Source of the DNA: Natrinema sp. DC36
GTDB lineage: Archaea; Halobacteriota; Halobacteria; Halobacteriales; Natrialbaceae
NCBI RefSeq assembly: GCF_020405225.1
Contig: NZ_CP084472.1
Coordinates: forward strand, 3,224,001-3,288,000
Direction of reading: 5' to 3'
Length of the DNA: 64,000 nucleotides
Shown here: piece after piece, positions 1 through 64,000 of the stretch
How positions within the stretch are numbered: position 1 is the first letter of the stretch
Layout of the letters: every line of letters begins with the position of its first letter
Made by a program: the position numbers and the translations under genes
The notes under the pieces: generated by a model
Told to the model about the DNA's origin: nothing
The model's database searches: none
Seen by the model: the letters and a program-made list of their open reading frames with translations, nothing else

Positions 1-1
1 C

Positions 2-94
2 GTCTGCGTCGTCGTGGGCGCGAAACACCTGGAGGGGATGGTTCGCGAGTTCGAAGATCGCGGCTTCGACGTGGCCGTCGCGGACTTCTCGTGA
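2..94 (+). CDS. 3' end of an unidentified gene cut by the window edge
   Basis: An open frame runs from the window edge to a TGA at 92-94 and encodes 30 residues. It contains VVVGAKHLEGM followed by an acidic helix and a final strand ending AVADFS. The strand-glycine-His-Leu pattern is faintly like the C-terminal part of TraB/PrgY-type proteins, but 30 residues are too few to assign a family. The acidic, GC-rich codon use matches the rest of the window, so I take it as a real gene end. Confidence 0.45.
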   Translation, partial: VCVVVGAKHLEGMVREFEDRGFDVAVADFS

Positions 95-380
95 CACCGT
101 GACTGCGTGGCGGCGCGAAGTCGATTCCCGCCGAACCAGTGTCACAGACTCTGGCTTTCCTGGCGAGAGTGCTCTCGGCGGTGTCGGGGGCGGCGTAGCG
201 ATAGTACTCGAGCGCATCGAACCCCTCGAAGACCGCAGCCCGACGGCGCTTCCGCCGCTGTGCCAAACCGGCGATCGGCGAGACGCTCGACGAACGCTGT
301 AGAAGTGGCGTCGACGGATAGACACGATTCGGGCGTGTCAAATCGAGTGTCACACGAACTGCTCGTTAGGCGGCGCGTCG

Positions 381-1082
381 CTACAACTGCCGCGATTCGG
401 CGGCCACCTCGAGCGAGGGCGGGGCGACGTCCCACCGATCCGCGGTGACGCCGTCGACGCCGGCCTCGGACAGGGCGCGCACGTCGTCGACGGTTCGCGC
501 CGCCTTCCAGGCGATGACGTCGAGCCCGCGCTCTCGCGCGGCGGAGACGACGTCGGTGTCGACGCAGAGGTCGTAGTGGGGGAACACGTGCGTACACGCG
601 AGGTCGACGGCCCGCGAGAGATTGGCGTCCGGTTCGTCCCCGAAGAGGAGGCCGTTCGGAACGTCCAGACAGCTCGCTTCGACTTCCGCGAGCGCCTCGG
701 GGAGGAACGACGTGACGCGGACGTCCGTGCCGGCCGCCATCGCGAGTTGCATCGCGTCCGCGGCGACGCCGCGCTCTTTCAACTCGAGTTGGACGGTCGT
801 CCCGTCCGGGACGGCCTGCAGCACCGTCTCGAGGCGCGGAATCGATTCGCCGGAGTCGAGGACCGTTAATTCGCGGAGGGTGGCCCACGCCGTCTCCGAG
901 ACGCGTCCGTCCGTGCCGGTGACGCGCTCGAGGGTGGCGTCGTGAAACACCACCAGTTCGCCCGACTCGCAGCGTCGAACATCGATCTCGACTGCGGGCA
1001 GTCGTCGGGCGGCTTCGCGGATCGCGAGGAGGGTGTTCTCCGGATTCTGGTCTGCACAGCCACGATGGCCGATGATCTCCAT
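381..1082 (-). CDS. glycerophosphodiester phosphodiesterase (GDPD family)
   Basis: This 233-residue protein has the GDPD TIM-barrel signature. HRG is at residues 6-8, PENT at 14-17, then VEIDVR and VVFHD, which supply the catalytic histidines and the metal-binding acids. The family cleaves glycerophosphodiesters to glycerol-3-phosphate plus an alcohol. No signal peptide is visible, so it is probably cytosolic. It lies on the same strand as, and 189 bases downstream of, a nucleotidyltransferase/glycerophosphotransferase pair, which may point to turnover of a glycerophosphate polymer or lipid headgroup; that link is inference. The length is typical of short prokaryotic GDPDs. Confidence 0.9.
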   Translation of the reverse strand: MEIIGHRGCADQNPENTLLAIREAARRLPAVEIDVRRCESGELVVFHDATLERVTGTDGRVSETAWATLRELTVLDSGESIPRLETVLQAVPDGTTVQLELKERGVAADAMQLAMAAGTDVRVTSFLPEALAEVEASCLDVPNGLLFGDEPDANLSRAVDLACTHVFPHYDLCVDTDVVSAARERGLDVIAWKAARTVDDVRALSEAGVDGVTADRWDVAPPSLEVAAESRQL

Positions 1083-1271
1083 CTATCGGGTTTCGATCAG
1101 CCAGCGATTATCAATACTTTGCTTTTCCTCCGATAATCGTTCAATCGGACAGAATGTGCTCGAAATCAGAATGAGAGGGTGGCGGACACGTCTCGACAGG
1201 GACACGCCGCCCGTCGCGGTCCAACGTCGACACTGCTTCGCCGCGACTTTCCCGCGTCGTTCGGTCGTCGG

Positions 1272-1952
1272 TCACGCGCACTGAATCCGTTCGGATGCGA
1301 GCCACGTACGAGCCCGCTCGAGGTCGCACGGTCGATTGATCTCGAGGTGTCGGTCGGCCGGGATCAGCAGCGGACGGGTCGGCGTCCGCGGGTAGACGCA
1401 GGGATACCAGTCGTGGAGCCGCTCTCGCAGGATTCGGATCGCCGCCGCCCGGTGGTCGCCGCTCACGATCCCGAACCCGGCGTGCTGATGACCCTCGATG
1501 AGACCGTAGGCCGTGACGCGTCCCGAGTCGTCCCAGCGGATCGCCGTCTCCGCGTCCTGTAGCCCCGGAATACAGCCGACGAGATTGAGACGGCCGTCGA
1601 GGGCGTCGAACGCACCCACGAGCCGCCCGATCTCGCGCTCGTCGACGAGCACGTCGCCGTTTATGACCAGCAGATCGTCGTCGATACGTCTGAGAGCCAG
1701 GAGCAAGGATGCGGCGTTCTCGTAGCGGTCCCACCCGCCGAGGACGATCGGATCGTCGGGATCGTACCCGTCGAGGACGGCCTCGTGGCGATACCCGAGC
1801 ACCACGCTCGTTCCGTCCGCGTGTCGCTCGAGCAGAGCGCGCTGTCGGTCGTACAGCGTCCGGCCGTCGAACTCGAGGAAGGCCTTCGGGACGTCGGCGG
1901 TGTACTTCCCCATCCGCCGGCCGCGGCCGGCCGCGAGGATCACGCCACGCAT
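1272..1952 (-). CDS. nucleotidyltransferase (NTP_transferase, sugar- or alcohol-phosphate cytidylyltransferase-like)
   Basis: The 226-residue protein starts MRGVILAAGRGRRMG, the nucleotide-binding loop of the nucleotidyltransferase fold, followed by DVPKAFLEFDGR and the metal-binding LVINGDVLV. It should transfer NMP to a sugar- or alcohol-phosphate; the short form resembles LicC/TarI-type cytidylyltransferases. The ATG at 1952 is chosen because the N-terminal loop begins exactly there, although the frame stays open upstream. It overlaps the 3' end of the glycerophosphotransferase gene by 13 bases, so the two are probably translationally coupled. The partner gene makes a CDP-glycerol or similar product likely, but the substrate is inference. 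Confidence 0.82.
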   Translation of the reverse strand: MRGVILAAGRGRRMGKYTADVPKAFLEFDGRTLYDRQRALLERHADGTSVVLGYRHEAVLDGYDPDDPIVLGGWDRYENAASLLLALRRIDDDLLVINGDVLVDEREIGRLVGAFDALDGRLNLVGCIPGLQDAETAIRWDDSGRVTAYGLIEGHQHAGFGIVSGDHRAAAIRILRERLHDWYPCVYPRTPTRPLLIPADRHLEINRPCDLERARTWLASERIQCA

Positions 1953-2938
1953 CGGCACACCTCCCCGGCGGCGCGCTCGCCGGCCCGTCCGTCCATCGGA
2001 ATGCCGAGACACTCGAGCCACGAGGCCCGCCGGCGCTTCGCAGCGTCGGGCTCGCCGTTGCGGTACAACTCGTCGACGAGCGCGAAGTCGATCGCGTCCG
2101 CGGTGACGCCGATTTCGGGAACGTCGCGATCCGGTGCGTCGATGTCCGTCAGTTGCACGAGCGGTCGGCCGGTGTGGAGCCACTCGGCGATCGAGCCGGA
2201 GTAATCCGAGACGAGCACGTCCGATCGACGCATGCTCTCGGTGGGCGTCGTCGCCGTATCGAAGACGACGTTCGGAATCTCGGCGATCCGATCCCGGCAC
2301 GCTCGAGTGACGACTAGTCCCGGTCCGTCCCGTCTGTCGGTCGGGTGGGGTCGAAAGAGCAGTTCGTACTCCGTGTCGGCGAAGCACTCGACGACCGAGC
2401 GGGCGGTGTTCGCGTACGCGCCCCGGCCGACCAGATAGTTGGTCGGCGCGTACAGCACCCGGCGCTCGCGGGGTGGCGGCGCACCGACCAGCGCGTCGGC
2501 TTCCGGGATCCCGACGACGGCGACCCGAACGTGCGGCGGTGCAGCGGCCCGGTACGCCCGCGCCCAGCGTTCCCCGGGCGCGAGCGCGGCGGCGACGTGC
2601 TCGAGGATCGTCTCCGTCGTGACCTCGATCTCGCCGCGACCGATCGACGCGCCGTGGCGGACGTGAACGAGCGGGTACTCCTCGTAGAACGTGAACCGCT
2701 CGATGCCAAAGCGGTGGTTGTAGACGACGACGCCGGGATCGATCGCCCGAACGTTTTCGTCGACCGCGTCGGGGTCGCGCACTTCGATCTCGTCGATGCG
2801 GTCGCTACAGCCCCGCGCGTCCGCTCGGACCGGGACGAACGCGGACTCGAGGTCCACGTGACGGTCGATCGCTTCGAACGTCTTTCGCATGAACGGCCGC
2901 TCGATCGCGTACAGTACTGCTACCATGCTCTGAATCAC
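1940..2938 (-). CDS. CDP-glycerol glycerophosphotransferase family protein (TagB/TagF-like)
   Basis: The 332-residue protein carries the C-terminal GT-B signature of CDP-glycerol:glycerophosphate transferases, with LLFRPHPTDR and then SDVLVSDYSGSIAEW, where the HP and SDYS motifs form the donor site. The N-terminal half is less conserved. In bacteria this family polymerises or primes glycerol-phosphate chains of wall teichoic acid. In an archaeon the acceptor would be a glycan or lipid at the cell surface. A second ATG at 2926 is possible. It is followed by an overlapping nucleotidyltransferase gene, which fits supply of the activated donor. Confidence 0.82.
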   Translation of the reverse strand: MIQSMVAVLYAIERPFMRKTFEAIDRHVDLESAFVPVRADARGCSDRIDEIEVRDPDAVDENVRAIDPGVVVYNHRFGIERFTFYEEYPLVHVRHGASIGRGEIEVTTETILEHVAAALAPGERWARAYRAAAPPHVRVAVVGIPEADALVGAPPPRERRVLYAPTNYLVGRGAYANTARSVVECFADTEYELLFRPHPTDRRDGPGLVVTRACRDRIAEIPNVVFDTATTPTESMRRSDVLVSDYSGSIAEWLHTGRPLVQLTDIDAPDRDVPEIGVTADAIDFALVDELYRNGEPDAAKRRRASWLECLGIPMDGRAGERAAGEVCRCVA

Positions 2939-3245
2939 CGAAGAGCGCGCCCGTGGGCGCCGTCGTCCGGTCGGTGCGATCCGATGGCTCGCTGAACCGC
3001 ATCGGTCAGACTAACCAATAGCAAAACTACGCCGGCAAGTCCGATAACGTTTGCAGTACTGGTCGGCAGAATGCACTTATTTGTTCAATACTATCTCCAG
3101 ATAAGAGTACAATTCCCAATGGAAGTGACGGTCGTTCACGCGACGGGACTCTCGAGTTCGCGGCGCTCCAATCGGAAAGCCACCAGTCGGCTGAGACGCA
3201 CTACGGCGAGTAAGCTTCTTACAACGGGCCAACACACACTCGAGC
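2939..3245. other. divergent intergenic region
   Basis: This 307-base region separates the minus-strand glycerophosphotransferase from the plus-strand HIT gene. It has AT-rich patches, for example around 3015-3030 and 3070-3120, and a TATA-like CTTCTTAC about 30 bases ahead of the HIT start. I see no further gene, repeat or RNA in it. Confidence 0.5.
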
Positions 3246-3665
3246 ATGAGTACGATCTTCAGTCAGATCGTGGAGGGAGAAATTCCCGCGCGAATCGTGT
3301 ACGAGGACGAGACGACGATCGCCTTCCTCGACGCCAACCCGCTGGCACCGGGGCACACGCTAGTAATCCCCAAAGACGAGTACGAGCGGCTGAACGACGT
3401 TCCCGAAGACGTCGCGACGGATCTCTACGCGACCATCCACCGCATGGTCCCCGCCGTCGAGGAGAGTGTCGACGCCGACGCGACCACCGTCGCGTTCAAC
3501 AACGGCGAGGAAGCCGGACAGGAGGTTCCCCACGTTCACTGCCACATCGTCCCGCGCTTCGAGGGCGACGGTGGCGGCCCTATTCACGCCATGTTCGGCG
3601 GACCAGCCGATCTCGAGGACGACGAACTCGACGACATCGCCGACGAGATCGAGTCTCGAGCCTGA
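3246..3665 (+). CDS. HIT family protein (histidine-triad nucleotide hydrolase)
   Basis: The 139-residue protein has the full HIT fold. The histidine triad HVHCHIVPR places catalytic histidines at 96, 98 and 100, and FLDANPLAPGHTLVIPK gives the nucleotide-binding strand. HIT proteins hydrolyse AMP conjugates such as adenosine phosphoramidates. The C-terminus is an acidic helix typical of halophilic versions. It is a single gene followed closely by a strong hairpin. The precise substrate is unknown. Confidence 0.93.
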   Translation: MSTIFSQIVEGEIPARIVYEDETTIAFLDANPLAPGHTLVIPKDEYERLNDVPEDVATDLYATIHRMVPAVEESVDADATTVAFNNGEEAGQEVPHVHCHIVPRFEGDGGGPIHAMFGGPADLEDDELDDIADEIESRA

Positions 3666-3683
3666 GACGGTCCGCTGTAACGA

Positions 3684-3726
3684 TTTCCCGGAGCAACCGC
3701 AGGACGGTTCGCGGTTGCTCCGGAAA
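3684..3726. terminator. hairpin after the HIT gene
   Basis: The arms GGAGCAACCGC and GCGGTTGCTCC pair perfectly over 11 bases across a 10-base loop. The pairing extends outward through TTTCC/GGAAA with one bulged base. It sits 18 bases after the HIT stop codon. It could end or protect the HIT transcript; archaeal termination often relies on T tracts, which are absent here, so the role is uncertain. Confidence 0.5.
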
Positions 3727-3788
3727 TGACGGACGGCAGTCCGTACGATTCGATCGGTGAACGGCGCGGTCTCGACGGTGCCGTGACG

Positions 3789-3795
3789 TTTTTAC
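3789..3795 (+). promoter_or_regulatory. TATA box of the small membrane protein gene
   Basis: TTTTTAC lies with its centre about 26 bases ahead of the ATG at 3818, the spacing expected for a leaderless haloarchaeal transcript, and supports that start. Confidence 0.5.
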
Positions 3796-3817
3796 TCTCC
3801 GCGCGTGAGCCTCGCGT

Positions 3818-4045
3818 ATGACCATCGCCGGCATCGTCGCCCAGTTCCGCGCTCACCCGGTCGCCACGGCCCTCGAACTGGGCAGCGTCCTCGTCTGTTG
3901 CCTGCTGTTCGCGGGAACGTTCGTCCTCCTCTCGAGTGGCGTGCCGACCGGCAGGGGCGATCCGTGGCTGGCGCTGATCGGCGTCGGCGTCGCGTTCGTC
4001 CTCTTCTGGACCGTCGTCGTGCCGCTGTACGAACGGACGCTGTAG
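3818..4045 (+). CDS. small two-helix membrane protein
   Basis: The 75-residue protein has two clear hydrophobic helices, at roughly 20-42 (SVLVCCLLFAGTFVLL) and 50-69 (LALIGVGVAFVLFWTVVV), with a short polar loop between and charged ends (AQFRAHP, YERTL). This is a common type of haloarchaeal hypothetical membrane protein, and I recognise no functional motif. A TATA-like element at 3789-3795 supports the start. A dispersed repeat begins 12 bases after its stop codon. Confidence 0.72.
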   Translation: MTIAGIVAQFRAHPVATALELGSVLVCCLLFAGTFVLLSSGVPTGRGDPWLALIGVGVAFVLFWTVVVPLYERTL

Positions 4046-4057
4046 CCGGTTCGTGAT

Positions 4058-4425
4058 ACTGAGTACGTGAATGGAGCAGTGGGTTCTGATGGGAACACGG
4101 TGAACGGAGTGTCCTGCTGTCGTGGCAACAGGGAATCGCCACGCCCTCCCCAGCCGATTTCTGCTCACGGGCGCTGCGAGGCGGTGAAACCGCCTCGACG
4201 GTCGCGGCGCGTAGCGCCCGTTCGCATGGTTCGCGAAACCTCCGGTTTCGCGCTAACACTCACTCCCTTCGGTCGCTCGCTCATCCACTGGAAGACGCTC
4301 CGCGACTTCCAAGCCGTCACTCGCTCTGCTCGCGACGACCACGCGCAATATCGTCGGCCGTCCTCGCTAGCACTCGGCCGGCCGCCAGCGCGCGCCACCG
4401 CACACCGGCTGGCCGACCTGGAGTG
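4058..4425 (-). repeat. dispersed structured repeat, copy 1 (longest)
   Basis: Read on the minus strand, this element begins ACTCCAGGTCGGCC and continues TGCGGTGGCGCGCGCTG. It ends with the blocks AAATCGGCTGGGGAGG and CCCTGTTGCCACGA plus a further 50-base tail. The same order of blocks occurs at 32002-32217 and 46999-47276. Internal hairpins are at 4233-4251 (GCGAAACC/GGTTTCGC), 4167-4175 paired with 4213-4221, and 4178-4196. The element is non-coding; small frames through it are not conserved between copies. It may be a MITE-like element or a structured RNA. Confidence 0.8.
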
Positions 4426-4499
4426 AACCACAGCTTCCCTCTATCTACTGTGAGTTATGGAGGGAGGTTCGAATACAGAACGGACGACCCCAGTGACGA

Positions 4500-5537
4500 T
4501 CAGAACAACGTTCCCAGCAGCAGGTCCCCGTAGACCAGCGCGATCACCAGCCCGACGAACACCGGGACGAGAAACGGCGTTCCCGGCGAGATCCAGACCG
4601 TCTCTTCCGTCGCGAGCACCTCGAGACCGTCTCGCAGCGTCTCCGGTGTCGTTCCGTAGGCCGAGCCGTCGATGTCCTCGAGGAAGGCGTCGGCACCCCA
4701 CGGGTCGTCGTACTCGGGCGCGTCCGATTCCGCGACAGTTTCAGGGACCGCGTCGTCGGCGTCCGACTCGAGCGTCCCACCGTCGCTGCGTGGCTGTCCG
4801 GTCGCAGTCACCGCGCCGTCGGTCGGCGGGTTCGGCTCGGCGGGCAGCGTCGCCGGATCGCGGTACCGCTCGGGATCCTCGCGCAGGTCGGCCAGCGAGA
4901 GCCCCCGCCAGCGGAGATACATCCGGAGCGCGTCGAGGTCGAGGCCGCCTCGAGAGAGCCCCGACGGCGTCTCGAGCAGGCGGCCGTGGGTCTCCGGAAT
5001 CCGGTCCCAGGAGACCGGCCAGCCGACGAACATGACCGGCGCGATCCGACCCGCGACGGCGTTTCGGATCGCCAGCGCGATCGGGAGCGCGATCCCAACC
5101 AGAACGGCATTGGTCAGGATCGTAAACGAGAACGTTCCGATGGCGGTCGTCTCGGCGATCGGGAACGTCCACGATCCCAGCGCGTACTCGGGGAAGGTCG
5201 GAAAGAGGACGGCTAACACGAGCAGCGCTTTCGCGTCGGCCCCGCCGAAGCCGCCGAACCACCAGAACAGGTAGGCGATCGGAACGACCAGTCCCAGGCT
5301 GATCGCCGTCGGAATCAGAAACTCGTAGGTCCACGCGTCCCCGCCGGCGCTCCAGGCGAGCCAGCCGTCCCAGATCAACAGCGCAGTGCCCAGCAGGGAA
5401 AGGGGGATCCAGACGGCACTCGAGACGCGTCTGGTCTCGATGTCGCGGTAGGCGGTCCAGGCGAAGACGGGGACGGCGACGAGTCGAAGGAAGTCCGGAC
5501 TCGCCGCCGAGACGCCAGAGACTGTCACGGCTGTCAC
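4500..5537 (-). CDS. pibD: prepilin/prearchaellin peptidase, A24 family (PibD-like)
   Basis: This 345-residue aspartic peptidase of the A24 family has its two catalytic aspartates in YRD32IETRRV and GGAD101AK, equivalent to the xxD and GxGD motifs. Six or more hydrophobic helices are present, two of them at about 15-30 and 44-58. In haloarchaea PibD cleaves the class III signal peptides of archaellins and type IV pilins at the inner membrane face. A long hydrophilic segment (about 195-310, rich in Asp, Glu and Pro) precedes the last helix; this insertion is usual for haloarchaeal PibD. It stands alone with its 3' end near repeat copy 1. Confidence 0.92.
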   Translation of the reverse strand: MTAVTVSGVSAASPDFLRLVAVPVFAWTAYRDIETRRVSSAVWIPLSLLGTALLIWDGWLAWSAGGDAWTYEFLIPTAISLGLVVPIAYLFWWFGGFGGADAKALLVLAVLFPTFPEYALGSWTFPIAETTAIGTFSFTILTNAVLVGIALPIALAIRNAVAGRIAPVMFVGWPVSWDRIPETHGRLLETPSGLSRGGLDLDALRMYLRWRGLSLADLREDPERYRDPATLPAEPNPPTDGAVTATGQPRSDGGTLESDADDAVPETVAESDAPEYDDPWGADAFLEDIDGSAYGTTPETLRDGLEVLATEETVWISPGTPFLVPVFVGLVIALVYGDLLLGTLF

Positions 5538-5602
5538 TCTCGAGCGGAGAATCGTTACGTTTTCGGCTGGGCGGAGAACTCGAGTCGGGACCGGAAGCGC
5601 GG

Positions 5603-6748
5603 CTACTGGACCGGGTGTCCCGCGTCGGCCGTTTCGAGGCGGCGGTTGTGCAGCGCGTCGCCGGTCGCGCGATCGAAGACGTGGATCGCGTCTTCGGGGA
5701 CGCTGATCGGTACCGTCTCGCCGCTCTCGAGTCGGCGCATCCCGTCGACGGTCGCGACGAGGGAAATGCCGGTGGCGGCCAGGTCAAGGTAGACGACGTT
5801 GTCATCGCCCGTCGGTTCGACCACGTCGATCGTCGCCGACAGGGTGTGGGCGTCGGCCGCCGTCACGTCTCCGACTTCGATGTCTTCGGGACGGATCCCG
5901 AGGACGAGCTCCGTCGCGTCGCCGAGATTCGACGCCACGTCCGCCGAGATCGGGTAGGAGATACTCTCGTCGGTCGTCACGAGCGCATCCCCCCGTCGCT
6001 CGACGTCGATGAAGTTCATCGAGGGTTCGCCGATGAAGTCGGCGACGAAGCGGTTGGCCGGTCGGTGGTAACACTCCAAGGGCGTCCCGACCTGCATCAG
6101 CTGCCCGTCGTTGAGGACGGCGATGCGATCGGACATCGTCATCGCCTCGGTCTGGTCGTGCGTGACGTAGACGGTCGTCACGCCGAGTTCCTGCTGAATC
6201 CGCTGGAGTTCGGTCCGCATCTGCGAGCGCAGTTTGGCGTCGAGGTTCGACAGCGGTTCGTCCATCAGGAAGACCTCGGGATCGCGGACGATCGCTCGAC
6301 CGAGCGCGACGCGCTGTTGTTGCCCGCCGGAGAGCTCGCTCGGTTTCCGGTCGAGCAGATCCCCGATTCCCATCATCTCCGCGCTCTCCTCGACGCGGCT
6401 GTCGATCGCGTCGTCGCCGAGGTCGGTCGACTCCTCGAGTCCGAAGCGCATGTTCTCCCGCACGGTCATGTGGGGATACAGCGCGTAGGACTGGAACACC
6501 ATCGCCACGTTCCGGTCTTTGGGCTGGCGGTGTTCGATCGGTTGTCCGTCGAGTTTGATCGAGCCGTCCGTGACCGTCTCGAGGCCGGCGACCATCCGCA
6601 GGGTCGTCGACTTGCCACAGCCCGAGGGGCCGACGAGGACGAGGAACTCCCCGTCCTCGATCTCGATCGTTACGTCGTCGACGGCGACGATTTCGCCGTT
6701 GCTGTCCTGAAACGTCTTCGTTACGCCGTCGATCGTTACTCCTGTCAT
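5603..6748 (-). CDS. sugar ABC transporter ATP-binding protein (MalK/UgpC type)
   Basis: The 381-residue ATPase has Walker A GPSGCGKST at 40-48, Q-loop VFQSYALYPHMTV, signature LSGGQQQR, Walker B VFLMDEPLSNLD and H-loop VTHDQ. A C-terminal TOBE region of about 140 residues is typical of CUT1 sugar importers. I start at MTGVTIDG (6748) rather than at an upstream in-frame ATG at 6799, because this gives the usual N-terminus and leaves a 19-base gap after the permease gene instead of an overlap. It is the last gene of a four-gene importer operon. Confidence 0.92.
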   Translation of the reverse strand: MTGVTIDGVTKTFQDSNGEIVAVDDVTIEIEDGEFLVLVGPSGCGKSTTLRMVAGLETVTDGSIKLDGQPIEHRQPKDRNVAMVFQSYALYPHMTVRENMRFGLEESTDLGDDAIDSRVEESAEMMGIGDLLDRKPSELSGGQQQRVALGRAIVRDPEVFLMDEPLSNLDAKLRSQMRTELQRIQQELGVTTVYVTHDQTEAMTMSDRIAVLNDGQLMQVGTPLECYHRPANRFVADFIGEPSMNFIDVERRGDALVTTDESISYPISADVASNLGDATELVLGIRPEDIEVGDVTAADAHTLSATIDVVEPTGDDNVVYLDLAATGISLVATVDGMRRLESGETVPISVPEDAIHVFDRATGDALHNRRLETADAGHPVQ

Positions 6749-6767
6749 CTGTCGTATTTCTCGTAGC

Positions 6768-7679
6768 TCATACGGTTGCACCTTTCGCGAACTGTTCACC
6801 GAACGCGATGTAGACGAGCAGCGTCGGCAGCGCCGCGATGAACGCGCCGGCCATCTGGACGTTGTACATGCTCTGCATCGATCCCGCGAGCGCGTTCAGC
6901 TCCATCGTCACCACGAAGTTCTCCGGCGAGTTCAAGAGGACGAGCGCGATCAGGAAGTCGTTCCAGATCTGGGTGAACTGATAGATCAGCGTCACCGCGA
7001 ACATCGGCACCGACAGCGGCAGGACGATGCGACGGTAGACCCGTCGCTCCGGTGCGCCGTCGAGTCGCGCCGCCTCGAGAATCTCGTCGTTGAGCTTCTG
7101 GTAGTACGACCGAAAGAGGATCGTACAGATCGGGATCCCGTAGGCCGTGTGGGTGACGATCAGCTCGAAGAGGCCGGTTCGCTCCGCCAGCGCGTCGCCG
7201 ACGACTGGAATCAGCACGAGCGTGGCCTCGAGTCCGACCATCGACCAGCCCTGTCGCAGCGGCACGAGAACCGCCTGATAGGGGATGAAGACCGCCGCGA
7301 GCAGCAGGGTAACGACGACGAGCTGACCGCGCCAGTCGATCTTCGTGAGTCCGAACGCCATCATGCTCCCGAACAGCGCCGAAAGGATCGTCGCTGGAAT
7401 GGCGACGAGCGCGCTGTTTACCATCGAACGGCCGAGCCGCGAGAACGCGGTCGACCACGGCTCGAGCGTCGCGACGGCAGGCGACGGCGGGACGAAGGGG
7501 AGGGTCGTCGCGAACGCGTTCCCGCCCTTGATCGAGGTCATCAGCCCGCTGACCAGGGGAACGAGGAAGAGAACGGCGACGGCGGCGAGCACTGCGTAGA
7601 GGCCGACACGCCGGTAGCCGAGCTGTTCGAACCGCGATTCGGTCGTCTCCTGGGTCGATCCCGATTGCGCGTTACTCAT
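6768..7679 (-). CDS. sugar ABC transporter permease (MalG-like)
   Basis: The 303-residue protein has six predicted membrane helices, beginning with VGLYAVLAAVAVLFLVPLV. The EAA loop EAARLDGAPERRVYRRIVLP docks with the ATPase. It belongs to the second-permease class of CUT1 importers. Its start codon overlaps the stop of the upstream permease (ATGA, 7676-7679), indicating translational coupling. Its partner subunits flank it on the same strand. Confidence 0.92.
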   Translation of the reverse strand: MSNAQSGSTQETTESRFEQLGYRRVGLYAVLAAVAVLFLVPLVSGLMTSIKGGNAFATTLPFVPPSPAVATLEPWSTAFSRLGRSMVNSALVAIPATILSALFGSMMAFGLTKIDWRGQLVVVTLLLAAVFIPYQAVLVPLRQGWSMVGLEATLVLIPVVGDALAERTGLFELIVTHTAYGIPICTILFRSYYQKLNDEILEAARLDGAPERRVYRRIVLPLSVPMFAVTLIYQFTQIWNDFLIALVLLNSPENFVVTMELNALAGSMQSMYNVQMAGAFIAALPTLLVYIAFGEQFAKGATV

Positions 7680-8791
7680 AGGTCACCTCGTCGATACTGT
7701 GCGAACGCGTAGGGGGCGATCACGGCGAGCGCCAGCACGAACAGCACCATCGCCACCGCGGATCCGTACGCCCACTCCGGGTTCCCGGAGAACGCCTCGC
7801 GGTACATCATGATACCGAGGATGTCGGCCGAGGGACCCGGCTGGCTGCCGCCGTAGATCACGTAGATGAAGTCGAACGCTTTCAGCGCGAAGACCATGAG
7901 CACGACCGTCGCGCCCATCGTCGCCGCGCGGAGTTGCGGGATAATTACGCGCCGGTAGAGCCGCAGGGTCGTCGCACCGTCGACGCGGGCCGCCTCGTAG
8001 TGGTCGTCGGGGATGGCTCGCAGCGCCGACAGGTAGACGATCATGCAGTAGCCGCTGAACTGCCAGATGAGCGCGATGACGACCGCCCAGAGCTTAAATC
8101 GGGGGTCCCCGAGCCAGTCGGGGGCGATCGCACCGAGCCCGACCGTCTGGAGCGCCACGTTGATCACGCCGTCCGAGGCGTTGTACATCCACTTCCAGAA
8201 GATAGCGGTGACGACGAACGAGAGGCTCATCGGCAACAGGTAGATCGTCCGAAAGCCGTTGCCAAAGCGAATCTCTCGGTCCATCAGGATCGCCAGGAAG
8301 AGCCCGACGCCGAGCGCGATGACGGTAAACGACACCATCAACACGAACGTGTTCCATGTCGCGTTGCGGAACGCGGGATCCTGGAGGAGCTGGAGGTACG
8401 TATCCAGCGAGATGGTCGTGTAGTCCGGCTCGCCCAGCCCCTCCCAGTCGGTCAGCGAGATCAGGAAGTTCCACCCGATCGCGCCGTAGACGAACGCGGC
8501 CACGAGGGCGAATCCGGGGAGCCAGAACGGGAGCGACCGCACGAACTTGTTCCGACGAAGGGCCTCAAGCAGCGATCCCGACTGCCCGGGATCGGACTCG
8601 TCCGATCGGTTGACACTGGACTCGCTGGCGTTGACCCCGCCGTCGGAGCGGAGCTCCGACGAGGATCGCGATCCATCCTCGGACCGCTCACCGCCGTCAG
8701 CGCGACGCCCCGACGAGGACCGCGGGGCTCGAGACGAGTCCGTCCCTGAGTCGGCCGACTGCCGGAGGCGCTGTACGAGCCGCTCGATCAT
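7676..8791 (-). CDS. sugar ABC transporter permease (MalF-like) with Ser/Arg-rich N-terminal extension
   Basis: The 371-residue protein forms the other half of the membrane channel. Six or seven helices start at about residue 95 (FWLPGFALVAAFVYGAIGW), and the EAA loop is YEAARVDGATTLRLYRRVIIP. The first 80 or so residues are unusual: a low-complexity stretch of Ser, Arg, Asp and Gly with no hydrophobic segment, absent from typical CUT1 permeases, which would lie in the cytoplasm. No later ATG or GTG that fits the domain better is obvious until the end of this stretch, so the extension could also be over-called. Confidence 0.88.
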   Translation of the reverse strand: MIERLVQRLRQSADSGTDSSRAPRSSSGRRADGGERSEDGSRSSSELRSDGGVNASESSVNRSDESDPGQSGSLLEALRRNKFVRSLPFWLPGFALVAAFVYGAIGWNFLISLTDWEGLGEPDYTTISLDTYLQLLQDPAFRNATWNTFVLMVSFTVIALGVGLFLAILMDREIRFGNGFRTIYLLPMSLSFVVTAIFWKWMYNASDGVINVALQTVGLGAIAPDWLGDPRFKLWAVVIALIWQFSGYCMIVYLSALRAIPDDHYEAARVDGATTLRLYRRVIIPQLRAATMGATVVLMVFALKAFDFIYVIYGGSQPGPSADILGIMMYREAFSGNPEWAYGSAVAMVLFVLALAVIAPYAFAQYRRGDL

Positions 8792-8822
8792 GTGTCTGAA
8801 ACAGCGTGTCGGTGGGCCATCT

Positions 8823-10157
8823 TTACTCGAGTTTGTCGACGATGCCGTCGTAGGCCTCGTCGGCGTCCCAGTTTTCGGCCATCGCCGTCATGACGCTCTC
8901 GACGCCCGACTGCTTGCCCGGCGACAGTGCCAGCCCGTGTGCCATCGACGGCGGCTGTTCGTCGGCGGACTGGAACTGCTCGATCTGGCGCTGGTGGAAG
9001 TCGGTGTACTCCTCGGTGTCGACGTCGTCCCGCGGCGGAATCGATCCCTTGTTCTGGTTGAACCGCCGCTGTGCGTCCGGCGTCGCCACGTACTGGAGGA
9101 ACGCGAGCGTCGCATTCGGGGACGGATTGTTCTTCGGGAAAACGAAGGAGTCCATGTTCAGGGCGTACATCCCTGCCGTTCCCGGGAACGGGATGTAGTC
9201 CCAGTCGTTCTCGAAGTCGAACCCGTCCTCACCGAGGTACTGGCCGGCGGCCCAGTCGCCGTTGTGGTGGAACGCCGCGTCGCCGGCGATGACGTCGCCG
9301 TTTGCCTCGTCCCACGAGACGGAACTCGCGTCCCCGGGGAAGTACTCCGAGAACTCGACGACCCGCTCGAGCGAGCTGCGGACGGTCTCCTCGTTCCCCG
9401 AGACGTCGCCATTGATTACCGAGTCGTACGTCTCCGCACCGCCCTCGGCCAGCAACGTCATCGCCCACAGCTGGACCATCATGAACGTGCTCGTCGACTG
9501 GGCGAAACCGGTGTATCCGGCGTCGTCGACGGTTGCGAGCGCGTCGAGGAAGTCACCTGGACTCTCGAGAGAGGCCGGATCGACGCCCGCATCCTCGAGC
9601 ACCGACACGTTGTAGAACACGTTGTTGAGCCGGTGGATGTTGATCGGGACCGCGTAGTACGTCCCGTCGATCTGGGATTGCTCCTCTGGACCCGGGAGGT
9701 AGGCGTCCCGCATGTCGCTCTCCCAGACGTGTTCGCCGATATCGAACAGGAGGTCTTCGTCGGTGTACGTCGTCAGCGTCTGCCCGGGCCAGGTCTGGAA
9801 CGTGCTCGGCGGATCGTTGTCGACCATCCGACTGCGAATGTCCGTCTCGAGTGCGCTGCCGCCGCCACCGGGCGACTCCTGTAGCTCGTAGTCGATGTCG
9901 GGATGTTCCGACTCGAATCCCGACACGAGGGCATTGATCGCGTCGGCTTCGCCGCCCGCGGTCCACCAGTGGGCGATCTCGAGCGTCTCGTACTCGCTCT
10001 CCTCGAGGTCGTCGTCGAGCACCTCGTCGAGCGAGTCAGCGTTCGATCCACCGCCACCGAGGCAGCCGGCCAGCGCCAGCCCGCCTGCAGCACCCATCGC
10101 GCCGAGAACGTGACGCCGCCGCAGCGTCGGTTCGTTGGTTTCCCTTTCGATTGACAT
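8823..10157 (-). CDS. sugar ABC transporter substrate-binding lipoprotein (glucose/mannose type)
   Basis: The 444-residue solute-binding protein has a Tat-type signal (RRRHVLGAMGAAGG) ending in a lipobox LAGC with Cys32, then a Gly-rich linker. The mature start EIAHWWTAGGEADAINAL resembles the glucose/mannose-binding proteins of the CUT1 class, so hexose uptake is likely but not proven. The ATG at 10157 is chosen because it places the twin arginines at 13-15; the open frame continues 52 codons upstream without matching the family. It is the first gene of the importer operon, 31 bases ahead of the first permease. Confidence 0.92.
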   Translation of the reverse strand: MSIERETNEPTLRRRHVLGAMGAAGGLALAGCLGGGGSNADSLDEVLDDDLEESEYETLEIAHWWTAGGEADAINALVSGFESEHPDIDYELQESPGGGGSALETDIRSRMVDNDPPSTFQTWPGQTLTTYTDEDLLFDIGEHVWESDMRDAYLPGPEEQSQIDGTYYAVPINIHRLNNVFYNVSVLEDAGVDPASLESPGDFLDALATVDDAGYTGFAQSTSTFMMVQLWAMTLLAEGGAETYDSVINGDVSGNEETVRSSLERVVEFSEYFPGDASSVSWDEANGDVIAGDAAFHHNGDWAAGQYLGEDGFDFENDWDYIPFPGTAGMYALNMDSFVFPKNNPSPNATLAFLQYVATPDAQRRFNQNKGSIPPRDDVDTEEYTDFHQRQIEQFQSADEQPPSMAHGLALSPGKQSGVESVMTAMAENWDADEAYDGIVDKLE

Positions 10158-10193
10158 AGTGAAGTCTAGTACGAACAACCATTGCAGGTCGTC

Positions 10194-10202
10194 TATAATA
10201 AA
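10194..10202 (-). promoter_or_regulatory. probable promoter of the sugar ABC operon
   Basis: On the minus strand TTTATTATAG forms a good TATA box 37-45 bases ahead of the binding-protein start at 10157, which would give a leader of 10-15 bases. The 203-base divergent region also serves the plus-strand HPP gene. Confidence 0.5.
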
Positions 10203-10360
10203 GGTTAGTGTTATTAATTCGTATTTGAGTAAAGCATTGGCAGAAAGATCGAGCCGGAACGAGAGACGCTTGGCTGCATCGGAAATGAAGCGGCGGACGG
10301 CTCGAAGCGACACCGACGAAACGTGAAGGCCTGTCCGTTCGTGCTAACAAGACGACGGTC

Positions 10361-10870
10361 ATGAGAGAGGGCGCGGCGTTTTCGACCCTGTACGTCGGCG
10401 TTCTGCTCGCAGTCCCAGGGCTGCTAGCCTGGGTAACCGGACAGGCGTTTATTTTTCCGAGTCTTGGGCCCTCCGCATTCCTGTTAGCGACGATTCGAGA
10501 AGGGGAGGTCACCGCGCCTCGACGGGTGATCGGCGGGCACTGTATCGGCGTCGTGGCCGGACTACTCGCGTATCACGCGATCGCACCCGATCTCGGCGTG
10601 AGCGTAACCACGTCCGCACCGGCGCTCGCGACCGCACAGCTCCGATTCGTCGCTAGCGGTGTGGTCGCCGTCGTGCTCACCTCGGGTGGGATGCTGGCGA
10701 CCGAGACGGTCCATCCGCCCGCCTGTGCGACGACGCTGATCGTCTCGCTTGGGCTCCTCTCCTCGATCATCGATGGCGCGCTCATCGTGTTCGCCGTCGT
10801 CGTCCTCGTCGCCGCGCACAAGCTCGTCATGCACGGGCGACCGTTCGGTTACTACGGTCCGCTCGGGTAG
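10361..10870 (+). CDS. HPP family membrane protein
   Basis: The 169-residue protein has four or five hydrophobic helices and the motif ETVHPPACATTLIVSLG, which gives the HPP family its name. FPSLGPSAFLLAT near the N-terminus is also characteristic. HPP-domain proteins include plastid and cyanobacterial nitrite transporters, so anion transport is possible, but no substrate can be assigned here. It is divergently oriented to the sugar importer operon and appears to be transcribed alone. Confidence 0.87.
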   Translation: MREGAAFSTLYVGVLLAVPGLLAWVTGQAFIFPSLGPSAFLLATIREGEVTAPRRVIGGHCIGVVAGLLAYHAIAPDLGVSVTTSAPALATAQLRFVASGVVAVVLTSGGMLATETVHPPACATTLIVSLGLLSSIIDGALIVFAVVVLVAAHKLVMHGRPFGYYGPLG

Positions 10871-10936
10871 TGACCGCGGCGGTCCCGTCGAAAGTCGGCG
10901 GAGACGAACAAATATCAGCGACAGGTATTTGCGAGT

Positions 10937-11185
10937 ATGTGCGCTGACCGCTGGCCAGTCGGCGGGGCGATCGGCCTCGTCGTCGGCCCGATCGTCGGAT
11001 ACGCGCTGCAACACGCGACGCGAACGAGCAACATCACGGTCGTTTGCCGCGATCGGGACGCCTGCCGATTGGGTCTCTGTGCGCCGGGAATACGGCCGTA
11101 CGTGAGTAGCGTCTGGATGGATCAAAACACCGACCTGCTACGGGTGGACAACGTAGACGAATACTGCGAACACGTACCGAACTGA
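10937..11185 (+). CDS. small hypothetical protein, possibly membrane-anchored
   Basis: The 82-residue frame has one weak N-terminal hydrophobic stretch (VGGAIGLVVGPIVGYALQ) followed by a cysteine-containing part (CRDRDACRLGLC) and an acidic end. An AT-rich stretch (AACAAATATC) lies 20-30 bases ahead of the ATG. The cysteine pair and acidic tail look more like a protein than noise, but no family is recognised and the frame could be accidental. Confidence 0.35.
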   Translation: MCADRWPVGGAIGLVVGPIVGYALQHATRTSNITVVCRDRDACRLGLCAPGIRPYVSSVWMDQNTDLLRVDNVDEYCEHVPN

Positions 11186-11430
11186 AAGAGCGCGGGCGAA
11201 CGCGGGGACAGAACGAATCGAGACTGGCACTGCCCGTCATGGGCACCCTGATCGCCGCGGTATTCGTCGTCGCGACGGCGTGCGGAACTGCGTCGGGGGA
11301 CAGCGCATCGGCCCGTAAAATCGGCTATCAGCCCTCGCGGCTGGCTCCGAGCGACGAGAGCAGCGACTACGGGTGGGCTCGAGCACCGGAAAAAACGTCG
11401 GTGGTGTGGCCACAGCGTGGCCCGTTCAGC

Positions 11431-11820
11431 TTAAATGACGCGGTTCTGCAGGTAGTCGAGGTGTTTGGCGTTGTAAACAATTTTGACTTCATCGGTTTCG
11501 GCCGAGCCGATACAAGTCAGGCGGACGTCCTTCTCCTCGACCTCCTCGTCGGAGAGGATCTGCTGCATGTCCATGTTGATCTCGCCGTCGAAGACGATCG
11601 CCGCACAGTTCGCACAGGCACCGGCTCGGCACGAGAACGGCCAGTCGTAGCCCTGCGCCTCGGCCGCCTCGAGGATGTATTCGCCCTCGGCGACGTCGAG
11701 CGTGCCGTAATCCTCCTCGTCGAGGCCGGCGTCGCTGGCCTCGTCGAAGAGGTCGTCGTCGTCCATGTCCCAGCCCTGGTCGTCCAGTACTTCGTAATTG
11801 AGGTATTCTACCGTGGGCAT
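11431..11820 (-). CDS. fer: haloarchaeal [2Fe-2S] ferredoxin
   Basis: The 129-residue protein is the plant-type ferredoxin found throughout haloarchaea. An acidic N-terminal insertion ([18 protein letters not shown]) precedes the cluster loop C64RAGAC69ANC72, and the fourth ligand is C103 in RLTCIG. It carries electrons for 2-oxoacid oxidoreductases and other partners in the cytosol. The ATG at 11820 gives the canonical start [14 protein letters not shown]; the frame open further upstream is spurious. It is a single-gene unit. Confidence 0.97.
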
Positions 11821-12270
11821 CACTCTGCGGTTCGAGGGCCGCATTGGTATAGCTTGCTGTTCAGTCCTAAATTGTCTTTGAGTCAGAATTGACCAATTCG
11901 AAGGAAAGAATGCGGTGATTCTATACAAGACCAGTGATCGAACGGGAGAGAAAAAAGAAATGTCCGAACGTGTTCCCCCGAGCGGCGCGTTTGTTGCCGG
12001 ATTCGAAAGCGGCGTCACTCGTCCTGACACCGGTCCGTGGACCCGCGAGGAGTCACTCGAGGCCACCGCTACCCGGTCGTGGCAGTCTACCGGCTCACGC
12101 TTCGTCGCGGTTCGGCTATAGTAGCCACTGAAAGTCATTGCACAGCTGATCGCAGGTCAACAGCCCAATCCGACGATTACTGTCACGAGTCGGAACGGAA
12201 CGACGAATGGCACGGTGCGACGGAGACGGGGTACCGGTTCGTCAGCGATCGACTACTGGGTTCTAGGCCC
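11821..12270. other. intergenic region without a recognised gene
   Basis: This 450-base region lies between the ferredoxin start and the end of the first PiT gene. It contains short open frames on both strands that show no family features, and an AT-rich patch at 11855-11900 that probably includes the ferredoxin promoter. I see no RNA gene or mobile element. Confidence 0.45.
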
Positions 12271-13452
12271 TCAAAACCCGAATATCGGGATGAACCGGAA
12301 GGTGAGATAGGCGCCGATCGTCGAAATCGCTGGGACGACGTTCTGCATGAGGATCACGCGAGCGGTCGTCGAGGGGTCGAACAGATCCGACGCCTGCGGG
12401 ATGTCCTCGGGCTCTTCCTCGCCGATCTGGGGGGAGCGTTCGCCCTCCTCCTCGGCGGTCAGCGCACCGACCGAGACGCGCGTTTCCTCGCCGGCTCTGA
12501 CTCCCGACAGGGTCGTCGTTCGGGTGGCTCGTCCCCAGCCCAGCCCGACGATACTCATCGTCGCGATGACGACGAAGCTCGCGGGGATGCCGATCGACGA
12601 GAGTCCCACGACGATTCCCGAACTGATCACGGCGACGACGATCGCCGCCGTCAGCGGGAGGTGCGTAATATCGTTACCGAGCGTGTCGAGGGTGCGGCGG
12701 GCGATGGTAAAGCAGCCGACCGCGACCGCCGCCGAACCGATCAGGATCAGCGGCACCATAGCGACGTCGCCGGTACCGTAGATCGGCGCGATCGCGTTGG
12801 CGATGTTGCTCGTTCCCGATGCGAAGCCCATCAGACAACCGATTCCGACGACGACCATCGCACCCGTGATTTCCCGGCGGGTGGCGTCAGCGCCGAACTG
12901 GAGCCGTGGGGCGAGCCCCGAGCGGTCGATCGTGACCATCGGTCGTCCCTCTTCATTCCCTTCGATGGCGACCCAGGCGTTGATTCGGGGGTAGAAGTAC
13001 CGCCCGACGACGCCCGCGACCCAGAAGCCGGTGATCGGGGCCACGACCCACCAGATGACGATCTCGCCCAGCACCTCGAGGTCGAGTTCACCGGTCGCCA
13101 TTCCCAGGGCGGCGATCGCGCCGACCGCGGTCATCGACGTCGAGGCGGGGACGCCGGCGTAGTTGCCGACGAACAGCGCGCCGCCGATGAAGAAGAGCAC
13201 GGCGACGTTCGATCGCATCGTGAAGATCGACGTGTCGGTGACGAGGTCGTTGCCGAGCGTATCGACGACCTGCGGACCGATGGTATAGGCCCCGACGAAG
13301 AAGAATACCGACATCAGTCCGGCGGCCATCACCTTCGTGATCACGTTCGCGCCGACGGCCGGCCCGAACGCGGGCCCGGTCGTCGAGCCGCCGATGTTGA
13401 ACCCGACAAAGACGGCGACGAGAATCCCGACGATCAGCAGTACTTCCGGCAC
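12271..13452 (-). CDS. PiT-family inorganic phosphate (anion) transporter, copy 1
   Basis: The 393-residue protein has about ten hydrophobic helices. Both inverted PiT half-repeats are present: VGFNIGGSTTGPAFGPAVGANVITK at the N-terminus and MGFASGTSNIANAIAPIYG in the second half. The family imports phosphate, or in some members sulphate, with H+ or Na+. It starts with GTG at 13452; no in-frame ATG precedes it. A cytoplasmic loop near the C-terminus (EEEGERSPQIGEEEPED) resembles that of the paralogue at 14889-16055, so the two are probably an old duplication. Confidence 0.9.
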   Translation of the reverse strand: MPEVLLIVGILVAVFVGFNIGGSTTGPAFGPAVGANVITKVMAAGLMSVFFFVGAYTIGPQVVDTLGNDLVTDTSIFTMRSNVAVLFFIGGALFVGNYAGVPASTSMTAVGAIAALGMATGELDLEVLGEIVIWWVVAPITGFWVAGVVGRYFYPRINAWVAIEGNEEGRPMVTIDRSGLAPRLQFGADATRREITGAMVVVGIGCLMGFASGTSNIANAIAPIYGTGDVAMVPLILIGSAAVAVGCFTIARRTLDTLGNDITHLPLTAAIVVAVISSGIVVGLSSIGIPASFVVIATMSIVGLGWGRATRTTTLSGVRAGEETRVSVGALTAEEEGERSPQIGEEEPEDIPQASDLFDPSTTARVILMQNVVPAISTIGAYLTFRFIPIFGF

Positions 13453-13779
13453 GTTCGGTAGTCATGCGATCCGACCCTAAAAACGCGCTTATTTGTGGCA
13501 GTGTCGGCGAGCTACCAGTTAGTCCCCACTCGATCGAGAGTTGACGATACGCTACTCGTGCCTGCTCGAGCCGAAGCAATCGGAGCGAAAACGCCGACGA
13601 CGATAATGGTGGTTCGTCTCGACCGCGATCCAAAAGGACTTCCCGAATCGGACCCTGTCCTATAATATCATGTTATCACACGCGTACTCAGTGCAGTCGG
13701 GCGGCGATCCGAAGAACGGACGACAGTCCTCGCGATCGGAGAGCACGTCGATCGATGGGGTTGCGACAGTTGGTCGGCT
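13453..13779. other. divergent intergenic region
   Basis: This 327-base region lies between the PiT gene and the repeat-protein gene. It contains TTTTTAGGG near 13480 (possible PiT promoter on the minus strand) and an AT-rich CTATAATATCATG at about 13660, the best TATA candidate for the plus-strand gene, which would leave a leader of about 90 bases. No other gene is seen. Confidence 0.45.
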
Positions 13780-14421
13780 ATGAGACCGGCGCGCATCGAC
13801 GCGATCATCGACTTCGCGTACGGCGGGTTGATTCTGCTCGCGGTCGTCCTCATCGCGACGCTCGATATTCGGGTCGGGTTGACGTTCGGGCTGGGGGTCT
13901 TCTCCTCGTACGTCCTCCACGTCGTCTGGAAGATGGCCCGGTTCGATCCCGACTGGATGACGTCGACCGTCCAGGAAACCGTCGAGAAGTCGGTCGAGCG
14001 GTCGGTCGAGGAAACGGTCGGCGACACCGTCGAGAAACAGGTCGAAGAAACGGTCGATAAGACAGTCGGCGACACCGTCGAGCAAACCGTCAGTGAGACC
14101 GTCGAAGAGACGGTGGATCAGACAGTCGGTGAAACCGTCGAAAAAACGGTGAGTGAAACCGTCGAAGAAACGGTTGAAGAAACGGTCGGTGAAACCGTCA
14201 AAGAAACGGTCGACGAAACGGTCAAAGAAACAGTCGATGAGACGGTCGGTGAAACCGTCGAGGAGACGGTCGAAGAAACGGTCGGCGACCAACTCGAGGA
14301 GGTACAGGCCAAGGTCGAGTCCGTCGACGAACGCGTCGACCGTCGGCCTCGAGAGGACGAAGTCGAAGAACTGCTCGAGGAATCGGACGACGGTGACCGG
14401 GGCGACCGTACCGAGAACTGA
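13780..14421 (+). CDS. membrane-anchored protein of tandem four-residue repeats (xTVx)
   Basis: The 213-residue protein begins with two hydrophobic helices (about 10-25 and 31-47), then residues 63-170 are almost entirely a four-residue repeat of the type E-T-V-x (VEET, VGDT, VEQT, VKET). A charged C-terminus follows (VQAKVESVDERVD and an acidic tail). Valine recurs every fourth residue, so the segment should be one long helix with a slowly turning hydrophobic stripe, like apolipoprotein or right-handed coiled-coil segments. The DNA is correspondingly a 12-base tandem repeat. No function is known; it sits divergently from one PiT gene and convergently to the stress-protein gene. Confidence 0.75.
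   Translation: MRPARIDAIIDFAYGGLILLAVVLIATLDIRVGLTFGLGVFSSYVLHVVWKMARFDPDWMTSTVQETVEKSVERSVEETVGDTVEKQVEETVDKTVGDTVEQTVSETVEETVDQTVGETVEKTVSETVEETVEETVGETVKETVDETVKETVDETVGETVEETVEETVGDQLEEVQAKVESVDERVDRRPREDEVEELLEESDDGDRGDRTEN
13966..14280 (+). repeat. 12-base tandem coding repeat
   Basis: The coding sequence of the repeat protein is built from about 25 variants of GTCGAAGAAACG and GTCGGTGAAACC. The period of 12 bases matches the four-residue protein repeat. The synonymous and conservative changes between units suggest selection on the protein. The array also creates a long mirror frame on the other strand, which I take as a shadow. Confidence 0.85.
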
Positions 14422-14441
14422 GCGGTTCCGAACTATCCCGT

Positions 14442-14888
14442 TCACCGAACGACCACGACTGGAACCGGTGACCGACGAACGACCGTTTCCGCGACGTCCC
14501 CGACGAACAGTCGTTCCGAAACGGTTCCACCGTATGTCCCGATCACGACCGTCTCATAGTCGTCAGCGCGGTTGATGATCGTACGAACCGGATGGCCGAG
14601 TTCGACAATGGTCTCGAGGTCCGCGAGACCGTTGGTGTCCGCCGGAGTTCGCGCGTGATCGAAGACCGGCTGTGCGAGTTCCTGCGCTTCGTCCTCGAGA
14701 TCGTCGGCGAGCGCGAAGCCGACTGCCTCGCCCCACATCAACGATGGTTCGCCTACGACGGTCAGGACGGTTATATCGGCGTCCGGGTAGGCCTCGAGGG
14801 TGTACTCGAGTGCACGTTCGCTCATCTCCGAACCGTTCAGCGGAACGAGAACGCGACCGACGACGACAGAGAGAATAATCCCGAGGAG
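14442..14888 (-). CDS. universal stress protein (UspA domain) without a standard start codon
   Basis: The UspA domain is complete when read from 14888. RVLVPLNGSEMSERALEY forms strand 1 and its loop, LTVVGEPSLMW follows, and the ATP loop GTYGGTVSERLFVG and final PVPVVVVR are present. The first ATG (14825) falls after strand 1, so starting there would remove an essential strand. Between that ATG and the TAA of the upstream PiT gene (14889-14891, in the same frame) there is no ATG, GTG or TTG, only ATT codons at 14877-14879 and 14874-14876. The protein therefore either starts at ATT, is a truncated form, or was once fused to the PiT protein. Confidence 0.7.
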   Translation of the reverse strand, partial: LLGIILSVVVGRVLVPLNGSEMSERALEYTLEAYPDADITVLTVVGEPSLMWGEAVGFALADDLEDEAQELAQPVFDHARTPADTNGLADLETIVELGHPVRTIINRADDYETVVIGTYGGTVSERLFVGDVAETVVRRSPVPVVVVR

Positions 14889-16055
14889 TTACCCGACGAA
14901 TGGAACTGCGACGAAGAAGCCGTAGGCGAGAATCGTCGACATCGACGGGCCGATGATCCACATCGAGACGTACTTCATGATGGCCCGCGGGTTGAACAGA
15001 TCGCCCGCATTCAGGACCTCCTCGGACTCTTCCTCGCCGATCCGCGTGACCGGGGCCTCTGGCTCCGCCTTCAGTGCACCCATCGACATCTCCGCGTCGA
15101 CCTGACCGCGAACGGCGTCTCGAGCCGTGACGGGACGGGTGGCTCGCCCCCAGCCCAGTCCGACGATCGTCATCACCGACGCCATCACGAGGCTGATCGG
15201 AATCCCGGCCGCCGAGAGCAGGGTCGTAATCGTCGAGGCGGTGATCATGACGACGAGAGCCGCGAGTAACGGGATATCGCTGAGTTCGCTGCCGACGGAC
15301 TCCATCGTCCGGCGGGCGATAGTAAAGCCGCCCAGCCCGATCGCGACGGTTGCGATGATAATCGCGTTATCGGCCCCGAGCGCGCCGCTGCTGACCAGTG
15401 GCGCAACTGCGTTCGGGACGTTGCTCGCACCGGCGCTGAACGCCATGTAACAGCCGATAACGAGGACGACTATCGTCCCGACGAGTTCCTGACCGGTCGT
15501 GTTCGGACCGAGGCCGATCGACGGAAGCGATCCGGTCCGGTCGACGGTGAGCAACGACCCCTCGGTCGCCGAGATCTCGAACCGTCGATTGAGTTCCGGG
15601 TAGATGTACCGGCCGACGAACGCGCCGATCCAGAGGGCGAGGATCGGCGTGACGATCCACCACGAGATGATCCAACCGATCGTCTCGAAGTCGAGCGTTC
15701 CCGTGGCCAGCCCCAGTCCCGCGATCGCCCCGACGGTCGTCATCGACGTCGGGACGGGGACGCCGAAGATGTTCGCGATAAGAATCCCCAGTCCGATGAA
15801 GAAGAGAACGGCGACGCCCGCCGCGAGCGAGATTTCGATCGCGATGATGTCGCCGCTGAGCGTGTCCATCACGTTTCTGCCGACGGTCCAGCCGCCGAGA
15901 AAGACGAAGAAGGTCATCAGTCCGGCCGCGGACGCCTTGCTGAGGAGACCGGCACCCACAGCGGGCCCCCACGCGATCCCGGTCGACGAGCCGCCGATAT
16001 TGAATCCGACGAAAATCGAGGCGACGATTCCCACCAGTAGAACGGTTTCGACCAT
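14889..16055 (-). CDS. PiT-family inorganic phosphate (anion) transporter, copy 2
   Basis: The 388-residue membrane protein carries the PiT repeats VGFNIGGSSTGIAWGPAVGAG and MAFSAGASNVPNAVAPLV. Its C-terminal loop (GALKAEPEAPVTRIGEEESEE) parallels that of the copy at 12271-13452. I start at the ATG at 16055 (MVETVLLVGIVASIFVGF), which aligns with the paralogue; the frame open upstream to 16217 encodes no helix. The TAA is followed in frame by a UspA domain, suggesting a split transporter-UspA fusion. The transported anion, presumably phosphate, cannot be told from sequence. Confidence 0.88.
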   Translation of the reverse strand: MVETVLLVGIVASIFVGFNIGGSSTGIAWGPAVGAGLLSKASAAGLMTFFVFLGGWTVGRNVMDTLSGDIIAIEISLAAGVAVLFFIGLGILIANIFGVPVPTSMTTVGAIAGLGLATGTLDFETIGWIISWWIVTPILALWIGAFVGRYIYPELNRRFEISATEGSLLTVDRTGSLPSIGLGPNTTGQELVGTIVVLVIGCYMAFSAGASNVPNAVAPLVSSGALGADNAIIIATVAIGLGGFTIARRTMESVGSELSDIPLLAALVVMITASTITTLLSAAGIPISLVMASVMTIVGLGWGRATRPVTARDAVRGQVDAEMSMGALKAEPEAPVTRIGEEESEEVLNAGDLFNPRAIMKYVSMWIIGPSMSTILAYGFFVAVPFVG

Positions 16056-16217
16056 CCAGCGGTAGTAAAAGGATGCTCCTGAAAGAAGTACTGAAACTGA
16101 TCGCAGCAAGAGCGCCGCGATACTGCAACCCGGCGACACCCTCGCGCGACTATCGGCGCGAACGCCTCGGCCGATAGTTCGACTGACGGCTCGCGTCACG
16201 ACGGTCGGCGGACCCAC

Positions 16218-18077
16218 TCACACCCCCCAGAAGACCGCGATTCCGAGGACGGTCACGATCGACAACACCACCTGCAGCGGCGCGCCGATCCGGGCGTAGT
16301 CACCGAAGCGGTAGCCGCCGGGGCCGTAGACGAACAGATTCGTCTGGTAGCCGATCGGGCCCAGAAACGCGGTGCTCGCGGCGAAGGTCACCGCGAGCAC
16401 GAACGCGAACGGGTTCGCGCCGATTCCTGCGGCTGCCGCTGCCGCGACGGGAATCAGAAGAACGACACTGGCGTTGTTGCTGATAATGTTGGTCAGCAGC
16501 GCCGTGAGCAGGTAGAACAGCCAGAGGACCACGATTTCGGGAAGCGGTCCCGCGGCCTCGACTACCGCGAACGCGAGCAGCGCCGCTCCGCCGCTGTCCT
16601 CGAGAGCGATCCCCAGCGGGATCACGCCCGCCAGCAGAAAGATGATATCCCACTCGACGGCGTCGTAGAGCTCGTTTGGCTCGAGCACGCCCGTGACGAC
16701 CATCGCGACGACGCCCGCGAGCGCGGAGATCAGGATCGGGTAGAACTCGAGGGCGGCGACGACGACGACGCCGAGCATGATGGCGACGGCGATCGGCGCT
16801 TTCTCCGTGCGGTAGTCAGGTCGGGGCGGTTCGCGGGCGACGATGACGTCGTCCCCGCGGGCGAGCCGGTCGAGCGCGTCCGGCGGTGCCTGAACGAGCA
16901 GCGTATCGCCGACGGCGAGACGCTTGCCGACGATGCGCTCGCCGACGAGTTCGCCGCGACTCCGCAACCCGAGCACGGCGGCGTCGAACTCCTCACGGAA
17001 CCACTCGAGATCGAGGTGCTCGCCCACGAGTTGCGAATCGAGCGAGACGACCAGTTCCGTGAGTACGCCGTCGGCCGCTGTCATGGTGTCCGTGGCTCCG
17101 TCCGAGCAGCCGACCGGTTCGACACCGGTGGCGTCCTCGAGGGCTGTAATCGCGTCGCGGTCGGTCCGGACGACGAGGACATCGCCCTCCTCGAGGGGTG
17201 TCCCCTGGCGCGGCGCGATCGACCGCTCCTCGTCGCGGACGACCTGTACCACGTCGATATCGGGCCCGAACGCTGCGGTCGCGTCGCGGACCGTCCCGCC
17301 CGCGAGCGGGGAGCCCGGAACGATCGCGACGTCGACGACGTAGTCCCCGACCGCGTACTCCTCGAGGTAGTCGGTCCGCGGCGGGACTCGCTCGGGTAAG
17401 AGATAGTGACCGATGAAGATCAGGTACAGCGAGCCGACGATGACGACGATTGCGCCAAGTTGCGTGAACTCGAACATCGAAAACCGGTGGAGTTCGGGGT
17501 ACTCGGAACCGAGGCGGGCGCTGATATCGCTTGCGAGAATGTTGGTCGAGGTACCGATGAGCGTGAGCATGCCGCCCAACTGCGAGGCGTACGAGAGTGG
17601 GATCAGTAGCTTCGACGGCGACGTGTTCCCCCTGTTCGCGACATCGGTAACGACCGGCACCAGGAGCGCGACGACCGGCGTATTGTTCAGAAAGCCGGAA
17701 ACAGGGGCGGTGGCGGCAACGGTCGCGAACACCTGCTTTCGAGTGCTTTCGCCCGCGAACGCAGCCATCCGCCGTCCCAGTTCCTGAACGATTCCGGTCC
17801 GGCTGATGCCGCCGCTCAGGATCAGCATGGCCAGCACGGTGATCGTCGCCTCGTTCGCAAAGCCCGAGATGCCGGTCTCGGGATCGATGCCGGTCCAGGG
17901 CTCGAGCACGACTAACACCACGATCAGCAAGATCGCGGTCACGTCGATCGGCAGGCGCTCGGTGAGAAAGAGGACGAGCGCGAAGACGACGACGCCGAAC
18001 ACGACGAGCATGTCGGTCGTCACGTCGGATCGGGGCACAGTCGCCTGTGCGAGGAAATCGCACGCCGACAACGGCAT
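16218..18077 (-). CDS. SLC13/DASS-type anion permease with two RCK_C (TrkA-C) domains
   Basis: The 619-residue protein has hydrophobic halves at about 20-210 and 410-619. Between them are two TrkA-C/RCK_C-type domains (VDVAIVPGSPLAGGTVRDATAAF and LVVSLDSQLVGEHLDL). Conserved SLC13 segments include SGFLNNTPVVALLVPV, TLIGTSTNILAS and NIISNNASVVLLIPVA. The family moves sulphate, dicarboxylates or arsenite-like anions with Na+. The start at 18077 is favoured because a TATA box (18103-18110, minus strand) lies 26-33 bases ahead, which excludes the upstream ATG at 18098. With the PiT genes it forms an anion-transport neighbourhood. Confidence 0.88.
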   Translation of the reverse strand: MPLSACDFLAQATVPRSDVTTDMLVVFGVVVFALVLFLTERLPIDVTAILLIVVLVVLEPWTGIDPETGISGFANEATITVLAMLILSGGISRTGIVQELGRRMAAFAGESTRKQVFATVAATAPVSGFLNNTPVVALLVPVVTDVANRGNTSPSKLLIPLSYASQLGGMLTLIGTSTNILASDISARLGSEYPELHRFSMFEFTQLGAIVVIVGSLYLIFIGHYLLPERVPPRTDYLEEYAVGDYVVDVAIVPGSPLAGGTVRDATAAFGPDIDVVQVVRDEERSIAPRQGTPLEEGDVLVVRTDRDAITALEDATGVEPVGCSDGATDTMTAADGVLTELVVSLDSQLVGEHLDLEWFREEFDAAVLGLRSRGELVGERIVGKRLAVGDTLLVQAPPDALDRLARGDDVIVAREPPRPDYRTEKAPIAVAIMLGVVVVAALEFYPILISALAGVVAMVVTGVLEPNELYDAVEWDIIFLLAGVIPLGIALEDSGGAALLAFAVVEAAGPLPEIVVLWLFYLLTALLTNIISNNASVVLLIPVAAAAAAGIGANPFAFVLAVTFAASTAFLGPIGYQTNLFVYGPGGYRFGDYARIGAPLQVVLSIVTVLGIAVFWGV

Positions 18078-18102
18078 GAGACGAGGCACACCGACCACAC
18101 AT

Positions 18103-18110
18103 GTAATAAT
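18103..18110 (-). promoter_or_regulatory. TATA box of the SLC13-type permease gene
   Basis: ATTATTAC on the minus strand is 26-33 bases upstream of the ATG at 18077, the position expected for a leaderless transcript. It decides between two in-frame ATGs. Confidence 0.6.
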
Positions 18111-18195
18111 TCTGTTGGAAAGAGAAACAGTGTCGTAGCGATGGTCGTTCGACGAAACCGTCGCCTTTACTCGCGCCGACCTCGCGCACTCGAGT

Positions 18196-18942
18196 ATGAA
18201 CAGCGACGACGCGAGTGGCGAGTTCGAGGTGATTCCGGCGGTCGATATTCAGGACGGCGAAGTCGTCCAGCTGGTCCAGGGGGAACGGGGAACGGAGAAG
18301 ACCTACGGTGATCCCGTCGAGGCGGCCCGGCGGTGGATCGACGCCGGCGCGAGGACGCTGCACCTCGTCGACCTCGACGGCGCGTTCGAAGGCGAGCGAC
18401 GTAATGCGGACGCTATCGACGCCGTGATCGACGCCGTCGACGTCCCGACCCAGTTGGGCGGCGGGATCCGCACCGCTGAGGGCGCGATCGACTTGCTCGA
18501 GCGCGGCGTCGACCGCGTCATTCTCGGCACTGCAGCGGTCGAGAACCCCGATATCGTGGCCGAAATCAGCGAATCCCACCCCGACAGCGTGGTCGTCAGT
18601 CTCGACGCGAAGGACGGCGAGGTCGTCGTCGAAGGGTGGACCGAAGGCGCGGGAATTTCGCCCGTCGAGGCCGCACAGCGGTACGACGACCTCGGAGCCG
18701 CCGCGATCCTCTTTACGAACGTCGACGTCGAGGGGCAACTCGAGGGGGTCGCGACCGATCCCGTCCGCGAACTGGTCGACGCGACCGACATCCCCGTCAT
18801 CGCAAGCGGCGGTGTCGCGACGCTCGAGGACGTCCGAGCGCTCGAGGGGGCCGGTGCGGCGGCCGTCGTCGTCGGCAGCGCGCTGTACGAAGGGAATTTC
18901 ACGCTCGAGGATGCACAGGCGGCGGTCGACGCCGAGGAGTAG
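18196..18942 (+). CDS. hisA: 1-(5-phosphoribosyl)-5-[(5-phosphoribosylamino)methylideneamino]imidazole-4-carboxamide isomerase
   Basis: The 248-residue TIM-barrel enzyme of histidine biosynthesis interconverts ProFAR and PRFAR. FEVIPAVDIQDGEVVQLVQGE carries the first catalytic Asp, then QLGGGIRT and LGTAAVENP. The second catalytic Asp and phosphate loop are in FTNVDVEG and IASGGVATLEDV. The length is typical of archaeal HisA. It is separated from hisB by 1.2 kb containing a TrkH remnant and a small membrane-protein gene on the other strand. Confidence 0.95.
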   Translation: MNSDDASGEFEVIPAVDIQDGEVVQLVQGERGTEKTYGDPVEAARRWIDAGARTLHLVDLDGAFEGERRNADAIDAVIDAVDVPTQLGGGIRTAEGAIDLLERGVDRVILGTAAVENPDIVAEISESHPDSVVVSLDAKDGEVVVEGWTEGAGISPVEAAQRYDDLGAAAILFTNVDVEGQLEGVATDPVRELVDATDIPVIASGGVATLEDVRALEGAGAAAVVVGSALYEGNFTLEDAQAAVDAEE

Positions 18943-19122
18943 TCACACTTAGCCCGTTTTCAGTGGCCGGGAGCACGGCTCGAGCAACGCGAGAGCCGTG
19001 TGACCCGGGGAAGGGCAGGCGTTTTTCCAACATTCACCGCGAGCGACCGAAGGGAGCGAGCGGACCGACGACCGATGTGAAGTGAACGCAGTGAACAGAA
19101 CGGAGGGAGGAGTGTTTTTCAT

Positions 19123-19175
19123 CAAAGTTTTGCCGAGTGCGGTCGCTCTGCGACCGCACGCAGCGCAAAAGTTTG
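19123..19175. repeat. long inverted repeat at the 3' end of the TrkH remnant
   Basis: The arms CAAAGTTTTGC (19123-19133) and GCAAAAGTTTG (19165-19175) pair with one mismatch. Inside them GTGCGGTCGC (19137-19146) and GCGACCGCAC (19150-19159) pair perfectly across three bases. It starts two bases beyond the stop of the TrkH fragment. The neighbouring stretch 19030-19110 is rich in GCGAGCG-type short palindromes. It may be a terminator for the former trkH gene. Confidence 0.6.
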
Positions 19176-19177
19176 GT

Positions 19178-19495
19178 TTAGGAACGCCAGAATTCCGGCG
19201 TCAGGAGGACCAGAACCGGGATCATTTCGATGCGGCCGATCCACATCATGACGATCATCACGGCGCGAGTAAGCGGCGAGAAGGCGAGATAGTTGTCGAA
19301 CGGGCCGGCGACGCCGAACGCGGGCCCGATGTTGAGGAAGATCGAGGCGGCCGCACCGAGGGCGTCGAACTCGTCGACGGGGGTGCCGATTCGGGCGGCG
19401 TCGACGACGATGACGACCGTCAGCAGGAAGAAGATCACGAGCGCGAGCACGAGCGGTCCGCCTCACGCAACGGCGAGCCACTTCAGGATGGTTCC
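19178..19495 (-). pseudogene. remnant of a TrkH/KtrB-type potassium transporter
   Basis: About 85 codons encode the last part of a TrkH subunit: a membrane helix, then DAARIGTPVDEFDA, the pore-loop region LNIGPAFGVAGPF, SPLTRAVMIVMMWIGRIE and the terminal LLTPEFW. A full TrkH is about 500 residues. In the same frame upstream a TGA (about 19465) interrupts, and before it GTILKWLAV looks like a decayed piece of an earlier TrkH segment, implying an internal deletion plus a stop. The first four-fifths of the gene is missing. The frame beginning at GTG 19450 is probably not a functional protein. Confidence 0.75.
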
Positions 19496-19647
19496 AGTGA
19501 GACTACAGCTCGAGCGCCAATCGACGCGCAGCGACATCTAGTACCAATCACGTAGGTAACGGGAGGGATAACAGTTCGGAACGGTGCTGACGGGACGGAG
19601 CGGAATCGAAACGGATGAGATGCGATTGCCGGCCGCGAACCGAGCGA

Positions 19648-19914
19648 TCAGTACTGCTTGTAGCCGTGCCCCAGGTAGAGCGCGAAGACGTTGGCCGCCA
19701 GCAGGACGACGAACGTCAGCGTTACCGCCGGATCGCCGAGTCCCTGTGCGAGGAGGGGGAGATGGACGAAGGGGAGCGCGATAGCAACCCAGAACGAGAG
19801 GAACTGGGCGGGGCCTTTGACCGATCGGAGTATTCGGCTTCGGTCGTGCTGGGGCTCCGGCTCAGGGTTCGACGGAGCGAGCGATTCGTTCGTGACGGGG
19901 GAGGAGTTGGACAT
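19648..19914 (-). CDS. small haloarchaeal membrane protein
   Basis: The 88-residue protein has a polar N-terminus ([20 protein letters not shown]), then two helices at about 35-52 ([20 protein letters not shown]) and 62-80 ([18 protein letters not shown]), ending GHGYKQY. The ATG at 19914 is chosen because the residues encoded upstream in the same frame look random. No functional motif is present. Confidence 0.7.
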
Positions 19915-20187
19915 CGAGACGGGACACCTCTTCTTGAATACGACATTCACTCCCTTGATCATATAACGGCACGAATATTGTCGCCGTTTCGGCCCGTTTT
20001 ACCGGCGTACTGTAATCGTACTATCGTTTTTAGACGCTTTCAGAGACCGTTAGACGTTTTACTATCCGATCTGATGCATTTTCCCGGAATTGTCTTCGAA
20101 TTGGATCGTTTTGCGCTCCGATCGGCGGCTGGAGCCCGCGAGGAGACGAGCGGAATTTCCTTGTACCGTGGGCGGCATGAGTTCGTC

Positions 20188-20775
20188 ATGAGCGAGCGAA
20201 CGGCGACCCGTACGCGCGAGACGGCCGAGACCTCGATCGAGTGTACGCTCACGGTCGACGGGACCGGGACGGCCGCGATCGACACCGGCATCGGTTTCTT
20301 CGACCACATGCTGACGTCGTTCGCCAAGCACGGCCTGTTCGACCTCGAGGTCGAGTGCGACGGCGACCTCGAGATCGACGACCACCACACGGTCGAGGAC
20401 GTGGCGATCGTCCTCGGCGAGGCGTTCGACGAGGCGCTGGGCGATCGATCGGGGATCGTCCGGTACGCCGACCGGCGGGTGCCGCTGGACGAGGCGGTCG
20501 CGGGGGCCGTCGTCGACGTGAGCGGTCGACCGCGGTTTTACTTCGATGGGACCTTCTCTCAAGAGTCGATCGGCGGGTTCACCAGCGACATGGCCCGCCA
20601 CTTCGGCGAATCGCTGGCGATGAACGCCGGAGTGACGCTTCACCTCGAGGTCACCGGCGAGAACGCCCACCACGAGGTCGAGGCGCTGTTCAAGGCGCTG
20701 ACCCGAGCGCTCGACGACGCGACGCGGATCGACGACCGACGAGAGGGAGCGCCCAGCACGAAGGGAACGCTCTAG
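20188..20775 (+). CDS. hisB: imidazoleglycerol-phosphate dehydratase
   Basis: The 195-residue enzyme catalyses the sixth step of histidine biosynthesis. Both metal-binding repeats are clear: [13 protein letters not shown] and DDHHTVEDV in the first half, and [15 protein letters not shown] with [18 protein letters not shown] in the second. The length fits monofunctional HisB. The ATG at 20188 is the start of homology; the same frame is open much further upstream but without protein-like sequence. Confidence 0.95.
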
Positions 20776-20864
20776 TCGTCGACTACCGCTGTAGCGATTG
20801 CACGTATTTGGGAGAAAAAGAGAGCGGTGCCTCGAGTCGATACCGGACGACCGTATCCGGTCTG

Positions 20865-21572
20865 CTACGGACGGCGCAGTGTCCCCTGCTCTTCGACGAA
20901 CTCGCCGTTCTCGACGGCGTGATCGACGACCGCTTCGACCTCGTGGCGCTCGAGGTCGTAGGCACCCGCGGCGAGCTCCTCGACGGCGCTTCGCGTCATG
21001 GGAAACTCGCGGTTCCGAAGGAGCCGGATGACCTTTCGGTAGGTCGCAGGTGGGCGGGCCGACGCGGACGGCGAGTCCTCGTCGCTGGATCCGACGGCCG
21101 ACTCCGATCGCTCGTCGGCGTCGCCTTCGGTCGCGGTACCGGACGCGTTCGCCGTCTCGCCGTCATCCGGTGTCTCGCCCTCATCCGGTGTCTCGCCCTC
21201 ATCCACCGTTTCGGTGCCGGTCGGACGCTCGTCGCGCTCGAACGTGATCCCCTCGTCGCGAGTCGCGGCGGTGTTCGGCTCGGTTTCGGTGCTGTTCGGA
21301 TCGTCTCCGGCGGCGAGATTCGAACCGTCTACAGTCGACTCGTCGTCGGTCGTCTCGAGGGCGTCGGCGGCCCCATCGGCGGCCTCGACAGCCGTCTCGG
21401 CCCCGGCGCGGGCGAGCAGCGGTTCGAGCAGCGTCTCGAGTCGCTCGCTGCAGTCGGAACAGCAGACGACGCGGCGCTGTTCGGCCTCCGTCGGCTCGAG
21501 TTCGGGCGGGACGATTTCGAACGCGCCGACGGCGTCGTCGGCACAGAAGTCACAGTTCCGGAGTGCGCGCAT
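20865..21572 (-). CDS. haloarchaeal zinc-ribbon/acidic-linker protein
   Basis: The 235-residue protein begins MRALRNCDFCADDAVGAFE, and with CCSDC at about 39-43 this gives a CxxC...CxxC zinc-binding pair. A disordered central part rich in Asp, Glu, Thr and Gly includes a DEGETPDEGETPD repeat. The C-terminal 65 residues (TYRKVIRLLRNREFPMTRSAVEEL to the end) look like a small helical, perhaps winged-helix, domain. It is of unknown function, possibly a nucleic-acid-binding or adaptor protein. Confidence 0.7.
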   Translation of the reverse strand: MRALRNCDFCADDAVGAFEIVPPELEPTEAEQRRVVCCSDCSERLETLLEPLLARAGAETAVEAADGAADALETTDDESTVDGSNLAAGDDPNSTETEPNTAATRDEGITFERDERPTGTETVDEGETPDEGETPDDGETANASGTATEGDADERSESAVGSSDEDSPSASARPPATYRKVIRLLRNREFPMTRSAVEELAAGAYDLERHEVEAVVDHAVENGEFVEEQGTLRRP

Positions 21573-21690
21573 ACTGTCGGCAATCACGGAGAACGTAAAA
21601 AATCATCCGTCAGACGAACAGTCACGCGAGCGTATTGCTCTCCGCGCTCGAGACGAACCGCTGACAGAGTGCGAAACCGATCACCGGGCA

Positions 21691-21698
21691 TTATATTG
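21691..21698 (+). promoter_or_regulatory. TATA box of the ACT-domain protein gene
   Basis: TTATATTG lies 25-32 bases ahead of the ATG at 21723, consistent with a leaderless transcript and supporting that start. Confidence 0.6.
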
Positions 21699-21722
21699 AC
21701 GCGTGCGTACACCCGGCAACGA

Positions 21723-22226
21723 ATGTTCGACGAGATCATGGAGAAGTTCGAGGGATCGCCGAGTCAGCAGGCCGTGATCCGCCTGCTGCTCGAGCGGGGC
21801 TTCTCCGTCAACGACGACGGGAGAGTCGTCTCTGGCGGCATCGAGATTCCGAACACGGGGATCGCTCGCGAGATCGGCGTCGACCGACGGGTCGTCGACT
21901 CGACGACCGACGTCATCCTCGAGGATCCCGAACTCCGGCGCATCTTCCAGAACATCTCGCAGGTGCCGAGCCTGATGGACCTCGCGCCGGTGTTGGATCT
22001 GACGGTGCTGTCGGTCGCCGTCGACAATGCTGAACAGGAGGGGATCGTCGCCCAGGTCACGGGAACGCTCGCGGACAACGGCATCTCGATCCGCCAGACC
22101 ATCAGCGAGGACCCCGAGTTCACCGACGAGCCTAGACTCTACCTGATCACCGACGAAACGCTCCCGGGCGAGGTGATCACCGAGATCCGCGACCTCGAGT
22201 TCGTCCGAAAGATCGAACTCCAGTAA
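21723..22226 (+). CDS. ACT-domain regulatory protein with N-terminal HTH-like region
   Basis: The 167-residue protein has an N-terminal part (SPSQQAVIRLLLERGFSVN ... GIAREIGVDRRVVDSTT) that looks like a winged helix. A C-terminal ACT domain (VLSVAVDNAEQEGIVAQVTGTLADNG) binds small ligands, usually amino acids. This arrangement is common in archaeal proteins described as amino-acid-binding regulators. A TATA box at 21691-21698 gives the start. Its targets are not visible from context. Confidence 0.85.
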   Translation: MFDEIMEKFEGSPSQQAVIRLLLERGFSVNDDGRVVSGGIEIPNTGIAREIGVDRRVVDSTTDVILEDPELRRIFQNISQVPSLMDLAPVLDLTVLSVAVDNAEQEGIVAQVTGTLADNGISIRQTISEDPEFTDEPRLYLITDETLPGEVITEIRDLEFVRKIELQ

Positions 22227-22236
22227 TCCGCGCGAT

Positions 22237-22656
22237 TCAATCGCCAGCGTCGTCTGGAGGGGCCGCGGCGACGGCGTCTGCGAACTCGTCGAGCACCGAC
22301 GCGAGCGCGCTCGTCAGTTCCTCGAAGCGCTCGATCGACATGTCGTCGGTCGTCACCCAGACGCCGTGGGGGCCGCGGATCACGCGCGAGAGAAAGCCGT
22401 TCTCGAACATGCGGATCGTCGCCTCGTACTCGCCGAGTTGCGTGTTCCGGTAGGCCGACTGCGAGTGAAATCCCAGCCGCTCGTGGTCGGCGAAACCGAC
22501 CAGATCGGCGGTCTGCTCGAGGTCCGAGCGGAGATACAGTTGTTCGACATCGTCCTCGGTGAAGTAGGTGATACTCCGCAGCTCGTCCCCGACCGTCGTC
22601 CGACAGACGCTGTGAATTTCGTCCGCGAGCTCGGAATCGATTGTGTCGCCGTTCAT
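22237..22656 (-). CDS. conserved haloarchaeal protein of unknown function
   Basis: The 139-residue protein has no membrane helix. Its central segment (ELRSITYFTEDDVEQLYLRSDL ... HSQSAYRNTQLGEYEATIRMFENGFLSRVIRG) is of a kind widely conserved in haloarchaea, though without an assigned function to my knowledge. Two in-frame ATGs are available; the one at 22656 is preferred because the TATA box at 22679-22686 is 23-30 bases ahead of it and only 11-18 bases from the upstream one. It is convergent with the ACT-domain gene. Confidence 0.8.
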   Translation of the reverse strand: MNGDTIDSELADEIHSVCRTTVGDELRSITYFTEDDVEQLYLRSDLEQTADLVGFADHERLGFHSQSAYRNTQLGEYEATIRMFENGFLSRVIRGPHGVWVTTDDMSIERFEELTSALASVLDEFADAVAAAPPDDAGD

Positions 22657-22678
22657 GTGTGCACACATAGCACCCGAG

Positions 22679-22686
22679 AATAATAG
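22679..22686 (-). promoter_or_regulatory. TATA box deciding the start of the 22237-22656 gene
   Basis: CTATTATT on the minus strand is 23-30 bases upstream of the ATG at 22656. It is too close to the ATG at 22668 for that to be used on a leaderless transcript. Confidence 0.5.
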
Positions 22687-22819
22687 CGTCTGGGGTCCGG
22701 GCGAACCCAACGGGACGGCGACGCTCGCGGCGCGCGGGGGACCGACGGTCTCTTTCCATCGGCCGACGAATCGCCGCCATGAGCAGCGTCGGGGCCCAAC
22801 AGCGAGGGGGTGGCCGATC

Positions 22820-23437
22820 GTGAGCAGCGCGTACCGAACCGTCGCGGCCGCCGCCACCGCCGAGTTCGTCGTGCAGGGGTCGGAATTCATCGGCCACGTC
22901 CGACCGGTCGACTCCGTCCCGGCCGCCGAAGCGTTCATTGACGCCGTCGAAGAGGAATACGCCGACGCGACCCACAACGTGCCCGCCTATCGCGTTCGAG
23001 ACGGCGACGACGGGACCGACGGCCACTTTCTCCGGGAGTACTCGAGCGACGACGGCGAACCCTCGGGTTCGGCCGGTAAACCAGCACTGAACGTCCTCAC
23101 GCAACAGGAGCTCGAGAACTGTGCGGTCGTGGTGACCCGCTACTACGGCGGGACGAACCTGGGCGTCGGCGGCCTCGTCCGGGCGTACTCCCGCGCGGTG
23201 AAGGAAGCAGTCGAGGCGGCAGAGGTCGTCGAAGAACGACCGCACGAGCAGCTGGCGATCACCGTCGCGTACGACGACTCGGGGACCGTTCGCTCGATCC
23301 TCGAGAGCGAGGGCTACGAGTTCGAGGCCGACTACGAGGCCGAGGTCAGTTTCGACGTTCGGGTCCCGCTCGCCGAGGGCGGCGCGCTTCGGGATCGGGT
23401 TCGGAGCGCGACGAGCGGCCGAGCCGACCTCGAGTGA
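22820..23437 (+). CDS. YigZ/IMPACT family protein
   Basis: The 205-residue protein has the UPF0029/IMPACT N-terminal domain with GSEFIGHVRPVDSV, ATHNVPAYRV, DDGEPSGSAGKP and VVVTRYYGGTNLGVGGLVRAYS. A ferredoxin-like C-terminal domain (PHEQLAITVAYDDSGTVRSIL) follows. IMPACT proteins are linked to translation and stress control; the bacterial YigZ role is unsettled. It starts at GTG 22820 (SSAYRTVAA), which gives the family length; the upstream frame is not conserved-looking. Confidence 0.9.
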   Translation: MSSAYRTVAAAATAEFVVQGSEFIGHVRPVDSVPAAEAFIDAVEEEYADATHNVPAYRVRDGDDGTDGHFLREYSSDDGEPSGSAGKPALNVLTQQELENCAVVVTRYYGGTNLGVGGLVRAYSRAVKEAVEAAEVVEERPHEQLAITVAYDDSGTVRSILESEGYEFEADYEAEVSFDVRVPLAEGGALRDRVRSATSGRADLE

Positions 23438-23502
23438 CCGTACAGGCGAAACAGCCATCGATAGCGGCCGTTCGAGACCCTGTTACGGCGTTTGATACTC
23501 TG

Positions 23503-24351
23503 TTACGACGTTCCAGGTGCCCCGTTCCGGAGGGACTGTCGGTGGCGTTCGATCTCCGTCCGTGCGGCCTCGAGGTCGGCGAGTTGGTCGCGTTCGAAGC
23601 GCACGTCGAAGAGGCCCCGATCGAGGACGAGTTCGTCCTCGCGCAGTCGAACGTGCGAGATGTCGGACCAGCGCACGAGCGAGCGGGTGTACGGTCGTCG
23701 CTTGACGAGACCGGCATCGTGGACGTGGATTGCAGGTGACTCACCCAGCGATCCGACCCGCCACCGCCCTTCGGCGAGGCTGGTGACTACCCAGAAGATC
23801 GCGAGCCCCGTCCACACGATCGACGACAGCCAGTCACCGGTGGTCGCGTTGGCCGCGCCCAGTAACAGCCACACGGCGAGGACGACCGCGTCAAGTTTCG
23901 GGGTCCCCGGCGGCTCCCACTGCCACGTCGCAGCGGGCTCGTCGTCGGTGATCGAATCGACGTAGCAGCTCTCCGCCAGCCGCATGACGACGTAGCCGGT
24001 GACCGCCACGGCGACGCCAAGCGCCGCGACGACGAGGCGAAACTCGAGCCAGCCGAGTAGCGCAGCGCCGACGGCGACGCCGAACGGTGTCGCCGAGAAG
24101 GGGAGTGAAACCCGTCGAAGCCAGCTTCGACCGAGATGTGTCGGGAGTTCGCGGTACCGCCTCGCGAGGACGATACCCACGAGCGCACCGACGAGGAGAC
24201 CGACCGCGGCCGTTCCGAGGACGGCGATTCGAGTCGACTCCGTGAGAGTCACGGCGATCGCGGCGAGGCCACCGACGAGCGGACCGACGTAGCCGGCGAA
24301 CGCGAATCGAAACGCCGGTTTCGCCGTTCCGGTGTGCCGGTTGTCAGTCAT
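23503..24351 (-). CDS. haloarchaeal membrane protein with C-terminal PH-like domain
   Basis: The 282-residue protein has six or seven hydrophobic helices in residues 10-200. A soluble tail follows: LGESPAIHVHDAGLVKRRPYTRSLVRWSDISHVRLREDELVLDRG. The tail pattern (a residue switch, then WSDISHVRL and RFERDQLADLEAARTEIER) is like the bacterial PH-domain tail of small membrane proteins. It starts MTDNRHTGTAKP at 24351; upstream frame content is spurious. The function is unknown. Confidence 0.75.
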   Translation of the reverse strand: MTDNRHTGTAKPAFRFAFAGYVGPLVGGLAAIAVTLTESTRIAVLGTAAVGLLVGALVGIVLARRYRELPTHLGRSWLRRVSLPFSATPFGVAVGAALLGWLEFRLVVAALGVAVAVTGYVVMRLAESCYVDSITDDEPAATWQWEPPGTPKLDAVVLAVWLLLGAANATTGDWLSSIVWTGLAIFWVVTSLAEGRWRVGSLGESPAIHVHDAGLVKRRPYTRSLVRWSDISHVRLREDELVLDRGLFDVRFERDQLADLEAARTEIERHRQSLRNGAPGTS

Positions 24352-24543
24352 GAGCGACCCTATGTCGGTTCGTGTTAAAATGGTATGGTTATCGCCGCGG
24401 ATAGTACTGTCGTGACCGTCCGTTCGATGATCGGTTCGTCTGGATCGAGCGACGGGATATTCCGTAGACTGCAGCGGGGTTCGACCGGAAACGGAGGGGT
24501 TGCAAGGGTCATCGATATCCGCGTCTCGCTCCTCCGGTGAAAC

Positions 24544-24744
24544 ATGGAGAGAAACGTGGGCGGGTTCGACCGCCTCGGCCGCGGTATCCTCGCAGCGATA
24601 CTCCTCGTGGTCGGCTACCGAAACCGAACTCGGACGCTCGGCGCGCTGGCGTTCATCGCCGGGAGCGACCTCCTCGCGACTGCCGTCATCCGGCGCTGTC
24701 CGGTGAACGCGCTGCTCGGGATCGACACCTGCGGAACCGAGTAA
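24544..24744 (+). CDS. small DUF2892/YgaP-like membrane protein
   Basis: The 66-residue protein begins MERNVGGFDRLGRGILAAILLVVGY, has a second helix (TLGALAFIAGSDLLATAV) and ends RRCPVNALLGIDTC. This is the pattern of the YgaP transmembrane domain (GxxDRxxR, CP-x-N-x-L-GI-TC). In other proteins the domain is attached to rhodanese; here it stands alone. The role is unknown. Confidence 0.85.
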   Translation: MERNVGGFDRLGRGILAAILLVVGYRNRTRTLGALAFIAGSDLLATAVIRRCPVNALLGIDTCGTE

Positions 24745-24796
24745 CGGTGGTACAGCGACGCCGCGAGCCGCTCGAGACCGTGCGCTTGCGACCCGC

Positions 24797-25174
24797 TTAC
24801 TCGTCGGGGTCGTACGGTACGGCGTCGCCGTCGACCGGCGGCGCACCGATCGCGACGACCGAGACCGAACTGTCGGCGTCTTCGGGATTGTAGGCCCGAT
24901 GCGGTGCCTCGGGTTCGGCCGCGAACATCGATCCCGCAGGGACCTCGAGTTCGCCCTCGGGCGTCTCGACGTGGAGCGTGCCCGAGAGGACGACGAACGC
25001 TTCTTCCTGCGTTTCGTGATAGTGGTAGGCCAGCGGTAACTGTTCGCCCGGCTCCGCGTCGAATCGGTTGATCGCGACGGCGTCCATCCCGGCCGCATCG
25101 CTCAGTCGGCGGAGGTCGCAGGGACGCTCGTCGACGCGCTCGAGATCGTCCGGATCGACGACGCTGTAGTCCAT
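24797..25174 (-). CDS. cupin-domain protein
   Basis: The 125-residue single-cupin protein has metal ligands in HYHETQEEAFVVLSGTLHV and PHRAYNPED, and the Gly turn PEGELEVPAGSMFAAEPEAPH. Such proteins bind a metal and a small ligand, or act as isomerase or dioxygenase folds; no specific reaction can be assigned. It is a single gene next to upp on the same strand, 84 bases ahead of the upp stop. Confidence 0.88.
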   Translation of the reverse strand: MDYSVVDPDDLERVDERPCDLRRLSDAAGMDAVAINRFDAEPGEQLPLAYHYHETQEEAFVVLSGTLHVETPEGELEVPAGSMFAAEPEAPHRAYNPEDADSSVSVVAIGAPPVDGDAVPYDPDE

Positions 25175-25258
25175 GCGGTTCGATTCGGACCGATCCGCAA
25201 AAGTCCGTCGGCGCTCGTCGAACGCGCGGCCGCTCGGGAAGGGTCGATCGACGGACGC

Positions 25259-25936
25259 TCAGGTCGTTCGGAACGCGCGGTCGCCGGCGTCGCCGAGGCC
25301 GGGGACGATGAACCCGTCCTCGTCGAGGCGGTCGTCGATCGACACCGTCAGCAGGTCGGCCTCGTCGAACTCCTCGTTGACGCGAAGGAGCCCCTCCGGT
25401 GCCGACACGGCCGAGAGGACGATCAGGTTCTCCGGTCGGATCGCGTTATCGACGATGTGTTCGAGGACGGTACACATCGTACTCCCCGTTGCGAGCATCG
25501 GGTCGGCGATGATGACCGTGTCCTCCTCGTGGATCTCGGGCAGTTTGACGTAGTCGACCGTAATGGGGAAGGAACCGTCCTCGGCGCGGCCGGCTTCCTC
25601 GTCCCGACTCGCGCTGATGACCCCCTGTCGCGCTCGCGGGAAGGCCTTCAGCAGTCCCTCGACGAACGGCGTCGCGGCGCGCAAGACGTTGATGATCACG
25701 ACGTCGTCGAGGCCGCGGACGCGCTCGCCCATCGTCTGCTCGAGGGGCGTCTCGATCTCGACGTACTCGGTCTCCATCCGGCCGTCGATGATCTCGTACC
25801 CACAAATTCGACCGAGTTTGACCAGCCCCTTGCGGAAGCTGACCTGCTCGGTCTCGACGTCGCGAATGCGCGAGAGGGTGTCCTTCGCCAGTGCGTGCGT
25901 GATAAGGTGGGCGTTATCCCGGTCTTCGATCGTCAT
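25259..25936 (-). CDS. upp: uracil phosphoribosyltransferase
   Basis: The 225-residue enzyme converts uracil plus PRPP to UMP in pyrimidine salvage. The PRPP loop [16 protein letters not shown], the uracil-binding tail [16 protein letters not shown] and the substrate loop [14 protein letters not shown] are complete. The ATG at 25936 gives the canonical archaeal start [18 protein letters not shown]. No linked uracil permease is visible. Confidence 0.96.
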
Positions 25937-26100
25937 ATCCCAACAGCCACTCGCCGGGTAGTTCACAGTATCGATCAGCCACAGTCGGGGACCAGTGTGC
26001 CGTCTCGAGACACCGCTCGAATATGAGAGGGGCGTTACCACAGTTCAAATGCAAACCGATCGATCGGTTCCATCGGGACAGGCGGGTGACGGCAGAGAAG

Positions 26101-26107
26101 TTTATAC
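26101..26107 (+). promoter_or_regulatory. TATA box of the 26138-26860 gene
   Basis: TTTATAC lies about 34 bases ahead of the ATG at 26138 in a locally AT-rich patch, allowing a short leader. Confidence 0.5.
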
Positions 26108-26137
26108 CTGTCCGCACGCTATCAGTCGGCCAGCCGA

Positions 26138-26860
26138 ATGGAAGAGAGCATCTCGGGGTTCAAAGTTCGCGGTGACTGGGGCGACATCGTCGAACACGGC
26201 GAGCGGATCACGCGCGCGCTTCGAGACGCCGGCGTCCACGATCCGGATCGAGACGCCGACGCGCGTTACGCCACCGCGTTCGACGAGTGGGACGAGTGGC
26301 GCCCCAAGGCCCACGAAACCCTCGATTCCGACGTCAGTGAAAAGACCGCCGATCAGGCCAGCGTCGAGGAGGGCAAAGGCGAAAAAGCCGGCAAAGAGCC
26401 GGACGAAGACATCAAGACCGCCGGCGAGAAACTCTCGGAGTCGTACGAACAGCTCGAGGAGGACGACGCCGGGGCCGCGATGGACAACTGGAAGGAGTCG
26501 ATCGATTACGTCGCGCGGGCGGCCGACTCCGCGAGCCGCAAGGCCCTGCGCCGGGTCGAGGACACGGTCTACCAGAACGTGATGACCCAGCTCGCGCCCT
26601 ACTACTTCGACAACGAACTCGTCAGCGCCAACGTCCAGCAGTCGACGCGCAACGGCGGCAACGGCGAGCAGTTCGTCTTCGAGGTCAACGTCAACGACGA
26701 CGACCTGAAAGACGAGGTCTCCGACCGCCTCGCCGAGTACGAAGACGAGGTCGACCGCTGGCACGTCGAAGTCGAGAAGGACACCGACGCCGCCGAGGCC
26801 ATCGAAGGCGCGGAGCCGCCACCGGAACAGGACGACAACTCGCGGTCGACGACGAACTGA
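26138..26860 (+). CDS. conserved haloarchaeal soluble protein (DUF5828-like)
   Basis: The 240-residue acidic protein starts MEESISGFKVRGDWGDIVEHGERITRALR. Its charged middle (EEGKGEKAGKEPDEDIKTAGEKL) and helical segments (NWKESIDYVARAADSASRKALRRVEDTVYQNVM) precede a strand-rich part (FVFEVNVNDDDLKDEVSDRL). I associate this pattern with the haloarchaeal DUF5828 family from memory; it has no known function. It is neither a membrane nor an exported protein. It lies just upstream of a PiT transporter gene on the same strand, with 90 bases between. Confidence 0.75.
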   Translation: MEESISGFKVRGDWGDIVEHGERITRALRDAGVHDPDRDADARYATAFDEWDEWRPKAHETLDSDVSEKTADQASVEEGKGEKAGKEPDEDIKTAGEKLSESYEQLEEDDAGAAMDNWKESIDYVARAADSASRKALRRVEDTVYQNVMTQLAPYYFDNELVSANVQQSTRNGGNGEQFVFEVNVNDDDLKDEVSDRLAEYEDEVDRWHVEVEKDTDAAEAIEGAEPPPEQDDNSRSTTN

Positions 26861-26950
26861 GCGAGCCGACCGCTGTGCGCTGCTGGCGGCCGTCACTGTC
26901 GACCGACAGTCGGCACACACTTGTAGGGGCACCCAAAAGGAGCCGAGTAG

Positions 26951-28144
26951 ATGGTCGATATCGCCACGTTCGGCACCTTCGCCGTGGCCGCAGTTGCGAG
27001 TCTCTTTATGGCCTGGGCGATCGGTGCCGGCTCGAGCGGCTCGACGCCGTTCGCGCCGGCCGTCGGCGCGAACGCGATTTCGGTGATGCGAGCCGGTTTT
27101 CTCGTCGGATTGCTCGGTTTCGCCGGTGCAGTCCTGCAGGGCGCGAACGTCTCCGAGGCGGTCGGGACCGGACTGATCGGCGGCGTGACGCTGTCGTCGC
27201 TCGCCGCCACGATCGCTCTGCTGATCGCGGCCGGCCTGGTGGCGATCGGGATCTTCACGGGGTATCCGATAGCGACGGCGTTTACCGTCACGGGGGCGGT
27301 CATCGGGACCGGGCTCGCCATGGGCGGCGACCCCGCGTGGGCGAAGTACACCGAGATCGCCACGCTGTGGGTGCTGACGCCGTTCGTCGGCGGTGGTATC
27401 GCCTACGCGGTCGCTCGGGCCCTCCGCGCCGAAGCGGTCGCTGAAGAGTACCTCATCATCGTGCTGGCCGCCGTCGTCGGCGCGATCGTCGCCAACATCG
27501 AGTTCGCGATCCTCGGCTCGCCGGGAGCCGGCGGGGCGTCGATCGCGCAGGTCGCGGGCGGTTCGCTCCCCGGACCGGCGATCGCCGGGACCGCGGCTGC
27601 GACGCTCATCATCGCGGCGGTCTGGGCGGGGGCAATCGCGCTGGATCTCAACAACGGGACCGAACGCGGCGAGCGACACTTCCTGCTCATCCTCGGCGGA
27701 CTCGTCGCGTTCTCCGCCGGCGGCAGTCAGGTCGGGCTGGCGATCGGGCCGCTGATCCCCCTCTCGGACGAACTCGAGCTCCCGCTGATCGCGATGCTCG
27801 TCGGCGGCGGCTTCGGGCTCCTGGTCGGATCGTGGACCGGCGCACCGCGAATGATCAAGGCGATCTCGCAGGACTACTCCTCGCTCGGGCCGCGACGCTC
27901 GATCGCCGCGCTCATCCCCTCCTTTATCATCGCGCAGGCCGCGGTCCTCTACGGTATCCCGGTCTCGTTCAACGAGATCATCGTCAGCGCGATCATCGGG
28001 AGCGGCTACGCCGCGGCCGGCGCTGGCGGCGGCGTCAGCCCCCGCAAAATGGGCTTTACCGTACTCGCGTGGATCGGTTCGCTCGCCGGCGCGATCGCCG
28101 TCTCCTACGTCGCCTACGTCGCTATCGCTGCGGTCTTGCTCTGA
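26951..28144 (+). CDS. PiT-family inorganic phosphate transporter, copy 3
   Basis: The 397-residue protein has about ten helices. The N-terminal PiT repeat is MAWAIGAGSSGSTPFAPAVGANAI and the C-terminal counterpart is SFNEIIVSAIIGSGYAAAGAGGGVSPRKMG. It differs clearly from the two copies at 12-16 kb (no acidic loop before the last helix) and represents another PiT subgroup. No PhoU-like gene is adjacent. Symport of phosphate with Na+ or H+ is the family role. Confidence 0.92.
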   Translation: MVDIATFGTFAVAAVASLFMAWAIGAGSSGSTPFAPAVGANAISVMRAGFLVGLLGFAGAVLQGANVSEAVGTGLIGGVTLSSLAATIALLIAAGLVAIGIFTGYPIATAFTVTGAVIGTGLAMGGDPAWAKYTEIATLWVLTPFVGGGIAYAVARALRAEAVAEEYLIIVLAAVVGAIVANIEFAILGSPGAGGASIAQVAGGSLPGPAIAGTAAATLIIAAVWAGAIALDLNNGTERGERHFLLILGGLVAFSAGGSQVGLAIGPLIPLSDELELPLIAMLVGGGFGLLVGSWTGAPRMIKAISQDYSSLGPRRSIAALIPSFIIAQAAVLYGIPVSFNEIIVSAIIGSGYAAAGAGGGVSPRKMGFTVLAWIGSLAGAIAVSYVAYVAIAAVLL

Positions 28145-28232
28145 GACGGACTCCTTGAAGTCATTTCTACAGCAGACCGGACGAGTCGAGCAACATCGAA
28201 CAGTCTTTACACGACGGGTCGCGAGTGCGAGT

Positions 28233-28961
28233 ATGGACGAGGACGCCGTCGACGTCACCGGAAGTCCCGAGACGACCCAGTGGCGACGCGACGCGAGCAC
28301 CTCGCGAACCGTTCGGCTCCTGTGGACCTTCGGCGTCGGCACCTTCTTCGCCGCGATCGGCACCGTCGTCAGCTGGCGGCTGTACAGGGTTGCCGGCGAG
28401 ATCGGCGGCGGTGCCGTCGTCATCGCCCTCATCGCCGCGCTGGCCGCCACGGTCCTCACCCTCGCTGCCACGGACGACACCGAACGGCATCTCGAGCGGC
28501 TCACCCGACCGCTCCCCGTCGACGTCCCGTCGGGAACGAAACTGGATCGAGCGATGGACGCCGCCGTCGGTGCGGTCGTGATGGGTGCAGTCATCGGCGC
28601 GCTGATGGCGGTCGGTCGGTACGTCTCGCAGAACGAGCTACTGGCCGTCGGTGCCGGTCCCTTTACCGGAGCGGCCGCGCTACTGATTCCGATCGCCCTC
28701 TTCGCGCTCGTGTTCGCCTCGTTCCTCCAGTCGGTCGGCGCGCTCGACCGCGAGGACCGCACGATCTACCTCTACGAACCGGACCAGGCGATCGATCTCG
28801 CCGTGATAGAAGACGTTTCGATCCGGTCGATCGGCGACAGTGCCGTGGTGACGCTCAGCTACGCCCAGCCGGACGGCCAGTACGTCCAGGGCCCGAGACG
28901 ACTCGTCGTCCCGCCCGCGATCTCACGTGACATCGCAGCGATCGTCGACGCACAGCGCTGA
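28233..28961 (+). CDS. four-helix haloarchaeal membrane protein
   Basis: The 242-residue protein has hydrophobic helices at about 28-46, 58-77, 110-133 and 146-172. A soluble C-terminal domain (IYLYEPDQAIDLAVIEDVSIRSIGDSAVVTLSYAQPDG) follows that resembles a small beta domain. A TATA-like TCTTTAC at 28204-28210 sits 26 bases ahead of the ATG. The function is unknown. It is convergent with the CNNM/CBS gene. Confidence 0.75.
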   Translation: MDEDAVDVTGSPETTQWRRDASTSRTVRLLWTFGVGTFFAAIGTVVSWRLYRVAGEIGGGAVVIALIAALAATVLTLAATDDTERHLERLTRPLPVDVPSGTKLDRAMDAAVGAVVMGAVIGALMAVGRYVSQNELLAVGAGPFTGAAALLIPIALFALVFASFLQSVGALDREDRTIYLYEPDQAIDLAVIEDVSIRSIGDSAVVTLSYAQPDGQYVQGPRRLVVPPAISRDIAAIVDAQR

Positions 28962-28971
28962 CCGATCCCGA

Positions 28972-30381
28972 TCACTCGTCGCTTTCGTCGATTTCGAGCG
29001 GGGGCTCCCCCACCTCCTCCTCCGGTTCGGGTTCCGCGTCCGTGATCTCGAGTTTCTTGAGACGGGCTTTCATGATGCGGGTGTTCTCGACGGACTCGAC
29101 CGTGATGCGGACGCCGTCGTAGGTGATCTCCTCGCCCTCCTCGACGAGCCGGCCCGCACGATTGAAGATGAAGCCGGCGATGGTCTCGAACTCCTGGCCC
29201 TCGGGGAGATCGATCTCGAGGGACTCGTTGACGTCCTCGATATTGACCTCGCCCCGGACGAGGACGGTGTCGTCGTCGATCTCCTCGATCGGCTGTTCCT
29301 CGCCGCCCTCGAGGATCTCGCCGATGATCTCCTCGATCATGTCCTCCATCGTCACCAGCCCCTCGGTAGTCCCGAACTCGTCGATCACAATCGCCATGTG
29401 CATCCGGTTTTCGCGCATCTCGGTTAGCAACTCGTCGACGTTCTTCGACTCGGGGACGTGCAGCGTCGGCTGGATGAGATCCGCGAGCTCGAGTTCGTCG
29501 TTCGCCGACTCGCCGTAGTTGAGATCGCGGACGAGATCGCGGATGTGGACGACGCCCTGAACGTTATCGAGACTTCCCTCGTAGACCGGGACGCGGGCGT
29601 GACCGCTCTGGATGCAGGTTTCGATGGTCTCGTCGATTTCGGCATTTTTCGGAACGGCCGTCATATCCAGCCGCGGGGTCATCACCTCCTTGACGATCGT
29701 GTTGTTAAAGCGGAATATCCGCTGGAGCATCTCGTGTTCTTCCTCTTCGAGGACACCCTCGCGCTCGCCTGACTCGATCATCTCCTGGATCTCGTCGCGG
29801 GTGACGTACGGCGTCTCGATCGCTCCCGTCGTCGAACCGGTGAGGCGGTTGAGCTGCCGGGTGAGGTAGTCGAAGAGGACGACGAGGGGGAGCATCAACC
29901 GCTCGGCAAGTTTCAGCGGTCTGGCGACGCGAATCGACCACGATTCGGTGTTCTCGACGGCGTAGGACTTGGGCGCGCTCTCGCCGAACAGCAAGACAAT
30001 AGCGGTGATCCCGAGCGTCGCGGCCGTAACGGCCGCCAGCCCGCCGAAATACAGCCCAAGGATGGCCGTTGCGATCGACGACATCGCGATGTTGACGATG
30101 TTGTTCCCGACGAGGATCGTCACGAGCAGCCGGTGGGGATCTTCCTTCAGCGCCTTCACGCGCGCTGCGCCGGGGATGCCGTCTTCGGCCATCCCCTCGA
30201 CGCGGTGTTTCGGGATCGAGAACAGCGCGATTTCGGACGACGAGAAGAACGCGGAGAGACCGACGAGGACGACGAGGGCGAGCGCGCCGAGGATCGTCAC
30301 CATCGACTGGTCGATCTCGAGACCGACCAGTGGGATCTCGTAGACAGCGAACACGACCTCGAGGGGCGGAGACAACGCCAT
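28972..30381 (-). CDS. CNNM/CorC-type transporter-associated protein (DUF21, CBS pair, CorC_HlyC)
   Basis: In the 469-residue protein, the DUF21 membrane domain (residues 25-195) has FFSSSEIALFSIPKHRV and VLFGESAPKSYAVE. A CBS pair with VMTPRLDMTAVPK, HARVPVYEGSLDNV and IDEFGTTEGLVTMEDMIEEIIGEI follows, then a CorC_HlyC domain (LPEGQEFETIAGFIFNRAGRL). The family takes part in Mg2+ export and CBS domains sense ATP-Mg. The acidic end (PEPEEEVGEPPLEIDESDE) is typical of halophiles. Transport of Mg2+ here is by family. Confidence 0.92.
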   Translation of the reverse strand: MALSPPLEVVFAVYEIPLVGLEIDQSMVTILGALALVVLVGLSAFFSSSEIALFSIPKHRVEGMAEDGIPGAARVKALKEDPHRLLVTILVGNNIVNIAMSSIATAILGLYFGGLAAVTAATLGITAIVLLFGESAPKSYAVENTESWSIRVARPLKLAERLMLPLVVLFDYLTRQLNRLTGSTTGAIETPYVTRDEIQEMIESGEREGVLEEEEHEMLQRIFRFNNTIVKEVMTPRLDMTAVPKNAEIDETIETCIQSGHARVPVYEGSLDNVQGVVHIRDLVRDLNYGESANDELELADLIQPTLHVPESKNVDELLTEMRENRMHMAIVIDEFGTTEGLVTMEDMIEEIIGEILEGGEEQPIEEIDDDTVLVRGEVNIEDVNESLEIDLPEGQEFETIAGFIFNRAGRLVEEGEEITYDGVRITVESVENTRIMKARLKKLEITDAEPEPEEEVGEPPLEIDESDE

Positions 30382-30493
30382 TGATGTACAGGCTTATAGC
30401 CGGATCGGTTAACCGTTTCCCATTTTACGATCGGGGACGGATATCGCCGCCGGCGACGACACGTTTACCCGGCCCTTTCCCCTACATTCGTCT

Positions 30494-30799
30494 ATGAGTG
30501 AGACCGCCGAACCACCGATCACGTTCTACCGGCTCCAGGGCTGTCCGTACTGCGAGCGAGTCACCCGGCTGTTGAACGAGTACGACCTCTCGTACCGATC
30601 GCGGTTCGTCGAACCGATGCACTCGGAGCGGAACGTCGTCAAACGCGTCGCCGGCGTCCGAACCGTCCCCGTCGTCGTCGACGAGAATACGGGCATCACG
30701 ATGGCTGAAAGCGCCAACATCGTCGACTACCTCGAGTCGACCTACGGCGAGGGCGACCGCCCCGACGCGGCCGCGACGAGCGCGGGAGGTGACGACTGA
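30494..30799 (+). CDS. glutaredoxin-like protein (GST N-terminal domain fold)
   Basis: The 101-residue protein has the redox motif C17PYC20 in FYRLQGCPYCERV, the cis-proline segment RTVPVVVDENTG and the substrate-binding turn MAESANIVDYLE. It should reduce disulphides, with gamma-glutamylcysteine as the likely haloarchaeal thiol. Its TGA overlaps the ATG of the next gene by one base (TGATG, 30797-30801), so the two are translated together. Confidence 0.92.
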   Translation: MSETAEPPITFYRLQGCPYCERVTRLLNEYDLSYRSRFVEPMHSERNVVKRVAGVRTVPVVVDENTGITMAESANIVDYLESTYGEGDRPDAAATSAGGDD

Positions 30800-31314
30800 T
30801 GCCCGATTTCGAGGTCGTCGAACTCGGCTCGACGGACCACCCTGAACCGGACGAGACGGCCCCCGACTTCACTCGGCCGCTCGTCACCGACGAGTTCTGG
30901 GAGGACCGCACGCTATCGGACCTGGTCGGCGAAACCGACGGTCGGACGATCCTCGTCTTCACGCCGATGACCGGTTCCTTCGTCGCGAAGTACGTCTGGG
31001 ACGAACTCGCGGAACGCGACTGGGACGAACGCGCGGGCCGGGTCGTCGGCGTCACGACATCGACCCCCTACGGTGTCAAACGCTTCCTCGAGGACAACGA
31101 CTACCCGTACGCGTTCTTCAGCGACCCCGGGAACGAGGTCGCGGCGTCGTACGGCGTCGACCACGACCTCGACGGCATGACCGGCGTCAGCGAACCGCGA
31201 GTCGCCTTCTTCGCCCTCAACGCGGACCGCACCGTCGAGGGCGCGTGGGTCGCCACCGACTGGCCCGAGTTCCCCGACTACGACGACCTCGAGGCGGAAC
31301 TCGGCCTCGAGTAG
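30799..31314 (+). CDS. redoxin/peroxiredoxin-fold protein without any cysteine
   Basis: The 171-residue protein has the AhpC/TSA pattern: ETAPDFTRPLVTDE, RTILVFTPMTGSFVAKYVWDEL, VVGVTTSTPYGVKRFLEDNDYPYAFFSDPGNEVAASYGV and ATDWPEFPDY. The place of the peroxidatic cysteine (PxxxTxxC) is occupied by non-cysteine residues in TPMTGSFVAK, and the protein contains no cysteine at all. It cannot act as a thiol peroxidase and may be a binding or structural partner of the glutaredoxin encoded just upstream. Confidence 0.85.
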   Translation: MPDFEVVELGSTDHPEPDETAPDFTRPLVTDEFWEDRTLSDLVGETDGRTILVFTPMTGSFVAKYVWDELAERDWDERAGRVVGVTTSTPYGVKRFLEDNDYPYAFFSDPGNEVAASYGVDHDLDGMTGVSEPRVAFFALNADRTVEGAWVATDWPEFPDYDDLEAELGLE

Positions 31315-31375
31315 CGACCGTCTCGCCCGCGAGTCCCGACAGCTTTTTGCCCGACATCCGCCGATTTCGAACCGA

Positions 31376-31960
31376 ATGAGCGAACTGGACCGCGCGGCCG
31401 ACGCGATCGATTCGGGGGGACTCGTCGTCTATCCGACCGAGACGGTCTACGGCCTCGCCGCGGACGCGCTCGAGCCCGACGCCGTCGAGCGGGTCTTCGA
31501 CGCGAAGGGGCGCGATCGGTCGAAGCCGCTCTCCTTTGCGGTCCCGTCGGTCCCGTCGGCGCTCCGGTACGTCCGTGCGACCGACCGGGAGCGGCGGTTC
31601 ATGGCGACGTTTCTCCCCGGCCCCGTGACGGTCCTCTGTCGGCGACGCGAGGCCGTCCCGGACGAACTCACGGCGGGCCGCGACCGCGTCGGCGTCCGCG
31701 TGCCGGATCACGACCTCGCGCTCCGACTCTGCGAGCGGGCCGAGACGCCGATCACCGCGACGAGTGCGAACGTCAGCGGCCGGGCGAGCGCCCGGACACT
31801 CGCGGATCTCGATCCCGAGATCCGGGAGGCCGCAGCGGTCGTCCTCGACGGGGGCGAAACCGCTGGCACCGAGAGCACCGTCGTCGACGTCTCGAGCGAG
31901 ACGATTCACCGCCGGGGTGCGCAGGCCGACGAGATCGACGCGTGGCTCGAGGATTCGTAA
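31376..31960 (+). CDS. threonylcarbamoyl-AMP synthase (Sua5/YrdC/YciO family)
   Basis: The 194-residue YrdC-domain protein has GGLVVYPTETVYGLAADA, the Lys-Ser motif KGRDRSKPLSFAV, FLPGPVTVLCRR and TATSANVSG, the nucleotide- and threonine-binding segments. It makes threonylcarbamoyl-AMP for the t6A modification of tRNA with the KEOPS complex. It lacks the C-terminal Sua5 domain, as in the short YrdC type. A second paralogue could exist elsewhere in the genome, so YciO-type function is possible. Confidence 0.9.
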   Translation: MSELDRAADAIDSGGLVVYPTETVYGLAADALEPDAVERVFDAKGRDRSKPLSFAVPSVPSALRYVRATDRERRFMATFLPGPVTVLCRRREAVPDELTAGRDRVGVRVPDHDLALRLCERAETPITATSANVSGRASARTLADLDPEIREAAAVVLDGGETAGTESTVVDVSSETIHRRGAQADEIDAWLEDS

Positions 31961-32337
31961 CGGTTTGAAGTAATACGGAGATCCCTGTATCGCTCAGTCT
32001 GATCAACCGTCATGCGGTGGCGCGCGCTGTCGACTGGCCGAGCGTCGCGAGGCGCGAACACAGTGAGCGCCTCGAAACGCGAGCGGTGACCGCAGGGAAC
32101 CGTGAGCCAGTGAGGCCAGCCGACGATATTGCGCGAGGGATGAGCGAACGAACGTCTGTGAGTGAGCGAATCGGCTGGGGAGGGCGTGGCGATTCCCCGT
32201 TGCCACGATAGCAGGATACCCTCTTTTCCTCTCAATCATCCTCGAGCGAAGCGTTCTATTTACGCGCCTATCGAATGGTTCGATTCAAGTCGGCTTCGTC
32301 GTTTGAAATTACACTACGTCGCTGTCCGAAATCGCAC
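31961..32337. other. intergenic region holding repeat copy 2
   Basis: The 377 bases between the Sua5-type gene and the Cas4-like gene are mostly repeat copy 2. The remainder (32218-32337) has AT-rich patches and no gene that I can support. Confidence 0.5.
32002..32217 (+). repeat. dispersed structured repeat, copy 2 (shortest)
   Basis: The element contains TGCGGTGGCGCGCGCTG near its start, CGACGATATTGCGCGAGG in the middle, then AATCGGCTGGGGAGGGC and TTGCCACGATAGCAGGA. The blocks are in the same order as in copies 1 and 3. It lacks the two GGA-loop hairpins of the others and instead has GAGGCGC paired with GCGCCTC. The 50-base tail shared by copies 1 and 3 is absent. It is non-coding. Confidence 0.75.
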
Positions 32338-33024
32338 CTAGCCAAAACCGAGAAGCGACCGCAACGTCCGCGTCTTGACCCCACACTCTGTCGCAAACTC
32401 GCAGGACTCGCACTTCGAGCGGTTGTTCGTTCGCCCGGGCGGACCGTCCAACTCGCGAACCGCCCGCAACGCGCTCCGATACTGCGCCTTCCGTCGCGTC
32501 GTCAGATCGATCGCACGAATCACGCCGTAGGCCGGATACTCGAGCCAGGCCCGCTCCACCGACACCTGCTGCTCCCAGGCCAGCGCCTTCGCGGCCGCGA
32601 CGGCGTGGACCGACTGGGACTTCCAGACGCCGGTTTCGGGCGGTTCCCCCGACGAGATCAATGCCGGCTCGAGCGGGTCCGCCAGCACCTTGTGGACGAT
32701 GCCCCGGCAGTGCCGACCGGTCGCGAACACCGCCCGATCGACGGGCTCACTGAGGCGCTCCCAGTGATCCTTCCCCTCGAGTCGCTCCCGGGTCGCCGCC
32801 AGCCGATCGCGGTAGCGAACGGACGGGACGGCGATCGGTTCCTCCGAAAGGGCTCCCGGCGAGGCCTCGAGTAACTCGTCGTACCGAGTGGCGAGCGCTC
32901 GAATCGCCTCGACGTCGGGCGGCGGCTCGCGGTCCTCGTCCGGCAGCATCCGCTGATAGTAGCACTTCCGCGGGCAGTAGGCGGCGGTCCGCAGATCGCT
33001 GAACGAGATGGGCGTGCGCGTCAC
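32338..33024 (-). CDS. Cas4/Dna2-like Fe-S protein, nuclease motifs degenerate
   Basis: In the 228-residue protein, N-terminal C17PRKC21 and C-terminal CESC...C supply the four cysteines of a [4Fe-4S] cluster, as in Cas4/DUF83 proteins. The RecB-type nuclease core appears altered. Where GxxD is expected there is RGIVHKV, and where ExK is expected there is LISSGEPPETGVW. A following VHAVAAAKALAWEQ matches the QxxxY-like helix. No cas gene or CRISPR array is near. It is probably a DNA-binding or repair protein without classical nuclease activity. Confidence 0.8.
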   Translation of the reverse strand: MTRTPISFSDLRTAAYCPRKCYYQRMLPDEDREPPPDVEAIRALATRYDELLEASPGALSEEPIAVPSVRYRDRLAATRERLEGKDHWERLSEPVDRAVFATGRHCRGIVHKVLADPLEPALISSGEPPETGVWKSQSVHAVAAAKALAWEQQVSVERAWLEYPAYGVIRAIDLTTRRKAQYRSALRAVRELDGPPGRTNNRSKCESCEFATECGVKTRTLRSLLGFG

Positions 33025-33136
33025 GCTCCGTCTGGCCGCTCCTTCTCGTAAAAAGTCTCGTCCGGATGTCGACCGACCGAGCGTTCGCTTCGCTCACGCC
33101 GGCCGGTTTCATCGACGGTTTCAGCACTCGACGTTG

Positions 33137-33727
33137 TCAGAACTCGACTTCGGTCTCCATCCCCTCCGTCGCGTCCTCGAGGCCGTCCTCGCGGAGATCG
33201 GAGGCCATGCGCTCGGAGAGATCGGCGTCGGCGAGGACGCTATCGAACTCGTCGCGGTAGCGATCGTTCGCCGCGCGGGACTGGTCTTCCGCTCGAGCGA
33301 CGCGGCGGTACCGCCGGATCCGGGCCTCGCTCACGTCGTACTCGTCGGCCAGCGTCGCGTCGTCCTCCTCGCGGTCGCGGATCGCCGCGAGGTCGACCTC
33401 GTCGGCGTCGTTCTCTCCGATGAGGTGCAGCGATAGTCGCGCCTCGAAGACCTCGTCCGCGTCGACCCCCAGCTCGTCGGCGACGTCGTCGTCGCTCCGG
33501 TCGTCGTAGAAGGCTCTGGCGATCGTGATCAACTCGTCGTCCGAGAGCGACGTTTCGAACTCGTAGCGCTCGCGCATCTGCTGGACGACGCTCTCGAGGC
33601 GCTCCTCGTCCGATCGCTCGTCTCGCTCGAGCGAACCGCGGGTGTTCTCCTGCGATTCGGTGACGGTTTCCTCGCCGTCGGTGACGTCGGTGAAGATATC
33701 CCGGAGTTCCTCGGTTTTATCGTTCAT
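33137..33727 (-). CDS. conserved haloarchaeal protein, conditioned-medium-induced protein type
   Basis: The 196-residue acidic protein starts MNDKTEELRDIFTDVTDGEETVTESQ. I associate this N-terminus from memory with haloarchaeal proteins named conditioned medium-induced protein 4. The remainder is helical and repetitive (HTH-like SDDDVADELGVDADEV and ATLADEYDVSEARIRRYRRVAR), compatible with two helix-turn-helix-like units. A TATA box at 33751-33760 lies 24-33 bases ahead of the start. No biochemical role is known to me. Confidence 0.8.
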   Translation of the reverse strand: MNDKTEELRDIFTDVTDGEETVTESQENTRGSLERDERSDEERLESVVQQMRERYEFETSLSDDELITIARAFYDDRSDDDVADELGVDADEVFEARLSLHLIGENDADEVDLAAIRDREEDDATLADEYDVSEARIRRYRRVARAEDQSRAANDRYRDEFDSVLADADLSERMASDLREDGLEDATEGMETEVEF

Positions 33728-33750
33728 GGGTGGACACTCCAGACGGGAGT

Positions 33751-33760
33751 CTATTTAAGC
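33751..33760 (-). promoter_or_regulatory. TATA box of the 33137-33727 gene
   Basis: GCTTAAATAG on the minus strand is 24-33 bases upstream of the ATG at 33727, fitting a leaderless transcript. Confidence 0.6.
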
Positions 33761-33908
33761 CTGTTGCCAGATCACGTTGGGCCGTTGAATCGAACACGGA
33801 CGACAATTATAAACTTGAAATAGGGTGAAAATTTTCGCAAGACGGCAGCGGGGTTGTCTTCCGGTCCGTGGGGCAAGAATTAAGTTACAGCCCTGCCCGT
33901 CAATGGAC

Positions 33909-36086
33909 ATGAACACCATCGCACAAACGAGGGAGACGTACTGGGGGATCACCAGCGTCGAGTACGCGGTGTTTTATCTCCTTGCGTTTACCGCCATCGC
34001 CGTCCTCACCTACGGCGTCTACCAGCGGTTCAGCCGCTACGCCGAGGGGGACGACGATTCGTTCGCCCGACTGGACGATCTGTCGGATCGAATCGTCAGC
34101 AGCGCCAAGATCGTCCTCTCGAACGAGAAGCAGTTCAACAGGGACCTCTACGGCGGACTGATGCACTCGTTTATCATGTGGGGGTTCCTGACGCTGTTCA
34201 TCGCGACCCTGATCATCATGGTCGATCAGTACGCCTTCCAGAAGATCCTCCACATGACGTTCTGGGAGGGCGACTTCTATCTCGCCTACTCGTTCATCGT
34301 CGACGCGATGGGTCTGCTGTTCGTCGTCGGAATCGGAATGGCCATGTACCGACGCTACTGGGTCCGTAACCACCGCCTCTGGGACCGCCACACCTCCACC
34401 GAGGACGACATCTTCATCTGGACGCTATTCGCGCTCGGCGTCGGCGGCTTCCTCCTCGAGGGGCTTCGGATTTACAGCGCCGGCATTCCCGACCACGAGA
34501 TCGTCAGCTTCGTCGGCTACGGGCTGGCACTCGGCTTCAACGGGATCGGCCTCGCCACGCTGGGAGCCGAGCAGGCGGGGCTCAACGGGGCCGGCCTGAA
34601 CGTCGAGAACCTCCACTGGCTCGCGTGGTGGACCCACTCGCTGATCGCCTTCTTCTTCATCGCGTGGATCCCCTACGCCAAGCCGTTCCACATGCTCTCC
34701 TCGTTCGCGAACGTCGTCACGCGCGACGAGAAGGCCGGTCAGCGCCTTCCGAACGTCCCCTCGGATCTCGACGCGACCAACGCGGAATCCATCGACGACT
34801 TCACCTGGAAAGAGATTCTGGACCAGGACGCCTGTACCAAGTGCGGCCGCTGTTCCTCCGTCTGTCCGGCGAAGGCCTCCGACCGCCCGCTCGATCCGCG
34901 CAACGTCATTCTCGACCTGAAGTCCTATCGGGAGGACCTCGACGCCGGCGGCGAGGAACAACCCATCATCGCCGACGGCGGAACGAGCGTGATCAACGCG
35001 GAAACCATGGAGTCCTGCATGGCCTGTATGGCCTGCATGGACGCCTGCCCCGTCGAGATCGAGCACCTCAAGAGCTTCACCCGGCTCAACCGCCAGATGA
35101 CTGACCAGGGCGACGTCGCCCCAAGCATGCAGGACGTCTTCCAGAACGTCATGCAAAACGGCAACACGTTCGGCGACTCGCCGCGCAACCGGGGCGACTG
35201 GGCGGACGAACTCGAGTTCGACGTCACGGACGCCCGCGAGGAGGAAGTCGACTACCTCTGGTACGTCGGCGACTTCCCGAGCTACGACGAGCGCAACAAG
35301 CAGGTCGCCCGCTCGCTCGCGACCATCCTCAAGGAAGCGGACGTCAGCTTCGGCATCCTCTTCGACGACGAGAAGTTCGACGGCAACGACATCCGCCGCG
35401 TCGGCGAAGAGTTGCTCTACGTCGAACTGGCCGGCCACCACGTCGAGACCTGGGAGGACTGTGAGTTCGACAAAATCGTCTGTACGGACCCCCACTCCTA
35501 CAACACGTTCAAAAACGAGTATCCCGAGGTCAACTTCGACGAGTTCTCGGACGATCCGATGATGCCCTTCGAGTACGACGAGCAGTGGAACGAGGACGGC
35601 GAGATCGAGGTCTATCACTGGACGCAAGCCGTCGAGGAACTCGTCGCGGACGGCAAACTCGACCTCAGCGGTACCGAGCTCGACTACACGGTCACCTACC
35701 ACGACCCGTGTCACCTCGGCCGATACAACGACGAGTACGAGGCTCCGCGTGAACTGATCAAAGCGACGGGCTGTGAACTCGACGAGATGCCCCGCAACCG
35801 CAGCAATTCCTTCTGCTGTGGCGGCGGCGGTGGCGGCCTCTGGATGGACTTCGAAGAGGAGCCCAAACCCAGCGAGGAACGGATCCGGGAAGCGCTCGAG
35901 GACACCGACGCCGGCAGCGGCGTCGAGAAGTTCGTCGTCGCCTGCCCGATGTGCATGACGATGTACGAGGACGGCCGCAAGACCGGCGGTTACGAGGACG
36001 ACATCGAAGTCGTCGATGTCGCCGAACTCATCGTCGAGGCGATCGGAAAGGCGGACGAAGCGCAGGTCGAAGTGGCTGCGGACTGA
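33909..36086 (+). CDS. membrane-anchored HdrD/GlpC-like iron-sulphur oxidoreductase
   Basis: In the 725-residue protein, residues 10-270 hold five or six membrane helices resembling the NarI/HdrE cytochrome b-type domain, with HSFIMWG and WWTHSLIAF histidines that could bind haem. Two 4Fe-4S motifs follow, CTKCGRCSSVCPAK and CMACMACMDACPVE, then two CCG domains, the second with DPCHLGRY...CCGGGGGG. It is probably an electron-transfer unit linking the quinone pool to a soluble donor. I use the second ATG (33909) because AATTAAGTT at 33878-33886 is about 27 bases ahead of it; the ATG at 33903 is also possible. Confidence 0.9.
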   Translation: MNTIAQTRETYWGITSVEYAVFYLLAFTAIAVLTYGVYQRFSRYAEGDDDSFARLDDLSDRIVSSAKIVLSNEKQFNRDLYGGLMHSFIMWGFLTLFIATLIIMVDQYAFQKILHMTFWEGDFYLAYSFIVDAMGLLFVVGIGMAMYRRYWVRNHRLWDRHTSTEDDIFIWTLFALGVGGFLLEGLRIYSAGIPDHEIVSFVGYGLALGFNGIGLATLGAEQAGLNGAGLNVENLHWLAWWTHSLIAFFFIAWIPYAKPFHMLSSFANVVTRDEKAGQRLPNVPSDLDATNAESIDDFTWKEILDQDACTKCGRCSSVCPAKASDRPLDPRNVILDLKSYREDLDAGGEEQPIIADGGTSVINAETMESCMACMACMDACPVEIEHLKSFTRLNRQMTDQGDVAPSMQDVFQNVMQNGNTFGDSPRNRGDWADELEFDVTDAREEEVDYLWYVGDFPSYDERNKQVARSLATILKEADVSFGILFDDEKFDGNDIRRVGEELLYVELAGHHVETWEDCEFDKIVCTDPHSYNTFKNEYPEVNFDEFSDDPMMPFEYDEQWNEDGEIEVYHWTQAVEELVADGKLDLSGTELDYTVTYHDPCHLGRYNDEYEAPRELIKATGCELDEMPRNRSNSFCCGGGGGGLWMDFEEEPKPSEERIREALEDTDAGSGVEKFVVACPMCMTMYEDGRKTGGYEDDIEVVDVAELIVEAIGKADEAQVEVAAD

Positions 36087-36111
36087 TTAGCTCGTCACCG
36101 TTTTCTCCGAA

Positions 36112-36186
36112 CTAACTGGTTCGTACCGTCGTCGGATCAATTCGCTGTACCGCGACGAATACGCCGGTGTCGATGAGAAGGCTCAT
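36112..36186 (-). pseudogene. truncated VapC-type toxin stub
   Basis: An ATG overlapping the antitoxin stop (36183-36186) opens a frame of only 24 codons beginning MSLLIDTGVFVAVQ. This is the first strand of a PIN-domain toxin with its conserved Asp, after which the frame ends in TAG at 36112-36114. A VapC protein is normally about 130 residues. The HdrD-like gene ends 25 bases further on, so the rest of the toxin gene has been lost rather than frameshifted. Confidence 0.75.
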
Positions 36187-36461
36187 TCGCCGCAGAGAAC
36201 CTCGTCGATCTCGTTCTCGGTCGTTTCGACCCCCCAGTCGGAGCTTCCTGATAACCACTCTTCTATTTCGTCATCCGACAGCGGTTCGAAATTGTCGCGA
36301 AACGAGTCGACCAGCTCATCTTTCGACTCGTAGGTGCTCGCGATAATTCGATCGAGGAGTTCCTGTTGCGTCACGTTCCGTCCCGTTTCCAGACGAATTT
36401 CCGCCTGTAGCTCCTCGAGACGAGATTTCGACGTGTCCGTGACCTTAATCGACGCGCTCAT
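36183..36461 (-). CDS. VapB-type antitoxin (ribbon-helix-helix)
   Basis: The 92-residue protein has an N-terminal MSASIKVTDTSKSRLEELQAE that fits a ribbon-helix-helix DNA-binding strand and helix, followed by TGRNVTQQELLDRIIAS. The acidic C-terminus (DEIEEWLSGSSDWGVETTENEIDEVLCGE) is the region that wraps the toxin. Its end overlaps the start of a VapC gene, as in intact haloarchaeal VapBC pairs, but that toxin is now a 24-codon stub. The antitoxin may survive as an orphan regulator. Confidence 0.8.
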   Translation of the reverse strand: MSASIKVTDTSKSRLEELQAEIRLETGRNVTQQELLDRIIASTYESKDELVDSFRDNFEPLSDDEIEEWLSGSSDWGVETTENEIDEVLCGE

Positions 36462-36526
36462 ACCCGCTAGTAGAGAGTTCCACTGAGAAAAATATTCCTC
36501 CGGGTAGAGCTTGCTACTTCCGAGAG

Positions 36527-37273
36527 TTAATCGGAACGACCTGCACGTGCTGTCTCGTGCTGTCCGTCCCTCTCGACAGCAACCCCGTCCGCCTTCATCT
36601 CACGAACGAACTCGAGGAAGTTGTCGAAGACGAGCTTCGCTTCGCAGGACCGCTGATAGTTCGCATCCGTGATTTCGCCGAGGATCGACTCGAGGCGCTC
36701 GTCGGAAAGCTCCTTCCGGTGGACGAGTTCGCGGGCGGTCTTCATATCGTACTCGGGATGGAACTGAACGCCGAAGACCCGGTCCGCGCGGAAGCCGTGG
36801 TTGGAGTACTCGTTTTCGGCGAGGGGGTCGGCACCGGGCGGGAGCTCGGCGACCTCGTCGGAGTGGCTGGTGAAGGCGGTAAACGTCTCGTCGATGCCGT
36901 CGAACAGCCGCGACTCCGCATCCGCGACCTGCTCGATCTCGCTATAGCCGACCTCGTAGACGCCCATGTCCGCGACGGTGCCGCCGAGAACGTCGGCCAG
37001 CAGCTGGTGACCCCAACAGACGCCGAGGAAGGGGACTCCGCGATCGATCGCCTCGCCCACCCACTCTTTGACGGGTGCCATCCACTCGTCGTCCCAGTAC
37101 ACCGACGCTCGAGAGCCGGTTACGACGGCTCCGTCGTAGTCGAAATCGTCCGGTACCGTACCGTCGGTGGCGTCGAACTCCGCCAGGGAGGCGTCGAGTT
37201 CGCGCCGAAAGTTCCGCGTCGTGTTCTCGTCCTGATGGGCCGCGTTCAGAACGGCGATTCGGAGCTGACTCAT
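36527..37273 (-). CDS. class I glutamine amidotransferase domain protein
   Basis: The 248-residue protein has the GATase1 fold with nucleophile Cys in FLGVCWGHQLLADVLGG and the catalytic His-Glu pair in FGVQFHPEYD. DYDGAVVTGSRASVYWDD provides the oxyanion strand. It resembles stand-alone GMP-synthase-like amidotransferases, whose substrate in most cases is unknown. The extra C-terminal 50 residues (LVFDNFLEFVREMKADGV) are typical of this subgroup. No partner synthase is nearby. Confidence 0.88.
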   Translation of the reverse strand: MSQLRIAVLNAAHQDENTTRNFRRELDASLAEFDATDGTVPDDFDYDGAVVTGSRASVYWDDEWMAPVKEWVGEAIDRGVPFLGVCWGHQLLADVLGGTVADMGVYEVGYSEIEQVADAESRLFDGIDETFTAFTSHSDEVAELPPGADPLAENEYSNHGFRADRVFGVQFHPEYDMKTARELVHRKELSDERLESILGEITDANYQRSCEAKLVFDNFLEFVREMKADGVAVERDGQHETARAGRSD

Positions 37274-37410
37274 TGGGCACTAGTGGCAACTCGACGGGAA
37301 TAGGTGTTCCGCCCAGTGCCGACGTTGCCGCGACTGCTGATGGCTCGCTTGTCCCGGGCTCGAGTCCGAGGCGAGGAAACGGAAATCGTGCGCGATCGAT
37401 GGACGGCATC

Positions 37411-38664
37411 TCACTGCAGGTAATAGCTCCCGGACGCGTCGCGCCGGAATCGCTCGCCGGAATCGAACCAGCCGTCCGTAAACCGACCGCGGTCACCGCT
37501 CTCGTCGTCCTCTCGGCGCTCGGTTTCGGCGGGTTCGTCCCGGTTCTCGTCGTTGGTTCCGGCAGCGTCGACGTAGCCATCGGCGACCATCGCCCCCGAG
37601 AGCTGAAGGGTCCCGTCGGCCGCACCCTCGAGAACCGCGCCGTCGCCGTCGACCAATCGGGCACGGCAGTCCGGTACTGGTCGACCGACACCGGATTCGT
37701 CGTCGGCACCGGCCGAATCGTCCGCGAACCCCCGACTCAGCGCGGTCGGACACTCGAGGCGGCCGTAAACCCGAGCGACCGGCACGCCGCGGTCCCGGTA
37801 GGACCCGACCACGTCGTCACCGACCGGAGCCTCGCAGATCGCTCGCTCGAGCGATCCGACGGCGTCTTCGAAGCCGGATTCGGCCGCGAGGTCGCGGAGG
37901 ACGGGTTCCCGACCCGGCAACAGCGTTGCTCCCTCCTGTTCGATCGCGGTCACGGCGTCGCCGGGGTCGAACGCTCGATCGAGCAGGAGCGTGCCGCCGG
38001 CGTACAGCACCGACAGCGCGACGCGAACGAGGCCGGCCGGAGTCGACAGCGGTGCGGTGAGTGGGACGACGTCGTTCGCAGCGAGTCCCCAGGCCGCGAC
38101 GCCGGTGGTGCAGTTGTGCTCGATGGAATCGAGCGAGTAGCCGGCGACCGGACGCCCCGTCTCACCGTGGAGGGCGAGCAGCGGGTTTTCCATCGACGGT
38201 CGCTCGTCAGCATCGACACCGTCGCGCTCGGTTTCGGACAGTTCCTCGAGCGTCACCGCCTGATCGAACGGGATCGACCGCACCAGATCGCGCTGGGCCG
38301 CCTCCGAGACGACCAGATCGGGCTCGAGGACGTCGAACGGGCGCTCGACGGAGGCCGGCGTCAACAGGTGGGAAATCGGCGCGAACGTCGCACCGAGACG
38401 CCGACAGGCGAAAAACAGCGCGAGCGCGGCGACCCGGTTTCGCGTGAGGAGACAGACGGTGTCCCCGGGGCCGACGTCCAGGGTCGAGAGACGCTCGGCC
38501 GTCCGCATCGCGATAGTCGATAGCTCGCCGTAGGAAACGCGATCCTCGTGAATCGTCTCCGCGGGCGCGTAGAGTCGCTGCTCGGAGATGTCGACGACCG
38601 CCGTCCGCTCCGGGAAGTGCTCGGCCCGGCGAGCCAGCGAGAGGGTCACGACGGATGCTCCCAC
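37411..38664 (-). CDS. AMP-binding (acyl-CoA synthetase-like) protein lacking the C-terminal domain
   Basis: The 417-residue protein matches the N-terminal domain of ANL enzymes: ERTAVVD, VSYGELSTIAMRTAERL, GPGDTVCLLTRNRVAALALFFACRRLGATFAPI and RVYGRLECPT. The Ser/Thr-Gly phosphate loop (TSGTTGxPK) is reduced to LLALHGETGRPVAG, and the ATP motif TGD is replaced by SGE in GWFDSGERFRRD. It stops right after this, so the mobile C-terminal domain with the catalytic lysine is absent. The GTG at 38664 (or 38649) is the likely start; there is no ATG. It probably no longer forms acyl-AMP. Confidence 0.75.
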   Translation of the reverse strand: MGASVVTLSLARRAEHFPERTAVVDISEQRLYAPAETIHEDRVSYGELSTIAMRTAERLSTLDVGPGDTVCLLTRNRVAALALFFACRRLGATFAPISHLLTPASVERPFDVLEPDLVVSEAAQRDLVRSIPFDQAVTLEELSETERDGVDADERPSMENPLLALHGETGRPVAGYSLDSIEHNCTTGVAAWGLAANDVVPLTAPLSTPAGLVRVALSVLYAGGTLLLDRAFDPGDAVTAIEQEGATLLPGREPVLRDLAAESGFEDAVGSLERAICEAPVGDDVVGSYRDRGVPVARVYGRLECPTALSRGFADDSAGADDESGVGRPVPDCRARLVDGDGAVLEGAADGTLQLSGAMVADGYVDAAGTNDENRDEPAETERREDDESGDRGRFTDGWFDSGERFRRDASGSYYLQ

Positions 38665-38788
38665 GCTCGAGCACGTAGTAGACAGGGGGTCAGGCGCAAG
38701 CACGGAACCGGAAGACGGCCGACGCTCGAGCTGGCGCACCGAACAGACGGTTCGCGCTTCGCTCGAGTCCCCCCGCCGTCCGACCGAG

Positions 38789-39574
38789 TTACTCGGACTC
38801 GTCCGTCTGCGCCTCGAGAAAGCCGAGCAACAGATCGTTGACCGTCCGCGAGCGCTCGACGAAGGCCAGATGGCCGGCCCCCTCGAGTTCCAGAAACTCC
38901 CCGCGGGGAAGTCCTCGAGCGAGGTCCCGCCCAGCGGCGGGCGAAACCAGTCCGTCCGCACCGCCGTGAATCACCCGCGTCGGCTGGGTCACCTCGACCA
39001 GCCACTCCGTCGCGTCGAAGCGCTCGAGCGCCGCGACCTGGGCGTCCCACCCCTCGCGGTCGGCGTCGCCGTCCGCTCGCCAGTCCGCGATTCCCTCCAG
39101 CACGTCGGGCTGGGTCTCGAGGAAGTCCGCGGAGAGTCCCGCCTCGAGCGATTGGCGAAGCGCATCCCGATCGTCCGGCGGCGCGAAGAGCGGCTCGAGG
39201 TCGAACTCCGCCCCTCGAGGCGCGGTTCCAAAGAGCGTCAGCGTCGCCACGCGACTCGAAGTCCGGGCCGCCTCGAGCGCGATCGCACCGCCGAGCCCGC
39301 AGCCGACGAGGTGCGCGTTGCGGATCTCGCAGTCGGATAGTACCGCCTCGAGGTCGGCGACGAGCGTCTCGAGGGCGTAGGGGCCGTCGGGTCGGTCGGA
39401 GCGACCCGTCCCCCGGAGGTCCCAGACGACGGCCTCGTGAGGGCCGGCGACGGCGGCGTGTTGCCAGCCCCAGAGCCAGCCGCCGAGGCCGGCCTCGGGG
39501 ATGAAGACGACGGAGTCCCCGTCGCCCGCGAAGTCGTAGTGGAGCGAGACGGAGCCGTTCGATGCGGTGGGCAT
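38789..39574 (-). CDS. alpha/beta-hydrolase fold protein with substituted nucleophile
   Basis: The 261-residue protein of the 3-oxoadipate enol-lactonase-like branch has WDLRGTGRSDRP, a catalytic acid in GGADGLVSP and a His in LEGAGHLAFVE. The nucleophile elbow, usually GHSMGG, reads G91CGLGG96, so the catalytic serine position (93) is glycine. A neighbouring cysteine at 92 could not easily substitute. It ends 124 bases before the degenerate AMP-binding gene on the same strand, suggesting a joint, possibly non-catalytic, role. Confidence 0.85.
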   Translation of the reverse strand: MPTASNGSVSLHYDFAGDGDSVVFIPEAGLGGWLWGWQHAAVAGPHEAVVWDLRGTGRSDRPDGPYALETLVADLEAVLSDCEIRNAHLVGCGLGGAIALEAARTSSRVATLTLFGTAPRGAEFDLEPLFAPPDDRDALRQSLEAGLSADFLETQPDVLEGIADWRADGDADREGWDAQVAALERFDATEWLVEVTQPTRVIHGGADGLVSPAAGRDLARGLPRGEFLELEGAGHLAFVERSRTVNDLLLGFLEAQTDESE

Positions 39575-39623
39575 AGGTGGCCCAAACGCGCGAAGGAAGG
39601 CGATGGTTTCGATTCTAAGTTCG

Positions 39624-40067
39624 TTATTCGCGGCGGAAAATCGACTTCAATTTCGATAACAGCCCGCCTTCGTTCTCTCGGGGAGAGTTATTCGTATCGG
39701 CTTCAGAACTCTTCTCGAGAGATCCGTCGATCTGGACGTCTGGACTTTTCGAGGACATCGTTTGCTCTTTTCGGCGGCACCGAAGACAGAGATCGTGCTC
39801 AGCCGCCGTATAGTTAGAGCACTGCTTACATCGTGTCCGTTCGTCCGTTCCGGCGTTTTCATCCCGGTAGTGTTCTGCCGTCGTTTTTGCCGTTGACGTA
39901 TTAGAGACATCTCGAAAATCGGGACCGAGCGTATTCGCGTTAGAGAGTGACAGACAGTTGTACTGTTCCGGCAGCCGGTGCGTCGAACAGTAGCTGTATC
40001 CGCAGTACGAGCACGAATTTTGCAGACTGGAATCACCGGAACAGTCTGATAGATCGCACTCGCCCAT
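39624..40067 (-). CDS. AN1-type zinc-finger protein
   Basis: The 147-residue protein begins with the AN1 finger: CDLSDCSGD, CSYCGYSYCSTHRLPEQYNC. A second cysteine cluster follows (CKQCSNYTAAEHDLCLRC), then a polar, basic-ended tail (LLSKLKSIFRRE). AN1 fingers in archaea are thought to bind other proteins or nucleic acid. Its codon use is less GC-rich than its neighbours, with many Asn, Ser and Lys, hinting at a different history. A TATA-like CATTATATTC at 40089-40098 is 22-31 bases ahead of the start. Confidence 0.85.
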   Translation of the reverse strand: MGECDLSDCSGDSSLQNSCSYCGYSYCSTHRLPEQYNCLSLSNANTLGPDFRDVSNTSTAKTTAEHYRDENAGTDERTRCKQCSNYTAAEHDLCLRCRRKEQTMSSKSPDVQIDGSLEKSSEADTNNSPRENEGGLLSKLKSIFRRE

Positions 40068-40149
40068 TTGAGGCTACTATAAAAATAGAATATAATGAAT
40101 CTATGGAAATTCTATAGAACGAGGAAACAGTAAACAGAAGACTGTGCCG

Positions 40150-42927
40150 TCAGGCGTTCAGGACCTGCCGCAACACGTCCGGCGCGTCCTCGAGCGCGTC
40201 GTCTAACGCCTCGACGTTGGGACCGCCGCCCTGTGCGAAGTCCGGCGGGCCGCCGCCGCCGCCGCCGACTCGGCCGGCGAGTTCGCCGACGACCTCGCCC
40301 GCGTTGACGCCGACGCCGTCCGGCACGGCGACGACGAACTGGGCACCGCTCTCGCCGCTGCCGAGCACCGCGAGCTTGCCTTCCTCGGCGATGGCAGTCG
40401 CGGTCGCGCGCAGTTCGTCCATGTCGGCGTCGATCCGGTCGACGACGGCCGTCGCGTCGCCGACATCGACTTCCTCGCCGCCGCCACCGCCGCCGGCCCG
40501 GGCTTCGGCGAGCTGTTCTTTCAGGTCCTCGATCTGCTTACCCCGTCCCTTCCACTCCTCGAAGAACCGTTCGGCGGTCTCGGGCACGTCCGCGGGAGAG
40601 ACGTCGAGGATCTCGGCGGCCTCGTAGAGCGCGTCCTCTTTTCTCTGGGTCGCCGCGATGGCGGCCTCGCCGGCCGCGAAGGTGATTCGCTCGACGCCGT
40701 CTTGGACGCGCTCGGTGTTGAGGATCTTGATCGTCCCGATGTCGCCGGTCCGGGCGACGTGCGTGCCACCGCAGGCCTGGGTGTCCTCGTCGACGTGGAT
40801 CAGCCGAATCTGCTCGCCCGGCGGGATACCGCCCTGGTAGAGGTCGAAGCCGTACTCGGCCTCCGCGTCGTGGCGATCTGGCCACTCCTGGGAGACCGCG
40901 GTGTTGTCCATCACGATCTCGTTGGCGAGGTTCTCGATCCGTTTGACGGTCTCGCGATCGATCCGGTCGTAGTGGCGAACGTCGATCCGCGAGCTCTCGA
41001 CGCCCTTCTGGGCCCCGGCCTGTCGGATGTGCTCGCCGAGGACCTGCCGTGCGGCGTGGATGACGATGTGGGTCGCGGTGTGGTGTCGCATGAGCTGTCG
41101 GCGACGCTCACCGTCGACCTGGCCGTTGACCAGTTCGCCCTTCCCGGGGTCCTCGTCGGCCCGGTGGAGGATGACGCCGTCGACGATCTGGACGTCCTCG
41201 ATCTCGACGGTAGTGTCGTCGGTCGAAAGCGTTCCCGTGTCCGCGGGCTGACCGCCGCCCTCGGGGTAGAACATCGTCTGATCGAGGACGACGTCGTACC
41301 CCTCCTCGCGCTCGAAGACGTCCAGGACGACCGCCTCGAACTGGGTACGGTCCTGGTCGTCGTAGTAGAGTTTCTCCGTCGCGGGGAGGTCCTCGAAGCG
41401 CTCGTTTTCGCCCTCCTCGGCGGCCGCGACCGCTTCGGGCGTGTCGTGGCGCTTCGCGACGAGACTGTAGAAGTCGTCCGGAATATCGACGTCTGCGCCC
41501 GTTTCCTCGGCGATCTCCGCGACCATGTCCGGCTGGATCCCGTGGGAGTCGTAGAGTTCGATCAGTTCCTCGATCGGGATCGGCTCGCTCTTCTTGGCGT
41601 ACTCCTCGGCGAGCGTCTCGACCCGGCGACCGCCCCGCTCGAGCGTCTCGCGGTACTTTTCGACCTCGGTGCGAACGATGTCCCGTATCGTGTCGCGGTT
41701 CTCGTATGCGAGGCGCTCGGCCTGCATGTCGACGAGTTCGTCCAGCGGCGCGTCGACGCCGACCGTGTCACAGAGCCGTTTGGTTCGCCGGAGCACCATC
41801 CGCGCGAGGTAGCCGGTGCCGACGTTCGAGGGAACGATGCCGTCGCCCAGCATGTACGCCAGCGTGCGGCAGTGGTCGGCGATCGCGTAGATGTCCTCGA
41901 GGGGCTCCATGAGTTCCTCGAGTTCCGCGGCGTCGACGCCGAGTTCGGCGGCGATCTCGCTGCGGGCGGTCTCCATATCCTCGGCCTCGTCGATATCCAT
42001 GTGGCCCGCAAGCTTGGCCGTGCGGTGGATCAGTTCCTCCTGCTCGTCGGTGTGCTCGATGCCTGCGTTTTCTTTGAGGAACGCGATCATGTCGGGGTAG
42101 ACCGCCTCGTAGACCGTCGGCGTGCCCTGAGACACCCAGGTCCAGCGCTCGAGCCCGTAGCCGGTGTCGACGATGTAGGTGTCCATCGGGCTGTAGCGGT
42201 TCCCGTCTTTCATCTCGTACTCGCCGTCGGGGTCTTGCTCCATGGACATGAAGACCAGCGTGGCGAGTTCGACGCCGCGGTAGATGACTTCGATAGCCGG
42301 CCCGGCATTGCCGCCGCCGACCCACGGGTCCTCGATGTAGATGACCTCCTCGAGATCAACCCCCATCGAGTCGAAGAAGCCGTCGCAGAGCTCGACGGTC
42401 TTGTCCTTCCAGTAGACCTCGCCGTGGTAGGCGTACTCGTCCTCCGCGACGTCCTCGCGCGTGTTAAACGCGTGGTGGGCCATCATCTCGAAGGCCATCG
42501 TGTGCCGTCCCGTCTTGCCGACGTTGTCGATGTCCTGCATCCGGATACAGGGCTGGGAGACGCAGAGGGGATTCGCCGGCGGCGGCGTCTCGCCGCTCGT
42601 CACCAGCGGCTGGAAGTCGTAGATCGACGCCTGTGTCAACAGGACGTCGTCGCGCCAGCGGTTCGCCGCGACCGGGTAGGGACCGATTCGCTCGTGCTCG
42701 TTGGCCTCGAAGAAGGAGAGAAAGGCCTCGCGCATCTCCGACAGATCGTACGACTCGTCGAATCCCGAGTTGTCGATGAAGCCGTACTCCTCGCAGGGCG
42801 GCTCACCGCAGGTCACCCTGCTCTCGTCGCGCGTCCAGAAGTGAGCGCCACACTCCGGACACTCCTTGCGCTCGAACCCTTCCTCCTCGAAGTACTCGAG
42901 GCGATATTCGTCCGCCAGTTCGCTCAT
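40150..42927 (-). CDS. alaS: alanyl-tRNA synthetase
   Basis: The 925-residue enzyme has class II core motifs (residues 60-280), the archaeal N-terminal zinc region ([23 protein letters not shown]), the tRNA-binding middle domain, and an editing domain with [17 protein letters not shown] and the CxxxH site in [13 protein letters not shown]. The C-Ala region ends with [15 protein letters not shown]. The ATG at 42927 gives the usual start [18 protein letters not shown]. The long Gly-rich loop near residues 820 and 895 is normal for haloarchaeal AlaS. Confidence 0.97.
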
Positions 42928-43125
42928 TACGCGTCTATTGGCCCTGCAGCGCGTAAAACAGTTCCGCAACCGGTGTCACGACGCGATCAGTCGCGACAGC
43001 GGCGACCGGTCTTCGTGCGAACCGGAACCCCCGCAGCACCGCCGTAATCGAGCCGTCCAGCGATACTCCTGCAGCGTTTGTTAAACCACTGTACTCACAA
43101 TATCATCCGCAGTTCAGATAAGTAA

Positions 43126-43133
43126 TTGATAAG
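43126..43133 (+). promoter_or_regulatory. TATA box ahead of the small ORF and Tat-protein gene
   Basis: TTGATAAG in an AT-rich stretch lies 26-33 bases ahead of the ATG at 43159. It is much too far from the ATG at 43281 for a leaderless start of that gene. This implies either a leader of about 125 bases or translation beginning at the small ORF. Confidence 0.55.
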
Positions 43134-43158
43134 TATCCACTAGTGAAACGTATCGGTA

Positions 43159-43278
43159 ATGGCGAATCTCGAGCGTACTCGAAGGGGTGTTCGGGCGACG
43201 CGATCCGATGGGACGGATCGGGCGGGCCCAAATCACCCCGGTAACACACACGGATTCGCAAACGAGGGGGAATACTGA
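43159..43278 (+). CDS. candidate 39-residue leader ORF ahead of the Tat-exported protein
   Basis: An ATG at 43159 opens 39 codons (MANLERTRRGVRAT ... GFANEGEY) ending in TGA at 43276-43278, two bases before the ATG of the next gene. A TATA box 26-33 bases ahead would place transcription start at its first codon. The peptide is basic, unlike most proteins here, and has no known motif. It could couple translation to the downstream gene or be accidental. Confidence 0.4.
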   Translation: MANLERTRRGVRATRSDGTDRAGPNHPGNTHGFANEGEY

Positions 43279-43280
43279 CG

Positions 43281-43937
43281 ATGGCGACCAGACGGGCCCT
43301 CCTTCGGAAAGCCGGCCTGTCCGCCGTCGGAACGGTCGCCGGTATTACCCTCCTCCCGTCGCCGCCCGACGCGACGGATCCGACGGGAACGGTCGAGGCC
43401 GCCGAGCCCCCCGCAGCGGTCGCCGACTGGATCGACGAACCGATCACCGACGAAGACGACGCACCGATCGGTCGCTACCACTACGAGCCGACGAGCGACG
43501 GGTTCCGCGCGACCGCTCCGTTCAACGTCGTCGTGCTCCCCGAAGCCGACGGCGAGCGCGGCCTCGAGACCGTCATGTCCGTCCTCGACACCGAAGGGTG
43601 GATACGTAGCCCCGAGGAATACACGCGGTTCGCCTGGAATCGGGAGACCGAGTCGTACGTGCGCCAGCAGGCCACGGCCGCCCAGTCCTACTACGGCGTC
43701 AACGGTCGCCGCCACGTCCGGTGCTGGTCGTTCGAAGGTGTCGTCTCGATGCAGGCCCACGAGGATTCCGCCGCTCGGCCGACACACGGGGTCCCCTCCT
43801 ACCAGCGGGGCCGAGACACGATCGAAGCGATCTTCGACGGAGCCGGCTGGCGGGTCTCCCCCGATGCGATCGATCTGGCGAACGCGAAGGAACCCGATCA
43901 CGACGGGTTCGCGACGGTCATCGCGGAGGACCCATGA
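43281..43937 (+). CDS. Tat-signal secreted protein of unknown function
   Basis: The 218-residue protein begins MATRRALLRKAGLSAVGTVAGITLLPS, a twin-arginine signal, and lacks a lipobox. The exported part (about 190 residues) has WIDEPITDEDDAPIGRYHYEPTSDGFRATAPFNVVVLPE and EYTRFAWNRETESYVRQQATAAQSYYGVNGRRHVRCW. I know no function for it. Its TGA overlaps the ATG of the next gene (ATGA), so it is co-translated with a membrane protein. Confidence 0.8.
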   Translation: MATRRALLRKAGLSAVGTVAGITLLPSPPDATDPTGTVEAAEPPAAVADWIDEPITDEDDAPIGRYHYEPTSDGFRATAPFNVVVLPEADGERGLETVMSVLDTEGWIRSPEEYTRFAWNRETESYVRQQATAAQSYYGVNGRRHVRCWSFEGVVSMQAHEDSAARPTHGVPSYQRGRDTIEAIFDGAGWRVSPDAIDLANAKEPDHDGFATVIAEDP

Positions 43938-44626
43938 GTACCGAGACGGACGACCACCGATCGCTCGAGGTACGGGCGGCCGTTAGTGCTGCCCTCGGGC
44001 ACCCCCTGCTCGGTCTCGAGCCGCGACGGACGGCGTTCGCGGGGGACTATCTACTGGGACTCATCGCGATGTTTCTCGCCAGCTACGTCGGAACGGGGGT
44101 GCCGATCGGCGACGCCCTTCGCACTCCGCTGACGTTGGGGCTGGATACGCTCAGCCTGCTCGTCATCGCGCTGGTGACGGCGACGATTCTGCTCGCGCCG
44201 TTGTGCTACGCTGCCTGGAACGGCGGGCCACTGCTGTCGTTCTGTCTCCCCCTCGTCCCGGTCGCCATCGGCGACGCCGTGGCCGGGAGGTACGTGCTCG
44301 ATCTCGATCTCGCGGTCGCATTGACGGTCGGCGCGAGTGCAGCTGCACTCGCACTCCTCTCCGCCGACGTTCGGCAGGTTGGGTCCGTTCGATTCTGGCG
44401 GGCTGACATCGACGAGGATCGGTTGTTGTTCGTCACCGCGATCGCGATCGTCGCCGCCGTCGGCGTCGGCCGGTTCGTCGGCACCGCCCCGTCCTACGTG
44501 CTCGAGTGGTACGCGCCGATGGGCCCCGTCTGGCTCGTGACTGCCGCCGTCCTCGGGAGCTACTGGCTGGACTGTGCTCGATCGGCGTGGCACGCCCGTA
44601 CCGACCGAAGTGCCCGAGAGTCGTAG
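43934..44626 (+). CDS. multi-helix membrane protein coupled to the Tat-exported protein
   Basis: The 230-residue protein has six or seven hydrophobic helices after a short polar N-terminus (SLEVRAAVSAALGHPLLGLEPRRTAFAGDYLLG). No transporter signature is recognised. The ATG at 43934 overlaps the stop of the secreted-protein gene (ATGA), a sign of tight coupling and possibly of a complex at the membrane. The function is unknown. Confidence 0.8.
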   Translation: MSTETDDHRSLEVRAAVSAALGHPLLGLEPRRTAFAGDYLLGLIAMFLASYVGTGVPIGDALRTPLTLGLDTLSLLVIALVTATILLAPLCYAAWNGGPLLSFCLPLVPVAIGDAVAGRYVLDLDLAVALTVGASAAALALLSADVRQVGSVRFWRADIDEDRLLFVTAIAIVAAVGVGRFVGTAPSYVLEWYAPMGPVWLVTAAVLGSYWLDCARSAWHARTDRSARES

Positions 44627-44772
44627 CAGACGACGGGCGTCCCGGACCGGCAGCAGATCGAATCCGCGAACGGCGTTCGTCAACTCCCGCCCGCAACTCA
44701 GTGTTCGATACGCACAACAGAGTTTTATCGGACGGGACAGTCACGCCACACAGACAATTGAACGGCGACGGC

Positions 44773-46920
44773 ATGGCGAATCCGCCAGCAAACCCCCGCC
44801 CGCGAACCGTGCTCTACGTGGCCGCCTCGGAGACGGCCGCCAGCGACGGTGCCGTTGCACTCGAGCGGCTCGAGTCCGGCCCGAAACGGTCGGTCCGCGC
44901 CGTGACCGGAGTGGACCGGGTTCGCACCTGGTCGCCGGAGTCCGACTGCGTCGTCTTCGCCGAGACGCCGACGACCGCGGCGGGATCGAACCTGCTCGAA
45001 GTGGTCGAGGCCTGTGACTCCGCGCCCGTGATCCTCTTTTCCGAGGCGTCCTACGCGCCCGCAGCCGCCCGGTCGACCGACGGCATCGATGGCTACGTCC
45101 GCCGCGATACTGACGACGCCGTTTCCCACCTCGCGGACGAAATCGAGTGGGTCTGTGGCGGTGTCGGAACCACCGGAAACGCCGATAAGCGCGAGATCGA
45201 CGTCGGATCGGACGCCGACCCCGAATCCGAATCCGACGCCGAATCCGAACCCGACGACGACGTGATCGCGATGGCCGGTGTACCCGCCCCACCGAGCCCT
45301 CGACCGGCCGACGTACTCCTCGAGTCGATCCCCGAACTGGTCGCCTGTCGCGACCGGGATCGGCTCTTCGAATTGCTCGTCGAAATCGCGGTCGACGCGC
45401 TCGAGTACGAGTACTGCTGGCTGTCGACGGTCCGCTTCGGGGACCTCGTCCCACGGACGACCGCGCCGGGAATCTCGGCCGACGCGCTCGAGTCGCTGTC
45501 GCGTGCGGGACCGCTCGGGGATGTCCTCCGAACGGGCGAGCCGCTTCGGATCGACGACCTCACGACCGATGATCGGCTGCCGACCCCGCTCGAGGGGGTG
45601 GAGTCGCTGTACTGCGTTCCGATCGGCGACGTCGGAATCGTGCACGTGGCCGCCGACGCACCGGCCGCGTTCGCCGAGCTCGACTGCGACGCCCTGGCGG
45701 CGTGGGGCCGGATCGCCACGTCGGTTCTCGAACGGCTCGACGCCGACGCGACCGACGCCACGGCGCGAGAGCGCTTGCGTCGGGAACGAGACCGACTGCG
45801 GACCGAGCGCGACCAACTCGCAGCCAAAGGCGACGAGCTGGCGGCCGAACGCGACCGCTATCGAACGCTCTTCGCGAACGTTCCGGAGCCGGCCGTCCGG
45901 TACGAGATCGTCGACGGAGAGCCCGTCGTCCGGACGGTAAACGACACTTTCGCCGACGTGTTCGGCACCGACCCCGAAACGATCGTCGGCGACCCCGTCG
46001 ACGAGTCGACCGTTCCACCGGGTCTCGAGCGGCGACGGGCGACGCTCCTCGAGTCGCTGCGGGCGGGCGAGCGGTGCCAGCTCGGCAGCCGGCGCGAGAC
46101 CGTCGACGGCGTTCGTGAGTTCCTGCTCACGCTGGTCCCCCTCGCCCCGAACGCCGACGGGGACGGACACGGAGACGCGGCCACCGAGGGAAACGAGGAC
46201 CTCGACCACAACCCCGAGGGATTGATCGTCTACAGCGACGTCACCGAGCACAGCCGTCGCGAACGTGAACTGGCCGCCGCCGAAGCGCGTCTCGAGACGA
46301 TCGCAGCCCTGATCGACGACGACGTACGACCGCCGCTGAACGTCGCCCGCGGCTACCTCGAGATCGCCGAGGAAACCGGCGACCGGGAGCACTTCGCGGC
46401 AGTCGACGACGCACAGGAGCGATTGCGGGAACGCGTCGATCGGCTGGTCGCGATCGCCCGACAGGACGACGTGCTCGTCGAGACCGAACCCGTCGCCGTC
46501 CACGACGTGGCGCGGCGGGCCTGGGTCGCCGTCGACACCGGCGACGCGCGGCTCGTCACGCGAGCGGCGAATAATCGCGTCCTCGAGGCCGACAAGGCTC
46601 GTTTGCGGGAGCTACTCGAATCCCTGCTGGTGGCCGTCGTCGGCGAGGCGACCGAGAAAGAGCCGATCGTCACCGTCCGCGCGACCGACGACGGCTTCGC
46701 CGTCGCTCGCCGCGACTCGGCCGCCGCAGAGACGGATGCCGATCTCGAGGCGGATCCCGTCTCCGACCGGGTGGCCGCGGCGGACGGGACCGGCTTCGGG
46801 CTCGGCACCGTCGAACGGATCGCCGACGCCCACGGCTGGGACGTCGGCGTCGCCGAAGCGAACGGTCGCCTCACCGTCTCGTTTCGCGGGGTCGAACCGG
46901 CCGACGTGGAGGGAGAGTGA
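44773..46920 (+). CDS. sensor histidine-kinase-like protein lacking catalytic residues
   Basis: The 715-residue protein has a receiver-like N-terminus (VLYVAASETAASDGAVALERLE), a GAF-like domain (residues 195-330), a coiled helix, and a PAS domain (YRTLFANVPEPAVRYEIVDGEPVV). A DHp/HATPase-like end follows (ARLETIAALIDDDVRPPLNVARGYLEIAEE ... GFGLGTVERIADAHG). The phospho-acceptor motif SHDLRNP is replaced by DDDVRPP at 515-521, so the histidine is absent, and the N-box Asn and the DxGxG loop are also missing. It probably senses and binds partners rather than phosphorylating. Confidence 0.85.
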   Translation: MANPPANPRPRTVLYVAASETAASDGAVALERLESGPKRSVRAVTGVDRVRTWSPESDCVVFAETPTTAAGSNLLEVVEACDSAPVILFSEASYAPAAARSTDGIDGYVRRDTDDAVSHLADEIEWVCGGVGTTGNADKREIDVGSDADPESESDAESEPDDDVIAMAGVPAPPSPRPADVLLESIPELVACRDRDRLFELLVEIAVDALEYEYCWLSTVRFGDLVPRTTAPGISADALESLSRAGPLGDVLRTGEPLRIDDLTTDDRLPTPLEGVESLYCVPIGDVGIVHVAADAPAAFAELDCDALAAWGRIATSVLERLDADATDATARERLRRERDRLRTERDQLAAKGDELAAERDRYRTLFANVPEPAVRYEIVDGEPVVRTVNDTFADVFGTDPETIVGDPVDESTVPPGLERRRATLLESLRAGERCQLGSRRETVDGVREFLLTLVPLAPNADGDGHGDAATEGNEDLDHNPEGLIVYSDVTEHSRRERELAAAEARLETIAALIDDDVRPPLNVARGYLEIAEETGDREHFAAVDDAQERLRERVDRLVAIARQDDVLVETEPVAVHDVARRAWVAVDTGDARLVTRAANNRVLEADKARLRELLESLLVAVVGEATEKEPIVTVRATDDGFAVARRDSAAAETDADLEADPVSDRVAAADGTGFGLGTVERIADAHGWDVGVAEANGRLTVSFRGVEPADVEGE

Positions 46921-46998
46921 ACCCGTTCGGGGTTCGACCAGCGGTACACGGCTCGAACTGGTGTAACTCAGCCGTTCGTTACGGAAGAACTATATCTC

Positions 46999-47276
46999 AC
47001 TCCAGATCGACCATCCGGTGTGCGGTGGCGCGCGCTGTCGGCCGACCGAACGAGAGTGAGGGCGGTCGATGACACTGCGCGAGGGATGAGTGAGCGCCGT
47101 GAGGTGCGAGCGTTAGCGCGGAACCGGAGGTTCCGCGAACCATACGAACGGCGGCGGAGCCGCCGTGAGTAGAAATCGGCTGGGGAGGGCGTGGCGATTC
47201 CCTGTTGCCACGATAGCAGGATGCCTTGTCCCATCCAATTCTCATCAGTACCCAACTGTTCCATTCACACAACTCA
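46999..47276 (+). repeat. dispersed structured repeat, copy 3
   Basis: The element begins ACTCCAGATCGACC and runs through TGCGGTGGCGCGCGCTG, CGCGAGGGATGAGTGAGC, AAATCGGCTGGGGAGG and CCCTGTTGCCACGA. A 50-base tail shared with copy 1 includes TTCCATTCAC. Hairpins are at 47118-47136 (GCGGAACC/GGTTCCGC with a GGA loop), 47148-47166 (ACGGCGGC/GCCGCCGT) and 47201-47220 (CCTGTT/AGCAGG). The first two correspond to copy 1 hairpins with different but still paired bases. It is non-coding. Confidence 0.8.
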
Positions 47277-47303
47277 CCGAGCAGATAGTACGTTCCGCCC
47301 GCT

Positions 47304-47440
47304 GGCACACCCGAAACCACCACGACACCCCATCGGCCCCAGCGACATCACTCACTGTCCGGTCGATTCGCAAACGGACCTCGAGAGAGACACCACGCTC
47401 ACACGGACTACTCTCCGTCAGTTCCGGCACACCCGAAACC
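47304..47440. repeat. 15-base direct repeat pair
   Basis: GGCACACCCGAAACC occurs exactly at 47304-47318 and 47426-47440, 107 bases apart, between repeat copy 3 and the 3' end of rfcS. No gene uses it in frame that I can support. Confidence 0.5.
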
Positions 47441-47482
47441 CGCCAGACGGACGTGCCGGCCACACAGCCCCAGCGGCCCGTC

Positions 47483-48475
47483 TCAGGCCTCGTTCTCGAG
47501 GGCCAGCGACGCCAGCATCGCCTCGAGTTGCAGCCGCTCGTTCGCGCCTTCGGTGATCCGGTAGTCGACCTCGCCCAGACGCTCGAGCAGGCGGACCGTC
47601 GCCCGCTCCGGAATGTCGAACTCCCAGGCGGAGCGATGGAGCTGATCGATGACGTCGCCGCCGGCGAGCCCGCGCTCGGTCAGCAGGTCCTCGAGGGCGG
47701 CGCGGGCGGCGGTGAAGTCGCCGCCGATAGCGTGGTCGACCATCGCCTCGACCTCCTCGGGGCGGGCCGTCGCGGTGATCGCGAAGACGGTCTCCTCGTC
47801 GACGGTTTCGCCCATCACTGCGGCGGCCTGCAAGGCGTTAATCGCCTTCCGCATGTCGCCGTCGGCCGCGTAGACCAGCGCGTCGACGCCGTCGTCCGTG
47901 ACGTCGATATCCTCGTTCGCGGCGATCTCTCGCACCTGCGCCTCGATGGCGTTCGCCGAGAGTTCGGTGAACCGGAAGACCGCACACCGCGACTGGATCG
48001 GGTCGATGATCTGGCTCGAGTAGTTACACGAGAGGATGAAGCGCGTGTTGTTCGAGAACTGCTCCATCGTCCGGCGCAGCGCGGACTGGGCGTCGGAGGT
48101 CAGGGCGTCGGCCTCGTCGAGGAAGATGATGCGGTGTGAGTAGCCGCCGAACGACGAGCGCGCGAAGTCCTTGATCCGGTCGCGGACGACGTCGATCCCG
48201 CGCTGGTCTGAGGCGTTGAGCTCGAGGAAGTTCTCCCGCCAGTCGTCATCGTAGACCTCGCGGGCGATGCTCTTCGCCGCTGTCGTCTTTCCTGTTCCGG
48301 CGGGACCTGCGAAAAGAAGGTGGGGGAGATCGTCCTGCTCGACGTAATTTTTGAGTCGCGGAACGATGTCCACGTGGCCCTTGATGTCGTCGAGTCGCTC
48401 CGGACGATACTTTTCGATCCAGACTTCGGTCTTGCCGGGGGTGGGCTCCGCCGCCTCGGCGTCGGCCTCGCTCAT
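47483..48475 (-). CDS. rfcS: replication factor C small subunit
   Basis: The 330-residue clamp loader ATPase has Walker [16 protein letters not shown], Walker [12 protein letters not shown], the arginine finger SRC box [20 protein letters not shown], and the C-terminal collar domain. It loads the PCNA sliding clamp at replication forks with RfcL. The ATG at 48475 gives the typical N-terminus [20 protein letters not shown], where EVWIEKYRP is the RFC box; the upstream frame is spurious. No intein interrupts it, unlike some haloarchaeal homologues. Confidence 0.97.
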
Positions 48476-48703
48476 ACCGGTCGAACGGGTGGCCCGAAGA
48501 TAAAACGCCCGAAGGACGTTCTCGAGGCAGATGACGGTATCCGCCGACGGGAGACGAAACGCGGCGACTCGCTCGGGGCCAGGCGACCCACTCGATCGCG
48601 CCGACGCGACCACGAGACCGCCGACCACGGCCGGATTCGAAACCGACACGGTTCTTGACATCAGCGTAACACGTTTTTCTACCCGCTCGTGGAAGAGAGA
48701 CCC

Positions 48704-49798
48704 ATGAGAGGGAAGAAGAACCGGTCGCAACTCGTCGTTGCGATGCTGGTCGTCCTCGTCGTCTGTGGCACCGTCCCGGCCACGGTCGCGGCCCAGTCCG
48801 ACGCCCGAACCGGCGGAACGATCGTCGTCGAGGAAGGCGAAACGGTCGATAGCCTCGAGGCCTTCGGCGGAAGCGTCGTCGTCCGCGGCACCGTCACCGG
48901 CGACGTCAGCGCCGTCGGGGGCGACGTTCGAATCGAGGAGACGGGCCAGGTCAACGGCGACCTCGAGGCCGCCGGCGGGAGCGTAACCATCGCCGGAACC
49001 GTCGACGGCGACGTCGAGGTCGGCGCGGGGAGTTTCACGGTCACCGAGAGCGGAACCGTCGGCGGCACCGTCACGGCCGGGGTCGGGAGCGCGACGATCG
49101 ACGGCACGCTCGAGAGCGACGCCGAAATCGGAGCCGAGACGATCCGGCTGGGCGAAAGCGCCTCGATCGCGGGCGATCTGCGCTACGACGGTGACCTCGA
49201 GGGGAACACCGACGCGGTCGCGGGCGAGATTCGGGAGGACTCCTCGCTCGGGGTCGACGTCGCGCCGACGATTCAGCCGTTCGCGTCGTGGCTGTTCACC
49301 GCCTACGCCTTCGCGGTGAATCTACTGCTCGGTGCCATACTGCTCGGGTTGTTCCCGCGGTTCTCCGATACCGTCGCCGATCGCGTCGCGACTGGTCCCC
49401 TCCGCTCCGGACTGGTCGGACTGGGTGTGCTCGTGGGAATCCCCGTTCTCCTGATCGCGCTCGCGATCACCGTCGTCGGCATCCCGCTGTCGCTGGTCGG
49501 CGGGCTCGTGTTCGCCCTGCTGCTCTGGATCGGTATCATCTACGGCCGCTTCGCCGTGGCCGCCTGGTTCCTCTCGCTGGTCGGCCTCGGCAACCGCTGG
49601 CTCGCGCTCGTCGTCGGCTTGCTCGCCGGTGCCCTCCTCTCTCAGCTGCCCATCCCCGTCGTCGGTGAGGTGATCGGGCTGGTCGTCCTCCTGCTCGGTG
49701 TGGGCGCGATCGCTCGCGCGCTGTTCAGCAATCGACGGCACGCGCGAGAGCGAGAGCAGCGGGTCGGCTCGGGCCCGAACGAACCGACGACGGACTGA
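48704..49798 (+). CDS. membrane protein with bactofilin-like polymer-forming domain
   Basis: The 364-residue protein has a signal peptide ([22 protein letters not shown]). Residues 45-175 are a right-handed beta-helix of short Gly-Val-rich repeats ([36 protein letters not shown]), the bactofilin/polymer-forming pattern. It then has four or five membrane helices and a basic tail ([12 protein letters not shown]). The repeat domain should face outside. Such proteins may form surface scaffolds or channels; the role is unknown. Confidence 0.85.
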
Positions 49799-49861
49799 CG
49801 GTGCGGAGCTCACCAGCGCGCGGAGCGACGCGCTCAAGGTCGCCGCCCCGTAACGCGGCGT

Positions 49862-50113
49862 ATGCACGTCACCGTCGACGTCAAGGGCGAGGACACCTAC
49901 GAACTCGAACTCGAGGCGGTGACAGGAGCTGCGGATGCCGACGCTGACGCCGCTGGTGGTCCCGACGCGACGCCGACCTACGCGGACCTGCTCCGCGCGA
50001 TCGACCTGAGTCCCCACGAGGTGAGCGTCCTCGTCGACGGTCGCCCGGTCCCCGAGGATCAACCGGTCGAGAGCGCCCACGTGACGGTGTTACGGCTCAT
50101 TAAGGGCGGGTAA
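49862..50113 (+). CDS. samp2: ubiquitin-like small archaeal modifier protein 2 (SAMP2)
   Basis: The 83-residue beta-grasp protein ends in LIKGG, the C-terminal diglycine used for conjugation to lysines and for tRNA thiolation. Its central TYADLLRAIDLSPHEVSVLVDGRPVPEDQPVE and VTVLRLIKGG match haloarchaeal SAMP2 closely by memory. An acidic insertion (TGAADADADAAGGPD) lengthens the loop after strand 2. Activation would need UbaA (E1-like), not present in this window. Confidence 0.9.
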   Translation: MHVTVDVKGEDTYELELEAVTGAADADADAAGGPDATPTYADLLRAIDLSPHEVSVLVDGRPVPEDQPVESAHVTVLRLIKGG

Positions 50114-50194
50114 CACAAGTGACGCTCACGACTGCTCAAGCGTCGCGATAATCTCGAACTCGAGACCCGACGACTACTCTTGAACGGGTCGATC

Positions 50195-50215
50195 ACCTGC
50201 GATCAAGATACTTGG
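50195..50215 (+). promoter_or_regulatory. glyA promoter with ACCTGCGATCAAG box
   Basis: ACCTGCGATCAAG at 50195-50207 is followed directly by a TATA-like ATACTTGG about 28 bases before the glyA ATG (50239). The identical 13 bases occur ahead of the TATA box of the Rieske gene (59110-59122). The position is that of an activator or BRE element. Confidence 0.6.
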
Positions 50216-50238
50216 ACGGATTTCCCGATCAATGTGGT

Positions 50239-51483
50239 ATGTCGGACCATCTCAAAGAAGCCGATCCGACGATCGCCGACGCGGTCGAACGCGAGCGCGA
50301 ACGCCAGGAGGCGACGCTGGGAATGATCGCCTCGGAGAACCACGCGTCCGAAGCCGTTCTCGCCGCGCAGGGAACCGTCCTGACCAACAAGTACGCGGAG
50401 GGGTACCCCGGCGCGCGCTACTACGGCGGCTGCGAGCACGTCGACGAGGTCGAGCGAACGGCCATCGAGCGGGCGAAGGCGCTGTGGGGTGCCGACCACG
50501 TCAACGTCCAGCCGCACTCGGGGACCCAGGCGAACATGGGCGTCTACTTCGCCGCCCTCGAGCCGGGCGAGACGATCCTCTCGCTGGATCTCACCCACGG
50601 CGGGCACCTCAGCCACGGCCACCACGTCAACTTCTCCGGGCAGCTCTACGAGGTCGAACAGTACGAAGTCGACCCGGAGACGGGGTACATCGACTACGAC
50701 GCGCTCGCCGAGCGGGCTCGCGCGGTCGACCCGGCGATGATCGTCAGCGGCTCCTCGGCGTACCCGCGCGAGTTCGACTGGGTGCGCATCGGCGAGATCG
50801 CCGACGCCGTCGACGCGTACCACCTCGCCGATATCGCCCACATCACCGGGCTCGTCGCGGCCGGGGTTCACTCGAGTCCGATCGAGCACGCCGACTTCGT
50901 CACCGGGAGCACGCACAAGACCATCCGAGCCGGCCGCGGCGGGATCATCATGTGCGACGAGGCGTACGCCGACGACGTCGACAGCGCGGTCTTCCCGGGG
51001 AGTCAGGGCGGGCCGCTCGTGCACAACGTTGCGGGCAAGGCCGTCGGCTTCGGGGAAGCCCTCGAGCCCGAGTTCGAGGAGTACGCCTCCCGGACCGTCG
51101 AAAACGCGTCGGCGCTCGCGGCCGTCCTCCGCGACCGGGGGCTGTCGCTGGTCTCCGGCGGCACCGACAAACACCTCGTGCTCGTCGACCTGCGGGATTC
51201 GCATCCCGACCTCACCGGCGACGACGCCGAAGCGGCGCTGTCGGACGTCGGCATCGTCCTCAACAAGAACACCGTTCCGGGGGAGACCCGGTCACCGTTC
51301 GTCACCAGCGGGATCCGGATCGGCACGCCCGCGCTGACGACCCGCGGGTTCGGCCCCGCGGAAATCGAGACGGTCGCCCACCACATCGCCGACGTGCTCG
51401 ACGCGCCCGACGACGACGCGACGCTCGAGCGAGTCTCCGAGTCGGTCGACGACCTCTGCGAATCGTTCCCCGTGTACGGGTAA
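50239..51483 (+). CDS. glyA: serine hydroxymethyltransferase
   Basis: The 414-residue PLP enzyme interconverts glycine plus 5,10-methylene-tetrahydrofolate with serine. It has MIASENHASEAVLAAQGTVLTNKYAEGYPG, the PLP lysine K227 in GSTHKTIRAGRGG, and LADIAHITGLVA. The ATG at 50239 gives the usual start MSDHLKEADPTIADAVERE and fits the TATA box. It lies at the left end of the betaine/sarcosine gene group and shares a 13-base promoter box with the Rieske gene, so it may serve to assimilate glycine and one-carbon units from that pathway. Confidence 0.96.
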   Translation: MSDHLKEADPTIADAVERERERQEATLGMIASENHASEAVLAAQGTVLTNKYAEGYPGARYYGGCEHVDEVERTAIERAKALWGADHVNVQPHSGTQANMGVYFAALEPGETILSLDLTHGGHLSHGHHVNFSGQLYEVEQYEVDPETGYIDYDALAERARAVDPAMIVSGSSAYPREFDWVRIGEIADAVDAYHLADIAHITGLVAAGVHSSPIEHADFVTGSTHKTIRAGRGGIIMCDEAYADDVDSAVFPGSQGGPLVHNVAGKAVGFGEALEPEFEEYASRTVENASALAAVLRDRGLSLVSGGTDKHLVLVDLRDSHPDLTGDDAEAALSDVGIVLNKNTVPGETRSPFVTSGIRIGTPALTTRGFGPAEIETVAHHIADVLDAPDDDATLERVSESVDDLCESFPVYG

Positions 51484-51923
51484 CTGGCACGGCGACCGCG
51501 GTCGACTCGAGCGACCGGTTCCGGAAGACTGCGGGAGGGTGTCGATCCTGAACCGCCGATATGGAGCATCCAGTGCGTCCTGTGGATTGCTTCCACTCGA
51601 GTTGCGGCGAATCAGCCGCACACTACAGATGCAGAAGTACCTTTTTCCGCCTCGGGTTCGCTCGCAGCGCTCGCTCACCGCTCGGCGCAAAAATCTACGC
51701 TAAAAAGGCCGCTCACTCGCTTCGCTCGTTCGCGGGTGCTACGATTGCGATCCGACCGCAGCGGTAACTCCTTGTCCTGTACTGACCACTCGCCGGAAAC
51801 GACAGCGGAAATCACAGCGGTATTCTCGGATCGTAAATCGCTCGAGCGGCTCACGACCATCCGAAGCGAAGCGAGAAAAACGGTCGCAGTCCGATAGTAT
51901 CGCCTCCCGACGCGTCCACCACC
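51484..51923. other. intergenic region between convergent glyA and BCCT genes
   Basis: These 440 bases have no gene I can support. They contain clusters of GCTCGC/GCGAGC-type short palindromes (about 51655-51740), a T-rich stretch (ACCTTTTTCC) near 51640 that may end the glyA transcript, and AT-rich patches at 51690-51710. Confidence 0.45.
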
Positions 51924-53549
51924 TCAGTCGTCGTCGGAGGCCGCCGACCCGGTCGGGGCGGTGGAACGGTCCTCTTCGCGCAAGAAGACCGCCCGACGGC
52001 TGCCGAAGACCCAGATCATGACGCCGACGGCGATCAGGGTGATGATCGCGAAGGGGCCGCCGGCGATGATCGCGGCCTGTTGGAGCGCCGAGGTGCCGCC
52101 GGCGACCATCAACAGCGAGGCCAGCGAGCCCATGAGGCCGCCCCAGATGACGCGGTTGATCGTCGACGGCTTCTGCTTGCCGCCGGTGGTGAGCATCCCC
52201 AGCGCGAGCGTCGAGGAGTCCGCCGACGTGACGAAGAACGTCGTCACCAGCACCAGGAAGAGCACCGTAAGCAACTCGCCGGCCGGCAGCGCCTCGAACA
52301 GCGGGTAACCGGCGACGGCCTCGTTGAACCCCCAGGCCTCGAGCGTGCCGAGGATGTCGGCCTGCCCGTTCGACTGCATGAAGATGGACGTTCCGCCCAT
52401 CGTCGCGAACCAGGGGATCGTGATGGCCGTGGACGCGACGACGCCGGTCGCCGCGACCTGTCGGACGGTCCGACCTCGAGAAATCCGGGCGATGAACAGC
52501 CCGACGAACGGCGCCCAGGAGAACCACCACGCCCAGTAGAAGACGGTCCAGGCCCCGACGAAACTGGAGTCGGCACCCTGCCCGCCGGTCTCGCCGGCAC
52601 CCATGAAGAAGCTCATCGAGACGAATTCGTTGATGTACGCTCCCAGCGCCTGGGTCCCGACGGTCATGATGTACACCGTCGGCCCGAGGATGAACGCCGC
52701 GGCCGTCAGGACGGCGAACAGCGCCATGTTGAAGTACGAGATGCGGCGGATCCCGCGCTCGACGCCGAGCGCGACCGAGATGGTAAACGCCACGGTCAGC
52801 CCCGTGATCACGAGGACGGTCCCCGCGTCGCCGAACTCGACGCCGCCGGCGTACTCGAGGCCGACGAGGAACTGATTTCCGACCAGCCCGAGCGTCGTCG
52901 CGATGCCGCCGATGGTCGCGAAGACGGCGAGGATGTCCACGAGCTTCGCCCAGGGGCTGTCGAGGTTGTCGAAGCCGATGATCGGCCCGATGATCGTCGA
53001 GATGCGCATCGGCGCGTCCCGGCGGTAGGCGAAGTAAGCGATCGGAATCGCGACGATCACGTACGCCGACCACGCCGAGAGCCCCCAGTGGAAGAACGTG
53101 TACTGGAGCGCGCTGACGGCGGCGCCCGTCGACTCCGCTTCGACCCCCGAGAAGGGCGAGGGCGTCGAGTAGTGGAAGATCGCCTCCGCCGGGCCCCAGA
53201 AGACGATGCCGGCGGCGATTCCCGCGGAGTACAGCATCGCGAAGTACGCGAGGAAGCTGAACTCGGGATCCTCGTCCTCCTCTCCCAGCTTGATGTTGCC
53301 CCACGGACCGAAGATCAGGTACAACACGAACGCCACGAGGGCGAACATCGAGACGAGATACGCCCAGCCGAAACTCGTCCAGAGGAACTCGTTGGTTCCC
53401 TCCATGATATCGAGCGTTCGGCTCTCGCGGAAGAGAAACGCCGCGACGATCAGCACGGCGACGACGAACCCGATCCCGAAGACGGTGGGATCGAGTTCGT
53501 CGAGGAACGTTCGGACCGCGCCGTCCCCGTCCCGTTCGCGATCACTCAT
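51924..53549 (-). CDS. BCCT family osmolyte (glycine betaine-type) transporter
   Basis: The 541-residue protein has 12 predicted helices. The signature regions are present: YSAGIAAGIVFWGPAEAIFHY, FTISVALGVERGIRRISYFN, and the BCCT motif WAWWFSWAPFVGLFIARISRGRT. In BetP the first region has GMGIG, linked to Na+-coupled betaine; here it reads GIAAG, so ion coupling or substrate may differ. It lies among the glycine betaine catabolism genes, which makes betaine, dimethylglycine or sarcosine uptake the likely role. A 45-codon ORF overlaps its start. Confidence 0.93.
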   Translation of the reverse strand: MSDRERDGDGAVRTFLDELDPTVFGIGFVVAVLIVAAFLFRESRTLDIMEGTNEFLWTSFGWAYLVSMFALVAFVLYLIFGPWGNIKLGEEDEDPEFSFLAYFAMLYSAGIAAGIVFWGPAEAIFHYSTPSPFSGVEAESTGAAVSALQYTFFHWGLSAWSAYVIVAIPIAYFAYRRDAPMRISTIIGPIIGFDNLDSPWAKLVDILAVFATIGGIATTLGLVGNQFLVGLEYAGGVEFGDAGTVLVITGLTVAFTISVALGVERGIRRISYFNMALFAVLTAAAFILGPTVYIMTVGTQALGAYINEFVSMSFFMGAGETGGQGADSSFVGAWTVFYWAWWFSWAPFVGLFIARISRGRTVRQVAATGVVASTAITIPWFATMGGTSIFMQSNGQADILGTLEAWGFNEAVAGYPLFEALPAGELLTVLFLVLVTTFFVTSADSSTLALGMLTTGGKQKPSTINRVIWGGLMGSLASLLMVAGGTSALQQAAIIAGGPFAIITLIAVGVMIWVFGSRRAVFLREEDRSTAPTGSAASDDD

Positions 53550-53679
53550 CGCGGATCACACGCCACCGGCGTCCGGTCCCTCGATCGCTCGGTCGGTTCG
53601 TCTCGAATTCGCTTACGGCTGACTCGACGAACGCACCCTCGTTTCGCACCGGCACAGCTTTTGTGCCATTACGTTCCAT
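53542..53679 (-). CDS. candidate 45-residue leader ORF overlapping the BCCT start
   Basis: An ATG at 53679 opens 45 codons (MERNGTKAVPVRNEGAFVES ... RRWRVIRDE) ending with a TGA at 53544-53542, so its last codons overlap the BCCT start codon at 53549. A TATA-like TTGGTATTC (centre about 53705) lies 26 bases ahead. No known motif; it may be a leader peptide coupling translation, or chance in GC-rich DNA. Confidence 0.4.
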   Translation of the reverse strand: MERNGTKAVPVRNEGAFVESAVSEFETNRPSDRGTGRRWRVIRDE

Positions 53680-53746
53680 GATCTCATGCACCGTGGTGAA
53701 GAATACCAAGCTCCTCAATCAAGATTCATCTTAATAACCGGCGTCG

Positions 53747-53755
53747 CTTTTATAC
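53747..53755 (-). promoter_or_regulatory. strong TATA box in the BCCT upstream region
   Basis: GGTATAAAAG on the minus strand is the most consensus-like TATA element between the ammonia-lyase gene and the BCCT gene. Transcription from it would begin near 53725, giving a long leader to the BCCT start at 53549 that would contain the 45-codon ORF. Confidence 0.5.
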
Positions 53756-53792
53756 CGCCGATCGAACCGGTTAGCGGGCGAGCCGGGGATAG

Positions 53793-55028
53793 TCACGCGT
53801 TGACGTGTCGGACCTCGTAGCCGTGATCCCGGAGCGACCGGACGATCGTCCGCGATTGGCCCGAACCGCTCGTCTGGATCTGGAAGACGAGATGCGCCTC
53901 GCCCACGTCGAGTTCGGGTGCCGAACGGTCGTGGCGGACGGTCTGGATGTTAGCACCGTATTCGGCGATGATCCCCGAAACGTCCTCCATCTTGCCGGGT
54001 CGATCGTCGATCCGGACGCGCAGACGCAGCAGTTGCTCGCGGTCTGTCAGCGCGTGAACGAGCACGGTCTGTAACATCGTCATATCGAGGTTGCCGCCGC
54101 CCAGCAGCGGCATGACCGTCTCGCCGCGCACGTCGAGTTCGTCGCTGATGATCGCGGCGACCGACGCCGCACCGGCGCCCTCGACGACCTGTTTGGCGCG
54201 CTCGAGCAAGAGGAGAACCGCTCGAGCGATCTCGCCGTCGGTGACGGTGACGATCTCGTCGACGTGCTCGTCGATCAGCGAGAGCGTCAGCTCCGAGATG
54301 CCGCCGGTCGCGATGCCGTCCGCGATCGTGTCCACGGAATCGAGGGCGACGGGCGTTCCCTTCCGGAGACTCTCGGAAACGGTCGCCGCGCCGCTGGCCT
54401 GCACGCCGACGATTCGCGTCTCCGGCGAGCGCTCGGCGAAAGCCGTCGCGATCCCCGAGATGAGGCCCCCGCCGCCGATCGGAACGACGACGGTCTCCAC
54501 CGACGGGAGGTCGTCGGCCATCTCGAGGCCGAGCGTCCCCTGCCCGGCGACGATCGCGGGGTCGTCGTAGGCGTGGACGAACGCCGTCCGCTCGTCGTCG
54601 ACGAGCCCCTTCGCGTGCGCCATCGCCTCGCGAAAGTCGCCGCCGACGAGTTCGACGTCGGCGCCGTAGCTTCGGGTGGCGTCAACCTTCGCCTGGGGCG
54701 CCCCTCTGGGCATGACGATCGTCGAGTCGACGCCGAGTTTCGTCGCCGCGAGCGCGACGCCCTGTGCGTGGTTGCCGGCGCTGGCCGCGACGACTCGATC
54801 CAGTCCGCCCTCGGCGACGCACTGTGCGATCTTGTTGTACGCGCCGCGGGTCTTGAACGAGCCCGTCCACTGGAGGTGCTCCATCTTGAGGTGGACCTCG
54901 CCGCCGGTCAGTTCGTCCAACGACGTGCTCCGCTCGACCGGGGTGTGCTTGACGACCGACTCGTCGTCGAGCCGGTCGCGGGCCGCTTCGATGTCGGCGA
55001 ACTCGACGGTCCCGTCGTTTCGGCCCAT
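53793..55028 (-). CDS. ilvA: threonine/serine ammonia-lyase with ACT domain
   Basis: The 411-residue PLP fold-type II enzyme has the lysine K59 in WTGSFKTRGAYNK, SAGNHAQGVALAA, the phosphate loop PIGGGGLISG and a C-terminal ACT domain (LLRLRVRIDDRPGKMEDVSGIIAEYGANIQTVRHDR). It deaminates threonine to 2-oxobutyrate or serine to pyruvate. It starts 5 bases after the stop of the sarcosine/dimethylglycine dehydrogenase gene (55034), so the two are translated as one unit. This placement suggests serine deamination at the end of glycine betaine breakdown rather than isoleucine synthesis. Confidence 0.92.
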   Translation of the reverse strand: MGRNDGTVEFADIEAARDRLDDESVVKHTPVERSTSLDELTGGEVHLKMEHLQWTGSFKTRGAYNKIAQCVAEGGLDRVVAASAGNHAQGVALAATKLGVDSTIVMPRGAPQAKVDATRSYGADVELVGGDFREAMAHAKGLVDDERTAFVHAYDDPAIVAGQGTLGLEMADDLPSVETVVVPIGGGGLISGIATAFAERSPETRIVGVQASGAATVSESLRKGTPVALDSVDTIADGIATGGISELTLSLIDEHVDEIVTVTDGEIARAVLLLLERAKQVVEGAGAASVAAIISDELDVRGETVMPLLGGGNLDMTMLQTVLVHALTDREQLLRLRVRIDDRPGKMEDVSGIIAEYGANIQTVRHDRSAPELDVGEAHLVFQIQTSGSGQSRTIVRSLRDHGYEVRHVNA

Positions 55029-55033
55029 GGCGT

Positions 55034-57550
55034 TCACCGAATCATCTTCTCGCGATCGGGATCGAACAGCGGTTCGTCCCGGACCGTCGCGGCGTGGCGT
55101 TCGTTCTCGTAGCTGATTTCGACGTCGCGGCCCGCCTCGGCGTCGGCCGCCGGCAGATAGGCGTACGCGATCCCGGCATCGATCGTGTAGCCGTAGTCCG
55201 CGCGGGCGACGTCACCGAGCACCTCGCCGCTGTCGGGATCGAGCACCGGATGACCCGCGTCGACGACCGTCCCGGGCTCGTCGAGCGTGATCGGGGCGAT
55301 CTTCCGGTCGATCCCGCCGTCGCGAGCCTCGAGCAGCGCCTCCCTGCCGACGAAATCGGTCTCGAGGTCGACCGCGAAGCCGATCCCCGCCTCGTAGGGG
55401 TTGTACTCGGGAGTAACGTCGGTTCCCCACAGCCGGAACCCCTTCTCCATGCTCGTCGAATCGAGGGCCTCCCAACCCATCGGGACGATGCCGTACTCCT
55501 CGCCGGCGTCCTCGATCCGCTCCCAGAGCTGCGCGCCGTACTCCATCGGCGCGTACAGCTCCCAACCCAGCTCGCCGGCGTAGGAGAGCCGGAGCATCGT
55601 GACCGGAACGCTCCCGCAGTAGGTCTCTTCGGCGGTGTAGAACGGGAACGCGTCGTTCGAGAGGTCGGCCTCGACGAGCGACGACAGGACGTTTCGCGCC
55701 TCCGGGCCGAAGACGCCGATCCCGCACATGCTCGAGTCGTGGGTCCTCACCGAGACGGAGCCGTCGTCGGGCGCGTGCTCGCGGATCCACCGGGAGTGCA
55801 GCGTCGCGGAGTTGCCGCCGCCGGTGAACACCACGTACCGGTCGTCCGCAAATCGAGCGACCGTCACGTCGGCGAGAATCCCGCCATCCTCGTTGCACAT
55901 CGCCGCGTAGCGGATCCGGCCCGGAGAGACGTCGATATCGTTCGTTAGGAGCCTCTGGAGGAGAACCGTCGCGCCGTCGCCGGTCACCTCGATCCCGGTG
56001 TACGTGGTCATGTCGACCATCCCGACGCGGTCGCGGACCGCCTGGTGCTCGACGCCCTGTGCTTTCGACCAGTTGCGCTCGAGCCAGTCCGGCCTGTCGG
56101 GCACGTCGTACTCCTCGAGCAGGGACTCGTTCGTCTCGTACCACTGCGGCGTCTCCCAGCCGCCCGAGTCGTAGAACTCGGCGCCGAGTTCCCGCTGTCG
56201 CTGGTAGAACGGACTTCGACGGAGCCCGCGCTGCCCCTGAGGCTGTTCGCGCGGGTGGATCAGCTGGTAGACCTCCTGGTACTGCTGTGCGCCGCGACCC
56301 CGCGTGTACTCCCGCGAGCCGGCGTGGGGCTGGAACCGCGAGACGTGCGCCCCCGTGGCGTCGACGCGCTCGCCGTCGAGGCGGGGGACGCCGTCTTCCA
56401 TCCAGTGGGCGACGATGCTCCCCGCGCCGCCAGACTGCGTGACCCAGATCGCGAGCGCCCACCAGAGCCCGTCGATTTCCGCCGTCGGGCCGAGGATCGG
56501 CATTCCGTCGGGAGTGAAACAGAACATCCCGTTGATCCCGGACTCGAACTCGGCGTCGCGCAGCGACGGAACGAGTTCGCACGCCGCGTCGTAGGCCGTC
56601 TGCTCGTGATCCGGGTGGGTGTTCTCGTAGAAGTGCTCCGCGGTGAACTCCCGCAGCGAGGGGTACTCGAGGCCGAGATCCTCGAGTCGCTCCGGGCCGT
56701 AGATGTCCGCGGGATCGACCAGCAGCGGTTCGTGGTTGTACGAGCCGACGCCGTAGCGTTCGCCGTGCTGGCGGAAGTACAGCGACCGGTCCTGGTGGCG
56801 GAGCAGCGGCTGTTCGATCTCGCGGCTCGCCCCCGCGAGTTCCGGCAGATCGTCGGAGACGAGGTACTGGTGGGCGCAGGGGATCAACGGAATATCGACG
56901 TCGACCATGTCGCCGAACAGCGGGCCCCAGATGTTCGTCGCGAGGAGCACCTCGTCGGCCTCGACGCGCCCGCGGTCGGTGACGACCGCCCGGATCTCGC
57001 CGCCCGCGACCTCGAGATCGGTCACCGTCGTCTCGCCGTAGAACTCTGCGCCCGCCGCTCGAGCCGACTCGGCCATCGTCGCCGAGGCGTCGACGGCGTG
57101 GGCCTTGCCGTCCGTCGGGACGAAGTAGCCGCCGTTGATGACCGACTCGTCGACCTGCGGGACGCGGTCGGCGACCTCGGCGGGCGAGAGGAGTTCCCCG
57201 TCCTCGATGCCGTAGGCCTGGCCTCGTTCGCGCTTTCGTTTCAGGTAGTCCCACCGGTCCTCGGTGTACGCGACCTCGATGCCGCCGCTCGTTCGGAAGC
57301 TCTCGAGGTCCTCGTACAGCTCGCGCGTGTACGACGCCATCCGGGTCATCAGCTTGGTGCCGCCCGTCTGGAACACCAGTCCGGGGGCGTGGGAGGTGGA
57401 GCCGCCGGTCTCGAACAGCGGCCCCTGATCGACGACCACCACGTCCTCGCGGCCGAGACGGGTGAGGTGGTAGGCGGCGCTACAGCCGACGCAGCCGGCG
57501 CCGACGACGACGGTTCCCGCGTCGGCGGGAAGTGTGGTCCCTGTACTCAT
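55034..57550 (-). CDS. dimethylglycine/sarcosine dehydrogenase: FAD oxidoreductase fused to GcvT
   Basis: In the 838-residue protein, an N-terminal DAO domain with VVVGAGCVGCSAAYHL (FAD) and GGSTSH54APGL, whose His aligns with the covalent FAD site of dimethylglycine dehydrogenase, precedes an FAO_M-type linker. The C-terminal half is GcvT plus GcvT_C (DMTTYTGIEVTGDGA, LRLSYAGELGWELYAPMEYGAQLWE, AGIGFAVDLETDFVGREALLE). It oxidatively demethylates dimethylglycine or sarcosine and passes the methyl carbon to tetrahydrofolate. It is co-transcribed with the ammonia-lyase. The substrate choice between DMG and sarcosine is inferred from context. Confidence 0.92.
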   Translation of the reverse strand: MSTGTTLPADAGTVVVGAGCVGCSAAYHLTRLGREDVVVVDQGPLFETGGSTSHAPGLVFQTGGTKLMTRMASYTRELYEDLESFRTSGGIEVAYTEDRWDYLKRKRERGQAYGIEDGELLSPAEVADRVPQVDESVINGGYFVPTDGKAHAVDASATMAESARAAGAEFYGETTVTDLEVAGGEIRAVVTDRGRVEADEVLLATNIWGPLFGDMVDVDIPLIPCAHQYLVSDDLPELAGASREIEQPLLRHQDRSLYFRQHGERYGVGSYNHEPLLVDPADIYGPERLEDLGLEYPSLREFTAEHFYENTHPDHEQTAYDAACELVPSLRDAEFESGINGMFCFTPDGMPILGPTAEIDGLWWALAIWVTQSGGAGSIVAHWMEDGVPRLDGERVDATGAHVSRFQPHAGSREYTRGRGAQQYQEVYQLIHPREQPQGQRGLRRSPFYQRQRELGAEFYDSGGWETPQWYETNESLLEEYDVPDRPDWLERNWSKAQGVEHQAVRDRVGMVDMTTYTGIEVTGDGATVLLQRLLTNDIDVSPGRIRYAAMCNEDGGILADVTVARFADDRYVVFTGGGNSATLHSRWIREHAPDDGSVSVRTHDSSMCGIGVFGPEARNVLSSLVEADLSNDAFPFYTAEETYCGSVPVTMLRLSYAGELGWELYAPMEYGAQLWERIEDAGEEYGIVPMGWEALDSTSMEKGFRLWGTDVTPEYNPYEAGIGFAVDLETDFVGREALLEARDGGIDRKIAPITLDEPGTVVDAGHPVLDPDSGEVLGDVARADYGYTIDAGIAYAYLPAADAEAGRDVEISYENERHAATVRDEPLFDPDREKMIR

Positions 57551-57756
57551 GTGTCATGGGTACTGCCAGACGGTCGAGCATAGCTATCCGGGTGGATAAT
57601 CTGTGGCGTATAACAACCGGCGGGGTGAGAAGAACCCAGAGCCGCCGGAATTCATCCGGATACCGGCCGACAGCGGTCCGAACCCATCGGCGGTCGCTAC
57701 GGTCTCGAGCGGGCCGAATCCCTCACCATCGAATCGGAGAACGGGCGGCGAGAGAA

Positions 57757-58902
57757 CTAGTCGTCGAACCGATCCAATCGAAACATATCGATCGGGTGGT
57801 CGGTGTCGCCGTCGACCGCGAGGTCGGCGAGGATCTCGCCGACGACGCTGGCGAACTTGAAGCCGTGGCCCGAGAAGCCCGCGCCGACGGCCACCTGCGG
57901 GTGATCGGGAAGCGTATCGAGAATGAAGTGCTCGTCGGGGGAGTTCGTGAACATGCAGGTCGCGAGCCGCATCGTCGGGCCGGCCGCTTCGGGGAAGTAG
58001 TTCGCCGTGACCTCCCGGAGCAGGCGCTCGTCCTCGAGTCCGGGTTCGGTATCGTAGTCGTCCGGATCGACCCGCTCGTCGCGGTGGTGGTACTTGCCGA
58101 TTTTGAACCCCGGCACGTCGTAGATCGGCAGCCCGTAGAAGCGCCCCTCGGGAACCTCGAGGTTCCAGACGGGGAAGTTCTCGGGCTCGAACGTCGACGG
58201 TCGCTCGGGTTGGAACCAGCCCAGCACCTGCCGCTCGGGGACCGCGAGCCCCTCGAGCGCGTCGGCGAACTTGTGATTCCAGGCACCGGCGGCGAGCACC
58301 ATACTTTCGGCGTCGTACGTGCCGCGGTCGGTCTCGACGCGGACGCCGCCGTCGGGCGTCGGCTCCCACTCGAGGACCCGTTCGCGGGCGCGAACCTCGG
58401 CACCCGCCGCCTGCGCCGCCTCAACGTGGCCGACGATCGCCTGTTCGGGGACGACAAATCCGCCGTCGGGCTGGTACAGCGCTTTGTACCCCTCCGGGAG
58501 TCGATAGCCGGGGAACCGTTCGGTAACCTCCTCGCTCGTGAGCACCTCGTGGGGAATATCGTGTTCCTCGCAGGAGCGCAACGATCCCTCGAAGACGACG
58601 TTGTCCTCCGGGCCGGCGTCGATCGACCCCGTCCGCTGAATCACCTCGCGACCGGTTTCGTCCGCGAGGTCGTCCCAGAGGTCGTAGGCCCGTTCGATGA
58701 GCGGGATGTAGGAGGGATGTTCGTAGTACGCGCGACGGATGATCCGCGTGATGCCGTGTGACGACCCCATCGTGTGGGGCACGTCGTAGCGCTCGAGTCC
58801 CAGCACGTCGAGCCCGCGGTCGGCGAGGTGGAAGGCCGTCGCGCTGCCCATCCCGCCGACGCCGATCACGACGACGTCGTATCGGTCTCCTGTCGGAGGC
58901 AT
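57757..58902 (-). CDS. monomeric sarcosine oxidase-like FAD enzyme
   Basis: The 381-residue MSOX-type protein has VVVIGVGGMGSATAFHLADRG (FAD), GSSHGITRIIRRAYYEHPSY, and the covalent-FAD cysteine C316 in ATCMFTNSPDEHFILDTLP, equal to Cys315 of the Bacillus enzyme, then GAGFSGHGFKFA. It should oxidise sarcosine (or another N-methylamino acid) to glycine, formaldehyde and H2O2. It stands between the dehydrogenase and the Rieske gene. AATCAAG occurs 28-34 bases ahead of its start, related to the box upstream of glyA. Confidence 0.92.
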   Translation of the reverse strand: MPPTGDRYDVVVIGVGGMGSATAFHLADRGLDVLGLERYDVPHTMGSSHGITRIIRRAYYEHPSYIPLIERAYDLWDDLADETGREVIQRTGSIDAGPEDNVVFEGSLRSCEEHDIPHEVLTSEEVTERFPGYRLPEGYKALYQPDGGFVVPEQAIVGHVEAAQAAGAEVRARERVLEWEPTPDGGVRVETDRGTYDAESMVLAAGAWNHKFADALEGLAVPERQVLGWFQPERPSTFEPENFPVWNLEVPEGRFYGLPIYDVPGFKIGKYHHRDERVDPDDYDTEPGLEDERLLREVTANYFPEAAGPTMRLATCMFTNSPDEHFILDTLPDHPQVAVGAGFSGHGFKFASVVGEILADLAVDGDTDHPIDMFRLDRFDD

Positions 58903-59109
58903 ACTGCCGACCGATTCGAGGACGTACCCCTTGATTGTTAGTCCGTCTCACACCGTCCCTTTTTGAAGCGTCGGCGAGCGAGCGGCGTCGGGACCGTCGG
59001 CTGACCGTCATCGCGGTTCGGCCCAACCGTTCGGTCCCGACTATACGGTCGACCGCCACTCGAGACCCTCGGCGGGCGCAGCGGCCGGCATCACTTATAC
59101 GTGCGAACT

Positions 59110-59131
59110 ACCTGCGATCAAGCCTTATTGA
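59110..59131 (+). promoter_or_regulatory. Rieske-gene promoter with ACCTGCGATCAAG box
   Basis: ACCTGCGATCAAG (59110-59122) is immediately followed by the TATA-like CCTTATTG (59123-59130) about 30 bases before the ATG at 59159. The 13 bases are identical to those at 50195-50207 ahead of glyA, and in both cases lie next to TATA. Confidence 0.65.
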
Positions 59132-59158
59132 ACGATACGGCATGGGATAGCATACAAC

Positions 59159-60298
59159 ATGACCCGGTGGAACAACGGACGCGACGAGGTCGAACCGGTC
59201 AGTCCCGACATCACCGACGAGACGAACGCCCTGCCCGCGCGGTACTTCACCGATCCGGCCGTCCACGAGATGGAGAAGGAGGCCGTGTTCGGCCGGTACT
59301 GGGTGTACGCGGGACACGCGAACTGCATTCCGGAGCCGGGGGATCACTTCACCCGAAATATCGGCGATCGGGAGATCATCGTCGTTCGGACCCACGACGG
59401 CGACGTCGAGGCGTTCTACAACGTCTGCGCGCATCGCGGGTCGGCGATGGTCGAGGAGACGCCGATGACCGATCCGGGCAACGCGAACCGGATCCAGTGT
59501 CCGTACCACCTCTGGACGTACGACCTCGACGGGGAACTCGCGAGCACGCCCAAGAGCTTCGAGGACGCGCGACTGAACCCCGACCTCGAGGACGAAGATA
59601 TCACCCCGATCGATCCCGACGAGAGCGCTCTCATGTCGGTCCACACCGATCGCATCGGCCCGTTCGTCTTCGTCAACTTCGACGAGGAGCCGATGAGCCT
59701 CGCGGAGCAGGCCGGCACGATGAAGACCGAACTCGAGTCGCTCCCGCTCGAGGAGTATCAGCTCGCCCGACGCATCGTCTCGGAGGTCGAGTGCAACTGG
59801 AAGGTCTTCGGCGGCAACTACTCCGAGTGCGACCACTGCCAGGCCAATCACCAGGACTGGGTCAAAGACCTCGAGCTCCTCGACTCCGAACTCGAGGTCG
59901 ACGACTACCACTGGATCCTCCACTACAAACACGGGGAAGACGTCGACGACGAGATGCGCATCCACGAGGAACACGAGGCGAAGTTCTACTACTTCTGGCC
60001 GAACTTCACGGTCAACATGTACGGGACCGCCGACGGCTACGGCACCTACATCATCGACCCTATCGACGAGGGGCGCTTCCAGCTCGTCGCGGACTACTAC
60101 TTCAAGGATCCCGACCTGACCGAGGAAGAAGAGACGTTCATCCGGACGAGCAGGCAGCTCCAGGAGGAGGATTTCGAGCTCGTCGAGCGCCAGCAACGCG
60201 GCCTCGATTCGGGCGCGATCGCGCAGGCTCGGCTCGGTCCGAACGAGCACACCGTCCACAGGCTCCACCGCCTCGCACAGGAGGCCTACGAGGCCTGA
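59159..60298 (+). CDS. Rieske (2Fe-2S) oxygenase alpha subunit, glycine betaine monooxygenase-type (GbcA-like)
   Basis: The 379-residue terminal oxygenase has a Rieske cluster in C90AH92...C114PYH117 and a mononuclear iron site in NYSECDH226CQANH231. Its family includes carnitine, glycine betaine and stachydrine monooxygenases. With dimethylglycine dehydrogenase, sarcosine oxidase, a BCCT transporter and glyA nearby, demethylation of glycine betaine to dimethylglycine is the likely reaction. It needs a reductase (GbcB-type ferredoxin/flavin subunit), which is not in the window. Choline or carnitine are alternatives. Confidence 0.9.
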   Translation: MTRWNNGRDEVEPVSPDITDETNALPARYFTDPAVHEMEKEAVFGRYWVYAGHANCIPEPGDHFTRNIGDREIIVVRTHDGDVEAFYNVCAHRGSAMVEETPMTDPGNANRIQCPYHLWTYDLDGELASTPKSFEDARLNPDLEDEDITPIDPDESALMSVHTDRIGPFVFVNFDEEPMSLAEQAGTMKTELESLPLEEYQLARRIVSEVECNWKVFGGNYSECDHCQANHQDWVKDLELLDSELEVDDYHWILHYKHGEDVDDEMRIHEEHEAKFYYFWPNFTVNMYGTADGYGTYIIDPIDEGRFQLVADYYFKDPDLTEEEETFIRTSRQLQEEDFELVERQQRGLDSGAIAQARLGPNEHTVHRLHRLAQEAYEA

Positions 60299-60324
60299 CC
60301 GCCCCGCTCTATCCGCCTTCGCTC

Positions 60325-60681
60325 ATGACCCACCACCAACAGCCCGCGTTCGCGGTCGCGTGTGAGGAGTGCGACATCGACGTAGAGCCCGACTCGGCGA
60401 ATGAGACCGTCGACTTCTACCGCCGACACCGTCGGCAGACGGGCCACGACGTGGTCCTCACGCGTGCCGACCTCGAGTTCGAGCCCCCGGCCAGTGACGA
60501 CCTCGTGACCGTCATCGCCGGCCTGGAGAAGCGCTACGAGAACGGCGTCCCGATCGGCATCGTCGCGGCGGCGATGAGTGAGCAGGGGTTCTCCGTCGGC
60601 GAAACGCTCGAGGAGATCTACGAGGTGCGAATGACCGGTGCGCTCTACGAGCCCCGCGACGATCATCTCGCCGCGTTCTGA
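60325..60681 (+). CDS. small protein with MCM-C-terminal-like winged helix
   Basis: The 118-residue protein has an N-terminal CEECDIDV half of a possible zinc site. Its C-terminus is VTVIAGLEKRYENGVPIGIVAAAMSEQGFSV ... EVRMTGALYEPRDDHLAAF, which has the pattern of the winged helix at the end of archaeal MCM helicases. It starts 26 bases after the Rieske gene and is probably co-transcribed. It could be a local DNA-binding regulator; this is inference. Confidence 0.75.
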   Translation: MTHHQQPAFAVACEECDIDVEPDSANETVDFYRRHRRQTGHDVVLTRADLEFEPPASDDLVTVIAGLEKRYENGVPIGIVAAAMSEQGFSVGETLEEIYEVRMTGALYEPRDDHLAAF

Positions 60682-60727
60682 GCCGTCCCTTCCGTCCGAT
60701 GCATCCGGTTCCGTCCCGTCTCGCGAG

Positions 60728-61372
60728 TCACTCCTCGAGGAGCGTCGTCTCGACGAGTTGCCCGGTCCCGCGGCGAATGCGGCCGCCGACGGCCGTCGGA
60801 GAGATGTCGAGGCGTTCGGCGAGTTCCTCGAGCGAAGTTTCGCGGGGCTCTTCGAAGTAGCCCTCCTCGTGGGCGCGTACCAGCGCGACGCGCTGTTCGT
60901 CGGTCAACTCCGGGACCGTCTCGCTGGTCCACTCGTCCTGCCGAAACATCCGGTGCAGTTCGCACGAGATGTCCGTCTCCTCACAGCGTTCCCAGAGCGC
61001 CGCGAGCGCTTCCCGATCGGGGAGGTGGAGGCGATTGGTCCAGCCCCGATCGTTGGTCTCGGCCTTCAACAGCAGCCCGCCGAGTTCGGTCGTCATTGGC
61101 GAGATGAGTGCGGCGTCCTCGGTGTGCTGGAGCCGATAGACGCGCGTCGAGCCGTGATCGTCGACGAGCATCCAGTCCGCGACCGTGTGATCGCGCTCGA
61201 GTGCGTCCTCGAACGTATCGTCCGCGCCTTCGACGAGGTAGAAGAACAGGCCGGTCTCCGGATCAGTCGTGGAGTGGGGGACGACCTCGATGGACGCCTC
61301 CGGACAGTCGCGGATCGTCGGCGTCAGCGCGAGATCCGGGTGTGCGATATCGAGAATTGCGATCAGGCTCAT
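60728..61372 (-). CDS. Bat-type HTH transcription regulator
   Basis: The 214-residue protein has an N-terminal ligand-sensing part (SLIAILDIAHPDLALTPTI ... GLFFYLVEGADDTFEDALERDHTV) followed by the HTH_10 domain LTDEQRVALVRAHEEGYFEEPRETSLEELAERLDISPTAVGGRIRRG. These bacterio-opsin-activator-like regulators are specific to haloarchaea and often control adjacent metabolic genes. Its position beside the Rieske/winged-helix genes makes it the best candidate regulator of the betaine gene group. Confidence 0.9.
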   Translation of the reverse strand: MSLIAILDIAHPDLALTPTIRDCPEASIEVVPHSTTDPETGLFFYLVEGADDTFEDALERDHTVADWMLVDDHGSTRVYRLQHTEDAALISPMTTELGGLLLKAETNDRGWTNRLHLPDREALAALWERCEETDISCELHRMFRQDEWTSETVPELTDEQRVALVRAHEEGYFEEPRETSLEELAERLDISPTAVGGRIRRGTGQLVETTLLEE

Positions 61373-61707
61373 GAGTGGTCACATCGACGACCGTCGTCTC
61401 GCCGTTCGGTTCGGGAATCGCCGCCCCGAGCGGATATGTTTCGACCGTCTGTCGACAGGAACGCCGTACTCGCACCCCATCTTGTTATTAGCTACCACAC
61501 ACCGTCACTTAATCGTTCCCTCGCACGCGGAACGGGAATTGCAGCTGGTAACAGTTTGCAGTCGGTACCAGTGTATGGCGGAGTCTCCGGAGGACCCGAA
61601 CCGCGTTTCTCGAGCAGCTACCGACCGCCAGTCGACGACGTATCCGACGGCGGCCACTCGATCGGTGAAAGCCCAGCCACTTTCCCGACCGGCGCGCTAC
61701 GTCTCGT
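61373..61707. other. divergent intergenic region
   Basis: These 335 bases lie between the Bat-type regulator and the redoxin gene. They hold an AT-rich patch near 61482-61515 that may carry promoter elements. A small plus-strand frame from 61575 (MAESPEDPNRVSRAA) runs into the redoxin gene in another frame and I do not regard it as a gene. Confidence 0.45.
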
Positions 61708-62247
61708 GTGATCGAACCCGCGCTCGAGGTGGCCCTGCCGAACGTCGGTCCGGGACCGGATTCGCTCGCGCTCACTGACCTGATAGACCCGGTCGAGCCG
61801 GCGGATCCGACGACGGCCGAGGGGTCGGATCCCGCCTACGAATCGATCGTCCTGTTGCTCCACCGGGATCACCACGCCGGGCAGTGCCGCCGACAGGTCC
61901 GGGCCGTCGCCGACCGCTACGACGAGTTCCGCGAACGGGGCTGTGCGGTCGTCTCCGTCGTCCCGGGGCCCCGCGAGCGCGTCCGAGAGTGGCAAGAGCG
62001 GTACGGTCTCCCCTATCCGATCCGTGCGGACCCGGACGCGACGCTCGGCGACACGCTCGACCAGCCCGTCCGCCTCGGACCGGTCGGCCGCCGCTTCGAC
62101 CTCGTCGGCCGGATGCCCGCCGCGATCGTGTTCGACGTGGGAGGTCCCGCGGCCGACGACCTCGAGATCGTCGCGGCCTACCGCAGGACGATATTCGATC
62201 GACCGGAAATCGACGCGTTGTTGGACCACGCCGACCGACGATCCTGA
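61708..62247 (+). CDS. redoxin-domain (AhpC/TSA-like) protein
   Basis: In the 179-residue protein, thioredoxin-fold segments SIVLLLHRDHHAGQCRRQVRAVADRYDEF, VVSVVPGPRERVREWQERYGLPYPIRADPDATLGDTL and PAAIVFDVGG follow the peroxiredoxin plan. The single cysteine in the AGQC segment sits at the peroxidatic position, though PxxxTxxC is not exact. It starts at GTG 61708 as no ATG fits. It is followed 3 bases later by an acetyltransferase gene, so the two form an operon. Confidence 0.75.
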   Translation: MIEPALEVALPNVGPGPDSLALTDLIDPVEPADPTTAEGSDPAYESIVLLLHRDHHAGQCRRQVRAVADRYDEFRERGCAVVSVVPGPRERVREWQERYGLPYPIRADPDATLGDTLDQPVRLGPVGRRFDLVGRMPAAIVFDVGGPAADDLEIVAAYRRTIFDRPEIDALLDHADRRS

Positions 62248-62250
62248 CGG

Positions 62251-62700
62251 ATGTTCGTCCGCACGGCCACCCCCGACGACGCCCTCGAGGTCCGGCGCAT
62301 CCTCGACGCCGCGTTACTCGAGCCGGGCGACGTCGAGAGCCGGATTGACGACGGTGACGTCCTCGTCGCAGGTGATCGACGGGGCGGGACAGCGAGCGCC
62401 GATGACGATGGGACCGCTCCCGAAGACGAACCGGACGCGAGCGAGCGAATCCTCGGCACGGCCGTTCTCGAACCCCTCGACGCCGAGTCCGGGGCCCACG
62501 TCGGCGCGATCGGCGTCCGGCGTCGCCACCGTGGTCACGGCCTCGGCCGGGCGCTGATCGAGCGGGCGCTCGAGCGCGAAGGGCGACTGACGGCCCAGTT
62601 CGACGACGGCGTCCGGCCGTTCTACGAACGCCTCGGATTTTCGATCGAGTCGATCGACGGCCAGCGCCACCGCGGCGTCGTCGCGACCGACCGCGTCTGA
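62251..62700 (+). CDS. GNAT family N-acetyltransferase
   Basis: The 149-residue protein has the acetyl-CoA loop GVRRRHRGHGLGRALIERALE in motif A and the C-terminal FDDGVRPFYERLGF typical of GNAT. The middle has an acidic insertion (GTASADDDGTAPEDEPDASE) without structure. The substrate is unknown. It starts 3 bases after the redoxin stop. Confidence 0.87.
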   Translation: MFVRTATPDDALEVRRILDAALLEPGDVESRIDDGDVLVAGDRRGGTASADDDGTAPEDEPDASERILGTAVLEPLDAESGAHVGAIGVRRRHRGHGLGRALIERALEREGRLTAQFDDGVRPFYERLGFSIESIDGQRHRGVVATDRV

Positions 62701-62792
62701 CCACGGTCCGCACCGGACCGTTCGGTCCCCGCGCCGCAACCCGTCGCCTGCCGGCGGAGTTTTATCCGAGAGAACGTGGTAGCCACCTCCGC

Positions 62793-63161
62793 ATGGCGCT
62801 TCAACGGATGCTCAGCGGCGATCCATCGAAGAGTTCGAAGGTCTATCTGGCGATCGGTGCACTCTCGCTCGCGAAAGCGATCGCGGTCCGGAAGGATCGG
62901 GAGCGGTTCCGGCGCGAGCTACTCGACGCCGGCCTGTTCCTCGGTGCCGGACTGGTACTGCGCCGGTTCAGCACGATGAAAGCGCAGAAACGGCAGGAAA
63001 TCGAGTCCCAGCTTCCGAACTGGGCGGCCGAGGCGATGAGGTCGGAATCCGCCTCGAGAGGCCTCCAAGCCCTCGCGAAACAGCGACTCGGTAGTCGGTC
63101 GGAGCCAGAGCCGGAACCGACGCTCCGCGACCGCGCTCGCGGCGTGATCTCGAGTCTGTAG
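62793..63161 (+). CDS. haloarchaeal hypothetical protein
   Basis: The 122-residue basic protein has a weak hydrophobic helix (LLDAGLFLGAGLVLRRF). It starts MALQRMLSGDPSKSSKVYLAIGALSLAKAIAV. A TATA-like TTTATCC at 62761-62767 lies 26-32 bases ahead. No family motif is recognised. It is convergent with the lyase gene at the window end. Confidence 0.65.
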   Translation: MALQRMLSGDPSKSSKVYLAIGALSLAKAIAVRKDRERFRRELLDAGLFLGAGLVLRRFSTMKAQKRQEIESQLPNWAAEAMRSESASRGLQALAKQRLGSRSEPEPEPTLRDRARGVISSL

Positions 63162-63191
63162 CGACCCACGCTATCGATCCCACTCTTGCAG

Positions 63192-64000
63192 TTAGTCGGT
63201 ATTCGTGCCAGTCGCAGTCGCGGGCTCGGCGGATAGCGGCTCGAGTGACGCCGAAAAGTGACGAAGCTCCGGGACCGCGGGGTTGGAAACGATCTCGAGT
63301 CCGGAGACGTCGTCGCGCTTCTCGAGGACGGCTTCGGCCGTCTCGACGACGTGATCGAAGTGCTCCCGGTGGTAGGTTCGGCGCGGGACCGCGAGCCGAA
63401 CCAGTTCCGGCCGGTCGGTCTCGGGAAAGGCGAAGCTCCCGAGTTCGACCCCTCGAACCCCGCCTTCTCGATACAGTTCACAGACCAGCGCTTGCCCCGG
63501 AAACTCGTCGGCCGGGATTTCCGGAAACGTCGCTCCCGCGTCGATGTAGACCGCGTGTCCGCTGGTCGGAGTGTATACCGGAAGCCCGATCTCTTCGAGC
63601 ATCGCGCCGAACTCGCGAACCTGTTCGACCCGGTCTTCGACGTACGATTCCTCGACGGCCTCGCGCAGGCCGACGGCCATCGCGGCGACGTCCCGCCCGG
63701 CCATCCCGCCGTACGTCGGGAACCCTTCGTAGAGGATCGCGCGCTGTTTGCACCGCTCGAAGAGAGCCTCGTCGTCGGTCGCGACGAAGCCGCCGACGTT
63801 CACCAGCCCGTCTTTCTTCCCGCTCATGACGAGCGCGTCGGCGTGTCCGAGTTGCTCGCGAGCCACCTCGGCTACCGTCGCGTCGGCGAACTCGTCCTCG
63901 CGCCGGGTCACGAAGTAGGCGTTCTCCGCGAACCGGCAGGCGTCGATCACGAACGTCGCATCGATCTCGTCGGCGAACGCCCGAACGCGACGGGTGTTCT
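63192..64000 (-). CDS. tryptophanase / tyrosine phenol-lyase family beta-eliminating lyase, 5' part cut off
   Basis: The frame is open through the right window edge, and the residues that precede the internal methionine near 63950 (VRAFADEIDATF) continue the family pattern. The PLP lysine lies in MSGKKDGLVNVGGFVAT, and the substrate region RAILYEGFPTYGGMAGRDVAAMAVGL, SGHAVYIDAGATFPEIPADEFPGQAL and ELRHFSASLEP are family segments. SGKKDGLVN is closer to tyrosine phenol-lyases, but haloarchaeal members are commonly called tryptophanases. The reaction yields an aromatic, pyruvate and ammonia. Confidence 0.85.
   Translation of the reverse strand, partial: NTRRVRAFADEIDATFVIDACRFAENAYFVTRREDEFADATVAEVAREQLGHADALVMSGKKDGLVNVGGFVATDDEALFERCKQRAILYEGFPTYGGMAGRDVAAMAVGLREAVEESYVEDRVEQVREFGAMLEEIGLPVYTPTSGHAVYIDAGATFPEIPADEFPGQALVCELYREGGVRGVELGSFAFPETDRPELVRLAVPRRTYHREHFDHVVETAEAVLEKRDDVSGLEIVSNPAVPELRHFSASLEPLSAEPATATGTNTD

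Follow-up and report, generated by a model that had tools for sequence, protein, structure and literature searches.

The main finding of this study is that a gene in the window (by which we mean the whole stretch of 64,000 nucleotides of DNA that was analysed) encodes a putative membrane protein whose tail carries a hydrophobic residue at exactly every fourth position, and whose relatives are often encoded next to PiT-type phosphate transporters. Judged by its conservation, it is a real gene and belongs to a conserved family. The product is a small, predicted membrane protein of salt-loving archaea for which we found no earlier description: searches of the open literature yielded no paper on the family, nor on haloarchaeal membrane proteins made of tetrapeptide repeats. 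Its general kind is that of a membrane protein with a repeat tail, and the exact period of 4.0 is the surprising part. The features of the locus are collected in Table 1.

Table 1. Coordinates in the window of the repeat gene, its parts and its neighbours.
Feature	Position	Strand	Details
Repeat gene, 213 aa	13780..14421	+	From the first base of ATG to the last base of the stop
N-terminal domain, residues 1-60	13780..13959	+	Two hydrophobic helices and the near-invariant WKMARFDP-W-M motif (alignment, AlphaFold)
Array of four-residue units	13963..14298	+	Core V/L at residues 64-172, exact period 4
Heptad-spaced segment	14293..14337	+	L172, V175, V179, V182, V186 (3-4-3-4); same ending recurs in relatives
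RRPRED-EVEELLEES segment	14338..14385	+	Conserved in PiT-linked relatives (alignment)
PHO4/PiT phosphate transporter	12271..13452	-	Divergent neighbour; PF01384, E 8.6e-37
Intergenic stretch	13453..13779	.	Between the divergent PHO4 gene and the repeat gene; presumed site of both promoters
Universal stress protein (Usp)	14442..14825	-	Convergent neighbour; PF00582, E 1.6e-14
Second PHO4/PiT phosphate transporter	14889..16217	-	Same strand as and upstream of Usp; PF01384, E 2.1e-37

The 64-residue N-terminal domain matched 113 of the 125 genomes of the window's family, and a 12-row profile of it found the domain in 270 of the 391 genomes sampled from the window's class (69 of 86 genera), a class that corresponds to the haloarchaea, judged by its named relatives. 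A phylum-wide sample contained the domain in 59 of 392 genomes, and no match lay outside the order of the window. Among named genomes, where 79 loci were retained out of 179 stretches encoding a relative, matches came from Natrinema, Natrialba, Natronorubrum, Halorubrum, Halosimplex, Halolamina, Halorientalis and others. Two copies of the repeat gene are present in the window's own genome, and eight plasmid records matched the domain, six of which annotate the protein, as hypothetical. Among 12 diverse copies, 25 of the 64 columns are invariant. The window protein shows the two parts by which we define the family, a 64-residue two-helix domain ending in WKMARFDP-W-M (here WKMARFDPDWM) and a tail with a four-spaced core. 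Reading-frame loss in relatives, which the earlier note had named as evidence that would count against the gene, was looked for, and there was no stop inside the 64-residue domain among the matches listed.

Neither Pfam, NCBIfam nor the PDB holds a curated model or chain that covers the N-terminal domain, and profiles of this domain and of the whole family retrieved no chain from the PDB. No match to the domain was obtained in the phage collection, and a phage origin of the gene was rejected on this ground. The repeat region gave weak matches, which we do not retain. DUF445 (PF04286) matched residues 62-138 of the window protein (E 2.7e-4), and membership is rejected because the score of 21.4 bits compares with a cut-off of 33.8, the match covers the repeat region only, and two other scanned copies had none. 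The weak matches in PHROGs, NCBIfam and the PDB, the best PDB one being a TASX-type peptide labelled TLP-4 (E 0.008), are low-complexity matches.

The two N-terminal helices are predicted to span the membrane, as proposed earlier: their sequence is hydrophobic, and AlphaFold places helices at residues 3-27 and 30-54 of the window protein (block pLDDT 63-81). The array that follows had been described as about 27 four-residue repeats with valine at every fourth residue for more than 100 residues, and this description is accurate. Indeed, 28 core residues (27 Val, 1 Leu) form an unbroken row with a spacing of exactly four, whereas over 20,000 shuffles of the tail the longest row of four-spaced V, I, L or M averaged 3.1 and reached 9 at most. 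The units are mostly of the type (E/K/D/Q)-T-V-(E/G/D/S), with V in 27 and T in 24 of the 28, and with E at position -2 in 17 and at +1 in 13. At the DNA level, TRF reports the array at 14003-14288 with periods of 24, 36 and 60. Pairwise comparison of the 12-base units gave a pS of 0.56 and a pN of 0.26, in line with the synonymous variation noted before; for the core codon pN was 0.036, and this codon is under purifying selection between units. After the heptad-spaced segment, the protein closes with a charged end, RRPREDEVEELLEES.

Copy-number variation, which had been suggested as a check, is strong. We collected 216 entries, removed 10 that were cut off by the end of a locus and merged duplicates to obtain 163 unique proteins. 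Their length ranges from 114 to 347 aa and their longest period-4 run from 4 to 56 (median 20), this run being at least 20 in 84 of them. Neighbouring V/I/L residues are four apart in 4,351 of 5,169 cases and three apart in 457, and valine accounts for 2,425 of the 2,524 core residues in a period-4 context. The periodogram peak of the tail is at least 3.9 in 107 of the 163 proteins, at least 3.95 in 83 and at most 3.8 in 3. Some members contain inserted VEDVQTQV units, each of which adds a step of three and so lowers the period of the tail; the overall peak lies between 3.76 and 3.9 in some relatives that mix steps of three and four. Other features recur as well: glycine occupies +1 in 20% of units, F, W, Y, C and H together make up 0.14% of all tails, the 3-4-3-4 ending is also seen in relatives of the window protein, and an RRPR-type motif is present in 105 of the 163 proteins.

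Among the 253 protein pairs with at least 90% identity in the N-terminal domain, the difference in length was a multiple of four in 201, including 82 with no difference, and the remaining differences probably often correspond to units with a step of three. The number of units is fluid and the core is conserved; units therefore come and go while the four-residue spacing is kept. In a Halobaculum plasmid copy (L278), S or Q replaces T at -1 without a change of period, which points to the spacing of the core as the likely target of selection.

The gene neighbourhood, which the earlier note had overlooked together with the heptad-like C-terminal segment, is the chief new result. In the window's family (123 loci, 129 copies), a PHO4 gene lies within 1.5 kb of the repeat gene in 104 copies and a Usp gene in 79. 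PHO4 genes were found on both sides on the opposite strand (52 copies), downstream on the same strand (29), downstream on the opposite strand only (13), upstream on the opposite strand only (5), or upstream on the same strand combined with downstream on the opposite strand (5). In three copies (L151, L154 and L155) the stop of the repeat gene overlaps the PHO4 start as TGATG. All eight plasmid copies have an adjacent PHO4 gene, annotated as an inorganic phosphate transporter in the seven annotated records, so that the two genes remain linked on other replicons. Six PHO4 genes of the window's genome score above the cut-off, and three of them flank its two copies of the repeat gene; the third PHO4 gene of the window (26951-28144, plus strand) has no repeat gene near it, and the partner thus accompanies only some PiT genes.

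The association is not universal. Among the 25 copies without PHO4 inside 1.5 kb, three have flanks shorter than 2.5 kb and one (L099) has a PHO4 gene at about 2 kb, and PHO4 is lacking near whole groups (a second Natrinema group, genus g9 and the named Halorubrum copies), which indicates that the link of the function to PiT is not a strict one. When the named-genome set was taken with five further loci, PHO4 was near in 47 of 87, the Halorubrum copies being without it. Presence or absence across genomes is uninformative here, since PHO4 occurs in 390 of the 391 class genomes. On a tree of the 64-residue domain, the label PiT or none changes 8 times and the arrangement 20 times, counts that are rough because the tree is poorly resolved (6 of 118 inner branches starred), and shared descent accounts for much of the 104/129 association. 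Considered as a link alone, and on the basis of gene order, the family is probably PiT-associated.

As to the structure of the tail, a step of four residues on a helix of 3.63 residues per turn rotates the hydrophobic stripe by 36.7 degrees, that is, 2.75 turns across the window array and one full turn per 9.8 units (39 residues, about 59 A). The stripe drifts, as had been anticipated. The array has a hydrophobic moment of 0.516 at 90 degrees versus 0.012 at 99.2 degrees (straight helix), so the array is not a heptad coil, also as anticipated; at 19/5 the moment is 0.108, at 11/3 (98.2 degrees) 0.047 and at the heptad angle (102.9 degrees) 0.009. We therefore rejected for the array a canonical heptad coiled coil, whose period is 3.5, and the 3-4-3-4 spacing is limited to the short end segment 172-186. 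A right-handed coiled coil of known type (periods 3.67 to 3.8; 11/3, 15/4 or 19/5) does not fit the 4.0 of the window array, and neither does an 11-mer amphipathic helix with a lasting lipid face, given the moment at 98.2 degrees. The single-chain AlphaFold model of the window protein has helices at 57-107 and 119-185 in the tail, and that of a short member from Natrinema gari (L254) has helices at 3-28, 30-55, 57-94 and 100-114, likewise at low confidence (mean pLDDT 63.7). Confidence is low in the window array (block pLDDT 42-58 over residues 81-180; pTM 0.25), so that a helical tail is plausible and disorder is compatible with the model. Glycine at +1 and the many beta-branched residues weaken a helix in the array.

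Three known systems resemble the window protein in part. PhoU-like proteins (DUF47, PitR) are soluble helical bundles and operon partners of bacterial Pit transporters. They are like the family in that both would be encoded with Pit and act on it, and the window protein's family does share the first of these traits (104 of 129 copies within 1.5 kb, and the eight plasmid copies), but the window protein is membrane-anchored, by prediction, and carries an array. Matches to Pfam or NCBIfam up to E 1 included no PhoU or DUF47 profile. S. aureus PitA is reported to show no two-hybrid interaction with other tested proteins, including PitR (PMC11705898). Right-handed coiled coils, such as the YadA stalk (19/5), pentadecads (15/4) and hendecads (11/3), share a core period above 3.63; published work puts the most extreme known coiled-coil period at 3.8 (YadA) and the expected limit near 3.9, with 4.0 outside the accessible range (PMC4786415), whereas the window array keeps a period of exactly 4.0 through 28 core positions and other members through up to 56. 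The 11-mers of perilipin 4 and alpha-synuclein (PMC5889406) likewise form a long repetitive helix rich in T, V and G with a modular number of units; the window tail differs in its period of 4 rather than 11/3, in its acidity and in being joined to two hydrophobic helices, and we found no sequence relation between the two.

We tentatively favor, as possible rather than probable, a reading in which the protein is a membrane-anchored PiT accessory protein with a mostly helical cytoplasmic rod of variable length and a short heptad clamp at its end. The PiT link is well supported by synteny, PHO4 neighbors recurring in several orientations. The N-terminal hairpin would sit in the cytoplasmic membrane beside the PiT transporter, with both ends inside, since R2 and R5 and K51 and R54 flank its helices. 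From there the acidic tail would project as a long cytoplasmic rod, helical for the most part, which may pair with itself through the valine stripe, by strong right-handed winding or as a partly unwound helix, and the heptad segment would hold the paired tails in register. Such a tail could serve to cluster or space the transporter or to regulate it, perhaps together with the neighboring Usp. The number of units would set the reach of the rod, and the variation in tail length suggests that reach, rather than the exact residues, is important.

The same tail could instead be a disordered acidic bristle on a membrane anchor, its length changed by replication slippage, in which length and charge matter and not the fold; it might serve as an entropic spacer, or as an ion or crowding buffer near the transporter. 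The low AlphaFold confidence in the array speaks for this, as do a net charge of -31 over residues 64-176, the fluid copy number and the abundance of the weak helix formers T, V and G. Yet a bristle has no need for a hydrophobic residue at every fourth place over up to 56 units, with core V, I or L kept while codons vary, and the core persists even with S or Q in place of the T at -1, as in the Halobaculum copy. We regard this explanation as doubtful.

Rather unlikely, in our estimate, is that the arrays form an orderly helical assembly whose period is truly 4.0, beyond the accepted coiled-coil limit of about 3.9. It would extend over 100 to 220 residues and act as an adjustable rod on phosphate transporters, perhaps stabilized by molar salt. 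Candidate forms are a right-handed supercoil of very tight winding, a helix so far unwound that each turn takes four residues, and a many-helix filament, in which the drifting stripe would meet a new neighbor every few turns. The unusual bundle that the earlier note had envisaged is possible.

The protein might also have no role for PiT and be a general membrane or envelope protein (for shape, division or mechanical linkage) that has PHO4 next to it by chance, through inheritance of one ancestral neighborhood in many genomes. Halorubrum, one Natrinema group and genus g9 do carry copies without PHO4 nearby, and shared descent together with only 8 PiT/none changes on a weak tree leaves room for such a history. 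Against it, the pair has been kept in several orientations and on several replicons (20 arrangement changes; all eight plasmid copies), and the genes overlap stop to start in three copies; we consider it unlikely.

Very unlikely is an amphipathic helix lying on the inner face of the membrane, comparable to the 11-residue repeats of alpha-synuclein or perilipin 4. The membrane anchor adjoins the tail, and a T-, V- and G-rich composition nearly free of F, W, Y, C and H resembles perilipin 4 (PMC5889406), but the tail is strongly acidic and its moment at 98.2 degrees is 0.047, compared with 0.516 at 90 degrees. With a period of 4.0 instead of 11/3, the hydrophobic side turns away about every 5 units. 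The earlier suggestion that the tail could lie along a membrane is not supported, for the same reasons: the stripe winds right round the helix, leaving no lasting lipid face over the array, and the charge of -31 is unfavorable. Binding of short stretches of the array to a membrane is possible. Finally, the frame could be an artefact of a G+C-rich repeat, the real gene lying in another frame or strand (such as the 261-aa minus-strand ORF at 13660-14445), as long frames are open on both strands and the antisense array resembles the sense one (45% identity), but this reading is refuted by the conservation of the sense N-terminal domain over 69 genera, and six of the eight plasmid records list the sense ORF as a protein.

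Control of PiT-type phosphate uptake in haloarchaea is, to our knowledge, little known. If the tails fold, the 163 unique sequences would be a natural library for probing the limits of alpha-helix winding, and they would exceed the limit predicted in the coiled-coil literature; if they do not, a disordered tail would be under strict selection at every fourth residue, which would likewise call for an explanation. In both cases, the gene order suggests that the PiT phosphate transporters of haloarchaea have a widespread and so far undescribed partner.

Several further observations were made. ORFs antisense to the arrays, which are a hazard for gene callers, include the 261-aa one in the window and others of 863 and 744 aa in L131 and L203. 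Tails of period 4 without PHO4 nearby occur in L203 and other Halorubrum loci, where they are built of KEVEKTVGETVN-type units, in a group of L124, L126, L135, L136, L138-L140, L143, L148, L150 and L152, and in a further group of L137, L141, L144 and L145. The gene order is the same in four Halobaculum plasmids (L273, L276, L278 and L279), where the repeat gene shares its strand with PHO4 and a dolichyl-phosphate hexose transferase gene and a helix-turn-helix gene lies upstream. Elsewhere in the window, an 18-base tandem repeat (21154-21204) lies inside a minus-strand ORF (20865-21587) and encodes an acidic linker of the DEGETP type.
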